DNA from: Planctomycetia bacterium
GTDB lineage: Bacteria; Planctomycetota; Phycisphaerae; Phycisphaerales; SM1A02
NCBI GenBank assembly: GCA_005792145.1
Contig: SXSS01000078.1
Coordinates: 1 to 46,403, forward strand
Direction: 5' to 3'
Length of the DNA stretch: 46,403 bases
Shown one piece after another: positions 1 through 46,403 of the stretch. The stretch's first letter is position 1. Each line of letters opens with the position of its first letter. The notes beneath the pieces were generated by a model. It searched no databases and had not been told where the DNA came from. It saw nothing but the letters and a program-made list of their open reading frames with translations. Both the position numbers and the translations under genes were made by a program.

Positions 1-153
1 ATCTGCGATGACGCAAGCTGGATTCTTGAAGAAGACGATCGGTCGTGTTGGGATCGTTCCGCCCATTTCCTTGGCGTGATCTGCGTAATTTCGACCAATC
101 GCCAAGATCGCGGGCGGGAAAAATGTGGAGGGAGAAATGTGTGGAGGGTTCAT
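1..153 (-). CDS. Fumarylacetoacetate hydrolase family protein, N-terminal fragment (FAHD1/YcgM-like)
   Basis: This is the first 51 codons of a gene that runs off the left edge of the window, so the 3' end is missing. The translated start contains AIGRNYADHAKEMGG followed by IVFFKNPACVIAD. This matches the N-terminal pattern of the short FAH-family enzymes (FAHD1/YcgM type), where a GxNYxxHxxE segment precedes a V(L/F)F(L/F)K segment. Known members hydrolyse C-C bonds in acylpyruvates or decarboxylate oxaloacetate. The substrate cannot be told from this fragment. The ATG at 153-151 overlaps the TGA of the upstream 651-residue gene in an ATGA arrangement, so it is probably the last visible cistron of that operon and translationally coupled. 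No strong ribosome binding site is seen apart from the coupling. Confidence 0.8.
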   Translation of the reverse strand, partial: MNPPHISPSTFFPPAILAIGRNYADHAKEMGGTIPTRPIVFFKNPACVIAD

Positions 154-2105
154 TTCATTTCCGCGGTCGAGCGTTTGGAAGTCTCGCCCTCAGCCCCCCG
201 CTTCGCGGCTTCGGCGGCCATGGCTTGGCGGTAGGGTTCCATATCAGGTGGTTCGGGGAGTAATGTTGCAAATGCCGCAAGAGTGGAAAGAGGGTCGAGC
301 GCAAACTCGGCCTCGAGTGGAGCCTTGACGATGTCATAGACAAATCTTCGTTCCGATTCCGCCGCGCGATTATAAATCGTCAGTCGATCGACCAGTGGTT
401 GAGATGAGTCAATCAAGACATTTGCAAAGACATCTCGAACGCTGGATCGAAGATCGCCGATGAGATCGGCCATGCGACGCTCGCCGAATTTATTGACGAA
501 GTCCGCATACTGGCTCCCTTGAAAATATTCCGTGAGATCGGCTGCAAACTTCACAGCATCCTCAAGAATTTTACGGCGATCTAAAAGCAACCCTTCACGG
601 AAACCATGTTGTAATGCGGCATAAACATCGCTTCGTGCTATATCCGGCGCACCCTCATACTGGTCGTATGTAGTGTTCAGAACGAATATTTCGAGTGGTG
701 CCTCATACTCATTGTTTGGAATGAGCCCTCCACGACCAAACAAGCGATCAAGGTTCGATAGGATTGATTGAGCACCCTCATAGTCTCCAAACCGATACAA
801 CTCTCGAACAGCTTGCGCCATAAAGTTCTTGTAAAAATCACAAAACGAGTCGCCACCTCCGCCTCTGGTTCCGTAGTGTTTTCGATACAGAACTCCAAAA
901 TAATTGTCAATTGATTTGATCCATCGAGGATCGTTCAATCGACTGGGATTATCACTTGCGAATGGGTCAAACCCCATCAGGCCTGTTCGTGAAAGCCCCT
1001 GCATTGATTGAATGTTCACCCGATCATTATTCAGAATTTTATAAACTTCCTCATCATTGGAAAATCGTTTTTCTGCCGTAGCCGATCCTTTTCGAGACCA
1101 ATAAAACGCATGAGATTGGGGATGTCTCCAATCAAACGGACCATAGTCGCGCGTAAACTCCCACATCAATGTCGGGTCCATGTTGTACGCTTCACGCAAA
1201 ACTTTCTTGCGCAAAAATGGAAGGAACTGTTCGAGAGATGCCTTTGATTCAGCGCTCTTCAGGACAGTATCGAAAACCAAATAGACAGGATCATTCTTTC
1301 GAAAGGTTGCATCGAGATTGAGCAGTTTCGCATAACGACTTGACTGTACGGATTGCCACCGACCTAGGTTGGAAAGGAAGTTTTTATCCAACTGAAACTG
1401 GAATTTCGAATCGAAATCCGACAGGCCTTCCTTCATTTGATCAACGAGTACTCCAACATTTGGGTACTTCAGCACTAATTCCTCTAGAGAATCTGGGGCG
1501 TCTTTCACAGAGGCAATCCATGCAATTCGATCTTTGTGAGAGGCGGGTGGAACACCAAGGAGAAATTGCCAATCGCGAGCAAGTTCTCGCTTGTAATACA
1601 AATGAGCATCGTCAGAAACACCGTCAATTTTGTGAGCGAACCAAAAAGCGAGCTCCTTATGCAGGATCAAGTCATTCGGGTTATAGCGAAGCCCTTCATC
1701 TCGGACGAGATCGATCCCTGCACGAACCCACTCCCATCGCTCTCGCGGAGTGTCTGTCAAGACCGAAATATTATATGCCATATTGTGACCCTGAAATGCC
1801 CAAACATCTCCGAATCGAGGCTGCAGCTTTGTAATTAAAGATGCGTCTGCCATTGCTTCGTAAAAGAGCCCCTTCTCTTTGTGCATAATCGTTTTGATCC
1901 AGAGATAATCAATAATGATTCCTCTGAATGCTCCAATTGCGGTTCCTAGAGCAACAATCGGCGGAGCACCGTCGATCGAAACATCGGTATAGCGCAAACT
2001 TTTTTCGTCGCTCACGCGAAGAATATCTGGCAACAATTTCCCACCGCAAATCACAGCACTTATCGCGATAATCAGACATAAAAATTGAATGAGACGATCA
2101 CGCAT
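150..2105 (-). CDS. Conserved membrane-anchored protein of unknown function, cotranscribed with an ABC-2 exporter
   Basis: The product has 651 residues. It begins with one hydrophobic segment (about residues 7-25, through FLCLIIAISAVICGG), and the rest looks soluble and mostly helical. It therefore probably sits in the inner membrane with a large domain outside the cytoplasm. The central part alternates short helices with W/Y/F-rich turns (for example around DVWAFQGHNMAYN and LILHKELAFWFAHK), which resembles tetratricopeptide-type packing, but I cannot assign a family. The ATG at 2105 lies 3 bases after the permease stop, with a GGGGAGA-type ribosome binding site inside the permease end. The junction with the downstream FAH gene is ATGA. 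The context (ABC ATPase and permease directly upstream) suggests an accessory subunit of that transporter; this is inference. Confidence 0.75.
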   Translation of the reverse strand: MRDRLIQFLCLIIAISAVICGGKLLPDILRVSDEKSLRYTDVSIDGAPPIVALGTAIGAFRGIIIDYLWIKTIMHKEKGLFYEAMADASLITKLQPRFGDVWAFQGHNMAYNISVLTDTPRERWEWVRAGIDLVRDEGLRYNPNDLILHKELAFWFAHKIDGVSDDAHLYYKRELARDWQFLLGVPPASHKDRIAWIASVKDAPDSLEELVLKYPNVGVLVDQMKEGLSDFDSKFQFQLDKNFLSNLGRWQSVQSSRYAKLLNLDATFRKNDPVYLVFDTVLKSAESKASLEQFLPFLRKKVLREAYNMDPTLMWEFTRDYGPFDWRHPQSHAFYWSRKGSATAEKRFSNDEEVYKILNNDRVNIQSMQGLSRTGLMGFDPFASDNPSRLNDPRWIKSIDNYFGVLYRKHYGTRGGGGDSFCDFYKNFMAQAVRELYRFGDYEGAQSILSNLDRLFGRGGLIPNNEYEAPLEIFVLNTTYDQYEGAPDIARSDVYAALQHGFREGLLLDRRKILEDAVKFAADLTEYFQGSQYADFVNKFGERRMADLIGDLRSSVRDVFANVLIDSSQPLVDRLTIYNRAAESERRFVYDIVKAPLEAEFALDPLSTLAAFATLLPEPPDMEPYRQAMAAEAAKRGAEGETSKRSTAEMK

Positions 2106-2108
2106 CTA

Positions 2109-4142
2109 TCAGCCATCTCCCCCACTATAAATTGCTATTTCCTTTTTCTTGAATGCGAGCAAACATAGGCTAAAGACTGCCACACTCCAACCGATACCTA
2201 CCTGCGCGATTGAGACGAACACCAATTTCCATGGAATCACTTGTCCGTCAATGAGATCTGCCGAACTGCTTGATGAAAAAGGCTTGAGCGCCCACCACAC
2301 AAACTGCACAATTGCACGGATGATGTACTGGAAGAATTGAGCGAAGACATTTGCGTCAGTACTGATGGAATAGTTGTCCAACGCCACTGAGAGGAAAGTC
2401 GACATCGAGCCGACAATAAAAATAGTGCAAGAAAGCAATACCGCCACAGGAAAGGACAAGATGCTTGCGGATCCAACACCGAGAGCCGCAATAAAGATCA
2501 GTTTTCCCCAATCAATCAGTACCGCTCGAAAGAAATTCCCCTCAAACCCACCGACACGGTGAAGAACTTCAATTCCGTCTGCATCAAAATTAAATGATCC
2601 CTCCCCAGGATAAATTTGACCGTCACGGGTCACGCCGGCATTCACAAGCGTGACGACGAGAGTTCCATCTTCCTGAATTGCTTTCACAGGTATCTCAACA
2701 ATATTTTTCTGTACTGGGACAAAGTTCACTTGGATTGGTTGCAAATCACCAAATTTCATAAGTACTGGATACAATTCGTGTGTGGTATCTCTACCCATGT
2801 GAAAACAGTAACGCAACACAGGCTGGGCGGCAGCGCGCCGAGCCTCTGAAAGTCCAGAAAAAATAAATTCTTCACTTTCTCCCGCATTCACAAGTCTCTG
2901 AGCCGTCATAAACTCAGTCGTTTTTTGGCTTCTGATCTGACGTGCGACATCAGATTCGGACTTTATTCCATCTGCAATTTCACCACGCAGTATGGAATCG
3001 TTCTGAATCGAACCGTTGACCGTTTCGCGAAGTTTCTCGGGATCTATGAGCTTGTACTGGGGACGGGCTACCTCTCGTGCAACGAGAACTTGATTGCGTA
3101 CCGCGGCAGCATCTTGGTTATCGATGGGCGCACGCGTGCTCATCAGTTGGACAAAAACAAAAACGGCAAAACTTCCCACGACCAACACGATTCCGTTGAG
3201 CACCGTAAGACCGAGCAGTTTGCCTGCCAAATACTGGAAACGGGAAACTGGCTTTGTCAAAATATTCCAAATCTGTTTATCTCGAATCTCAAACGCGACT
3301 GTCGAGCATGACAGAAATAGAGTGAGGCAAGCAGCCACTAGGAAAACAAGGCTTGTTCCGCGTGATATGAATGTCTGCAATTGATATCGAAGAGGATCAC
3401 GCGAATCAATTCCCAGCGGGATCAAGGGAAGGACGATGAGAAGAGCGCCAATAAAACCGATCGAAATTCGCTGCCGAATTGCTTCGAGAATGAGAGTGTT
3501 CGCAACTGCGAAAATCTGAATTGGAGATCCGAGAAAGATGAGCGCAACCCGCGTCAGCAGAAGAAACGAAAAGATAAGGAATCCGATCCCCGCAGAAGCC
3601 AGAACAAGATCCAGTTGTGATGTCGTCCAGAAAATTCCCATCAGTCCACCTGTAATGGCGATCAATGCGAATAGCGCGATCGAATTTCCTAGCCACACTG
3701 CGAGCAAAGCAAGCGATAAAGCAAGGATTGAAATACATATGACTACCAAAGGTTGCTCGATAATATTGGCCGGCGCCCAACCAGGCGAAGCCGAGGAAGC
3801 TATAAACGAGGATGCAAAGGCCACATCTCCGATCAATCCATCACGAGCAAACATCTGATCCGCGACTGCCTGAACGCGCACACCACCAATTTCAACGCCG
3901 TCGACAGTCACCGTCCCGCGTTCCAATAATTGCACGGCAACTTGATTACGCTCTTCAATATTTGCTTCGGAAAGAACTGAACCGATTCTCGTTCGTAATT
4001 CCGAGTATTTGTATGAGGACCAACAGAGTGGCCCAAAAGAAGCGACCGCGCACACGCTCACCAACACAGTCAATATCCAGCGATTTTTCGGGACTTCTTG
4101 CCAATTTGCCAAGCGCTCATGCCATGCCCGAAGCCAAATCAC
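2109..4142 (-). CDS. ABC-2-type transporter permease with large extracytoplasmic domain
   Basis: The product has 677 residues. A transmembrane segment lies near residues 24-44, followed by several in residues 130-330 and a final group in residues 545-675. A polar domain of roughly 180 residues sits between the last two groups. The motif ILTKPVSRFQYLAGKLLG around residue 300 is typical of the ABC-2 permeases of NosY/gliding-motility type, and a similar motif (VISKPVPRVTFIVGKYFG) occurs in the permease at 10008. The GTG start at 4142 overlaps the ATPase stop in a GTGA arrangement. It has a GGAG site about 10 bases upstream, so this start is well supported. It should pair with the ATPase encoded just upstream. 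The substrate is unknown. Confidence 0.85.
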   Translation of the reverse strand: MIWLRAWHERLANWQEVPKNRWILTVLVSVCAVASFGPLCWSSYKYSELRTRIGSVLSEANIEERNQVAVQLLERGTVTVDGVEIGGVRVQAVADQMFARDGLIGDVAFASSFIASSASPGWAPANIIEQPLVVICISILALSLALLAVWLGNSIALFALIAITGGLMGIFWTTSQLDLVLASAGIGFLIFSFLLLTRVALIFLGSPIQIFAVANTLILEAIRQRISIGFIGALLIVLPLIPLGIDSRDPLRYQLQTFISRGTSLVFLVAACLTLFLSCSTVAFEIRDKQIWNILTKPVSRFQYLAGKLLGLTVLNGIVLVVGSFAVFVFVQLMSTRAPIDNQDAAAVRNQVLVAREVARPQYKLIDPEKLRETVNGSIQNDSILRGEIADGIKSESDVARQIRSQKTTEFMTAQRLVNAGESEEFIFSGLSEARRAAAQPVLRYCFHMGRDTTHELYPVLMKFGDLQPIQVNFVPVQKNIVEIPVKAIQEDGTLVVTLVNAGVTRDGQIYPGEGSFNFDADGIEVLHRVGGFEGNFFRAVLIDWGKLIFIAALGVGSASILSFPVAVLLSCTIFIVGSMSTFLSVALDNYSISTDANVFAQFFQYIIRAIVQFVWWALKPFSSSSSADLIDGQVIPWKLVFVSIAQVGIGWSVAVFSLCLLAFKKKEIAIYSGGDG

Positions 4143-5353
4143 GTCTTCTTCTCCGATTTATCATCGACGAGATCATCGATAACTGATCGATCGACCGTAC
4201 CAATGGGTTTCTCTCGCTCTGGCGCATTCACTTTCGCAGCGGAAACTGCAGCAGGATTTGACTTTGGCTGCATCAATTCATTAAAGATTGCATCATCTGC
4301 TTGCACTTTTGCTGGAATAGAGGATGCACTCTTCGCAGACGACGCGGATGCTGTGCTTTGGATTTGCAATTCAGTGATCAAGGCAGAACCTGAGACATCG
4401 CGGGCAGCATTCTCGTCGTTCAAAAGGAATGAAGCTGTTCTTCCTCCATGATTTGCACCGCTCGAAGAAGCTTGTTCTGCCTGTGCTTTTTCCACAATTT
4501 GAACAAAGAGTTCCTCAAGTTTTTGGCGTGGAGAATCGACACTTCCTATCGCAACTCCTTCTTCTTTGCGAATCAGTTCATCAATTTTTACTATGGTTTC
4601 TGGACGCAGGCGGGGCGTATTGATCGTCGTTCGTTTCGTATCGCAAAGCAACTGATCAGACGTGCCTTCTGCACGAATCTTCCCGCCATATAGCACAACC
4701 ATCCGATCGCAAACATCCTCGACATCTGCCAAAAGATGAGATGTAAGGAGAATAGTTTTGCCGCGGCGTCGAAGGTCTAATAAAAGATCTTTGACCTGCC
4801 GAGTTCCAATGGGATCAAGGCCCGATGTCGGTTCGTCGAGGATCAGAAATTCTGGATCATTTATGAGGGCCTGAGCAATCCCTAGACGTCGAGCCATACC
4901 CTTGGAAAACTCGCCGACAGCACGATTCGCTGCCCCTTCCAACCCAACCATTTCAAGCAATTCATCTGTTCGCTTACGACGAATTCTCCGTGGAATCCCA
5001 AAGAGTTTTCCGAAATAGTCCAATGTCTCACAAGGATTAAGAAATCTGTACATATACGATTCTTCGGGCAGGTAACCGATTCTCGCTTTGACCGAAACAT
5101 TTGCAGGATCTCGACCAAACACCTTCAAACTCCCTTTGCTTTTACGTAAAAGGCCGAGGATTAATTTAATCGTAGTGCTCTTACCCGATCCATTAGGACC
5201 AAGTAATCCGAAAATTTCATTCGGCCAAATTTCAAAGTCAATACCGTCAACGGCGCGAGCTTTCGAACGCAACCAAAAATCTCCGAAGACTTTCACAAGA
5301 CCTTCTGCTTCGACCAGTGGTCGAGATGATTCTGAGTTTTTCATTTGTGACAT
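4139..5353 (-). CDS. ABC-2-type transporter ATP-binding protein with long C-terminal tail
   Basis: This 404-residue protein carries all ABC ATPase motifs. Walker A (GPNGSGKST) is near residues 52-60, the signature is FSKGMARRLGIAQAL, Walker B is FLILDEPTSGLD and the switch histidine is in LLTSHLL. It energises the partner permease at 2109-4142. Beyond the usual nucleotide-binding domain there are about 160 extra residues, rich in Ala, Ser and Asp and low in predicted structure, ending in EKKT; most ABC-2 ATPases end near residue 310. I chose the ATG at 5353 because a TTGGATC element lies about 8 bases before it. A TTG at 5365 and an ATG at 5344 are alternatives. It starts 15 bases after the preceding SPFH gene, so it is in the same operon. 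Confidence 0.92.
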   Translation of the reverse strand: MSQMKNSESSRPLVEAEGLVKVFGDFWLRSKARAVDGIDFEIWPNEIFGLLGPNGSGKSTTIKLILGLLRKSKGSLKVFGRDPANVSVKARIGYLPEESYMYRFLNPCETLDYFGKLFGIPRRIRRKRTDELLEMVGLEGAANRAVGEFSKGMARRLGIAQALINDPEFLILDEPTSGLDPIGTRQVKDLLLDLRRRGKTILLTSHLLADVEDVCDRMVVLYGGKIRAEGTSDQLLCDTKRTTINTPRLRPETIVKIDELIRKEEGVAIGSVDSPRQKLEELFVQIVEKAQAEQASSSGANHGGRTASFLLNDENAARDVSGSALITELQIQSTASASSAKSASSIPAKVQADDAIFNELMQPKSNPAAVSAAKVNAPEREKPIGTVDRSVIDDLVDDKSEKKT

Positions 5354-5368
5354 AGCTAGATCCAATTC

Positions 5369-6808
5369 TTATCGACCAAATCCTTTATCTCCAGATTCAT
5401 CCAGACGACGCCCAGGTTTATCAATCATAATTTGTCGACTGCCCAACTCAAAGGATGGGAGATTTCCTCCGAGCATTGCAGCAGCCATCTTCTTGCGTGT
5501 GAGATCTGCATCACGCCGCATTTGCATAATTTCTGGAGAACTTTTGACTCGGATAACATAGTGATTTAACTCATTTGGGACCGAAAATACTTCCACTTCA
5601 TTTTGAGATATGGATTTGCGCACAGCATCAAGCCATAATTGCTGTACAAGTTGTTTCGGATTATCCTTGTAACTTTGTGCAAGACTCATAAGTTGACGAG
5701 TCTCCTTCGATAGTGTCGCCACAAGATTGGACTGAAAAGCCTGCGCCTGCATTATGATGTGCGAGGCTTGGCCACCAATATCTGGTTGTTCAAAGCGTTG
5801 ACCAATCTTTCGTAACAGGTCATCCGACGCAGCTATATCCCCTGCGGTCAGAAGTAGTTCGTATTGTTGAATCATTTCTAAAATGACGAGATAATTCGGA
5901 CCAGCTGCCCCGACAAGTTCTACGCTCGCCTCTTGACGAGCACGTTCCAATTTCGTCTTCATGTCTTCGCGAGCAGTCTGGACACGTTGATAAGCCGCAC
6001 GAACCGCCAACGGCGCTGTCCGTTCGAGAATGGCTACTGTTCCGATCTGAATTCCTATTTGCAAATCGTCCAAGTACGTTTGCATTCGCTGACGAATATC
6101 CTGCGCAGGGGTTTCGCGCTGCTCAAGGAGTTCTGTAAGGGTGTAAACGGCAGCAGTTTGCACGACTGCTCGCCCAAGCACAGATCTCACAAGTGCATCG
6201 GTCCTCTCCGAGGAGATCTGAGTCAGCATTGCAACTGGGTCCACAATTGAATAATCAACTGTGAGTTGCAAATGAGCGAGGTCTCCATCGGCAGTAATCA
6301 CCGATCCATCGCGACCTGGACGAATTGGTTCTGATGAACTCGCGGCCTCGGTCGCAGCTTCAAGAGTGACATCTTTCTGCGCTCTTTGCGGCCAAAATGC
6401 ATCTCGGACGTCAATACTTTGACGTTGTTGCATCGTTTTGAATTCACCAATTGGATATGGCCAAAATGGTTGAAGTCCAGGCGCAACTATTTCACTGCCA
6501 GAATCTCCCGCAACTTGTCCAAAAATTGTACGAACTCCAGTCACTCCTTCGGGGATCGACTGAAAACCAGAGACGAAAAAAGTCAGGACAAGCCCGGCGA
6601 TTGCCAATTGGAGCAACCTATATGACAGACGCAGCGCTTCTCCAAGGCTCTGATTGGCTGGATCCATCGCCTCGCGAAAAGAAGCCCTATCGTTTCCAAC
6701 CGTACCAACATCAAGTGTGGCACTTTTCCCTACACGCACGATGTGCGACGGATCGTTTGAATCATCTTCAGGCAGTATCGAAGATGAATTTGAATTCTTT
6801 CTTGTCAT
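5369..6808 (-). CDS. SPFH/band-7 membrane protein, HflK-like
   Basis: The product has 479 residues. A polar N-terminal leader of about 60 residues is followed by one transmembrane helix (LLQLAIAGLVLTFFVSGF) and an SPFH domain. The segment GVTGVRTIFGQV, the proline/tryptophan-rich PGLQPFWPYPIGEF and a long charged coiled-coil-prone tail are the layout of HflK. In known systems HflK/HflC form a large cage around FtsH in the inner membrane and modulate its proteolysis. No ftsH is visible here. The ATG at 6808 lies one base beyond the stop of the preceding gene (TGATATG), which suggests translational coupling. An upstream ATG at 6850 is possible but lacks a ribosome binding site. This is the third SPFH gene in a row. 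Confidence 0.82.
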   Translation of the reverse strand: MTRKNSNSSSILPEDDSNDPSHIVRVGKSATLDVGTVGNDRASFREAMDPANQSLGEALRLSYRLLQLAIAGLVLTFFVSGFQSIPEGVTGVRTIFGQVAGDSGSEIVAPGLQPFWPYPIGEFKTMQQRQSIDVRDAFWPQRAQKDVTLEAATEAASSSEPIRPGRDGSVITADGDLAHLQLTVDYSIVDPVAMLTQISSERTDALVRSVLGRAVVQTAAVYTLTELLEQRETPAQDIRQRMQTYLDDLQIGIQIGTVAILERTAPLAVRAAYQRVQTAREDMKTKLERARQEASVELVGAAGPNYLVILEMIQQYELLLTAGDIAASDDLLRKIGQRFEQPDIGGQASHIIMQAQAFQSNLVATLSKETRQLMSLAQSYKDNPKQLVQQLWLDAVRKSISQNEVEVFSVPNELNHYVIRVKSSPEIMQMRRDADLTRKKMAAAMLGGNLPSFELGSRQIMIDKPGRRLDESGDKGFGR

Positions 6809-6809
6809 A

Positions 6810-7766
6810 TCAAGGTGTTCCTGTGCCTGGCGTTCCCACTTGCGGACCATCAACTATATAAGGCTTCTTGGGCTGTGGAATCCCAGCCGTACCACTCGGA
6901 GCAGAGAGATCGAGCAAATGAAAAGGTGCTCGATTGAGATCCGTCACAAACGTCGTACTCCCCGAGAGGGAACTCTTGAGCGTATCGAGCCAAGTCAGAA
7001 AAATTGCAAGGTCAGCTTCCTGTTTCATTAACTGGTAATAACGTGTGGCCTCTTCATTTCCAAGCGACTCGATTTCTGATGCCCATTGTGCGGCGAAATT
7101 TCGGATTGTGTCAGCTGAACTTGCTGCCAAACTCTTGATCGCTTCAGCTTCAGAGTTTCCCTTTGCTTCTTCCAAGTTGGCCAATGTCTCTTGAACTGCG
7201 GCCATGCGACGCAAAACTGCTACGGTGGTCTTTGGCGGAAGAACGATTTGAGAAATGCCAACACTGACTGGGGCGATTCCGGCAAGTTTGGTCGATCGAA
7301 TATCGTTCAGAATTGCTGCCTCGGCTTCGGCTATCTTGCTTCCTTGCCCGATGAGGTCGCTGAAGTTGTACCCACCGACTGAGCGAACCGCCCCCTGCAA
7401 TTGCGTTTCAAGTTCCTTCCCTGCAGCCTCAAGATTTCCGTACGAGATGAAAAATTGAAGCGGCGCATCGCCAGACTCTTCAACTCGCCAAAGCAAATAT
7501 GCCTGAACCAAGACCTGCTGCCCATCCTTTGTAAGCACTGTCTCCAACGGACTCTCAATGAATTGCAATCGAGCATCTAGTTTAGAAACTTGATCGATGA
7601 ATAGGGGTGCCTTTAAATGGAGTCCAGGGTCACGTTGGACCCCAGCGGGCTTTCCAAAACGGGTCAGGACGGCGATCTCGTGAAAGTTGACCGTGTAAGT
7701 CGTGTTGAACAAGACGAGCACAAGGACGATAAGCGACGCAATGATAATTGGGATTTTGCGAATCAT
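6810..7766 (-). CDS. SPFH/band-7 membrane protein, HflC-like
   Basis: This 318-residue protein starts with a single N-terminal membrane helix (IPIIIASLIVLVLVLFN). It is followed directly by a compact SPFH domain: VNFHEIAVLTRFGKP, DPGLHLKAPLFIDQV and a strand with TKDGQQVLVQAYLLWRV. A helical tail rich in Ala and Glu follows, including EEAKGNSEAEAIKSLA. This is the HflC layout and length. The ATG at 7766 comes one base after the TAA of the upstream SPFH gene. An AAAAAGGA ribosome binding site about 6 bases before it supports this start over a GTG at 7790. The protein probably assembles with the neighbouring HflK-like proteins into an inner-membrane SPFH complex. Confidence 0.85.
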   Translation of the reverse strand: MIRKIPIIIASLIVLVLVLFNTTYTVNFHEIAVLTRFGKPAGVQRDPGLHLKAPLFIDQVSKLDARLQFIESPLETVLTKDGQQVLVQAYLLWRVEESGDAPLQFFISYGNLEAAGKELETQLQGAVRSVGGYNFSDLIGQGSKIAEAEAAILNDIRSTKLAGIAPVSVGISQIVLPPKTTVAVLRRMAAVQETLANLEEAKGNSEAEAIKSLAASSADTIRNFAAQWASEIESLGNEEATRYYQLMKQEADLAIFLTWLDTLKSSLSGSTTFVTDLNRAPFHLLDLSAPSGTAGIPQPKKPYIVDGPQVGTPGTGTP

Positions 7767-7767
7767 T

Positions 7768-9876
7768 TTAATCCTTTTTAATGTAATCACCTAGGTTTAA
7801 CCCAGGTTCTGGCTGTTCCATTTGAACATCAAAGTCAATTCGAGACGGATCGACTGCTATCACATATTTGATCCGAGCAGAAGCGAGGGCACGCGACAGC
7901 ACTGCCATAATTGCTCGCTCGCGATAGATTTCTGGAGCAGCTCGATACGAGGGAGCCTGACCAAGCACTTTACTAGTTGTTGCGCGGGCTTGCATCAACA
8001 TATCCCAACGTTTCGCATGGGCCATGCCAATGACGCTTGCTGCTTGAGCTCGAGCATCGACGATCAATTTTTCGATCATCGCTCGCTTCTCAAGAGCGAC
8101 GGCAGAACCCTTGCCCTGATCCCGCTCGATTGACTCGAGGGCACGAATTTCACTCACGACTCGCTGCCCATTTTCTGGGCTACCTACCAAACTGGACATC
8201 GTTGAATTGACCATTCGTTTCGCTTCGTCGACCACTTTGCGAGAATTTTGAATATCAATCGACAATTCTTCGAACATGGCGGCGGACTGACTTGCAGGCG
8301 GCCGCAGAACAGGCAATAGAATTCCGACGACTTCGACTCCACTGCGACTCAGGTCGAATGATTCCTGAATTCGAACTTTCAATTGAAGAACAAGGGAATC
8401 TCCAGAAGGAGAGAGAACTTGGTCAATTGTTTTTGTCGAAAGCAATTGACTGACTTCTCGCATCGCAATAGCTCTGAGAGCGCGCTCCCTCATATCGAGG
8501 GCAGTACGGCGCGAGCGTGAATCTCCAGAAAAATTGAGGTAGTCCAGCAATCCATCCACTTTGACCCTGTATTCCAAGACGATGTCCGCATCGACAAGAG
8601 CGAATTGGGCAGAAACTGTGGAATTTTCAGCGGGATCTGTCGGAGACTTCAAAGGCGATGCTTTACTTTCATTACTCGCCAATACGATGAAGGCGAGGCG
8701 AGTTGGATCGGGTTCGCCTTCGATAGGCCAGAGATTAATTTTCGTTGTGGGAAGAAGTTTTGGACCCAACACAAGAGTTCGAATCTGACCGACATCTATC
8801 CGTTCAATGGACTCGAAAGGCCAAGGCCATTTGAACACCATCGACCCTTGAGTTACTTCACCAATGACTTGACCGCCTCTGAGTCGAACAGCCTGCTCTC
8901 CTGGCTGAACAACGACGACCATCGACATGAGAAGAAGGATCGCAATGCCGAGTACACCAAGCCGAAGAGTACTTCTCAGAAGTAATTGATAACCCCATGA
9001 GCTAGTGATATCGAACCCAAATTGGTAATTCACAGCCTCATTGATGCTGCGAACTATTGAATCTGGCGCGGCAGCCAAACCAAGAAGTTTGGAATCGAAG
9101 GCCGGACGAGATAACTCTGAGCGTCGTCGAGGTCGATAGATGTTCAGGATAAGGTTTAAAAGAATTTCACCCGCAATCACCGCGAGAAAAATCCCAATGC
9201 CGTATGCAACGCCTTCAAGTACCGCAGGATTGCGAAAGACTTGAAAAATAATTCCAACAGCGACTGCGAGAAGGACGAGAGCATTGCCGACCATTGCCCC
9301 TGCTCCTCCACGCAAATTCTGCCATGCCGGCTGCTGAGACATTCCCGCTACAAATCGAGAGAAAATAAAAGTCATAAGCGAAAGTGCCGCACAAATCGCA
9401 AGTTGCCATCCAAGATTCGAACCAACATCAAAAGTCACTGCATTTCCTGTGGTGTCATCGAGCCGTGCAAGCCAAACTAATGTGAAATATGAGATCATCG
9501 CAAGCAATATGACCATGATGAAACTCATGATCGGCATCAGCCACTGATGCATGAAGGTCAAGCGCCGAGCTGCTGCTTGACTGACTTCGCGTTCACCATC
9601 TAACGCGCCCTTGATTCCCTTTCGATATTGTTCAATTTCATCGTTTTCAATTGCTTCAATTCGTTCAAGTCGATGCTGATGAAAGAGCACCACTAAAGAA
9701 ATCCAAACCAATACTCCCGAAAGAACATAAACCGAAGCCAGAACGAGCGCCGAATCATTCGCGGCCCGAGCAAAGACCAGAAGTGAAATGCCAAGAAAAA
9801 ACTGTATGGCGAGCCCAATGCTCGATACTCGGGTGGCTTGCTGGTATATGAATTGATCACGGGTCATATCACACAT
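7768..9876 (-). CDS. Polytopic SPFH/band-7 protein, HflK-like, first gene of the SPFH-ABC operon
   Basis: This 702-residue protein has an unusual layout. The first ~330 residues hold about seven hydrophobic segments, roughly at 17-37, 42-64, 108-137, 150-172, 192-215, 218-245 and 304-326. The last one leads straight into an SPFH domain (VVQPGEQAVRLRGGQVIGEV, then FKWPWPFESIERIDV, the HflK signature-like part). The tail is helical with EAKRMVNSTMSS and an ARAQAASVIGMAHAKR stretch. Standard HflK has only one membrane helix, so the polytopic N-terminus sets it apart. The ATG at 9876 has no clear Shine-Dalgarno. The gene is divergent from the permease at 10008 across 131 bases and should head the operon that continues to the left edge. 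Confidence 0.82.
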   Translation of the reverse strand: MCDMTRDQFIYQQATRVSSIGLAIQFFLGISLLVFARAANDSALVLASVYVLSGVLVWISLVVLFHQHRLERIEAIENDEIEQYRKGIKGALDGEREVSQAAARRLTFMHQWLMPIMSFIMVILLAMISYFTLVWLARLDDTTGNAVTFDVGSNLGWQLAICAALSLMTFIFSRFVAGMSQQPAWQNLRGGAGAMVGNALVLLAVAVGIIFQVFRNPAVLEGVAYGIGIFLAVIAGEILLNLILNIYRPRRRSELSRPAFDSKLLGLAAAPDSIVRSINEAVNYQFGFDITSSWGYQLLLRSTLRLGVLGIAILLLMSMVVVVQPGEQAVRLRGGQVIGEVTQGSMVFKWPWPFESIERIDVGQIRTLVLGPKLLPTTKINLWPIEGEPDPTRLAFIVLASNESKASPLKSPTDPAENSTVSAQFALVDADIVLEYRVKVDGLLDYLNFSGDSRSRRTALDMRERALRAIAMREVSQLLSTKTIDQVLSPSGDSLVLQLKVRIQESFDLSRSGVEVVGILLPVLRPPASQSAAMFEELSIDIQNSRKVVDEAKRMVNSTMSSLVGSPENGQRVVSEIRALESIERDQGKGSAVALEKRAMIEKLIVDARAQAASVIGMAHAKRWDMLMQARATTSKVLGQAPSYRAAPEIYRERAIMAVLSRALASARIKYVIAVDPSRIDFDVQMEQPEPGLNLGDYIKKD

Positions 9877-10007
9877 AGGATACGATAGTTATAACGTTCT
9901 TGTTCACTGCACAGATAGAACGGCTCACTTCAGGCTCACGTCGTTCTAGATCCAAAGATTACAGACTCGCTCGGTTGAAAAACGACATATAGTATGTCTG
10001 CTTTCCC
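9877..10007. promoter_or_regulatory. Divergent intergenic region between the SPFH-ABC operon and an ABC-2 permease
   Basis: These 131 bases separate two divergently transcribed units and must hold at least one promoter. AT-rich hexamers are visible close to each start: TATAGT at 9988-9993 facing the plus-strand gene, and TATAAC on the minus strand at 9893-9888. No convincing -35 partner at 16-18 bases is present for either. Neither downstream gene has a good ribosome binding site, so short or absent leaders are possible. I do not see a palindrome strong enough to call an operator. Confidence 0.3.
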
Positions 10008-11045
10008 ATGACATTTATTGAACAACTATTTGCGATTGCTAGGAATACCTTCTTCGAGTGTGTACGCCAGCCAATTTCTCTCATTATTTTGGTTGCCTCA
10101 GTGATTTTAGTTGTAATTTCAAACCCGCTTTCAGCATTCACAATGTCTGATGACCAACGAATGTATGTAGACATAGGTCTTTCGACCGTTTTCATGTCTG
10201 GGGCAATCCTCGCCGCTTTTCTTGCGACAACGGTTGTCAATCAAGAAATCTTAAATCGAACGGTCCTTCTTGTCATCTCCAAACCCGTTCCTCGAGTGAC
10301 TTTCATCGTTGGGAAATATTTTGGCGTGACAATGGCGTTAATCGCAACAACCATAGTCCCTGCGTTGGCATTTCTGCTTGTCGAGGTGCATGGCGTGATG
10401 CAGACCGCAAAAACCTCTTTTCGATGGCCCTGCATCGTCTTTGGAGGATTCGCGGTCCTCTTAACGATCGGAACTTCGACTTGGTGCAATTATTTCTATG
10501 GAAAATCCTTCGCCGCAATAATGGTACTACTCGGTGCCCCTCTTATGCTGATTGCTTATGTTCTGAGTCTATTCTTCAATTTTGATTGGTCCTCGATCAG
10601 TGTGGCAAGCGAATTTCGATATGAATTGGTCGTCTCGATTCTGCTTATGTTTCTTTCATTAAGCATCATTTCAGCGATTGCTGTCGCAGTGAGTACTCGA
10701 TTGGGACAGGTCTTAACCATTGGACTCACCCTTGCAATCTTGGTGCTCGGGCTGCTTTCGGACTGGATCTTCGCCAGAAAAATCTTGGCTCTCGAACAGT
10801 TGATTTCCGTTCGCGAGGCTGCAAATGGAGGTTCATTTGATATGGATCATCTTGTGCTCTGGGGTTACAAGGCGGGATATTCCATACTCCCAAACTTTCA
10901 GGTTTTTTGGGTGGTTGATGCTGTCAATCAAGGTCAATCCATACCTATGGAATATATTTCTCTTGTTGTTCCCTACGCCGTACTGATGACAGTTGCTGCT
11001 CTCGCTTTAGCGACTGCGATGTTTCAGCGTCGCGAAGTGGGATGA
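10008..11045 (+). CDS. ABC-2-type transporter permease
   Basis: This 345-residue, very hydrophobic protein has about seven membrane segments. They include LIILVASVILVVIS near residue 25, FMSGAILAAFLATTVV near 65, ALIATTIVPALAFLLVEV near 115, a block at 145-190 and a C-terminal helix ending at FQRREVG. The LLVISKPVPRVTFIVGKYFG motif is the one that links ABC-2 permeases of the NosY type, and it is also seen in the permease at 2109-4142. No ATPase gene is adjacent on this strand. It may use the ATPase at 4139-5353 or one elsewhere; that is inference. The ATG at 10008 has no ribosome binding site (TCTGCTTTCCC precedes it). Confidence 0.82.
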   Translation: MTFIEQLFAIARNTFFECVRQPISLIILVASVILVVISNPLSAFTMSDDQRMYVDIGLSTVFMSGAILAAFLATTVVNQEILNRTVLLVISKPVPRVTFIVGKYFGVTMALIATTIVPALAFLLVEVHGVMQTAKTSFRWPCIVFGGFAVLLTIGTSTWCNYFYGKSFAAIMVLLGAPLMLIAYVLSLFFNFDWSSISVASEFRYELVVSILLMFLSLSIISAIAVAVSTRLGQVLTIGLTLAILVLGLLSDWIFARKILALEQLISVREAANGGSFDMDHLVLWGYKAGYSILPNFQVFWVVDAVNQGQSIPMEYISLVVPYAVLMTVAALALATAMFQRREVG

Positions 11046-11051
11046 TCAAGA

Positions 11052-12170
11052 TCAGTTCCCTGGCTGAGATTGAGCTTGCATTTCCTTGATCTGTTTGCGC
11101 ATCTGTAAAATCTCATCCTTCAACTGTTCAATTGCCTCTTCGCCAATTTGCAAGTCGTACTTCAATTCCGGTGGGCACTTCTTAAACCAATCGATGATCT
11201 TCTGGGTATTGCGAATTCGCGCCTGAAGAAATTGGATCCCTCCTTGGCTCGAGCCTTCAATCCCACGCTTTTGAATGAGAAGCGGAACCTCTTCCTTCGC
11301 ACCCTCGATAAGTTTTTGCCATTTCTCGGCAATGACCTTGCCAGCATTGTTGGCTTCGAATTTTGTTGGGTCATCCACTCCGAGTTCTTTAAACAGCTGC
11401 ATTTCGGTTGCAGCCGTTCCATCTGAAAAACCAGAATGCTCCGCGGAATGCGCGCTGAAATCCAGGTTCTCTTTATTATCACTCAACTTGAACTCATGTT
11501 TGTAATCATTGTAAAAAGTGACCTTGTCTCCGACTTTGTCATAAGACAATTCGACTTCGGAGTGAACCATTGCTGGCCCAATTTTTGGATCCCGGTCGCC
11601 TGCCGCGCATGCTTCCGCGACTCGAGACTTCCAATCTTCACGAGCGGATGTAATTTCTTCACGAGTTGCTCCATTGAGCATTGTGATGGAACCCAATGCC
11701 GCTTCTGGCATGAAATACATTTCATCGCAATAGAGCCCAGTAAATGCACCGCCAGAAATTGCTTTTTCGATCCAAGCAACTAAACGGTGCTTGCTCTTGA
11801 TTCGGGTAAGGCTTGCAGCGATTAGATCACCTTCAGTTACAAGACCACCATTTGAATTAATACGCAAAACAATAACTTGACCAGGACCAAATCCATCGGC
11901 GATTTTCTCAACTTGCTCCATCTCATCGTGACGCAAACCGATACCGACCATGCCATCGAGGGGAAGAACAAAAACTTGCTTCTTAGTCTTTTGGATTGGA
12001 TCGACGGATGTTGTTGCAGATTTGGCGGGGGCTTTTGAGTTGGTCTTCACTGGAGGTGAGCTCTGTCCGCCTTTCGGTGCAGAAGACTGGGCGAAGAGTT
12101 CTGCTTGTGAGAACAAGAGTATGGATGCAACACCAATAAATTTTCTATTACGAGAGGATAAATGCTTCAC
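11052..12170 (-). CDS. Exported ClpP/NfeD-fold serine protease-like protein (putative active paralogue)
   Basis: The product has 372 residues. A signal-peptide-like N-terminus (KFIGVASILLFSQAELFAQS) is followed by a Pro/Ser/Lys-rich linker and a ClpP/crotonase-fold domain of the membrane-associated NfeD/SppA type. The oxyanion-side segment VLRINSNGGL is present. The motif AISGGAFTGLYCDEMYF gives a candidate catalytic Ser139. Lys181, 42 residues later, fits the Ser/Lys dyad spacing known for the NfeD-associated protease of Pyrococcus. The C-terminal ~70 residues form a likely coiled coil (EEAIEQLKDEILQMRKQIKEM). I chose the GTG at 12170 because a GGAG lies 7 bases before it and it follows the stop of the paralogue upstream by 16 bases. 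A longer GTG start at 12248 would add 26 residues ahead of the signal peptide. Confidence 0.78.
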   Translation of the reverse strand: MKHLSSRNRKFIGVASILLFSQAELFAQSSAPKGGQSSPPVKTNSKAPAKSATTSVDPIQKTKKQVFVLPLDGMVGIGLRHDEMEQVEKIADGFGPGQVIVLRINSNGGLVTEGDLIAASLTRIKSKHRLVAWIEKAISGGAFTGLYCDEMYFMPEAALGSITMLNGATREEITSAREDWKSRVAEACAAGDRDPKIGPAMVHSEVELSYDKVGDKVTFYNDYKHEFKLSDNKENLDFSAHSAEHSGFSDGTAATEMQLFKELGVDDPTKFEANNAGKVIAEKWQKLIEGAKEEVPLLIQKRGIEGSSQGGIQFLQARIRNTQKIIDWFKKCPPELKYDLQIGEEAIEQLKDEILQMRKQIKEMQAQSQPGN

Positions 12171-12177
12171 AAAGAAT

Positions 12178-12181
12178 CTCC
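12178..12181 (-). promoter_or_regulatory. Ribosome binding site deciding the GTG start at 12170
   Basis: On the minus strand the sequence TTCTGGAGATTCTTT runs directly into GTG at 12170. The GGAG core sits 7 bases before the start, an ideal spacing. The upstream in-frame GTG at 12248 lies inside the previous gene, which supports the shorter protein with its signal peptide at the very N-terminus. Confidence 0.6.
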
Positions 12182-12186
12182 AGAAT

Positions 12187-13482
12187 TTATTGACTATTCG
12201 AAATATCTGAGCCCAGTCCCAAGCCTCCACCACCGCCTTTACCACCACCTGATGGGGGTGGCGCAGTGGACTTGTTCAATCCACGAATCCGTTCTTGCAA
12301 TCGCAAAAGCTCTGTCTCGACTTCCAACTTCGAGACACCAAACTCTTGATTCAGTTTTATTGCAACCGCAGGATATTTCTTAATGATTGAAAGGACTTTT
12401 TCTAAAATTCCCTTGGCTTTAGTCAGATTCTTCTTTTCGTCTTTGCCTTGGGCATCACCCAAAGCTTCTTGGTACTGCGGATATGACTTGGCACAATCCG
12501 CAAGTCCTTTTCGCCAACCATCGATGTATTCACGAACCAAGACTTCGCCACCTTGCGGCATACGCTCGAAATTCCGAATGCCTTTTAGGTACATCAGATC
12601 TTCGATCATGGTTGCATCATCATCAGAGACTGTGCCATCGGACAGACCAAGTTCTTCCGCCATTTCCGGGGTGAAATGTGCGGTGATTGACTCGGTGCTC
12701 CCATCGACAACCCACGTACCCTTTGCGTTGTCGGACCAAACGATTTCTCGGCCCTTGAAACTTGCGCTGAGCATCTTGTCTTCCCGCATCATTGCCATTC
12801 CGATGGCCGGGTCATAGCCGCCAGAAATAAGGAAACCATTACAAATCCCAACGAATGCCTCGCGGAATTTTGCGTAAACTTCAGGGTCAGAAACTTTCGT
12901 TCGTTCCTGAATCCGCTCGAGCCCCATCAATCTCGCAGATTCGGTCATATACATATTCGGCCAAGAGAGCCCTAGAAGTGCGCTATATCCAACCGCGTCC
13001 CGCACAATCATGATCGGCTCGGCTCCGACTTTTGCGATGACTTCCTTCAAATTTCGAGACATTTTTCGAATTCCGTCGTCATCAAATATTCCAAATTTTC
13101 TGGGGTCATCACCGAGATATCTCACACTATCGATATCCGCGGAGTTGAGGACGAACACAACAAAGTCTGGACGCTTTTCCGCGATATCCTTGGTAATCTG
13201 CTCATAAACTTGTGGGTGGATATCTAGGCCGAATTGCCCTTTGTCTTTCAATCCCATTGGAACAACATAGACCGTCTTTCCTTTTTCAGTCGGGATGACC
13301 GGAGCAACTTCAGCAGGCGCTTTTTTACTTGCGGCAACTTTGGGAGCGGCTTTCGCAGGAGGCTTTGCCGTCTTCGAACTCGCTGGTGGAGTTGTCGCGG
13401 GCTTTGATTGGGCAGAAGCATCCATGTCAAAAAGAGAGATGCTTACGACTGCGATGGCGAAGAGAAACATCGTTCGGTTCAT
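12187..13482 (-). CDS. Exported ClpP/NfeD-fold paralogue with degenerate active site
   Basis: This 431-residue protein has a signal peptide (MFLFAIAVVSISLFDM, cleavage near ASA-Q), an Ala/Pro/Lys-rich linker to residue ~65 and a ClpP-fold domain. It aligns with the product of the next gene. VVFVLNSADI parallels VIVLRINSNGG, DAVGYSALLGLSWPNMYM parallels the segment with the active serine, and DPAIGMAMM parallels DPKIGPAMV. The catalytic serine position holds Gly165; the nearest serine is Ser167, two residues on. The oxyanion glycines are also replaced, so I infer a pseudoprotease or regulatory partner. The tail has a coiled coil (VETELLRLQERIRGLNK) and a Gly-rich end. The start at 13482 has no Shine-Dalgarno, but a good promoter match lies directly upstream. 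Confidence 0.78.
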   Translation of the reverse strand: MNRTMFLFAIAVVSISLFDMDASAQSKPATTPPASSKTAKPPAKAAPKVAASKKAPAEVAPVIPTEKGKTVYVVPMGLKDKGQFGLDIHPQVYEQITKDIAEKRPDFVVFVLNSADIDSVRYLGDDPRKFGIFDDDGIRKMSRNLKEVIAKVGAEPIMIVRDAVGYSALLGLSWPNMYMTESARLMGLERIQERTKVSDPEVYAKFREAFVGICNGFLISGGYDPAIGMAMMREDKMLSASFKGREIVWSDNAKGTWVVDGSTESITAHFTPEMAEELGLSDGTVSDDDATMIEDLMYLKGIRNFERMPQGGEVLVREYIDGWRKGLADCAKSYPQYQEALGDAQGKDEKKNLTKAKGILEKVLSIIKKYPAVAIKLNQEFGVSKLEVETELLRLQERIRGLNKSTAPPPSGGGKGGGGGLGLGSDISNSQ

Positions 13483-13488
13483 TACAGG

Positions 13489-13517
13489 ATCATAGCCATA
13501 AAACCACTTTGAACCAA
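13489..13517 (-). promoter_or_regulatory. Candidate sigma70-type promoter, possibly giving a leaderless mRNA
   Basis: On the minus strand TTGGTT (13517-13512) and TATGAT (13494-13489) are separated by exactly 17 bases. They score four and five of six against the standard -35 and -10 consensus (TTGACA, TATAAT). Only six bases (CCTGTA) lie between the -10 element and the ATG at 13482. A transcript would therefore start at or next to the start codon. No ribosome binding site is present, which agrees with leaderless translation. This is a sequence-only call. Confidence 0.45.
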
Positions 13518-13544
13518 TAGTGCCTTTGGACTTTCTCGACTATA

Positions 13545-13593
13545 GAAAAACTCAAAAACCGTCACTGACCAATGGCACTTCAGCGTGCCCATT
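13545..13593 (-). terminator. Possible terminator at the end of the cca operon
   Basis: On the minus strand a stem formed by AATGGGCAC and GTGCCATT (one bulged G, six-base loop) overlaps the last codons of cca at 13593-13571. The small GTCAGTGAC element follows, then GGTTTTTGAGTTTTT. The U-rich tract is not directly against the main stem, so this is an imperfect intrinsic terminator. Its position between the cca stop and the promoter of the next gene on the same strand is what would be expected. Confidence 0.35.
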
Positions 13594-14830
13594 CTCGATG
13601 ACCAAATGCGAGTGCTTGATCCTTGGAATTGAGTTCCCCTTCCAATTGCAAGTCATATATTCGGTCTAGAAGCACTTTGAATCGGGGTCCAGGTTCGAAG
13701 CCCAGTGCGATCAAATCTGATCCGCTCACCAAAGGTTGTGGATTTAATCCGCCAGTTTCCGCCGCGAGGTGGGCAACCGTCTTGCCGACTTCGCTTACGC
13801 GCTCAGGCACGACTCCATACAAGACCTTCAGAGCAGAGGGAAATGCACTTCGGGATGCGAGTCGTTTGCGGCCAGACTTTGGCAAAGTCTCCCACTTCGA
13901 GTCAAGTGTGGAGACGATCTCAAGAATCTCCATCATCTCCTTGGATTCATTTCCAGATAAATTGAGTGAGTCCTGCCACCTTCCAGGTGAATGATTGGGC
14001 GCGCGCTCCGCACGGTCAAGGTGCCAGGCAGCCAAGACCGTTGCGAATGAAACTTCGCTGGGCAATCCAGCAATCCGCTTGCAAGCGCCAATCGAATTCG
14101 ACTCCGCGAGCGCCGGTGCGTCAAGTCCCCATCGCTCGATCAATTGTGCCGAGCGTAAGCGTGTTGGATGGGCAAACATTCTGCGAAACTCGCCACCGAT
14201 GCGCTCTCGACTGACACCACTCAAGTCGCGTGATGCATCACAAATGGCCTTTTCTGTCGAAGAATCTATTGACATTTCGAAGCGTGCTGCAAAGCGCACA
14301 GCGCGCAAAGTGCGCAGACGATCTTCCCGCAATCGAGCAACAGGATCGCCGATTGCGCGGAGGATTCGATTGGATAAATCTTTTTGACCATCGACGAAAT
14401 CCACGACCTCGCCTGTGAGTGGATGGCGAAAGAGACCGTTGATCGTGAAATCGCGACGCTGCGCATCTTCGTTCGCACTTGCAAATCGAATGTCGCTTGG
14501 ACGACGGCCATCTCGATATTCGCCGTCGCTTCGAAAGGTTGCGACTTCGATCACTCGACCTTTCCAACGAATCAACATCACGCCGAAAGCCTCCCCGACT
14601 CCGCGAGCACTGCGAAAAATCTTGACGATTTCATCTGGTGGCGCACTGGTTGCGATGTCGAAATCTGTGGGTTCAAGGCCGAGAATTTCGTCGCGAACGC
14701 AACCACCCGCGAAGTATGCGATGAATCCACGCTCGATGATCAGCCGCGCGACAGCGACGGCTGCTTCCCGTGGAGTGCACTCCGGCAACCGGGAAGAACT
14801 CTCTTGTGAATCGGATTCAGGTTTGTTCAT
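13580..14830 (-). CDS. cca: CCA tRNA nucleotidyltransferase / poly(A) polymerase family (class II)
   Basis: The product has 416 residues. It adds or repairs the 3' CCA of tRNA, or adds A residues; sequence alone does not separate these two roles. The nucleotidyltransferase head is clear: FAGGCVRDEILG near residues 40-51, then the metal-binding DFDIAT. The later class II motifs follow: RRDFTINGLF, DFVDGQKDL with the IGDP loop, EDRLRTLRAVRFAARF, and the RIGGEFRRMF segment. The ATG at 14830 is chosen because it puts a short polar leader before the domain. It overlaps the end of plsC by 14 bases, the same close packing as the rest of this operon. A longer reading frame extends upstream to 14905 inside plsC. 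Confidence 0.9.
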   Translation of the reverse strand: MNKPESDSQESSSRLPECTPREAAVAVARLIIERGFIAYFAGGCVRDEILGLEPTDFDIATSAPPDEIVKIFRSARGVGEAFGVMLIRWKGRVIEVATFRSDGEYRDGRRPSDIRFASANEDAQRRDFTINGLFRHPLTGEVVDFVDGQKDLSNRILRAIGDPVARLREDRLRTLRAVRFAARFEMSIDSSTEKAICDASRDLSGVSRERIGGEFRRMFAHPTRLRSAQLIERWGLDAPALAESNSIGACKRIAGLPSEVSFATVLAAWHLDRAERAPNHSPGRWQDSLNLSGNESKEMMEILEIVSTLDSKWETLPKSGRKRLASRSAFPSALKVLYGVVPERVSEVGKTVAHLAAETGGLNPQPLVSGSDLIALGFEPGPRFKVLLDRIYDLQLEGELNSKDQALAFGHREWAR

Positions 14831-15548
14831 CTGCTGGTCCAATCGCTGGGTACACCCCTCCCGAATGACTCCGAAGTCTCTTACGACAGTGCTGCATGAG
14901 CTCATTCACGCGCCTGCGAATTTCTTCCAGACCTGCGGAGGCATCGGCGAAGAGTTTTGCTGATTCTGCGGGCGAAATGACGGGACCAATCGCCGCCCAA
15001 ATTCGACCTCGTAAACGAGGCATTTTCGATCCCGTCGGCCAGATATCGAAGGCGCCGTCGATCGCGATCGGCACGATCGGCGCACCAGATTTTCGCGCGA
15101 GCAATTCGACCCCTCGACGGAATTCTTTGATTGATCCATCTGGAGATCGCGAGCCTTCTGGATAGATCATAATTGCACGACCTGCGGCAAGTTCATCAAG
15201 GGCAGATCGAACAGCATCTCGATTGCCGCCATCCGAACGAACTGAGATGCAATTGAGCGCACGCAGAAGCGCGCCAAAAAAGGGATTGCGAAACAGTTCT
15301 TCTTTCGCCATTGGTCGTGCAACACGATCGCCGACAGCCAGTCCATGAATCATTGGATCCAAAAACGACTGATGATTTGCGATGAAAATGACGGGCCCGT
15401 GACGAGGAACATGATGCGCGCCTTCGACTCGGAAGCGGTATCGCCATGACAACATGCTTTGACAGACTTGTGAGCATGCATCCCAAAATGCAGTCTTCGC
15501 AAAGCCCGCGCCCGGCGCCCGGCGCCGGTGGGCGAATGAATTTCTCAC
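14817..15548 (-). CDS. plsC: 1-acyl-sn-glycerol-3-phosphate acyltransferase (PlsC family)
   Basis: This 243-residue protein transfers an acyl chain to lysophosphatidic acid or a related acceptor at the inner membrane. The HX4D motif is NHQSFLDP. The second block is FRNPFFGALLRALNCISVRSDGG, the third YPEGSRSPDGSIKEFRRG and the fourth is around APIVPIAIDG, all in the family order and spacing. The GTG at 15548 overlaps the stop of cmk as GTGA. A GGGGGA ribosome binding site lies 5 bases ahead of it, so I prefer it to the TTG at 15563. Fusion-like packing of cmk and plsC is common in bacteria, which supports the assignment. Confidence 0.92.
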   Translation of the reverse strand: MRNSFAHRRRAPGAGFAKTAFWDACSQVCQSMLSWRYRFRVEGAHHVPRHGPVIFIANHQSFLDPMIHGLAVGDRVARPMAKEELFRNPFFGALLRALNCISVRSDGGNRDAVRSALDELAAGRAIMIYPEGSRSPDGSIKEFRRGVELLARKSGAPIVPIAIDGAFDIWPTGSKMPRLRGRIWAAIGPVISPAESAKLFADASAGLEEIRRRVNELMQHCRKRLRSHSGGVYPAIGPADEQT

Positions 15549-16258
15549 GCACGTCCCCCGCAACCACAGCCGAGATTTGATTCGTGCAATTTTGCTCGGA
15601 CGAGACGTTCAAGTTCATTCACGACTTCTTCAAATGAAAGATCGCTGGTATCGATCGACACAGAACCAATTGGTTGTTGCAATGGGCCTTCAGAGCGACC
15701 ACGATCAGATGCATCACGCTCGATGATCTCAGCAAGCACGCGCTTTTCATCCACGTGTTGACCGCGCGCAAGCAATTCTTGTGTACGGCGATGCGCTCGA
15801 ACTTCGGGGCGGGCATCGAGCCAAACGCGAACAGTTGCATTTGGAAAAACAACGCTTCCCTGATCTCGACCTTCAGTCACCAATCGTTCATGTTGAGTCG
15901 CAACCTGTCTTTGAGCTTTCACAAGTCGAACACGAACTTCATGATGCGATGCGATAAGCGAGACGATGCTGGTGACATCCGCGTCGCGAATGCGATCTCG
16001 AACATCTCGCTTGTCCAAGAGAATCGTCGGAGGTCGAGAAGAAAAATCCACATCCAAAGTCGCAATGTCCATAGCAAGAGCGAGGGCGGATTCATGATGT
16101 GGGTCAATCTGCTGCTCCACCGCAAGCAATGCGACGGCGCGATACATCGCCCCAGTATCCAACATGTCAAATCCAAGCCGATCTGCCAACTGCGATGCGG
16201 CAGAAGACTTTCCAGTGCCGGCAGGACCATCGATTGTGACGATGATCGGCAGCATCAT
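15545..16258 (-). CDS. cmk: Cytidylate kinase
   Basis: This 237-residue enzyme phosphorylates CMP and dCMP with ATP. The P-loop DGPAGTGKSSAA sits at residues 10-21, followed by LGFDMLDTGAMYRAVAL (NMP-binding part). Then come TEGRDQGSVVFPNA and VWLDARPEVRAHRR, the canonical cmk series. Close to the C-terminus SIDTSDLSFEEVV is also typical. The ATG at 16258 overlaps the TGA of the upstream TIM-barrel gene as ATGA, and a second ATG follows immediately. Length and motifs are normal. It sits in a four-gene unit with plsC and cca downstream. Confidence 0.96.
   Translation of the reverse strand: MMLPIIVTIDGPAGTGKSSAASQLADRLGFDMLDTGAMYRAVALLAVEQQIDPHHESALALAMDIATLDVDFSSRPPTILLDKRDVRDRIRDADVTSIVSLIASHHEVRVRLVKAQRQVATQHERLVTEGRDQGSVVFPNATVRVWLDARPEVRAHRRTQELLARGQHVDEKRVLAEIIERDASDRGRSEGPLQQPIGSVSIDTSDLSFEEVVNELERLVRAKLHESNLGCGCGGRA
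15554..15559 (-). promoter_or_regulatory. Ribosome binding site supporting the GTG start of plsC
   Basis: On the minus strand GGGGGA is followed after 5 bases by the GTG at 15548. The GTG itself overlaps the cmk stop codon as GTGA. This decides the start against the TTG at 15563. Confidence 0.5.
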
Positions 16259-17046
16259 GCGACAGGATCCTCTCGTCCCATCAATTCCATTAATCGTTCA
16301 CGAGCTTTTTGAATTCCTTGAACCCAATTGGTTGTTCCGCACCAGTCAATCGAAAGTTTGTTGACATAACCCAAGTTCAAAAGTGATTCAATGTACTCCT
16401 CGAGATTCAATCCGATGTGTCTGCCTTCTTTGTTGAATCCTGAGATTGTCACTTCGATTGCTGCTGAATATGGGGCGAGTTTTCGCAGGGTTTCGATGCC
16501 GTTTCCAGTTGCATACGCATTTGCGAAACTCGGCATTGCGCTGATATGGAAACCGCCAATGCGTTTGACGAGATCCATAATGACTTCTGGAAAATCGACT
16601 GGCTTCACCGCAGGGCGAATCAGCAGATTCACTTCAAATTGCTGGAGCATGTCAACTGCACTTTTCATTGCGGCAGATATAGAAAGAATACTTTCGCTTG
16701 GGCAATTGACTCGCACAGCCAATTCACCGCATCCAAGCATTTTCGCTGCACGTCCAAGATTCTTCAGGTACGAAGTCGAGCCGTCCGGATTACCGTGAAA
16801 ATCCAAAGGCTCGTCTTGGTAGAGAATCAAACATGGACAATGAACTCGATCGGCCTGATCCCGCATTTTTTCAAGCGTTGCCGCATTTTTGCCCCGAATC
16901 ATTTCCACGGGCAGATTCAATCCGCGAAGTTCCAGTTCTTCCGCCACAAATTGTGGCATGTCAAGAAAATCCAACAGATTTCCCTTTCGAGGAATGGGTT
17001 GAAGGAGGCACGAGCCTGAAAGTGATAGGAGAATTTGGTTGCTCAT
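16255..17046 (-). CDS. Sugar phosphate isomerase/epimerase-like TIM-barrel protein
   Basis: The product has 263 residues and alternates strands and helices like the xylose-isomerase/AP-endonuclease-2 TIM barrels. It begins ILLSLSGSCLLQPI, has VAEELELRGLNLPVEMIRG, and ends with a sequence comparable to the family's last strand (VNKLSIDWCGTTNW). The usual metal ligands (Glu, Asp-x-x-His, His, Glu) are hard to place. FHISAMPSFA occupies the region where a conserved Asp/His pair is expected, and Asp replaces the last Glu. It may therefore be a divergent or non-catalytic member. I chose the ATG at 17046. Longer starts up to 17139 would run into gcvH, which is divergent. It is the first gene of the cmk-plsC-cca unit. 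Confidence 0.6.
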   Translation of the reverse strand: MSNQILLSLSGSCLLQPIPRKGNLLDFLDMPQFVAEELELRGLNLPVEMIRGKNAATLEKMRDQADRVHCPCLILYQDEPLDFHGNPDGSTSYLKNLGRAAKMLGCGELAVRVNCPSESILSISAAMKSAVDMLQQFEVNLLIRPAVKPVDFPEVIMDLVKRIGGFHISAMPSFANAYATGNGIETLRKLAPYSAAIEVTISGFNKEGRHIGLNLEEYIESLLNLGYVNKLSIDWCGTTNWVQGIQKARERLMELMGREDPVA

Positions 17047-17123
17047 ATTGAACGCTCGACCGAACCGATACGCAGAGGATAACAGGTGGCTATGATCCGC
17101 AACCCCCATATTAAGGAGAAACC

Positions 17124-17507
17124 ATGGCAAGTCCCGCAAATTGCAAATTCACCGAGTCGCACGAATGGTTCCGAGTCGAAGGAGAGACCATTGTGGTTGG
17201 AATCACTCAATTCGCCGCTAACGAACTGACCGATGTGACGTATGTCCAAATGAAACCAAGTGGAACCGCGATCGAATCTGGCGCGAGCCTTGGAGAAGTC
17301 GAAAGCGTCAAGACGACGAGCGACATCTATAGCGTGCTTGCTGGCTCGATTATTGAAGTGAATTCAGAAGTGGTGAAAGACCCTTCGCTCGTCAACAGCG
17401 ATCCATTCGGCAAAGGATGGTTGGTGAAATTGCGTGCGCCGGATGCTGGAAAACTTGGCGGTTTGATGGACGCATCCACTTATGACGCCAAGCACCCCGT
17501 CTGCTGA
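17124..17507 (+). CDS. gcvH: Glycine cleavage system H protein
   Basis: This 127-residue lipoyl carrier shuttles the methylamine group of glycine between the P and T proteins. The start FTESHEWFRVEGETIVVGIT and the lipoylation motif GEVESVKTTSDIYS, with Lys63 as the attachment site, are canonical. So is VVKDPSLVNSDPFGKGWLVKL. An AAGGAG ribosome binding site at 17113-17118 fixes the ATG. No gcvP or gcvT is in the window. The last 26 bases overlap the start of the following ABC ATPase gene. It could serve glycine cleavage or act as a lipoyl donor. Confidence 0.96.
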   Translation: MASPANCKFTESHEWFRVEGETIVVGITQFAANELTDVTYVQMKPSGTAIESGASLGEVESVKTTSDIYSVLAGSIIEVNSEVVKDPSLVNSDPFGKGWLVKLRAPDAGKLGGLMDASTYDAKHPVC

Positions 17508-18309
17508 CGCGACGATTTCTATTCGAGGCGTGCGTAAGACCTATCCCGTTGCAGGCTCTGTTTCTGCACGCAAATCTGCGTTGACTGATACAGCGGAATC
17601 TGAAATCAAATCTGGCAGTCGCGACGTTGAAGCGCTGCGAGGTGTTGATATGGAAATTTGCGATCCCGGCTTTTATGCTGTGATGGGTCGCTCTGGAAGT
17701 GGAAAGAGCACGCTATTACATTTGTTGGCAGGGCTAGATCGCCCAGATTCAGGGGAAATTATTGTGGGCGGTTCTGCTGTGCATTCAATGAAGGAAAATG
17801 AATTGGTGAAGTATCGCCGACGAGAGATCGGCGTCATTTTTCAGCAATTCAATTTATTGCCGACGCTCGATGCGCTTGCGAACACAATTCTGCCTGGAGT
17901 TCTGGACGGAAGACCAACGAAGGAACTTGAAACGCGAGGGCGAGAAATTCTTGGCGAACTTGGCCTGAGTGACAGACTTCATCACAGACCAGAGGCGCTT
18001 TCGGGCGGTGAACAACAACGTGTTGCAATTGCGCGCGCATTGTTCTTCGCTCCTCCGGTGATTCTTGCTGATGAGCCAACAGGAAATCTTGATTCGACCA
18101 GCAGCGCTGCACTTTGGCGATTGCTGGAAGAGACTGCCGCAAAGCGAAAAATGATCGTGTTGATGGTGACTCACGAGGCGATCGCCGCCTCCCATTGTCG
18201 GCAAACATTTATTCTGAAAGATGGCCGCGTCGCCGGCGAATTTGAAAGTCATGGACTCGATCCCTCCCAGTTGGCACATCGCTCGTCTGAGCTTGCTCGG
18301 ACGGCCTAG
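17482..18309 (+). CDS. ABC transporter ATP-binding protein, LolD/MacB type
   Basis: This 275-residue ATPase has Walker [10 protein letters not shown] (residues 69-77), the Q-loop [12 protein letters not shown], the signature [16 protein letters not shown], Walker [13 protein letters not shown] and the switch VTHE. The [10 protein letters not shown] and EPTGNLD pattern is that of the LolD/MacB/FtsE group, whose partners are FtsX-fold permeases; such a permease is encoded next. About 25 extra residues (roughly 23-48, charged and Ser-rich) are inserted between the first two strands. The ATG at 17482 overlaps gcvH by 26 bases. Likely roles are lipoprotein release, macrolide-type export or mechanotransmission. 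Confidence 0.93.
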
Positions 18310-20851
18310 CCGCACGATTCTCGTCGGAGTGTCCGTCGCACTTGCGTCGACTCTTGTGGTCACGATCAGTTGTGCATTTGCAACAGCGCTGACAAACATT
18401 GAAGCGCGTATGGGCGCATTGATCGGCGAGGCCGATGCGCGAGTCGTTCACCAACATGGAGCAGAATTTGATGCGAGTGAGATTGAACTTGTCCGCACTT
18501 TGCCCGACATTGTTGCCGCAGCGGGAAGATTGAGTGGTTCGATTTCGGTGAAGCGAACAGATGGAGCAATCGATTCGCAGGGACGCGAATTGCGGGCGAC
18601 TTTGCAATGCAAAGGAACTGACCTCGCCGAAGACCGAGCATTCGATCAAGTGAAATACCTTCTGGGGCGAGCGCCTGAATCAGAAAACGAAATCGGCATT
18701 GATCCCCTTGCAGCTGATCTCTTAGATGCCCAAGCGGGAACTCTCTTGTCTGTCATTCGCTTTGGAGATCAGGTCCAATTGACTGTGACTGGAGTCTTCG
18801 AACGACCGACGCTTGGTGCACTTCAACGACCAAAGGGTCATCTCTCTCGTCGAGTTCTTGCCGCGGTGAATGATCGAGATGGCGATGTTTCCATCATCTC
18901 GATTGTGCTTCAGAAAGGTGTGGACACAAATCTGTGGGTGAAAGCGAATACTTCAAAGATCGCATTGCCTTTGCGATTGGAAAACATAGAACTTGCCAAG
19001 AGCGGGCTCGATCGTCCCACACGCGGAAGTGAAATCGCCCTCGCCGTCGCAACGATGCTTGGTTTTCTCTGTTGCTCGTTCATCGTCGCGACGGCGATGA
19101 CCACTGCAATCGGCGAACAACAGCGAATGTTTGCCATGGCTCGTTGCATTGGCGCGTCGCGCGCACAACTCTTTTGCGGACAATTATTCGCAGGCGCTGC
19201 GCTGTGCCTGATTGCTGGCGCAGCTGGAATTCCGCTGGGAATCGCAACGATTTGGATCGCGACTGAGTACTACCGCGAGATGTTGCCTGCAGGACTTTCG
19301 GTGTCGTGGGCTGGAATGGTGATGGCGATTGTCGGCTCGACTGCTGCGGGAATAATCGGCGCGATGTGGCCGGCATGGAAAGCTTCGCGTGTTTCGGTAT
19401 TACGCGCTCTTGGCACACAAGTGAGCGCCGCATCAGTCAGAGGCATATGGATCGCAGGTGTGTGCGGGTTGGGATGCATTGCAATTCAGCTTGCGCTGCT
19501 TGCAATTCCAGGTCAAGAGTCACGATTTTGGGGATATGTGTTGGGCGGTCTGCCTTTATTGCATATTGCGTTTTTCGTGCTGTCTGTTCCAACCTTGCGT
19601 GTCGTCGGTCAAATTCTTTCTCCGTGGTTAGAAAGTTTTCTACGCATTCCCAGAGGGCTCTTATCAGGATCGCTTGCCGCGAATCCGTGGAGATTTGGTC
19701 TCGTTGCTGGCGCGCTGATGGTGGGAGTTTCGGTTCTCGTAAGCACTTGGACAAATGGAAATTCGATACTCAATGACATCAGCGAACGCATTCGATTCGG
19801 CGATGCATTTGTCTTCAAATCAACGGGTTTTTCAGCGGCAGAAACAAATCGATTGCGAACGCTTCCTGGTGTGACATCCGCCGCTGCGGTTGGATATCTC
19901 CCGCTGAAGATCATCGGCCAACAAGTAATCGGATTGGAGGGACTCTCAACTCCCAACGTTGTTTGCATCGGATTCGACTCGGAGCCATTTCTTCAAATGA
20001 ATCGTTTGGAATGGATCAAAGGGGATCCAACATATGCAGTCAAGCGGTTGAGTGAGGGCGATGCGATTCTTGTTGCGGAAGAATTTCTGACCGCGCGCGG
20101 CATTGGACCAGGAACATGGATCGAACTCGGCAGCGAATCGGATCACCATCGATTCGAAGTCGTGGGAGTTGTTGGCGCCGCGGGGCTTGATGTTGCCACG
20201 CAATTCTTCGGCATTCAAAGTATGTATATGGAGCATGCAGTCAGTTGCGTCTTTATGGATTTCAGTGGAGTCTCGAAATACTTTGGATCGCGCGAAGCAT
20301 TCCTCGTGCAGATGGGAATTGCTGAAGAAGCAACGACGAAAGACGAAGAAAATCTTGCGACTGCTGTTGAAGCCGCAGCGCCAGGAGCGGTTTTTGCCAG
20401 CGGTCGAGCGATACGCAAGGAGATTCTCCGCATCGGCGGAATCATGTTGACCGTCAGTACATTTGTCGCACTTGGCGCGATGATGCTGGCATCCTTGGCG
20501 GCAGGCGGAGTGATCGCGGCAGGAATTGCAACTCGATCATTCGAGCTTGGAGTTCTCGAAGCTGTCGGCGCGAGTCGCGGCTTGGTCAGCAGGCTGATTC
20601 TGACTGAATCATTGCTCATTGGCATCACTGCGGGAATAACTGGCAGTGCATTTGGGATTTATTTGGCGTGGATGGGAACTCGGTGTTATCGCGATATGGC
20701 GGGTCTTGAACTCTCGTTGAAAATCCCCGTCGCTGTCGTTATTGGAGGGTTTATCGCTGCTTGTCTAGCTGCAATTCTCGCTGCAGCTCCCGCTGTTGGC
20801 AGATTGACTCGGCGATCTCCGCGGGAACTTCTTGGCGGAGCAAAGGGCTAG
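18251..20851 (+). CDS. FtsX/MacB-fold ABC transporter permease, duplicated (LolC/E-like)
   Basis: The product has 866 residues. Membrane segments group as one near residue 25-45, three near 270-400 (MLGFLCCSFIVATAM, GAALCLIAGAAGIPLG, MVMAIVGSTAAGIIG), then about two to three between 405 and 500. Three more lie at the C-terminus (730-850), with soluble periplasmic domains in between. This is the two-FtsX-domain, roughly ten-helix layout of large lipoprotein- or lipid-export permeases. The motif ARCIGASRAQLF and its counterpart EAVGASRGLVSRL are the coupling segments found in each FtsX half. I chose the ATG at 18251, which puts [14 protein letters not shown] directly at the N-terminus; 18221 is also possible. 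Both overlap the ATPase gene. Confidence 0.88.
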   Translation: MDSIPPSWHIARLSLLGRPSRTILVGVSVALASTLVVTISCAFATALTNIEARMGALIGEADARVVHQHGAEFDASEIELVRTLPDIVAAAGRLSGSISVKRTDGAIDSQGRELRATLQCKGTDLAEDRAFDQVKYLLGRAPESENEIGIDPLAADLLDAQAGTLLSVIRFGDQVQLTVTGVFERPTLGALQRPKGHLSRRVLAAVNDRDGDVSIISIVLQKGVDTNLWVKANTSKIALPLRLENIELAKSGLDRPTRGSEIALAVATMLGFLCCSFIVATAMTTAIGEQQRMFAMARCIGASRAQLFCGQLFAGAALCLIAGAAGIPLGIATIWIATEYYREMLPAGLSVSWAGMVMAIVGSTAAGIIGAMWPAWKASRVSVLRALGTQVSAASVRGIWIAGVCGLGCIAIQLALLAIPGQESRFWGYVLGGLPLLHIAFFVLSVPTLRVVGQILSPWLESFLRIPRGLLSGSLAANPWRFGLVAGALMVGVSVLVSTWTNGNSILNDISERIRFGDAFVFKSTGFSAAETNRLRTLPGVTSAAAVGYLPLKIIGQQVIGLEGLSTPNVVCIGFDSEPFLQMNRLEWIKGDPTYAVKRLSEGDAILVAEEFLTARGIGPGTWIELGSESDHHRFEVVGVVGAAGLDVATQFFGIQSMYMEHAVSCVFMDFSGVSKYFGSREAFLVQMGIAEEATTKDEENLATAVEAAAPGAVFASGRAIRKEILRIGGIMLTVSTFVALGAMMLASLAAGGVIAAGIATRSFELGVLEAVGASRGLVSRLILTESLLIGITAGITGSAFGIYLAWMGTRCYRDMAGLELSLKIPVAVVIGGFIAACLAAILAAAPAVGRLTRRSPRELLGGAKG

Positions 20852-20884
20852 GCTTTCACTGCGAGAAGAACTCGCAATTCATCT

Positions 20885-22975
20885 ATGCATATCCCCTTCC
20901 GATTGCAATCTCCATATGAACCCGCAGGCGATCAGCCTCGGGCGATCTCTCAACTCTGCGAAGGGCTGCGCGATGGAAGACGCTTTCAAACGCTGATGGG
21001 CGCGACGGGAACTGGAAAAACTTTCACGATGGCGAATGTCATCGCACAAACTCAGCGGCCTGCGCTGATCATGAGTCATAACAAAACGCTGGCGGCTCAG
21101 TTGTATGAGGAGATCAAGGCGCTCTTCCCCGACAACGCTGTCTCGTCTTTCGTCTCGTACTACGACTACTACCCACCAGAGGCGTATATCCCTCAGCGGG
21201 ATATTTTTATTGAGAAAGATGCTTCGCGCAATGCGGATCTCGACCGTCTGCGATTAGCTGCGACAAGTCAATTGCTGCATCGATCCGACACGATTGTTGT
21301 TGCGAGTGTTTCTTGCATTTATGGATTGGGTTCGCCGGAGGAATACGCCAACAAGACCACGCTTGTCACACGAGGAGAATCGACGGATCGCCGAGGATTT
21401 CTGATGTCTTTGTATGCGATGCAATACCGACGCAACGATGTCGCGCCGGAGCGCGGTTGTTATCGAGTGCGAGGAGAATGCATTGAAGTCTGGCCGGCGT
21501 ATGAAAAGTATGCGATTCGATTTGAATTCTTTGGAGATGTTGTCGAACGGATTGAACGCTTTGATTCGCTCACGGGGGAAATTCTTGGCACGGATGAACG
21601 CGTTTTTGTGTTTCCTGCGGTGCATTACATGATGCCCGAAGACCAGATGGTTCGAGCCGTTGCTTCTATTCGCGCAGAAATGAACGAGCAAGTTTTAGCC
21701 CTCCAATCCGCTGGAAAACTGCTCGAAGCTCAGAGATTGCTCGGCCGAACACGGTGGGATCTTGAGATGCTGACCGAGACTGGAGTCTGTCCTGGAATTG
21801 AAAATTATTCCCGACATATGGAAGGACGCGCGGCTGGATCAAGGAGTTTCTGCTTGCTGGACTATTTCAGGCGAATTCCTGGACGAACGCCTGATGATTG
21901 GTTGATCTTCGTGGATGAAAGTCATGTCGCAGTTCCGCAAATTCGAGGGATGTACTTCGGCGACAGGAGGCGCAAAGAAACATTGATTGAACATGGTTTT
22001 CGATTGCCGAGCGCGCTTGATAATCGACCCCTGACATTTGCAGAATGGGAAGGAATCATTCCGCAGTGCATCTTCGTCAGCGCAACTCCCGCACCATTTG
22101 AACTGGAAAAGTCCGCAGGAATTGTTGCAGAGCAAATCATTCGCCCGACGGGTCTGGTCGATCCTCCAGTGGAAGTCCGCGGCGCTCGCGGGCAGATTCC
22201 GGATCTTCTAGAGCAAATCCGCCCCATCGCTCAGCGCAAGCAGCGAACGCTCGTGACAGCTTTGACCAAGCGACTCTGCGAAGAATTGACCAATTTCATG
22301 CATGAACAAGGAGTTCGCGTTCGATATTTGCATAGCGATATCGAGACACTCGAACGGCTCGAAATTTTGCGCGATCTGCGCGAAGGACTTTTTGACGTCT
22401 TGGTTGGTGTCAATCTTTTGCGCGAAGGTCTCGATCTTCCCGAAGTTGCGCTGGTTGCGATCTTGGACGCAGATCGTCAGGGTTTCCTGCGTAGTGAATC
22501 GAGTCTTATCCAGACGATGGGCCGAGCTGCGCGAAATTCAGAATCTCGCTGCATCCTGTATGCGGACAAAGTGACTCCGGAAATGCAACGCGCAATCGAC
22601 GAAGTGAATCGTCGACGCGAGAAACAGTTAGCGCACAATGCAGCCAAAGGCATTACGCCCCGCACGATCATCAAGGAGAATCGCCGTGCCCTTGAAGATC
22701 AAGTCGCCTCGGATCGACGCACCCACTCGAAGCGATCGCCGCCGCGAGAAATTCCACGCGAGCAACTTGCAGATGAACTCGAAACGGAAATGCTTGAAGC
22801 CGCCACGGAATTGCAATTTGAGCGTGCCGCAAAGTTGCGTGATGAGCTTGCTCGAGTTCGCGCGCTGACTCAGCATTTGGTCGAGGTCAGCGACGATTCT
22901 CCCGACGAAAAGCCAAAAAGATCGACGCCGCCTGGATCACCGGGATCGAAAGCCAGACGGGGAAGAAAGAAGTGA
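20885..22975 (+). CDS. uvrB: Excinuclease ABC subunit B (UvrB)
   Basis: This 696-residue helicase-fold subunit performs damage verification in nucleotide excision repair with UvrA and UvrC. Motifs in order are GATGTGKTFTMANVI (Walker A, residues 39-46), the hairpin region SYYDYYPPEAYIP, SVSCIYGLGSPEEY and IFVDESHVAVPQI. Helicase motifs follow: FVSATPAPFE, LVTALTKRLCEELT, VGVNLLREGLDLPEV and QTMGRAARN. The C-terminal UVR domain (LETEMLEAATELQFERAAKLRDEL) contacts UvrC. The C-terminus adds a Lys/Pro/Gly-rich tail. The gene starts 33 bases after the permease and may be cotranscribed, although function does not link them. No SOS-box-like palindrome is seen ahead of it. Confidence 0.97.
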   Translation: MHIPFRLQSPYEPAGDQPRAISQLCEGLRDGRRFQTLMGATGTGKTFTMANVIAQTQRPALIMSHNKTLAAQLYEEIKALFPDNAVSSFVSYYDYYPPEAYIPQRDIFIEKDASRNADLDRLRLAATSQLLHRSDTIVVASVSCIYGLGSPEEYANKTTLVTRGESTDRRGFLMSLYAMQYRRNDVAPERGCYRVRGECIEVWPAYEKYAIRFEFFGDVVERIERFDSLTGEILGTDERVFVFPAVHYMMPEDQMVRAVASIRAEMNEQVLALQSAGKLLEAQRLLGRTRWDLEMLTETGVCPGIENYSRHMEGRAAGSRSFCLLDYFRRIPGRTPDDWLIFVDESHVAVPQIRGMYFGDRRRKETLIEHGFRLPSALDNRPLTFAEWEGIIPQCIFVSATPAPFELEKSAGIVAEQIIRPTGLVDPPVEVRGARGQIPDLLEQIRPIAQRKQRTLVTALTKRLCEELTNFMHEQGVRVRYLHSDIETLERLEILRDLREGLFDVLVGVNLLREGLDLPEVALVAILDADRQGFLRSESSLIQTMGRAARNSESRCILYADKVTPEMQRAIDEVNRRREKQLAHNAAKGITPRTIIKENRRALEDQVASDRRTHSKRSPPREIPREQLADELETEMLEAATELQFERAAKLRDELARVRALTQHLVEVSDDSPDEKPKRSTPPGSPGSKARRGRKK

Positions 22976-23020
22976 TGCCGTTTTTAAGTTTGGCGCTGCG
23001 GTATTCCGTGGCTCGATGAC

Positions 23021-24841
23021 TTACTTCGGCGCCTCAACGGCTTTCAACCAAACAGCGCGCATCTGCAAGCCTTTCGCTTGACTGCGAATATCCCAAACCA
23101 GCGGACCGAAATATCGGTTGAGCATTGCTAAATCAATTTTCTCAAGAGCTGGTTTCATTGAATCATCTACAAATGGTGTCGGAACCAATACATCCATTGA
23201 ATTGCCATCTTCATCATCCTCGCCCTCTTCCGCGTCGCTTTCGAATCGCTCATCAAGCGCCAAGACCGCCTTGCGATTTTGATCAAGAAGTATTGGCACA
23301 TCGGCATATCCCCAGCCGACAATTTCACCTGGCGCGAGTGACGCAAGACATTTGCGATACAAAGGATTTTCGCCAAGAGATTTCATAGAGGGGTCGCTCG
23401 CAGATCGAAGGGCTTGTTCGACGGCCGCATCCGCACCCATCAACAATGCCCCACCACCAAGACCAATTTCCGATCCAAGACCTTCACCACCATAAACAAT
23501 TTGACCTTGGAAATCCCTTGGCATCATCCCCATCGATGGCAACATCGTCGCCAATAAAGCATTTGTTGTCTTCTCATCAGTGCAACGAATTGCCGTGAAA
23601 TTCTGCATACCTTCGACTCCCTCGGGAGCCTTGCGTCCAACTGTGAAGACCTCTGGACCAATACTTGTAAACGCCTTGGCCATTCCAGGTCCATATTGTT
23701 GAAGCATTGGTGCGATTGCATCGGCTTCATTCTCGGGTAGCGACGCGACAACATCCTCGATCATCGCCATGATTCCACTGAATCGAACATTCATGCGCTG
23801 ATAGATCACTGCATCGTCACCCAAGAGTGTGGGCGGAGGCATGATTGGCGATGTATCTGAAAGAAGATCCATCATTCCAACTTTGGCTCCAGGGATGTAC
23901 GCAGAAACTGCAATGTCCAAGATCGCCTGATCATTCTTATCACTTGTCGTAATCGCCCAACCACGAACATCACCAAACATTTCCTTGAGCGCAACTTGTA
24001 CAGATGCCATTGGTCCTGAGAAGACTGGTGCTAGAAGTGGCTGAATCGGCGCGGTCAAGAAAACAACCGAGACATCTTGATCGCCAGTCAGCGTTGACAT
24101 TCCGCGCCAATCGTCGGTGTCCGCGACGCATGGAATTGGCTTGCCACTTGCGGACGCGATTGCGTCTTCAAGCGTTGCGATACTGCTTGCCGCGAAAAAC
24201 TGCGTGTCAACGCGGATGTAAAACATCGCCTCTGGTAACGCGGTGATTTGCCCGAGTGCATCCATCCCGCGTGGACGGCGGCGACTCGGCGGCTGAGGAT
24301 CTTGCGGATCCGCACCCTCTTCGTTGTTTGGAAGAACAATACGCATTGCTTTGGAACCACCAGCAATTTCAATCTGCTCGAATGATTTGCCGTAATCCTT
24401 CTCCATATCGCGAATGACTGCGTCAAAGACTTTGCCTGCAACATCGGCGCGAGGACCATAGTCAGCCCAGACCAACAACCCGACTTCAGGTGAATCCAAT
24501 TCTTCATTACGCTCAATGAAAACTGCGATACCCGTCGGTCCCGGCCACGGGACTTCATCAACATCAATTCCAAGATCCTGAAGTGCTTCAGTACGCTTGA
24601 GCGCGGACTCTTTGTTTGCCTCGACCATAAGAGGTGCAATTTCAGGAGCCCGCATGATTTGACCAATTGGAGATTCCGCATAGCGCTCCATTGTTGCGTT
24701 GACATCCTTGGCAGAAATGATCAATGCACTTCCCTTGGGAGCCATTGATTCAAACTTGACTCCTTGCGCGGCGCAGAAACTGGCTGGAGCGCAGAGAAGT
24801 ACAAAAGCGAAAACAGAATATCGAATAGAACTTTGTTTCAT
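23021..24841 (-). CDS. Secreted protein of unknown function
   Basis: The product has 606 residues with a clear signal peptide (SVFAFVLLCAPASFCAAQG, cleavage after CAA or AAQ). I do not recognise the family. The mature protein starts with KFESMAPKGSALIISAKDVNATMER. It looks like a mixed alpha/beta domain of the kind found in planctomycete secreted proteins that begin 'the system exists/usage' of a paired beta scaffold (DUF3352-like); that comparison is weak. A Pro/Arg/Asp-rich loop (DPQDPQPPSRRRPRG) lies near residue 190, and an acidic stretch (SDAEEGEDDEDGNS) near residue 550. The ATG at 24841 has a GGAG 8 bases upstream, which decides the start. It follows the protease gene by 36 bases and may share its transcript. 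Confidence 0.65.
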   Translation of the reverse strand: MKQSSIRYSVFAFVLLCAPASFCAAQGVKFESMAPKGSALIISAKDVNATMERYAESPIGQIMRAPEIAPLMVEANKESALKRTEALQDLGIDVDEVPWPGPTGIAVFIERNEELDSPEVGLLVWADYGPRADVAGKVFDAVIRDMEKDYGKSFEQIEIAGGSKAMRIVLPNNEEGADPQDPQPPSRRRPRGMDALGQITALPEAMFYIRVDTQFFAASSIATLEDAIASASGKPIPCVADTDDWRGMSTLTGDQDVSVVFLTAPIQPLLAPVFSGPMASVQVALKEMFGDVRGWAITTSDKNDQAILDIAVSAYIPGAKVGMMDLLSDTSPIMPPPTLLGDDAVIYQRMNVRFSGIMAMIEDVVASLPENEADAIAPMLQQYGPGMAKAFTSIGPEVFTVGRKAPEGVEGMQNFTAIRCTDEKTTNALLATMLPSMGMMPRDFQGQIVYGGEGLGSEIGLGGGALLMGADAAVEQALRSASDPSMKSLGENPLYRKCLASLAPGEIVGWGYADVPILLDQNRKAVLALDERFESDAEEGEDDEDGNSMDVLVPTPFVDDSMKPALEKIDLAMLNRYFGPLVWDIRSQAKGLQMRAVWLKAVEAPK

Positions 24842-24877
24842 AATGGAGGCTCCATCAGTTTTATCACAGAACAAGAA

Positions 24878-25861
24878 TCAACCGCCGCTGGCATCCTTTA
24901 CTTGTGGGGGTGCCTCAAAATCCTTGCGTGGAGGAGGCTTCAGATAATTGTTGCCCGAATTCGGGTTGTTTCGGTCGAATGCAAAGGCCTCGCGATTTCG
25001 CACGAAATCCTTCACATATCGAGCGGGAATTGCGAAACCAAGGGATTCACCTCCGCGGATTCCCATATTCGTGATGCCGACAACTTCGCCGCGAGTATTG
25101 AACAGAGGACCACCAGAATTTCCAGGATTGATCGCTGTATCCGTCTGGATGTATGTCAGTCCATCAAAGTTGCGTGAAGTGGTCGAGACGACACCTTGGG
25201 TCATTGATCGTTCAAGACCAAGCGGATTGCCGATCGCGAAGACTGGCTGTCCAATTTCCAATCCATCTTGCATAATCACTGGAGCGAAACTGAAAGGCTT
25301 GCCTTCGGGATGTTTGATCTTGACCAATGCGAGATCGATCTGATTGTTGACTGCGATCAGCTCCACATCTTCGATCTCCATTCGCTTGAGCGTTCCATCC
25401 GACTGCGGCAACCATATAGTCGTGCGCAAATTTGTTTCACCCTGCACAACATGCGCGTTCGTGATCGCATAACCCTCTGGACTGATGATGACTCCTGAAC
25501 CGAGTCCAGCGGGAGTCGAAACTTTTATGACCGCAGGGCCAATGATTTTGGCGTGTTCACGCGGAGAAAGTTCTGGCAGATTTTCGGCGGTCGAAAAAAG
25601 CGAGTCTTCTGTTCGCTTGATCTGCGAGACGCCCTCCGCATTCTGAACTTCACCAACATCTGTCATTTCAAAAACTAAAACGTCTGGCCCAACATCCAGC
25701 CAAACGCGACGGTCGCTTCGCTTGACGACTTCGCCCTCGATGCGTCGCCCACTCTTGAGAATGACGACATCTGCTGGCTTCGGCGATTTGACATCATCAG
25801 CAAAGGCGAAAGCCGAGCACGAAATAAGAGCGGACAATGTGAACGAAATTGACTTGGACAT
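24878..25861 (-). CDS. Exported trypsin-like serine protease, DegP-type without PDZ domain
   Basis: This 327-residue protein has a signal peptide (SFTLSALISCSAFAFADD). It is followed by a small beta-rich N-terminal domain, VVILKSGRRIEGEVVKR then VWLDVGPDVLVFEM, of the type seen ahead of many planctomycete secreted proteins. The trypsin fold follows with GSGVIISPEGYAITNAHVV (His137), NNQIDLALVKI (Asp176) and INPGNSGGPLFN (Ser249). All three catalytic residues are present, as is the AIGNPLGL oxyanion loop. The protein ends soon after the protease domain with a Pro-rich tail, so the PDZ domains of DegP/HtrA are absent. The ATG at 25861 has a CGGAG element about 9 bases upstream. Confidence 0.88.
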   Translation of the reverse strand: MSKSISFTLSALISCSAFAFADDVKSPKPADVVILKSGRRIEGEVVKRSDRRVWLDVGPDVLVFEMTDVGEVQNAEGVSQIKRTEDSLFSTAENLPELSPREHAKIIGPAVIKVSTPAGLGSGVIISPEGYAITNAHVVQGETNLRTTIWLPQSDGTLKRMEIEDVELIAVNNQIDLALVKIKHPEGKPFSFAPVIMQDGLEIGQPVFAIGNPLGLERSMTQGVVSTTSRNFDGLTYIQTDTAINPGNSGGPLFNTRGEVVGITNMGIRGGESLGFAIPARYVKDFVRNREAFAFDRNNPNSGNNYLKPPPRKDFEAPPQVKDASGG

Positions 25862-25922
25862 GGTGCGGGTCTCCGTTGGTGAAAGCGTTACTATAACTTG
25901 CCTGACCCTTCTAGGAATATCT
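25862..25922. promoter_or_regulatory. Divergent start region between protease and FG-GAP protein genes
   Basis: Only 61 bases lie between the two start codons. It contains TATAAC on the plus strand and TATAGT on the minus strand, overlapping in the CTATAAC block around 25890. It also contains the two ribosome binding sites: AGGA near 25913 for the plus gene and GGAG for the minus gene. Both promoters must overlap here or lie inside coding sequence. No clear -35 pair can be assigned. Confidence 0.3.
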
Positions 25923-28325
25923 ATGCGAAAAACTTTTTCATATTGTGCCCCTCTGCTCTTCGGATCCTCCCTCCTCTTGGCAACCGATATTGTCTCAGCG
26001 CAAACTCCCGCACCAGGTGGCAACCGAATTTCGGATCACTTTGGTTTCGATGGCGTTGATGTGATCAAGGTCGACAAAGGTGGAGGTCCACTTTCATCCG
26101 CCGATCTTGACGGGGATGGCAAGAGCGATCTCATAGCGATCAATAATCGCAACAGTCGAATCGACTTGCTTTATCAAAAGGCTGGCGCAAAGCCAACCGA
26201 TGAGGTTCCACCGACATCGAGCATCAACGAGATTCCCCAGCATTGGCGTTTTCGACGCGTTGAAGTTCCCGTCTCGGATGCAGTCGGAACAGTCCTGCCA
26301 TTCGATTTTGATGGTGACAAGCGAATGGATTTGATCTATTCAACTGCCACTGGAAAGATTGTCTTTATGCGTCAGTCATCCCCAGGGGTTTTTGAAGTGG
26401 TCCGAAAGCACTCGATCAAGAATCTCAATCCAAATCGTGACGCACTGATGATTATGAATCTCGTCGGTGACGACAAACCGGAACTTGTCGGAATCGCGAA
26501 TGGCCGCATTCAAGTTTGGACATTTACAGGTTCTGATTTAGGCACTCCTATTGAACTCGCTGCGGGAAATGGAAATGTCGTCGCGACGATCGCAGGCGAT
26601 CTTGACGGAGATGGTGCGAATGATCTTGTGGGAATAATGCCTGATGATGCAGCGCCTCTGAGAACATGGTTCGGGTCGAAGAAGAATGGAGTTGCTGCCC
26701 TCGGTGCGCAAACTCGCTTTGAAATGCCCCCAATTCGAGATGCAGACATTGTCCCACTTCAAGGTGAAAAAGGCGCGGCGCTCGCCGTGGTAGAAAAACC
26801 ATCTCGGCGTGTCGTTCTGATGAAGGTGGCGAATGAACCAATCACCGAAGGCGGTGATCGAGAGGCAAGTCTGCAGACTTGGGCATTCACTGATTCTGAC
26901 AATCGCAAGAGAGACACTGCAATTTCGGATATCAACGGTGACGGACTCCCCGATCTTATGGCGACGAACACCGAAGCGAACGCGGTCTCAATTTTTCAGC
27001 AAGTTCCTGGCCGTGGGTTTGTCGGAATGCAAAATTCACCAGCCTATAGCGATCTTGATTTCATCGTTGCGGGAGATATTGATGGCAACGGTAAGGCTGA
27101 AGTTTTTCTGAGCAGCGAAAAGGAGGGCGTGGTTGGACGAACTTCGTTCAGCAACGATGGACTCGATTTTCCTCAGACGATGCCGCTGACTGGCGGAAAT
27201 GTTCCGGTTGCGCTTGGGCTGGTCAATATTGATGGACGCAATTGGGTGGCGATCATCGGAAAAGATGGACGAAATTATTCCATTGAATTGCAACCCGCTG
27301 ATGGTTCAACGACAGGCAAAGTGTCGATTCCGCTGGGTGCACTCAGCCGCGCACCTGACACGATCCTCGCTCTCGATGCGGACCAAGATTCGCTGACCGA
27401 CCTTCTACTTTTCACTCCTGATAAGCCGATGACCATGCTTCGACACGAAACGCCGAAGGAAGGTGATGCGAAAGATGCTTCACCGACATTCAAGACTTTC
27501 GAAAGCAAAGATATGGCGCAATTTGGCTTGGCGCAGGCAGCGAATGCCCAGAACACCACCACAACTGACATCGACGGTGATGGCCGCCCAGAATTGCTCG
27601 TCGCCGATCGAAACTTTATTCGCGCACTTCGCTTTGATCCAAAACTCGGCTGGCAAGTTGTCGAACAGATCAATGCGCCTCGCGGCGACACAAAGTTCAG
27701 TTCGATCACTCGACAAGGTGACCGAATCGCAGCGGGTGACAGCGACAATGGGAAGGTCATTATCTTCACTCGCGATGCGATGGCGAAGAAGTGGAAGCAG
27801 GCTGATGAATTCGATGTGAAGGGATTCAAGTTCAACTCGATCGCTGCGGGCCCATTCACAGGTGGAAAAGATCAAGGATTACTGCTCGTTGGAAATGATG
27901 GCTTTGGCGTTATGCGATTCAGCGGAACGCGCGAGAAACTTGATGAACTCTCATCTTGGCGCACCGATGATCTTGGTCGTGTTCCTCACGAACTTGGCGT
28001 GGGCGATTTGAACCAAGACGGTATGACGGACATGGTTGTGCTTGATGCGGGCAAGCAGATGCTCGATGTCATTGGAATCAGTAAATCTCACACCCTGCTT
28101 CCCGCGATCAGTTTTCGTGTTTTCGAAAGCCGCCTCTTTTCTGGTGGAGAACCGCGAGAATTCGAACCAAGTCAAGCGATCATTCAGGATGTCAGCGGCG
28201 ATGGATCAAACGATCTGATCTTGATGTGTCACGATCGCATTTTGCTCTATCCCCAGATGACCAAGGCATCCGCTGCGGCTGCGGCGGCGGCAGCGCCCCC
28301 TGCGACATCAACGGACAAGAAATAA
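25923..28325 (+). CDS. Secreted FG-GAP/VCBS repeat protein
   Basis: The product has 800 residues with a signal peptide (SYCAPLLFGSSLLLATDIVSAQ). At least nine calcium-binding-like FG-GAP loops are readable: DLDGDGKSDLIAI, DFDGDKRMDLIYS, DLDGDGANDLVGI, DINGDGLPDLMAT, DIDGNGKAEVFLS, DADQDSLTDLLLF, DIDGDGRPELLVA, DLNQDGMTDMVVL and DVSGDGSNDLILM. They are spaced through the whole protein and should form one or more beta-propellers, probably outside the cytoplasm. The C-terminus is low complexity with a run of alanines. The ATG at 25923 has an AGGA element about 7 bases ahead, and longer frames upstream overlap the divergent protease gene. Likely roles are adhesion or polymer binding. Confidence 0.88.
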   Translation: MRKTFSYCAPLLFGSSLLLATDIVSAQTPAPGGNRISDHFGFDGVDVIKVDKGGGPLSSADLDGDGKSDLIAINNRNSRIDLLYQKAGAKPTDEVPPTSSINEIPQHWRFRRVEVPVSDAVGTVLPFDFDGDKRMDLIYSTATGKIVFMRQSSPGVFEVVRKHSIKNLNPNRDALMIMNLVGDDKPELVGIANGRIQVWTFTGSDLGTPIELAAGNGNVVATIAGDLDGDGANDLVGIMPDDAAPLRTWFGSKKNGVAALGAQTRFEMPPIRDADIVPLQGEKGAALAVVEKPSRRVVLMKVANEPITEGGDREASLQTWAFTDSDNRKRDTAISDINGDGLPDLMATNTEANAVSIFQQVPGRGFVGMQNSPAYSDLDFIVAGDIDGNGKAEVFLSSEKEGVVGRTSFSNDGLDFPQTMPLTGGNVPVALGLVNIDGRNWVAIIGKDGRNYSIELQPADGSTTGKVSIPLGALSRAPDTILALDADQDSLTDLLLFTPDKPMTMLRHETPKEGDAKDASPTFKTFESKDMAQFGLAQAANAQNTTTTDIDGDGRPELLVADRNFIRALRFDPKLGWQVVEQINAPRGDTKFSSITRQGDRIAAGDSDNGKVIIFTRDAMAKKWKQADEFDVKGFKFNSIAAGPFTGGKDQGLLLVGNDGFGVMRFSGTREKLDELSSWRTDDLGRVPHELGVGDLNQDGMTDMVVLDAGKQMLDVIGISKSHTLLPAISFRVFESRLFSGGEPREFEPSQAIIQDVSGDGSNDLILMCHDRILLYPQMTKASAAAAAAAAPPATSTDKK

Positions 28326-28337
28326 ACGAGAGCACTT

Positions 28338-29660
28338 GTGGCCCACAACCAAGAAAAAACGGCTGGCAAGGTTCATCATGTTGGTGCGCTGGAGAAATTG
28401 CTAGAAATCTCGAAGAGGCTTGGAGAATCCTCCGATTTGCCCGTTGTACTGGGAGTCATCATCGATGCATTGAGGGATCTTCTCGATGCAGATCGAGCGA
28501 CTGTTTTCACCTATGACGACAAAACAAATGAGCTTGTGATTCACATCGCACACGGCGTGGCTGGATCGAGCAGCGCTGAAATTCGTTTCTCCGCGACAGC
28601 TGGAATTGCAGGCGCGTGCGCGTCAAGTCGAGAAATCGTCAACATTCCAGACGCGTACGCCGATGATCGATTCAACCGAGATGTGGATAAGCGAACGGGA
28701 TATCGAACCAAATCGATCTTGGCGATTCCTCTTGTTGATCATGCTGGAGATCTGGTGGGAGTGGCGCAAGTGCTCAACGCGTCCAAAGGAGTTTTCGATC
28801 TTTCCGACGAACAACTTGGCTCTGGAATCGCATCGCAAGCTGGTATCGCTCTTCGGCGTGCTCATCTGATTCAAGATCACTTGGACAAAGTGAAGTTAGA
28901 AAAAGAAATGTCGGTCGCAAAGGAAATCCAAGAGAGTTGCTTTCCAAAGTTTTTACCGGCGCATCCTGCGTTTGATATTGCTGCATTCAGCACTCCAGCC
29001 GAAGAATGCGGAGGAGATGCATTCGATGTCTTTGGAATGCGAGAAGGAACCATTGCAAACTCCGATGAAGCTGCGGACAAAGTCTTTTTCTTTATTGGGG
29101 ACGCAACTGGTCACGGAGTTGGACCCGCGCTCTCATCGATGCAGACTCGTGGAATGCTTCGTGTTTCGGCGCGACTGGGGCAGAAGTTGGGACCAATCGC
29201 CCGCGAAATCAACACTCAATTGAGCGAAGATCTTCCTTCAGGACGCTTTGTGACTGGATGGCTTGGGATTCTTGATCTTGCAACTTCCAAAATCGAATGT
29301 TTCAGCGCAGGACAAGGACCGGTGTATGTCTATCGGCGCGAGAAAGATCACTTCGAAGAGATCGATAGCGATGCTCCTCCATTTGGAATCTTGATGCCAG
29401 GATTTTCTTATGACGAAACTACTCAAATCAAACTGGATGCTGGTGACATATTGATCTTGATCACCGATGGTTATTACGAGGCGATGTCGCCTGCGCAAAC
29501 ATTATGGAGCGAGCAAGGAGTCTTTGAAGTCATTCGCAGGATGAAGGACCAGTCTGCTGATGATATTCGCAAGGAACTCGATCGATGCTCGCTCCATTTC
29601 GCACAGGCAAAAGCCACCGACGATGATCGAACTGCGATCATTGTGAAGCGACTCTTCTAG
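28338..29660 (+). CDS. GAF domain plus SpoIIE/PP2C-type serine phosphatase (RsbU-like)
   Basis: The product has 440 residues with a GTG start. Residues about 18-175 form a GAF sensor domain: LLEISKRLGESSDLPVVLGVII, RATVFTYDDKTNELVIHIAHG, then AIPLVDHAGDLVGVAQVLN. A linking helix (KVKLEKEMSVAKEIQESCFP) leads into a SpoIIE/PP2C phosphatase with the metal aspartates in ECGGDAFDVF, FIGDATGHGVGPAL, LITDGYYEA and TDDDRTAIIVK. Such proteins dephosphorylate anti-sigma antagonists or other phosphoserine proteins in partner-switching systems. No RsbV/RsbW gene is visible here. The gene ends 3 bases from the tail of the CHASE2 cyclase gene on the other strand, and it directly follows the FG-GAP gene. 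Confidence 0.9.
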   Translation: MAHNQEKTAGKVHHVGALEKLLEISKRLGESSDLPVVLGVIIDALRDLLDADRATVFTYDDKTNELVIHIAHGVAGSSSAEIRFSATAGIAGACASSREIVNIPDAYADDRFNRDVDKRTGYRTKSILAIPLVDHAGDLVGVAQVLNASKGVFDLSDEQLGSGIASQAGIALRRAHLIQDHLDKVKLEKEMSVAKEIQESCFPKFLPAHPAFDIAAFSTPAEECGGDAFDVFGMREGTIANSDEAADKVFFFIGDATGHGVGPALSSMQTRGMLRVSARLGQKLGPIAREINTQLSEDLPSGRFVTGWLGILDLATSKIECFSAGQGPVYVYRREKDHFEEIDSDAPPFGILMPGFSYDETTQIKLDAGDILILITDGYYEAMSPAQTLWSEQGVFEVIRRMKDQSADDIRKELDRCSLHFAQAKATDDDRTAIIVKRLF

Positions 29661-29663
29661 GAT

Positions 29664-32342
29664 TTACTTCGCTCGAAGGCGCAAGACTCCATCGGAAATT
29701 TCTTCCCCTTCTCGAATCAATTCAATCGCTTCGAAATACATTTTCGAAACTTTCGATGCTCCGAAGTTTTTCTCGAATTCTTTCCATAACGCAGCGGATT
29801 CGTCAAGTTTCTGAGCCCGAAATAGCGCGACAGCATGTTCCGTTGCGGCGATCCACGAATCATCCGCTTCAAGTCCAACCACTTCGAAGATTTCGATGGG
29901 CTTTGATTGCCCAACGACGATGATTGCCCCAAGCGCTCGAATCTTGATCGAGGAATTCCCCCCCTGCGCGATGATCCCCCGATGCGTTGGACCGTCGATC
30001 AAGATGCCCGTGCCAAATTGTTTGTTCGCACTTTCAAGACGCGCGGAAAGATTTACAACATCACCAATGGCGGTGTAATCATTCAACTTTGGTGGTGCTC
30101 CGCAGTCGCCGACGACTGCCATTCCCGTTGCGATTCCAAGTCGCACTGAAATCTTTGGCGAACCGAATTCGGAATTGTGTCCTAACTCCTTCATCGCATC
30201 TTGACAGGCGACTGCGCTCTCGGCGGCACGCGATTCTTGCATTGGTTCGTCGCCGAATGCTGACCAGAAAGCCATAAATCCATCGCCCAAGAACTTATTG
30301 ACATAGGCATCTCGATTCACCAATTCATCGGACAGGCGGCCGAGATATAGATTGAGTGTGCGCACCACACCTGGACCACCAAGTTGTTCTGCGATCGTCG
30401 TGAATCCGGCAAGATCTCCAAACATCACAGTGATTTCTCGCTCTTGGCCGCCCATCGTCAACGCCCCAGGATTGTTTGCCAATCGTTCGACCAACTGTGG
30501 AGATACGCGCGCCGAAAACTGTCGTGTGATGCGCGCTCTATCTCTCGAAGACAAGACAGCAATTGCGGCAGTACCAAGCGCCCACGATGCGATCGGCGCG
30601 ATGACTGGACCAACAAGTGGCATAATTAGATGCAAATCATTGAATGCAAATCGACCCGCGGACCAAAGCCAAACTGCCACAAGAATGCATGCACCAAGCG
30701 CGCTCCAACCTGTCGCAAGTCGGCAAGCGCATAGCGAAGCCATTCCACCGAACAAGAAAATTGCAATCGGCTGTATCCAATCTGGCGCTGTATCACGCGA
30801 ATGATTGCTGAGCACCATATCCGCGACGACGGCATGAACAAAGACACCAGGAGTTTTGGGGTTGTACGAAGTGGGAATGAAATCTGCCAACGCACCAGTT
30901 GCGGTCCAACCGAGGAAGACCAATTTGTCGCTTAATTTATATCGCAGTTCGGCTGATTGTTTTGCAATATCGAGTGAACCTCGATCAACTTCCTCGGAAA
31001 GTTTCTGATACTCCTCGACAGCATCAGCGGCATTCGCAGGAATCGAATCATTCATTCTTGCATCGTCCAGAATCTCAGCGAATTCTTTGGCAGATTTTGC
31101 TGAAAATTCAGGCGTATTCCACTCCGCCACGAAACCAACAACTTTAACCCGCGTCTCATCACGACGTTTTTGGTTTATCTTCAGTATCTCACGGTCATCG
31201 CTGAGACCAATCAACCTTCCAATGGAAACTGCGGATCGCTCTTGGCCTTCCATACCACTCTGCGACCACTTCTTAAATTCACCATCGAAGGTTGAAGTCG
31301 GCCAGTCCAAGACCATAACTCCATTCTTCAATGGAATGATTGTCTCCCCTACTTGGAGCGAGTCATTGCTTCCAACAATTGCGCTCGACTTCAAGCCCAT
31401 GTGTGTCGCGGAAGACGCCAATCCAAGTTGATATGTACGCCCACTCGGGACATGCCATGTCGTTCCAGTTCGGCGCTTTGCGCCATCAACATCAGTAACA
31501 CTTTTCTCATTCGTCACCACGCCAAGACCAGAGGCTTTTTCGGCTAAGACTGCGATGGGAGGTTCATGCTCATGTCCACCGAGCAACGCTGGGTGTTCTG
31601 CATCGTGAACCATTTCTTCATGGAACTCGCGCCAACTCCGAGCCCGATCCCAAAGTTTCTCGATCAGGTTGCTCTCGGCAAGCATGCCAGAATTATTTCC
31701 ACCTTTCAACTTGAAAATCAAATCTTTTAGTGGCGGTATCGGGCCTTGCCCTGCACTCTTCCAAATGACTTTCCATGCCGCCAAACTCTTGAACCAAATT
31801 TGATTTTCGAGGAAAGAAACTCGACGATCTCCAGTCAATTTCGCTTCTTTCGCTGCGTCCTCCGGTTCTGCATCTATATGAGACGACAGGACATCGATGA
31901 TCGCTGCGAGTTCGATTTTCCCTTCTGGAGATTCCCATTCCACTCCCGGCGTGAACTTTCGACTGACATCCATTCCTAAAACTGTTCGCAGACCTGCCAT
32001 CGCATTCGCGAGAGAGACATCGCCGCCAACTTCGGCATCTGGCTCGCTCAACTGAAGATCGAGCGCCACCGTGCGGGCTCCAGCACGAGCAATTTCATCG
32101 ATCGCCGAAGCGAGTCTGCGCCGAGGCCACGGCCAACGCCCGAAGACGTTCAGCGAACTGTCGTCGATGATGACAAGCGCAATCTGATCAGACAACGGTT
32201 CTGCAACAGATCGGGCATGTTTGTAACGCCAATCAATAGAATCAAATTCCCAATTGTTCAGCACACCAAGCCACGCGAGCAGTGAAACGATGATCGTCGC
32301 ACTGAACCCAACTGCAAATGCAACCCATGAAAAACGCTTCAC
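29664..32342 (-). CDS. CHASE2-domain transmembrane adenylate cyclase (class III)
   Basis: This 892-residue inner-membrane sensor has an N-terminal membrane helix (residues 6-26). A CHASE2 extracytoplasmic domain follows (DSIDWRYKHARSVAEPLSDQIALVIIDDSSL, RWPWPRRRLASAIDEI, and LVFLGWTATGALADFIPTSYNPKTPGV near 475-500), with a long insert of about 180-450. Three further helices lie near 522-597. The cyclase domain covers about 635-815, with metal Asp643 and Asp687, adenine-selecting Lys683 and Asp755, and transition-state Asn764 and Arg768 (motifs FGDLAGFTTI, NKFLGDG, DYTAIGDVVNLSARLE). All catalytic residues are kept, and the pattern fits cAMP rather than cGMP. The GTG start at 32342 lies 54 bases after the FecR gene stop. 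It is the last gene of the four-gene cluster. Confidence 0.92.
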   Translation of the reverse strand: MKRFSWVAFAVGFSATIIVSLLAWLGVLNNWEFDSIDWRYKHARSVAEPLSDQIALVIIDDSSLNVFGRWPWPRRRLASAIDEIARAGARTVALDLQLSEPDAEVGGDVSLANAMAGLRTVLGMDVSRKFTPGVEWESPEGKIELAAIIDVLSSHIDAEPEDAAKEAKLTGDRRVSFLENQIWFKSLAAWKVIWKSAGQGPIPPLKDLIFKLKGGNNSGMLAESNLIEKLWDRARSWREFHEEMVHDAEHPALLGGHEHEPPIAVLAEKASGLGVVTNEKSVTDVDGAKRRTGTTWHVPSGRTYQLGLASSATHMGLKSSAIVGSNDSLQVGETIIPLKNGVMVLDWPTSTFDGEFKKWSQSGMEGQERSAVSIGRLIGLSDDREILKINQKRRDETRVKVVGFVAEWNTPEFSAKSAKEFAEILDDARMNDSIPANAADAVEEYQKLSEEVDRGSLDIAKQSAELRYKLSDKLVFLGWTATGALADFIPTSYNPKTPGVFVHAVVADMVLSNHSRDTAPDWIQPIAIFLFGGMASLCACRLATGWSALGACILVAVWLWSAGRFAFNDLHLIMPLVGPVIAPIASWALGTAAIAVLSSRDRARITRQFSARVSPQLVERLANNPGALTMGGQEREITVMFGDLAGFTTIAEQLGGPGVVRTLNLYLGRLSDELVNRDAYVNKFLGDGFMAFWSAFGDEPMQESRAAESAVACQDAMKELGHNSEFGSPKISVRLGIATGMAVVGDCGAPPKLNDYTAIGDVVNLSARLESANKQFGTGILIDGPTHRGIIAQGGNSSIKIRALGAIIVVGQSKPIEIFEVVGLEADDSWIAATEHAVALFRAQKLDESAALWKEFEKNFGASKVSKMYFEAIELIREGEEISDGVLRLRAK

Positions 32343-32396
32343 AGGTGCATTATGGATCGAGTTTCGAAAACACGCTCGACGAAAGGCTCACGATTA

Positions 32397-35300
32397 TCAA
32401 TTCGACGGCGGGATGGCTTGACCCGAACCACCGTTTGCAACAACAATTGCGTTTGTGGCATCTGTTCGAGCATTGGTGGCAGCTTGTATCGCTTGATCGG
32501 CAAAGATTCGAGCTTGATCCGCTCGTGCGACCGTATCCGCCGCAATTTCCGCAGTTCGAGTGAAGAAAACTCGTTCGCCCATGCTTCGTGCCGATTCCGC
32601 GGCAGCAAGTGCGGCATCTCTTGAGGCCAACGCGCCCGAGCGTTGGACAATGGCTTGGTCACGAGCAGCAAGTGCAAAGTCTCTTGCAATATTCGCTTGA
32701 GCAGAACCAATTGCCGCCGCGAAATTGGTTGCCGCCTGCGAAAACGCCAACGCTTGCGCGGCGGAATTGGTTGCGCCGGCGCTTGCCGTTCCTCCGACTG
32801 CCGCGAATGCATTTGCTTGATCCAAAGCATTCGAATAATCACTACCAGCTTGCTGCGAGATAGCAGCCTGCAGCAACGCCTCATTTGCGTATCCCCGCGT
32901 TTCGATGGCCGATGAGTCCGATGCACTCGCCGAGAACTCGCTTTGGGTGGCACTTGCATCCGCATTGGATGCGTTGGTGAAATCCTGATAGGTCGTCGCA
33001 AGGAAAAAAGTATGAGCGTCGTTGGAAAAGTCCACAGCTAAATTTCTTTGGTTTTGGGTTTCTGTCAGCGAAACTCCCGCAGAAGCAAAGAGCGATGAAA
33101 CCGTTGTGAGAGCCTCGTTATGAACACCAATCGCTTGTGAGGCTGTATCGCGAGCAAAGATCGTATTGCCAAGGGCAACATCCGCATCAACTCGGAATGC
33201 AAAGGCATCGGCGCTTGCTAAGAATGCGCCAGCAGAACTTTGCGCAAGATTTGCATAGTTTTCTGCGTTATCGGCAAAAAATTGTGCTTCGCTCGCAGCT
33301 GTAATTGCATCCGAGGCAAACTGATTCGCTTGCCCAGCAAGGTTGGTCGATTGTTGGAATGATGCTTGCTGGATCGCCGAACTTCCCATCGCAATTTGAT
33401 AGAGCGCAGTTTCGCGCGCAGCAATTGCCGCAGAAGCACGGTCGAGGGCCAATACGCTGAGAGCAAGAGCACGATCAGCAAGTGCTTGAGCAATACCCGA
33501 CCCAGCGAGAGTCGCTGCGTCTTGGGAAAATCCAGCGGAAACTTGGCTGTCTTCTGCTCGCTGTTGGGCAAGATCAGTGTTCAGATTGATATCTGGTAAC
33601 AGTCCTGTTGCCGCATCAAGAGCACTTTGTGCAAGCTGTGCTTGTGTTTGCGAAGTGGTTGCAAATGCAACTGCAGCGTTTCTTTGATCATCTGCATCGT
33701 CGCGAGCAGATTTAGCAGCTTCGGCTGAATCAATTGCAAATCCAGCTTGTTCGCTGGCAGTCTGCGAAAAAGATATCGCCAAAGTTGCGTCTCCAGAACC
33801 CATCGCTTGAAGCATCTGCGCGAACGAATCAAACACATTTGTATCTTGCAACATCGCTTCAGTTCGTCCGGCTTGCGCAGAAGCGAGCGCTTCCAAAGCA
33901 CCATCTCTTGCGCCTTGGACACCTTCGAGTGCCCCTTCGTGGACTGTAATCGCACTGTTGATCTGATCGGCATAGCCTGCAACTGAAACTCCTTGGAACT
34001 CGACATTCGTAGCGGCAGAATCCGTTTCAATCTTGTTGACAAGAGTTTGGATCGCTTCTGTGGCGGCGTTGGATTCGGCTGACCCAAGAACATAAGATCC
34101 TTGCACGGATTCCAATGCTTGCAACGCTCTCTGCGCATTTGCGAGGGCAACCTGTCGAGCATTGATTACAGCTTGAAAATCTGTGACTGAAATGAGATTC
34201 GCAAGGTTTGAAGAAACGTCGGTCGCCTCAGTTGCGATTTCGTTGGCATCATCAGCAGCAATTGCTGCAAGCAATGCGAGATTCGATGCAGCGTTGGCAA
34301 CAGCGCCAACCATCGCGGATTGAAGGGAGCCACCGTTAATTGCTGCGTAGGCAAACTGATGAGAGAGGTCAGCCATTGTTGCAGCGTCGTCTGCATATGA
34401 TGCGCCTTCTTGAGCAACAATTGCAACTTGTTGGCTTAGGTCACTTACAGATTGAGCATCTGATGCGATGCCATCTTCTAGGCTTTGAGTTGCATCAATT
34501 GCGCCTTGCCAACCATAATGTGTCGCCGTCGAAGTTGCAGATGAACTTGCTTCAGTCGCACCTAAAAGGACATTATTTGCTTGAACGCCAAGCGCTTCCC
34601 AGCCGTTGGTGATCTCATTTGCCCCGTCAATATCCTCGTTGTTCAGTGCAACAAGAAGCGTATCCAAATTCAGATGAAGTTCTTCAAGCAAGCCTTCGAT
34701 ATTGATGACCGCTGTTTCACCTGCAACTGCAGCGCTTTGTGTTGTTTCAACTCTCTGCTCAGCTTGATCTACGAAGTTTTGTACTTGTTCCAACATCCCA
34801 CTTGCGTGTGTTGCTTTCTCCGAGAGGTTCACGAATAGATTTTGACTATTCGTCAATGTAATTTGCGCTCCAATCAATCCATCCAAAGTGCCTACTGCCG
34901 TCTCCGCTGTCGCCGCCTCAGCATCAGCAACTGCAGCGAGCCGCGCAGCTTCGATTGCCGCATCATTTGCTTCACCTGCATTGGTCGCAGCAAGGTCCGC
35001 CGACGCACTTGTTGAACTGAAGTCCAACGATTCACCCTCTTCGTCAGTGACATCTGCGAGTGCAGAAGCAGCATCATCACGCGCATCTGCAGCGGTTTGT
35101 GCATACTCCCCAGCATCGGCCGCCAAAGTCAACGCCCTTTCGACAGCCAAGAGCGCAGCTTGAGCAGCGTCGGAGCCCGAGAATTGTGAAGCGAATGCGT
35201 TGCCAGCAGTTTGCGCTGCTCCCGCTGCATCACTTGAACCAACTGCGGCACTTGCGCTTTCTGCTGCACTTGCAACCGCATTTGCGAGTGCAACTCGAAT

Positions 35301-37556
35301 CGCTTCCAATCGATCGGCATAAGATTCAAAGGCATCTTCAGAAACGGAAACTTGGCTTTCAGCAACATTTGAAGCATCATTCGCAGATTCTGCAGAATCA
35401 TTCGCATTTTCCGCGTTATCAAGAGTGTCATTTGCAAATCCGCGTGCTGCAAGTGCGGCATCTTCTGCTTCTGCTTGATTCTGTGCCTCAAGCGCAGCGA
35501 AGCAAGCAGCAACGGCGTCAGTCGTGAAGCCACTGTTTGCGATCGCACTATCAAGATGTCCAAGCGCTTCCACAAGCGCCTGAGCAGCATCCAACTGAGC
35601 ATCATTTGCAACAATTGCAGCATCACTATGAATTTCGATCTGGGCCTGTGCCTCATCACGGCGCGCTTGAGCAATATCTCGAAATGCCTGCGCTGCTTCA
35701 CTTGTTGATAGCGCAACACTCGCTTCATCCCGCGCATTCAGCATCGCATCAATCGCAAGATCCAACTTGCCCATTCCAGTTTGCGCGTCAATCGCGGCGG
35801 CATCGGCTGCGCTTGATGCAGTAAACGCAGCAAGTGCATCTTGCGCCGCAGCAAGTGCCGCTGCCTGTGCCGCTTCGAGCACCGTGTTTTGAGCATCCGC
35901 TTGTGCTGCAAGTGCTGCAGTCAATGCAACGTCGCGAGCATTTTCAGCCAACAGCACTGCCTGCGATGACAATTCCAAACGCAGCAACGCAGCGTTGAGA
36001 CTTGCTTCGATTCCAGATAGCGGACGACGAGCATAAATTGTGGCGATCTCATCGCGTGCAATCTTGACCAAAGCGAGAAATTCACGCGCAGAAGCGGCGG
36101 CAGCCGAACCTTCCAAAGCTGCAGAATCTGCTCGATTCGCTGCACTCTGTGAATTGCTCTTCGATGCGAATGCTTCATCCAATCTTTCTAGCGCGCTCTC
36201 GCTGAAATCAACAACGAGCGAGGATCCAGACAACGCGTCATCGGCAGCCAATCTTGCGCGGTCGGCTTCATCGATCGCTGCATCTGCAAGTTGACGAATT
36301 TCATTTCCTTCGCCGCCTTGGCCGTATTGGCTGAGAAGACCTCCTTGACCAGACTCATCGCCAACAACTTGCATAGCAAACATTTCAAGCGATTGCCTTG
36401 CATTTTCCAACGCGGAAGATCGAGCCTCTCCAGATTCTGTGAGTGCCTCGTTTACCAATACAAGCTGTTGCGCAACCGACTCTGCCGCCTCTGCAACATC
36501 ATCACGAGCATCTCGAGCGGCCTGCGCATGAAACTGGGCATTGACCAACTCAGTTTGCGCTTTAGCAAGCGCAACAATTGCAAGTTGTAGTTGTGCGCCG
36601 GCACCTTGTGAGGCGAGAGTTGCTCTATTTAGGGAATCATCCGCGTGCCGTATATCAGCGAAAATTGCTCCAGCACTGTTTCCATTTTCTGCTGCATCTC
36701 CACCTCCCGTCGCTTCAACGACGGCTTGAGAAACCGTTGTAACCATTGCACCATTTTGCACTTGCACTGGTGTTTGAGTTGTTCCCATCGAAGCAGAAGA
36801 TGCATGCTCAGCTGCGCTCGTGGCAGTTCCAACCATCGGAAGAGCACCAATCGAACTCATCAGCGCGCTTGAAGCAGGCTCTGGAGATGAGGAGGAACTT
36901 TTAGAATCTCCGCCTCCGGACATCTGTACAACCTGATTTGTTGCCGCATATTTCAGTTGAATTGCGGCGATTGCATTGGTTCGAGCACCAGCAACTTCGG
37001 TTCCAGTCATGGCGCCAGTCGTCACGCTGAAACCAGTACCTCGAACGGCGAGTGTTGAGCTTGGTGTCACGACTTTAAAATCATTTTTTGCGCCGACTTT
37101 ATCGACTTGAAAATCGCCGCGTCCAGATTTCATTTGAGCAACCGTGCGATAAACGTCGCCATCGCTTTCTTTAACAAGTTCCGAGGTTGGCATGGCGAAA
37201 TTCGAATTGCTATCGATTAAAATTGTTGCGTTGTCAAATTTCAAAGTCATTCGAGATCGCAATCCAGTGCGAACTTCAGCACCCGCTGAAAGCAAATCGT
37301 TGATTGCTGCATCCTTTGCATCTTTCCACGCGATGTCGGACCCCGTTCTCCATCGCACTTTTCCAACGCAATCAATCACTTTCGCTTGTAATGGCAAAGA
37401 AGCCGTTGCAGGAGTATTTGCAGGAACTTTGGAATCCTGACGTGGCACAATTGTGCTGACCAACGGTGTCTCTGGACTTGCTGCTTCGGCGACAAGAACG
37501 GTCAAAGACAAAAACACACCAGATGCTGTAGAGATGAAAGAATATTTTGATTTCAT
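32397..37556 (-). CDS. Giant FecR-domain protein with alanine-rich helical repeat region
   Basis: The product has 1719 residues. A signal peptide (SGVFLSLTVLVAEAA) is followed by a FecR-type domain at about 54-179. It contains GKVRWRTGSDIAW, AEVRTGLRSRMTLKFDNATILID, GRGDFQVDKV and VTPSSTLAVRGTGFSV. FecR domains of this VRGT type occur in periplasmic proteins near CHASE2 sensors. From about residue 300 to the end the protein is almost entirely alanine-rich helix, around 40 percent Ala in sampled stretches. Alanines recur every 3-4 residues, as in DNAENANDSAESAND. An (A)RD-x-A motif returns many times, for example NARDEA, ADARDDA, GARDGA, SARDDA, LAARDQA. This suggests a very long coiled coil. 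The ATG at 37556 has a strong AAGGAAG site; a GTG at 37598 also overlaps the lipoprotein stop. Confidence 0.85.
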   Translation of the reverse strand: MKSKYSFISTASGVFLSLTVLVAEAASPETPLVSTIVPRQDSKVPANTPATASLPLQAKVIDCVGKVRWRTGSDIAWKDAKDAAINDLLSAGAEVRTGLRSRMTLKFDNATILIDSNSNFAMPTSELVKESDGDVYRTVAQMKSGRGDFQVDKVGAKNDFKVVTPSSTLAVRGTGFSVTTGAMTGTEVAGARTNAIAAIQLKYAATNQVVQMSGGGDSKSSSSSPEPASSALMSSIGALPMVGTATSAAEHASSASMGTTQTPVQVQNGAMVTTVSQAVVEATGGGDAAENGNSAGAIFADIRHADDSLNRATLASQGAGAQLQLAIVALAKAQTELVNAQFHAQAARDARDDVAEAAESVAQQLVLVNEALTESGEARSSALENARQSLEMFAMQVVGDESGQGGLLSQYGQGGEGNEIRQLADAAIDEADRARLAADDALSGSSLVVDFSESALERLDEAFASKSNSQSAANRADSAALEGSAAAASAREFLALVKIARDEIATIYARRPLSGIEASLNAALLRLELSSQAVLLAENARDVALTAALAAQADAQNTVLEAAQAAALAAAQDALAAFTASSAADAAAIDAQTGMGKLDLAIDAMLNARDEASVALSTSEAAQAFRDIAQARRDEAQAQIEIHSDAAIVANDAQLDAAQALVEALGHLDSAIANSGFTTDAVAACFAALEAQNQAEAEDAALAARGFANDTLDNAENANDSAESANDASNVAESQVSVSEDAFESYADRLEAIRVALANAVASAAESASAAVGSSDAAGAAQTAGNAFASQFSGSDAAQAALLAVERALTLAADAGEYAQTAADARDDAASALADVTDEEGESLDFSSTSASADLAATNAGEANDAAIEAARLAAVADAEAATAETAVGTLDGLIGAQITLTNSQNLFVNLSEKATHASGMLEQVQNFVDQAEQRVETTQSAAVAGETAVINIEGLLEELHLNLDTLLVALNNEDIDGANEITNGWEALGVQANNVLLGATEASSSATSTATHYGWQGAIDATQSLEDGIASDAQSVSDLSQQVAIVAQEGASYADDAATMADLSHQFAYAAINGGSLQSAMVGAVANAASNLALLAAIAADDANEIATEATDVSSNLANLISVTDFQAVINARQVALANAQRALQALESVQGSYVLGSAESNAATEAIQTLVNKIETDSAATNVEFQGVSVAGYADQINSAITVHEGALEGVQGARDGALEALASAQAGRTEAMLQDTNVFDSFAQMLQAMGSGDATLAISFSQTASEQAGFAIDSAEAAKSARDDADDQRNAAVAFATTSQTQAQLAQSALDAATGLLPDINLNTDLAQQRAEDSQVSAGFSQDAATLAGSGIAQALADRALALSVLALDRASAAIAARETALYQIAMGSSAIQQASFQQSTNLAGQANQFASDAITAASEAQFFADNAENYANLAQSSAGAFLASADAFAFRVDADVALGNTIFARDTASQAIGVHNEALTTVSSLFASAGVSLTETQNQRNLAVDFSNDAHTFFLATTYQDFTNASNADASATQSEFSASASDSSAIETRGYANEALLQAAISQQAGSDYSNALDQANAFAAVGGTASAGATNSAAQALAFSQAATNFAAAIGSAQANIARDFALAARDQAIVQRSGALASRDAALAAAESARSMGERVFFTRTAEIAADTVARADQARIFADQAIQAATNARTDATNAIVVANGGSGQAIPPSN

Positions 37557-37564
37557 TTGGTTGG

Positions 37565-37571
37565 CTTCCTT
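37565..37571 (-). promoter_or_regulatory. Ribosome binding site deciding the start of the giant FecR protein
   Basis: AAGGAAG on the minus strand lies 8 bases before the ATG at 37556. The alternative GTG at 37598, which overlaps the upstream stop as GTGA, has no such site and would put 14 charged residues before the signal peptide. The ATG is therefore preferred. Confidence 0.6.
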
Positions 37572-37594
37572 ACGTCCAAATCGAACCTCAATGT

Positions 37595-38212
37595 TCACTC
37601 GAACCGCCCCGTTGGGGGCAGCGGCTTTGTTGTCGGTTCTTGACTCGTTGCCTGTGCAGGCAGTTTCTCAAGGACCGAACCGCTACTTAAATTTGTCATT
37701 CGGCTGAGACGAGTCAAATAATCGACAAACTCGAGTCCAGAAAAACTCTGCGTTTCCTTCTTTCCGATCAAAATTTGCATATGTGTGAGCTCGCGAACAG
37801 CATATCGAGGTATTGGTCCTATAACCTGCATAGATAGACCACCACGAATTTTGGTGATCCTGCACGAGGCAGATGCCACCCACCCAACCTCCGCGCTTTC
37901 GTTTGCGGGTTCATCAAATGAAGAAGACAACCACTTACGGCGCTTCGCTTCAGCAACTCTCTCGTCATATGTTGCCCAGCCATCATCTTTATCCGCTAGC
38001 AGAAAAAATGAATGAAGTGCATCGTTATTGCTGACCACTTGACTTTTTTCGAGGTCTTCAAAGAATTCGATTTCAGCTTGGTTGGTGTCAAATTTTTCGA
38101 CCGACGAAGTGGTCATTGTTGCGCGCTCGCAACCAGCGATTGAAAATACAAGTACGAACAATGCAGCGAACTGGGGAACTTTTGTTTGCAAAACGAAAAA
38201 ATTAAAACGCAT
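37595..38212 (-). CDS. Lipoprotein of unknown function in the FecR-cyclase cluster
   Basis: This 205-residue protein has a lipoprotein signal peptide. VPQFAALFVLVFSIAGC gives a lipobox ending at Cys28, so the mature protein should be anchored to a membrane facing the periplasm. The next residue is Glu, not Asp, which fits sorting to the outer membrane under the rule known from Enterobacteria. The mature part is about 175 residues with a single extra Cys (SCRITKI), a short beta-like core (VGWVASASCRITKIRGGLSMQVIG), and a Pro/Thr-rich C-terminal end. I recognise no family. The ATG at 38212 overlaps the barrel gene stop by 11 bases, and the stop touches the next gene. It is likely a structural or linker piece of the same envelope assembly. 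Confidence 0.75.
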   Translation of the reverse strand: MRFNFFVLQTKVPQFAALFVLVFSIAGCERATMTTSSVEKFDTNQAEIEFFEDLEKSQVVSNNDALHSFFLLADKDDGWATYDERVAEAKRRKWLSSSFDEPANESAEVGWVASASCRITKIRGGLSMQVIGPIPRYAVRELTHMQILIGKKETQSFSGLEFVDYLTRLSRMTNLSSGSVLEKLPAQATSQEPTTKPLPPTGRFE

Positions 38213-39755
38213 AGGTCATCCCTGCATACACGAAATCTCGTGCCCCGCCTTGATTGGTTGGAAAGACTTCCGTGTTTGGCATAAAGATTCCATATCGAAT
38301 ATTCAGATCAAGATCGCTCATCAATCTCCACTCCATACTGAAATCCAGTTCGCTCCCGACATAGTTCGATCCACCATTCACAGTTTGAAATGAAAGTGGC
38401 GCATCGTTTTCGATCCGACCGAACGCAAATGCGGTTACACCCAAACGCAGACCGCCGAAAAATCCGCTTCCTGGAAGCGGAGTTGTGCTGAATCCAAGTG
38501 AAGGACAAAACAAATTGGCCAAGTCTGGGGCTAACACTATTCCGGTGTTGACATACCCCAATGAGTTGAAAGATGTGTCCACCGCCCGAGGCGCGATCCC
38601 ACCAAATGTATTTCCTGGATCCAAGCGTTGGTTCGATCCCGAACCTGCGACGATCTGAAAATCAACGCGAGAATCTTCAGTGTTTCGTGCGAGCCAAGTC
38701 AATCCACCCACTCCAGCCATCGCAGAAATCCGAGCGTCCTGTTGTGAAACCGGTAGGATTCCACCCTGATGCGAAAGCGGATCCGAAAGTGTCGTTCCAT
38801 ACTCGTACATGAACTCCGCGCGATAGACCAAATCCGCGCCAATTGCGCCGTTGCTGCCAACACCTACATAGGTTGAGTTGTAATCAAAGGTGGTGGGAAT
38901 CGTCGGTGCCGAGAGCGGTAAGACCGCAAGTTGTCCGCTATTGAGATCATTCTGAGCAAGGATGTAGACATATGGACGATGGCCTGGAATGCCGCTGTAC
39001 TCAAACTTGCCGCCGTAGTAAAGGCGACTGGTATCGGTGTCATACCCAGGGCGCGACAAATCCCAATCAATCGTGTCCTCGCCAGCAGTCTGACCAACCA
39101 TTGTGGTCAATTTGAATTCTTGCCAAGAAAAATCGAAGATTCCGGCATACATATAATTGCTTAGCGCAGCACCTTGACCCCATATCACATATTGCCGCCC
39201 CATCTTTGCGACGAAGTTGTAATCCGGCTTCGCCCCAGTCTGAGTTTGAATCATTCCAGCCAAATTAAATTCATACCAATACAACTCGCCGATTGGGTTC
39301 TGCAATCCTTCGTCGTTGTATTCGGGACCAACGGCACGGGTGCCATTGAAATCCCATTGGTTATAGAGAAAACGGAGGCGACCGTAGAAACGATGTGCTC
39401 CATCGAGTTCGATGGAGGTAAAGAGTCGAAGGTCATACACCTGCTCGTACGTTTCTTTACTTTGTGCTGTGTCGATAATGTTGAAGGCGTATCGAAATGT
39501 CCCTCCGTAATCGATCGTCAATCGCTCGGAGATCGGCGAATTGGAAAAGTATGCCTTGCGCATTGACGCGTCCTCGGCGTTCAACTGTTGCTGCATATTC
39601 TCGGCGGATTGACTTGCCGTATTGCGCTGTGGGAAAGCAGATGAGGAGTTGGAATTGAACAATATTCCAGCCACGAAGATGCTAAAGATCAGTTGTCGCA
39701 GCAGTGCAATCGACACGAATGCCTCTTTAGAATTTGACCACTTGACTCCATTCAT
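38202..39755 (-). CDS. Outer-membrane beta-barrel protein, alginate-export-like
   Basis: This 517-residue protein has an N-terminal signal peptide (LLRQLIFSIFVAGILFNSNSSSA). After it comes a Gln/Ser/Asn-rich linker and a series of amphipathic strands with aromatic girdles, for example FRYAFNIIDTA, HRFYGRLRFLYNQWDF and YFGGKFEYSG-type repeats. The motif MGRQYVIWGQGAAL matches the GRQ...WG element of alginate-export-type (AlgE-like) barrels, and the chain ends in YAF, the usual outer-membrane C-terminal Phe. A single barrel of about 16-18 strands is likely. The ATG at 39755 has a TTGAGAG element about 7 bases ahead and is preferred over a TTG at 39770. It is the first gene of the FecR-cyclase cluster. 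Confidence 0.78.
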   Translation of the reverse strand: MNGVKWSNSKEAFVSIALLRQLIFSIFVAGILFNSNSSSAFPQRNTASQSAENMQQQLNAEDASMRKAYFSNSPISERLTIDYGGTFRYAFNIIDTAQSKETYEQVYDLRLFTSIELDGAHRFYGRLRFLYNQWDFNGTRAVGPEYNDEGLQNPIGELYWYEFNLAGMIQTQTGAKPDYNFVAKMGRQYVIWGQGAALSNYMYAGIFDFSWQEFKLTTMVGQTAGEDTIDWDLSRPGYDTDTSRLYYGGKFEYSGIPGHRPYVYILAQNDLNSGQLAVLPLSAPTIPTTFDYNSTYVGVGSNGAIGADLVYRAEFMYEYGTTLSDPLSHQGGILPVSQQDARISAMAGVGGLTWLARNTEDSRVDFQIVAGSGSNQRLDPGNTFGGIAPRAVDTSFNSLGYVNTGIVLAPDLANLFCPSLGFSTTPLPGSGFFGGLRLGVTAFAFGRIENDAPLSFQTVNGGSNYVGSELDFSMEWRLMSDLDLNIRYGIFMPNTEVFPTNQGGARDFVYAGMTYAF

Positions 39756-39776
39756 CACACTCTCAAGCAAGTGTGA
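39755..39776. promoter_or_regulatory. Inverted repeat in the divergent start region, candidate operator
   Basis: TCACACT at 39755-39761 and AGTGTGA at 39770-39776 are perfect 7-base inverted repeats separated by 8 bases. They lie in the 35-base gap between the start codons of the barrel gene (minus) and the MBL hydrolase (plus), partly over the barrel ATG. The half-sites contain TCACA and TGTGA but point outward, opposite to the classical CRP site. The element could bind a dimeric regulator, or it may be chance. Confidence 0.35.
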
Positions 39777-39790
39777 CTATTCTATCAGAG

Positions 39791-40540
39791 ATGCCGATTC
39801 GCGCAGTCATTATTGGAACTGGAAGCGCTATCTCTGAAAGCAACTATGGCTCGAGTGCCGCAGTCATCACCACAAATGGTTTAGTGCTGGTCGATTGTCC
39901 AGATTCCATTCTGCGAGCGATGAAAGATGCATCGAAAAAGAGCGGTGTTGAACTCGACCCAATGAAAATCACCGACATTTTGATAACTCACCTTCACGGG
40001 GATCATGTGAATGGACTGGAAACTCTCGGATGGAAACGGTGGATCGCACGACAAAGTGGAAATGGAATCCAACCGAGAATTCATGCGATCGAGTCCGTCG
40101 CAAGCAGAATTTGGGAGCGGCTTGCCCCTGCCATGGACCAAAATGGAACCGCCCAACTCTGCGATTATTTTTCTCTCAACATTCTTGTTCCTGGAGTTGC
40201 GGTTTCAATCGCAGAGCTTCAAGTGGAAGCTCGATCTTCAGAACATCTCATTCCTTGTTGTGGATTTCGCATCTCGTTCGATGGCGCAACACTAGGTTGG
40301 AGCGGGGACACACGATTCGATCCATCGCATATCGATTGGCTCTCATCTTCAGATGTGATTGTTCATGAGACATCCGAGTCCCGAGTTCATACTCCAATCG
40401 CTTGCCTCAACGCTCTCGCGCCGGAATTGCGCCGCAAGATGCGGCTGATTCATATGGAAGACAACTTTGATCAGGCCGTGACCGACATCGTGCCTTTGAC
40501 CGAAGGCGAAGTGCTCGAAGTCGTTGGCTTGGACCGTTGA
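39791..40540 (+). CDS. MBL-fold metallohydrolase, RNase Z-like
   Basis: This 249-residue protein has the metallo-beta-lactamase fold. THLHGDHVNGLE (His67, His69, Asp71, His72) is the Zn-binding HxHxDH motif. SEHLIPCCGFRI carries the next His, GWSGDTRFD the bridging Asp, and the later VHETSE and LIHMED segments carry further ligand histidines. The start MPIRAVIIGTGSAISESNYGSSA resembles the RNase Z/arylsulfatase-like group. It may process nucleic acid ends or hydrolyse esters; the substrate is not evident. The ATG at 39791 is preferred over a GTG at 39773. The 3' end overlaps the citrate synthase gene on the opposite strand by 70 bases. Confidence 0.85.
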   Translation: MPIRAVIIGTGSAISESNYGSSAAVITTNGLVLVDCPDSILRAMKDASKKSGVELDPMKITDILITHLHGDHVNGLETLGWKRWIARQSGNGIQPRIHAIESVASRIWERLAPAMDQNGTAQLCDYFSLNILVPGVAVSIAELQVEARSSEHLIPCCGFRISFDGATLGWSGDTRFDPSHIDWLSSSDVIVHETSESRVHTPIACLNALAPELRRKMRLIHMEDNFDQAVTDIVPLTEGEVLEVVGLDR

Positions 40541-41670
40541 TCAACCGGCAGATAAACCAAACCGTGAGGACCGGTGTAATCCGCATGCGGACGAATCAAT
40601 TTATTCGCAGCCAATTGTTCGATGCAGTGTCCAGTCCAACCGGACATTCGACTTGCTGCGAACATACAGGTGAAAAGATCAAGGTCGAGACCGAGCGAGT
40701 AGTACGTCGTCGCGGAATAAAAATCGACGTTGGGGAAGATCCCCTTCTCGATGATGTTCGGTTGCGCAAGGACAATTTCCTCGATGCGCCGAGTCATTTC
40801 ATACAGCGGCAGATTTCCAGTGTCTGATGCGACTTGCTTGGCGAATGTCTTGAGATATGTCGCACGAGGGTCATATGCTTTATAGACACGGTGGCCGAAT
40901 CCCATGATTCGCTCTTTGCGGGCTAGTTTGCTCTTGATGTACTCGTCCACTTTTTCCAGTTGGCCGATTTCCAAAAGCATCTCCATCACTTCTTGATTCG
41001 CTCCTCCGTGCAGCGGACCCTTGAGAGTTCCAACAGCGCTCGTTGCCGCGGAATACATATCACTTTGAGTGGCGATCGTGACACGAGCGGCGAATGTCGA
41101 AGCGTTCAATCCGTGATCTGCGTGCAGAACCAAACAAACATCGAGCGCGCGACTCATTGCGGCGGTTGGCAGAGCGCCAGTCAGCATCCACAGGAAATTT
41201 TGCGCGAGTGTCAAAGTTGAATCTGGCGAAACAATCGGCTTGCCCTTGCGATAACGATTGAAATTTGCAATCAACGTTGGAGTCTTGGCGACAAGACGAA
41301 GCGCTTTGCGTTGATTTGCCGCTGGAGATGGATCATCAGCCTCGAAATCAAAGTGCGCAAGCGCAGAGACAAGTGTCCTCAGCGCATCCATCGGAGCCGC
41401 GGTGCGCGGAATCGCGCGAATGACATCCATCATCCGAGGATCGATGTCATACTCACCTTGGAGTTGCTTTGAGAAGTCTGCAAGTTCGCGTGCGAGTGGA
41501 AGGCGACCATTCCAAAGCAACCAAGTTGTCTCCTCGAATGTCGAATTGCGTGCAAGGGAATCGATGTCGAAACCGACATATTCCAAAACGCCCTTCGCGC
41601 CGTCAATGAATGACAATTGCGTGTCCGCCGCGATCGTATTTCCTAGACCTTTGTCAACATTGAGTGTCAT
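40471..41670 (-). CDS. gltA: Citrate synthase
   Basis: This 399-residue enzyme condenses acetyl-CoA and oxaloacetate at the entry to the TCA cycle. Motifs include DHGLNASTFAARV, GPLHGGANQEVMEML (substrate-binding His), IMGFGHRVYKAYDPRA (catalytic His) and NVDFYSATTYYSLGL (catalytic Asp). Then come FAASRMSGWTGHCIEQ and the family's usual end ADYTGPHGLVYLPVDQR. After that end there are about 20 additional residues (SKPTTSSTSPSVKGTMSVTA), which are exactly the part overlapping the opposite MBL gene. The ATG at 41670 has an AGGA element about 10 bases ahead. The start is 24 bases from the start of the rhomboid gene on the other strand. Confidence 0.96.
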   Translation of the reverse strand: MTLNVDKGLGNTIAADTQLSFIDGAKGVLEYVGFDIDSLARNSTFEETTWLLWNGRLPLARELADFSKQLQGEYDIDPRMMDVIRAIPRTAAPMDALRTLVSALAHFDFEADDPSPAANQRKALRLVAKTPTLIANFNRYRKGKPIVSPDSTLTLAQNFLWMLTGALPTAAMSRALDVCLVLHADHGLNASTFAARVTIATQSDMYSAATSAVGTLKGPLHGGANQEVMEMLLEIGQLEKVDEYIKSKLARKERIMGFGHRVYKAYDPRATYLKTFAKQVASDTGNLPLYEMTRRIEEIVLAQPNIIEKGIFPNVDFYSATTYYSLGLDLDLFTCMFAASRMSGWTGHCIEQLAANKLIRPHADYTGPHGLVYLPVDQRSKPTTSSTSPSVKGTMSVTA

Positions 41671-41694
41671 AGAGTTCCTATCCTAGGGTCGAAT

Positions 41695-42825
41695 ATGATA
41701 CCGCTTGGAACCGATCGAATCACGAGAAAAACCCCAACAACGATCACAATTGTTGTTTTGAACATCTTGATTTTCCTGGTGATCTCACTGGGATTGAATG
41801 CGCAGTCAACCGCGACTGCCTCGAAAGCCGCGGAAATCGAGCAGTTTGGCGTGTTCTATCCAGGATTTCGAATGGTCCTGACCCACCCGTGGACACTGGT
41901 CACATATGCCTTTCTCCATGATCCCAGCGGACTCAGCCATGTTGCATTCAATATGCTCTTTTTGTGGATCTTCGGCAGAGCGGTCGAAGATCGGCTGGGA
42001 TCAATCTGGTTTGCACTCTTTTATCTCGGCGGTGCGATCGTCGCAGCACTCGGCGAGTGGTTGGTTTCTCCAGCTCCAATGATCGGCGCAAGCGGAGCAG
42101 TCGCAGCCGCAACCGGAGCATTTGCTGCACTTTGCCCACGATCCCGAGTTCGAGTGCTCTTCTTCTTCACGATCATTGAAATTCCAGGAATCGTACTGGT
42201 GCTGATCTTTGTTGGACTGGACTTGTTCGGGCAACTCGGACAGTCTGTATCGAGTACATCTCGCGGCGGAATTGCGTACTCGGCGCATCTCTTTGGATAT
42301 GCATTTGGAATGCTGACCATGCTTGCGCTTCTCGGATCTGGAATTCTCAAGCGAACAGAATTTGATCTCTTCTTTATTATGAAACAGTGGAAGAGACGAC
42401 GAGAGATGCGCGCTGCTGTCAACCAAAGCAGAAGTCCATGGGTGAAGGATGTGTCGAAACTTTCTGTTGGGACTTCGGAAGAAGCTTCTCAAGTGGTTCG
42501 AGCAGCGGCACCGATGCGCCGACAACTGAGCGACTCGGACGCCAAGCGCGAATTGCATGATGCGGGAACACGCTGGAGTCGCGGTGAATTCTCGGCCGCC
42601 GCAAGTGCGTGGGAGCGATTTGCGCAGAGATTTCCCAGTCATCCAGACTCGGATGGAGCGCTTTTACTTGCTGCGGTGACCCTTGCGCGGAAATTGAATG
42701 AACCCACCCGAGCGCGCGAACTTGCGCAGCGACTTTTGGACCGAGTGCCAGCGGCGACAAGTGAAACGCTTGCACAAACGAAGGATCTCTTGAAGGAAAT
42801 CGAAGGGATGAAATCGAAGGAATGA
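41695..42825 (+). CDS. Rhomboid intramembrane serine protease with C-terminal TPR-like region
   Basis: The product has 376 residues. The membrane part (about residues 15-235) holds some six helices and the rhomboid landmarks HVAFNMLFLW (His82, Asn86), the active GASGAVAAATG (Ser133) and AYSAHLFGYAFG (His198). A charged segment (KQWKRRREMR) leads to a soluble C-terminal domain of about 90 residues. It ends with TPR-like helices (HDAGTRWSRGEFSAAASAWERFAQRFP and ELAQRLLDRVP). Fusion of rhomboid and repeat helices is common in planctomycetes. The enzyme cleaves transmembrane substrates in the inner membrane. The ATG at 41695 is 24 bases from the citrate synthase start. trpF follows after 7 bases. 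Confidence 0.92.
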   Translation: MIPLGTDRITRKTPTTITIVVLNILIFLVISLGLNAQSTATASKAAEIEQFGVFYPGFRMVLTHPWTLVTYAFLHDPSGLSHVAFNMLFLWIFGRAVEDRLGSIWFALFYLGGAIVAALGEWLVSPAPMIGASGAVAAATGAFAALCPRSRVRVLFFFTIIEIPGIVLVLIFVGLDLFGQLGQSVSSTSRGGIAYSAHLFGYAFGMLTMLALLGSGILKRTEFDLFFIMKQWKRRREMRAAVNQSRSPWVKDVSKLSVGTSEEASQVVRAAAPMRRQLSDSDAKRELHDAGTRWSRGEFSAAASAWERFAQRFPSHPDSDGALLLAAVTLARKLNEPTRARELAQRLLDRVPAATSETLAQTKDLLKEIEGMKSKE

Positions 42826-42832
42826 AATCCAA

Positions 42833-43528
42833 ATGAAGGATGGCAATCCGCAAATGTTCGCAAAGTATGGTTCTCCCAGCGGCAAACTCTTTGTGAAGAT
42901 TTGCGGAATTCGTGATGCGCAAACCGCGAAGGTGTGCGCCGATGCTGGAGCAGATGCGCTTGGATTTGTTTTGGCATCAGGAAGTCCAAGAAGTATCTCA
43001 GTTTTGGATGCATGCGAGATTCACTCGACACTTGCGAAAACGATCGCGTGCATCGCTGTCGTTCGCAATCTTGCTGAAGATGACGGCACGCTTTCGCAAT
43101 GGAATGGTGGCGTTCAGTATCACGGTGAAGAGTCAATCGAATTTGTGCGACGCTCTGCACTCCCAAAGAGGTTGATCATCAAAGCACTCAGCGGAAATGT
43201 GCAGGCGATTCATAAATGGGACGCAGTGCCAGAAGTCGATGCGATCTTGGTTGATGGCTCTGTTGCCGGCAGCGGACAAACCCACGACGCAGCGTGGCTG
43301 GAACAATTGGCGGCGCTGCGACCGAAGCTTCAAAAACCGCTGATTTTAGCTGGTGGATTGACGCCAGAAAATGTTGGCGCTGCGATCAAACTCGTGCAAC
43401 CAGCAGGCGTCGATGTTTCAAGCGGAGTCGAAAGCGCGCGAGGCGTGAAAGATGAAGGGCTCATTCGAGCATTCATCGCAGCCGCACGCGAAGCACACAA
43501 TTCTTCAGCGACCAACCGAGGCGACTGA
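42833..43528 (+). CDS. trpF: Phosphoribosylanthranilate isomerase
   Basis: This 231-residue TIM-barrel enzyme converts phosphoribosylanthranilate to the ribulose phosphate in tryptophan synthesis. The signature KICGIRDAQTA contains the catalytic Cys, and DALGFVLASGSPRSIS and VQYHGEESIEFV (usually QLHG) follow. AILVDGSVAGSGQTHDAAWL carries the catalytic Asp. LILAGGLTPENVGAAI and GVDVSSGVESARGVKD form the phosphate-binding end. The GGTG of the usual phosphate loop reads AGSG here. The gene stands alone without other trp genes and probably shares a transcript with the rhomboid gene upstream. Its 3' end overlaps the opposite RdgC-like gene by 24 bases. Confidence 0.94.
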   Translation: MKDGNPQMFAKYGSPSGKLFVKICGIRDAQTAKVCADAGADALGFVLASGSPRSISVLDACEIHSTLAKTIACIAVVRNLAEDDGTLSQWNGGVQYHGEESIEFVRRSALPKRLIIKALSGNVQAIHKWDAVPEVDAILVDGSVAGSGQTHDAAWLEQLAALRPKLQKPLILAGGLTPENVGAAIKLVQPAGVDVSSGVESARGVKDEGLIRAFIAAAREAHNSSATNRGD

Positions 43529-44761
43529 TTTGGACAGACGGCCAGCGGCGCGATCACGAATCCATTCGCTCATATTCGTTCGTTGACTCTTCCATCCGTT
43601 GCCGAGTCGATCGGCAAGAAATGCGCGGTACATTCCAAGGAATGTTCGGTCGAAAAGAATTACGCTGTTGATTCTTTCTTCGATCGCCTCGCGTTCTGAT
43701 GCGGGACGATCTTGTGACTTGGGTAGTGCCAGACCACTGACAGTCAATCGATCACCTTGAACTGTGCAGCGCCACTGCTGACCTTCTGCGGCCAAGGTCA
43801 ATCCCATACGTCTGGGCATTTTTCCACTTTGCAGTGCGCGCGCGGCCTCTGGAGATCGAGTCGGCGCATCACCGCGCAGGCTGATGCCACCAGTGACTCC
43901 CCAAGCGCATTCGAGATCGAGCACCCGTTCAGCGACGAGAGCGACTTCGGTTGTTTCGGTGGAAGGACCGCCAATTTCGACTACCCCTTCGCCACATTCG
44001 CACTTCCACCAAAGCCACAATAAGAAGACATTCCCGAAAAAATCCAGCGGATCCCCCGCTGCCCAAGATGGTTCTGGAAATTCGCCAATCTTGCGTGGAG
44101 CGCCTTCATCATCAGTTGCCACTTGCGCTGGCGGTGCGACGAACGCATCAAGATGCGCATCTTGCAGATTGCGTGCATGTCCGAGCGCGGCTGCTTCGAG
44201 GACAGCGCGACGACCAGCGGCTTGCCGCTCGATCAAGCAATCAAATGTTTCTTGCATCAATCCTTTGAGTTGATTGAAAGGAATTTCTGCATCGACTGGA
44301 GCAAAGACAACGCGGCCTTCAAGATCCCAAAGCACAGGGCGCTCGGCAATTCTCCGCCAGCGACCTTCGCCAATTTCTTGCATACATCGTTGTTCACTTT
44401 GATCCTTCGCCTCCATTCGATCCGCGCGCGAAAGTCCACGATCAGGAGATCCACCACGCATTTCGTCTTCGGCCATCGCGCGGTATGCGCGCTTCAACGC
44501 TGGAGGGACTGCAACTGTGTCGGTACGCATCGCCGCCAACAGCGCACCCGAAAAACTATTTGACTCGTGCGAAAAATCCATGTCGAAAACATGTCGACCG
44601 GCGATCCATCCGCTGGTGACGGGCGAGCCATTCCCAGCGGCATCAGGGCGAATGCAATTCTTGTTGAGTTTCTTGAGTATCGACTGATCAACATCGGTGG
44701 GTGATTGACCAGATCCAACGGCGCAGCGCGCGTACGAAATGACTCCGTGACGAAAGGGCAT
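43505..44761 (-). CDS. RdgC-like recombination-associated protein
   Basis: The 418-residue product matches the layout of the long RdgC-like proteins seen in Myxococcota and relatives. It starts MPFRHGVISYARCAV and has GWIAGRHVFDMDF, then a Ser/Arg-rich LSRADRMEAKDQSEQR segment. Next come RPVLWDLEGRVVFAPVDAEIPFNQLKGLMQETF, then FLLWLWWKCECGEG, and SPEAARALQSGKMPRRMGLTLAA with WRCTVQGDRLTVSGLALP. In E. coli RdgC is a ring-shaped DNA-binding protein that limits RecA. Assignment rests on pattern memory, so it is not certain. The ATG at 44761 has a GAGGA element about 11 bases ahead. The gene is convergent with trpF and divergent from enolase. Confidence 0.6.
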   Translation of the reverse strand: MPFRHGVISYARCAVGSGQSPTDVDQSILKKLNKNCIRPDAAGNGSPVTSGWIAGRHVFDMDFSHESNSFSGALLAAMRTDTVAVPPALKRAYRAMAEDEMRGGSPDRGLSRADRMEAKDQSEQRCMQEIGEGRWRRIAERPVLWDLEGRVVFAPVDAEIPFNQLKGLMQETFDCLIERQAAGRRAVLEAAALGHARNLQDAHLDAFVAPPAQVATDDEGAPRKIGEFPEPSWAAGDPLDFFGNVFLLWLWWKCECGEGVVEIGGPSTETTEVALVAERVLDLECAWGVTGGISLRGDAPTRSPEAARALQSGKMPRRMGLTLAAEGQQWRCTVQGDRLTVSGLALPKSQDRPASEREAIEERINSVILFDRTFLGMYRAFLADRLGNGWKSQRTNMSEWIRDRAAGRLSKSVASVGR

Positions 44762-46252
<1,491 letters not shown>

Positions 46253-46268
46253 GATCAGAAGCAGCTCT

Positions 46269-46403
46269 TTACGCGTGACTCTTTGACGCGATTGATTGCA
46301 AAGAAGTCTTCAAAGCAAACGTCCGCTTTTCCCGCTCAACTTGCAAGAGGCGATCCCAGTTGGCGCCGGCGTCGGACCGACTCCGCTCGCGGTGCCAGAG
46401 ATG
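46269..46403 (-). CDS. Possible C-terminal fragment of a gene continuing past the right edge
   Basis: An open frame of 44 codons ends with TAA at 46269-46271 and stays open to the window edge. It reads HLWHRERSRSDAGANWDRLL and continues to QSIASKSHA. It would lie tail-to-tail with enolase, 16 bases apart, as other gene pairs here do. I do not recognise the protein, and one of the plus-strand frames is also open. Low confidence. Confidence 0.3.
   Translation of the reverse strand, partial: HLWHRERSRSDAGANWDRLLQVEREKRTFALKTSLQSIASKSHA

Follow-up and report, generated by a model that had tools for sequence, protein, structure and literature searches.

A planctomycete gene cluster that probably couples an outer-membrane barrel to a CHASE2 adenylate cyclase

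Introduction

In Sinorhizobium meliloti, the CHASE2 cyclases CyaD1, CyaD2 and CyaK, in a system that also includes Clr, are reported to depend on the outer-membrane barrel protein NsrA for making cAMP (PMC13001267, PMC7529298), and the barrel of NsrA is assigned to residues 600–1200 (PMC7529298). In the Campylobacterota, according to the relevant passages of PMC9239204, a CHASE2 cyclase, an FecR outer-membrane protein and a cAMP phosphodiesterase are encoded together; there, FecR and the outer-membrane part are fused, a TPR protein makes up the fourth gene, and those passages mention no lipoprotein. In the BiofilmReg operon of the Burkholderiales, a periplasmic FecR protein lies beside a CHASE2 receptor, in many cases with a small DUF4136 protein (PMC5192318). 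The same paper, from 2016, called the recognition target of CHASE2 unknown.

Here, we describe a planctomycete locus that, like the Sinorhizobium system, joins an outer-membrane barrel with a CHASE2 cyclase, and that shares with the Campylobacterota clusters the cyclase, FecR and an outer-membrane part. Its architecture is nevertheless distinct: in Sinorhizobium, FecR, TPR and a probable barrel occupy a single polypeptide, whereas in the planctomycete cluster FecR and the barrel are separate genes, the barrel is of the AlgE type, and a lipoprotein is added. Because FecR and the barrel are separate, we do not file the planctomycete proteins under NsrA. BiofilmReg differs in that a LysM-FecR protein is accompanied by a histidine kinase and a response regulator, and its description in the passages of PMC5192318 that bear on the operon mentions neither a barrel nor a cyclase.

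On pSymB of Sinorhizobium strain Rm41, the gene for a 1216-aa FecR-TPR protein touches a CHASE2 cyclase gene. This protein gives a sub-threshold Pfam barrel match (E 0.077), and its length and layout suggest that it is NsrA, with the barrel in its C-terminal half. A profile comparison of the planctomycete barrel with this C-terminal part, by hhalign and against a single Sinorhizobium sequence, gave no signal of homology (probability 0.1).

The initial annotation knew of no described system with this combination of parts. Systems of this kind have in fact been published, in Sinorhizobium and the Campylobacterota. What the planctomycete locus adds is the split architecture, the lipoprotein with a predicted SLH-like fold and the wide conservation, and searches of open-licence papers found no earlier description of the four-gene cluster itself.

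Results

The ORF list of the window (the whole 46,403-nucleotide stretch that was analysed) places four consecutive genes on the minus strand between 29664 and 39755 (Table 1). Their coordinates confirm that they overlap or nearly touch: the barrel and lipoprotein frames share 11 bases, the lipoprotein stop overlaps the GTG of the FecR frame, and 54 bases separate FecR from the cyclase. The barrel frame begins at an ATG, with an in-frame TTG at 39770, and encodes a protein ending in TYAF; the likelier FecR start is an ATG at 37556, 42 bases beyond the GTG, giving a protein of 1719 rather than 1733 aa.

Table 1. Genes of the cluster and its two flanks, with the basis for each assignment
Feature	Position	Strand	Basis
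Predicted AlgE-like outer-membrane barrel with N-terminal helix and 18 predicted strands	38202..39755	-	Pfam, AF2, Foldseek
Lipoprotein, lipobox IAGC, predicted SLH-like helical fold	37595..38212	-	Invariant Cys, AF2, VIA
Exported FecR-domain protein, ~1500-residue Ala-rich heptad tail	32397..37598	-	PF04773, heptad periodicity
CHASE2 receptor with class III adenylate cyclase domain, 892 aa	29664..32342	-	PF05226, PF00211
Flanking Apyc1-like hydrolase of the MBL fold; candidate cyclic nucleotide phosphodiesterase (putative link)	39773..40540	+	PF23023, PDB match
Flanking GAF-SpoIIE phosphatase (PP2C), candidate cAMP receiver (putative link)	28338..29660	+	PF07228, GAF

The gene order is widely kept. 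In a scan of 78 loci that used the barrel as its sole starting point, the lipoprotein followed the barrel in all 74 loci with at least 0.7 kb downstream, FecR in 67 of the 69 with at least 1.8 kb, and CHASE2 in 48 of the 49 with at least 9 kb; CHASE2 was also found in 10 of 29 shorter stretches, in which its absence carries little weight. No FecR match was found at L168 and L172, nor CHASE2 in the 3.2 kb after the FecR frame at L153. Viewed from the cyclase, FecR is the adjoining gene in 27 of 37 CHASE2-anchored stretches. The initial annotation would have been refuted by the lack of a shared neighbourhood in related genomes, or by FecR and CHASE2 lying far apart in most relatives; neither is the case, and the gene-neighbourhood scans support the idea of one protein for each layer of the envelope.

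Among 392 planctomycete genomes, barrel and lipoprotein occur together in 41 of the 43 that have either (expected overlap 4.5), and 40 of these 41 have CHASE2, against 149 of the 392 overall, shared ancestry being ignored in both comparisons; at 46 of 49 barrel matches, the next gene downstream is the lipoprotein, in the same orientation. The complete genome of Planctomycetales bacterium ZRK34 carries two copies of the cluster. Of twenty further loci, mostly from distant families, 17 have barrel, lipoprotein and FecR, but CHASE2 is present in only 10. Five of the 15 with room (L179, L184, L188, L189 and L191, each with at least 8 kb) have no CHASE2 gene nearby, and in each case one is present elsewhere in the genome; in G026, the CHASE2 gene is on a different contig from the other three. 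Two short matches (E 0.6) were all that a search for barrel relatives on plasmids returned.

The genes neighbouring the cluster vary between lineages, and the block itself can be lost. In the congeners G001, G015 and G018, the PP2C gene adjoins the MBL gene and the four genes between them are missing; a tree of the flanking genes indicates at least two losses, and G018 retains a 52-codon scar of the cyclase at the site. Because the four genes are kept together in many planctomycetes and, in some, lost together, they suggest a relay that informs the cell interior about the condition of its outer envelope. The overlapping or closely spaced frames and the precedent of NsrA point the same way. We consider it probable that the four genes work as one unit, acting as a trans-envelope receptor that controls how much cAMP is made.

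The barrel exceeds the Pfam cut-off for Alginate_exp (PF13372; 30.8 bits against 25.2, E 1.7e-7), a family matched at E<=0.001 by 47 of 51 aligned members. Its AF2 model (pLDDT 89.7) has 18 strands, and the top Foldseek match is AlgE (8q2o; E 1.7e-18, TM 0.67), so that both the sequence match and the predicted 18-strand fold are those of the AlgE class. In alginate secretion, the outer-membrane lipoprotein AlgK is the partner of AlgE. Barrel and lipoprotein might, therefore, be a comparable pair for polysaccharide export or uptake, regulated by the FecR–CHASE2 cyclase, with the barrel as cargo and not as sensor, a reading with which the distant loci that keep barrel, lipoprotein and FecR without CHASE2 alongside are also consistent. 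We regard it as unlikely: unlike AlgE systems, the locus has no alginate or other polysaccharide enzyme among the four flanking proteins scanned, its neighbours change with lineage, and the lipoprotein model resembles SLH domains.

The lipobox cysteine of the lipoprotein is invariant in all 26 aligned rows, and its AF2 model has a pLDDT of 89.5. In a VIA comparison, the closest structure is SpaA-SLH (Z 11.5 over 127 residues, 3.0 A); rows 1–13 are all SLH, and the score drops to 6.9 for an S-layer cytochrome in row 14 and then to 3.7, although a Z below ~13 in helical models may reflect a common arrangement. The VIA rows name no TPR or AlgK-like chains, which may still be present. Foldseek also returned an SLH domain as its best match, at an E of only 0.022. 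At the sequence level, the window lipoprotein has no Pfam match, the SLH model is absent from the families that any of 57 members matched at E<=1, and the profile matched no PDB sequence at E<=1. The predicted fold and the gap in VIA scores point to an SLH-like domain; because the sequence does not match the SLH model, we call it SLH-like and not SLH.

The FecR domain (PF04773, E 7.1e-7) occupies residues 96–188 and is followed, from residue 231 on, by a tail with 25.7% alanine, a heptad signal (identity at lag 7 of 0.189 against 0.112 expected) and a proline-free run of 808 residues. It had been proposed that this long helix spans or scaffolds the periplasm, and an essential periplasm-spanning transmitter would fit both the heptad-rich, nearly proline-free tail and the lengths within the genus, where seven of eight complete frames run to 1725–1764 residues from stop to stop and the eighth to 1484. 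Across the barrel-anchored loci, however, frame lengths (measured between stops, with some frames truncated where the contig ends) range from 257 to 2092 residues, with fewer than 600 in 41 of the 71 loci that have one and more than 1200 in 17. The α-helix rises by 0.15 nm per residue, and ~1500 helical residues would thus measure ~225 nm end to end, far beyond the usual periplasm and far more than a simple span. As short FecR forms occur within the same gene set, we set the spanning mechanism back: the giant helix is not essential, and a role for it as obligatory transmitter seems very improbable. With the four genes read as one unit, the Ala-rich coil is probably a lineage-specific extension.

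Between 25863 and 41670, where eight proteins were scanned, FecR has neither an FecI sigma factor nor a TonB-dependent receptor beside it, as ECF regulation of the FecI–FecR–FecA type would entail.

The cyclase matches CHASE2 (PF05226, E 1.2e-31) and Guanylate_cyc (PF00211, E 3e-13); in the PDB it is most similar to adenylate cyclases, with a phytochrome fusion at the head of the list. The description of the cyclase as intact is supported. Six residues, which we take to be the class III catalytic set, are all present, and among barrel-anchored relatives with a match of 500 residues or more, three of the positions are identical in 53 of 53 and the other three in 52, with one gap; ten distant matches fitted crude motif patterns only partly. 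Compared with PADLOC models, the cyclase domain is similar to those for PycC (best E 1.4e-24), and the other four proteins in the scan had no match. The window genome also encodes another class III cyclase, along with a cNMP_binding protein, and therefore cAMP may have sources besides this locus.

Both flanking genes invite a wider reading, in which PP2C, the four-gene block and MBL make up a full cAMP circuit of sensor, cyclase, GAF-phosphatase receiver and MBL phosphodiesterase. The GAF domain that accompanies PF07228 in the PP2C protein has as its top PDB match the adenylate cyclase 1ykd (E 1.8e-34), which we take to be the cAMP-binding CyaB2. NKFDE is the motif of cyclic-nucleotide-binding GAF domains; N and F are kept in 23 of 23 sequences, D in 19 and E in 20, but K in 6, and the window has A at that position. 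Of 43 loci in which this could be tested, 18 have the PP2C gene next to the cyclase, on the same strand in 4 of those 18. The MBL protein scores 53.7 bits against PF23023 (cut-off 50), its top PDB matches are Apyc1 (7u2r and 7u2s), and HxHxDH and seven more residues, the metal ligands among them, are invariant in 40 of 40; it is, however, also close to RNase Z models and falls under every NCBIfam cut-off listed, including that of the equivalog NF041851 (43.1 against 400 bits). Its gene neighbours that of the barrel in 36 of the 64 loci that allow the test, and lies beside it without citrate synthase in 15 of the 61 with 3.5 kb upstream. At E<=1e-6, six cluster genomes show a single class III cyclase and lack a cNMP_binding domain, and in four of the six PP2C lies beside the cyclase; eight genomes of the genus, the window's included, do have a cNMP_binding domain. 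A cAMP phosphodiesterase also belongs to the Campylobacterota clusters (PMC9239204).

Against such a circuit, MBL and PP2C stay paired where the four-gene block has been lost, and in G015, G018 and G027 both are retained while no class III cyclase was found at E<=1e-6. Because they are retained in this way, we have set back their standing as obligate members. The six-gene circuit is conceivable, though we doubt it; MBL may act as an off-switch and PP2C as a receiver.

Discussion

For the four genes as one functional unit, we picture the following sequence of events, in which locations, contacts, the direction of signalling and any ligand are putative. The barrel would sit in the outer membrane, and the lipoprotein would be anchored to the inner face of that membrane, where its SLH-like domain may hold peptidoglycan or the barrel. 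From the periplasm, the exported FecR protein would pass the state of barrel and lipoprotein to the periplasmic CHASE2 domain, which in turn would cause the inner-membrane cyclase to raise or lower its output of cAMP.

Several observations weigh against the one-unit reading. Conserved gene order could also stem from shared expression, and the barrel could be a plain porin. The distant loci with room and without a nearby CHASE2 gene belong here too, as do the separate contig of CHASE2 in G026, the missing CHASE2 at L153, the missing FecR at L168 and L172, the second cyclase of the window genome, and the persistence of MBL and PP2C without the block.

A bolder version of the scheme, which we think rather improbable, is a dedicated and complete planctomycete pathway from envelope to cytoplasm. 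The AlgE-type barrel and SLH-like lipoprotein would detect how the outer membrane is tied to the cell wall, an FecR rod of exchangeable length would relay to the CHASE2 cyclase, the GAF-SpoIIE phosphatase would read cAMP where a Crp-type protein is not found, and the Apyc1-like hydrolase would reset the system.

With FecR and barrel as separate genes and the lipoprotein as a fixed partner, each step of the proposed relay can be deleted or swapped gene by gene, and the natural length variants of FecR are a ready series for testing whether the length of the rod matters. Overall, the cluster is a candidate route for envelope signalling that is widespread in planctomycetes.

Organization of the four-gene block

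The genome that holds the window measures 2.5 Mb in 152 contigs and is 90% complete; the window is its contig C26. The four-gene cluster reported in the initial annotation is confirmed: four minus-strand frames are present. The barrel frame shares 11 bases with that of the lipoprotein, and the remaining frames nearly touch. No earlier description of this cluster was found in the open-licence literature. The large FG-GAP repeat protein gene adjoins the PP2C gene in many members of the genus, also at loci that lack the block.

Coordinates of the four-gene block, its domains and its neighbours
Feature	Position	Strand	Basis
Block: barrel, lipoprotein, FecR protein with long Ala-rich tail, CHASE2 cyclase	29664-39755	minus	ORFs; Pfam for all but the lipoprotein
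CHASE2 cyclase gene	29664-32342		
CHASE2 domain	30741-32297		
PP2C (GAF-SpoIIE phosphatase), cyclase side	28338-29660	plus	
MBL (Apyc1-like hydrolase), barrel side	39773-40540	plus	
Large FG-GAP repeat protein	25722-28325		

Conservation of the block

A CHASE2 match was found in 36 of 61 genomes, that of the window included; the CHASE2-anchored set comprised 36 fetched stretches and the window, and excluded weak hits in G037, G046 and G058. In 27 of these 37 stretches, all four families occur in the same order on one strand, the exception being the inverted cyclase of L056. Three of the remaining ten lie at a contig edge (L038, L043 and L044), one (L035, from G026) holds the CHASE2 gene alone, its three partners sitting on another contig, and six (L059, L061 and L063-L066) hold more distant CHASE2 proteins. 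The barrel-anchored set (78 loci from one scan of the genome contigs, scored only where the contig reaches far enough) shares some loci with the former, and close relatives are counted singly. Downstream of the barrel, the lipoprotein is present in 74 of 74 loci with 0.7 kb available, FecR in 67 of 69 with 1.8 kb (missing in L168 and L172) and CHASE2 in 48 of 49 with 9 kb, the odd one out (L141) corresponding in length and coordinates to the G026 contig; the shorter stretches contain CHASE2 in 10 of 29 cases, and L153 runs 3.2 kb beyond its FecR frame without it. CHASE2 lies ahead of FecR in three barrel-anchored loci, and there are up to three FecR copies per cluster (two or three in L052, L055 and L170). 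Separately, G044 carries three barrel-lipoprotein copies, and G056 two barrels. The titles of the barrel relatives name planctomycete groups, many of them Phycisphaerales, together with several 'uncultured bacterium' entries and two odd labels.

Across 392 genomes of the phylum, shared ancestry ignored, the lipoprotein (E ≤ 1e-3) and the barrel (E ≤ 1e-10) each occur in 42, together in 41 and one or the other in 43; the lipoprotein lies directly 3' of 46 of the 49 barrel matches, and the three exceptions include two partial matches located on separate contigs. Overall, 149 of the 392 genomes have CHASE2 (E ≤ 1e-4), versus 40 of the 41 with both outer components, again ignoring ancestry. Among twenty further lipoprotein loci, mostly from other families of the phylum, barrel, lipoprotein and FecR occur together in 17 and CHASE2 in 10, with five more ending too early to judge. 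These distant loci indicate that barrel and lipoprotein form the firmest pair, with FecR second, and that CHASE2 is closely tied to them in the window's near relatives and more loosely in distant ones. CHASE2 was not found nearby in L179, L184, L188, L189 and L191, despite at least 8 kb to spare, and their genomes have CHASE2 genes elsewhere; these loci, with the lipoprotein and the barrel and/or FecR, possibly represent an older, cyclase-free core. L187 is rearranged, its FecR genes preceding the barrel; at G368:C45, a lipoprotein match lies beside an opposite-strand CHASE2 gene, with no barrel match there.

Loss of the block as a unit

In three members of the window's genus (G001, G015 and G018), PP2C and MBL are adjacent, the outer neighbours are unchanged and all four block genes are missing between them. 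Neither barrel nor CHASE2 occurs anywhere in these three genomes, and lipoprotein and FecR were not found at the locus, where they were sought. G018 retains a scar of the cyclase (52 residues of its end; 52% identity, E 5e-8). In the flanking-gene tree, G018 is sister to block-bearing G005, and G001 and G015 form a separate pair; therefore, the block has been lost at least twice in this genus. G007 and G010 were uninformative, and G002, G003 and G006 were rejected as absences, block pieces being present at contig ends (in G006 only one of 15 residues, E 0.11).

The component proteins

The predicted barrel (pLDDT 89.7) has 18 strands, with AlgE as its best structural match. The lipoprotein is predicted to be helical (pLDDT 89.5); its top 13 structural matches are exclusively SLH domains (Z 9.8-11.5), followed by an S-layer cytochrome (Z 6.9) and then unrelated entries (Z 3.7). 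The SLH Pfam model matched no member of the family. The lipobox cysteine is invariant in all 26 aligned lipoproteins; 62 of 74 relatives fit a simple lipobox pattern, and all ten of the listed misses retain the cysteine at that place.

The initial annotation envisaged a long FecR helix spanning or scaffolding the periplasm. Heptad periodicity is seen in the tail, but this idea is not borne out: FecR frames among relatives run from 257 to 2092 residues (stop-to-stop, some cut by contig ends), and in the CHASE2-anchored set those above 1200 residues come solely from f1, the family to which the window belongs; in the barrel-anchored set, L153 and L157 have them too. The tail is therefore an elaboration.

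The six catalytic positions checked are kept in the window cyclase and its barrel-anchored relatives; when rough patterns for the catalytic motifs were applied to ten matches further away, 3, 7 and 7 of them fitted. The CHASE2 Pfam match covers cyclase residues 16-534, the model having only 257 positions, and the additional ~265 residues could be a point of contact with FecR. PycC models of PADLOC also match the cyclase domain (best E 1.4e-24), a resemblance that is probably general class III similarity.

The flanking genes

Apyc1 is the nearest PDB match of MBL, and passages of PMC9117128 describe cleavage of cyclic mononucleotides, including cAMP, by Apyc1 and its relatives; the PP2C GAF domain is closest to an adenylate cyclase (1ykd). 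Of 64 testable loci, 36 have MBL next to the barrel, and in 15 of 61 it stands there with no citrate synthase nearby; PP2C adjoins the cyclase in 18 of 43, being on the cyclase strand in four of these. PP2C and MBL persist side by side at block-less loci (L197-L200), also in another genus (G027), and no class III cyclase was detected in G015, G018 or G027. The pair exists in its own right. As it stays after loss of the block, even where no class III cyclase was detected, its members are only candidates for roles alongside the block.

Six cluster genomes (G002, G004, G014, G016, G019 and G022) encode a single class III cyclase and lack any cNMP_binding domain (E ≤ 1e-6), which makes a non-Crp cAMP receiver plausible there; in four of them, PP2C is adjacent to the cyclase. 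In the window's own genome, by contrast, there are two class III cyclases and a single cNMP_binding protein.

Relationship to known systems

In Sinorhizobium meliloti, according to passages of PMC13001267 and PMC7529298, cAMP synthesis by CHASE2 cyclases needs the outer-membrane barrel NsrA. By analogy, barrel and lipoprotein would form the sensor, the FecR protein would act as messenger and the CHASE2 cyclase would be the receiver. On pSymB of strain Rm41, the gene for a 1216-residue FecR and TPR protein touches a CHASE2 cyclase gene; by length and layout, the C-terminal end of this protein is probably a barrel, its barrel match in Pfam being sub-threshold. The Campylobacterota clusters additionally include a phosphodiesterase (excerpts of PMC9239204). 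The four-gene block is real and conserved, and is a variant of a type of system already known; with its separate proteins, extra lipoprotein and seemingly different barrel, it looks like the S. meliloti logic split among several partners.
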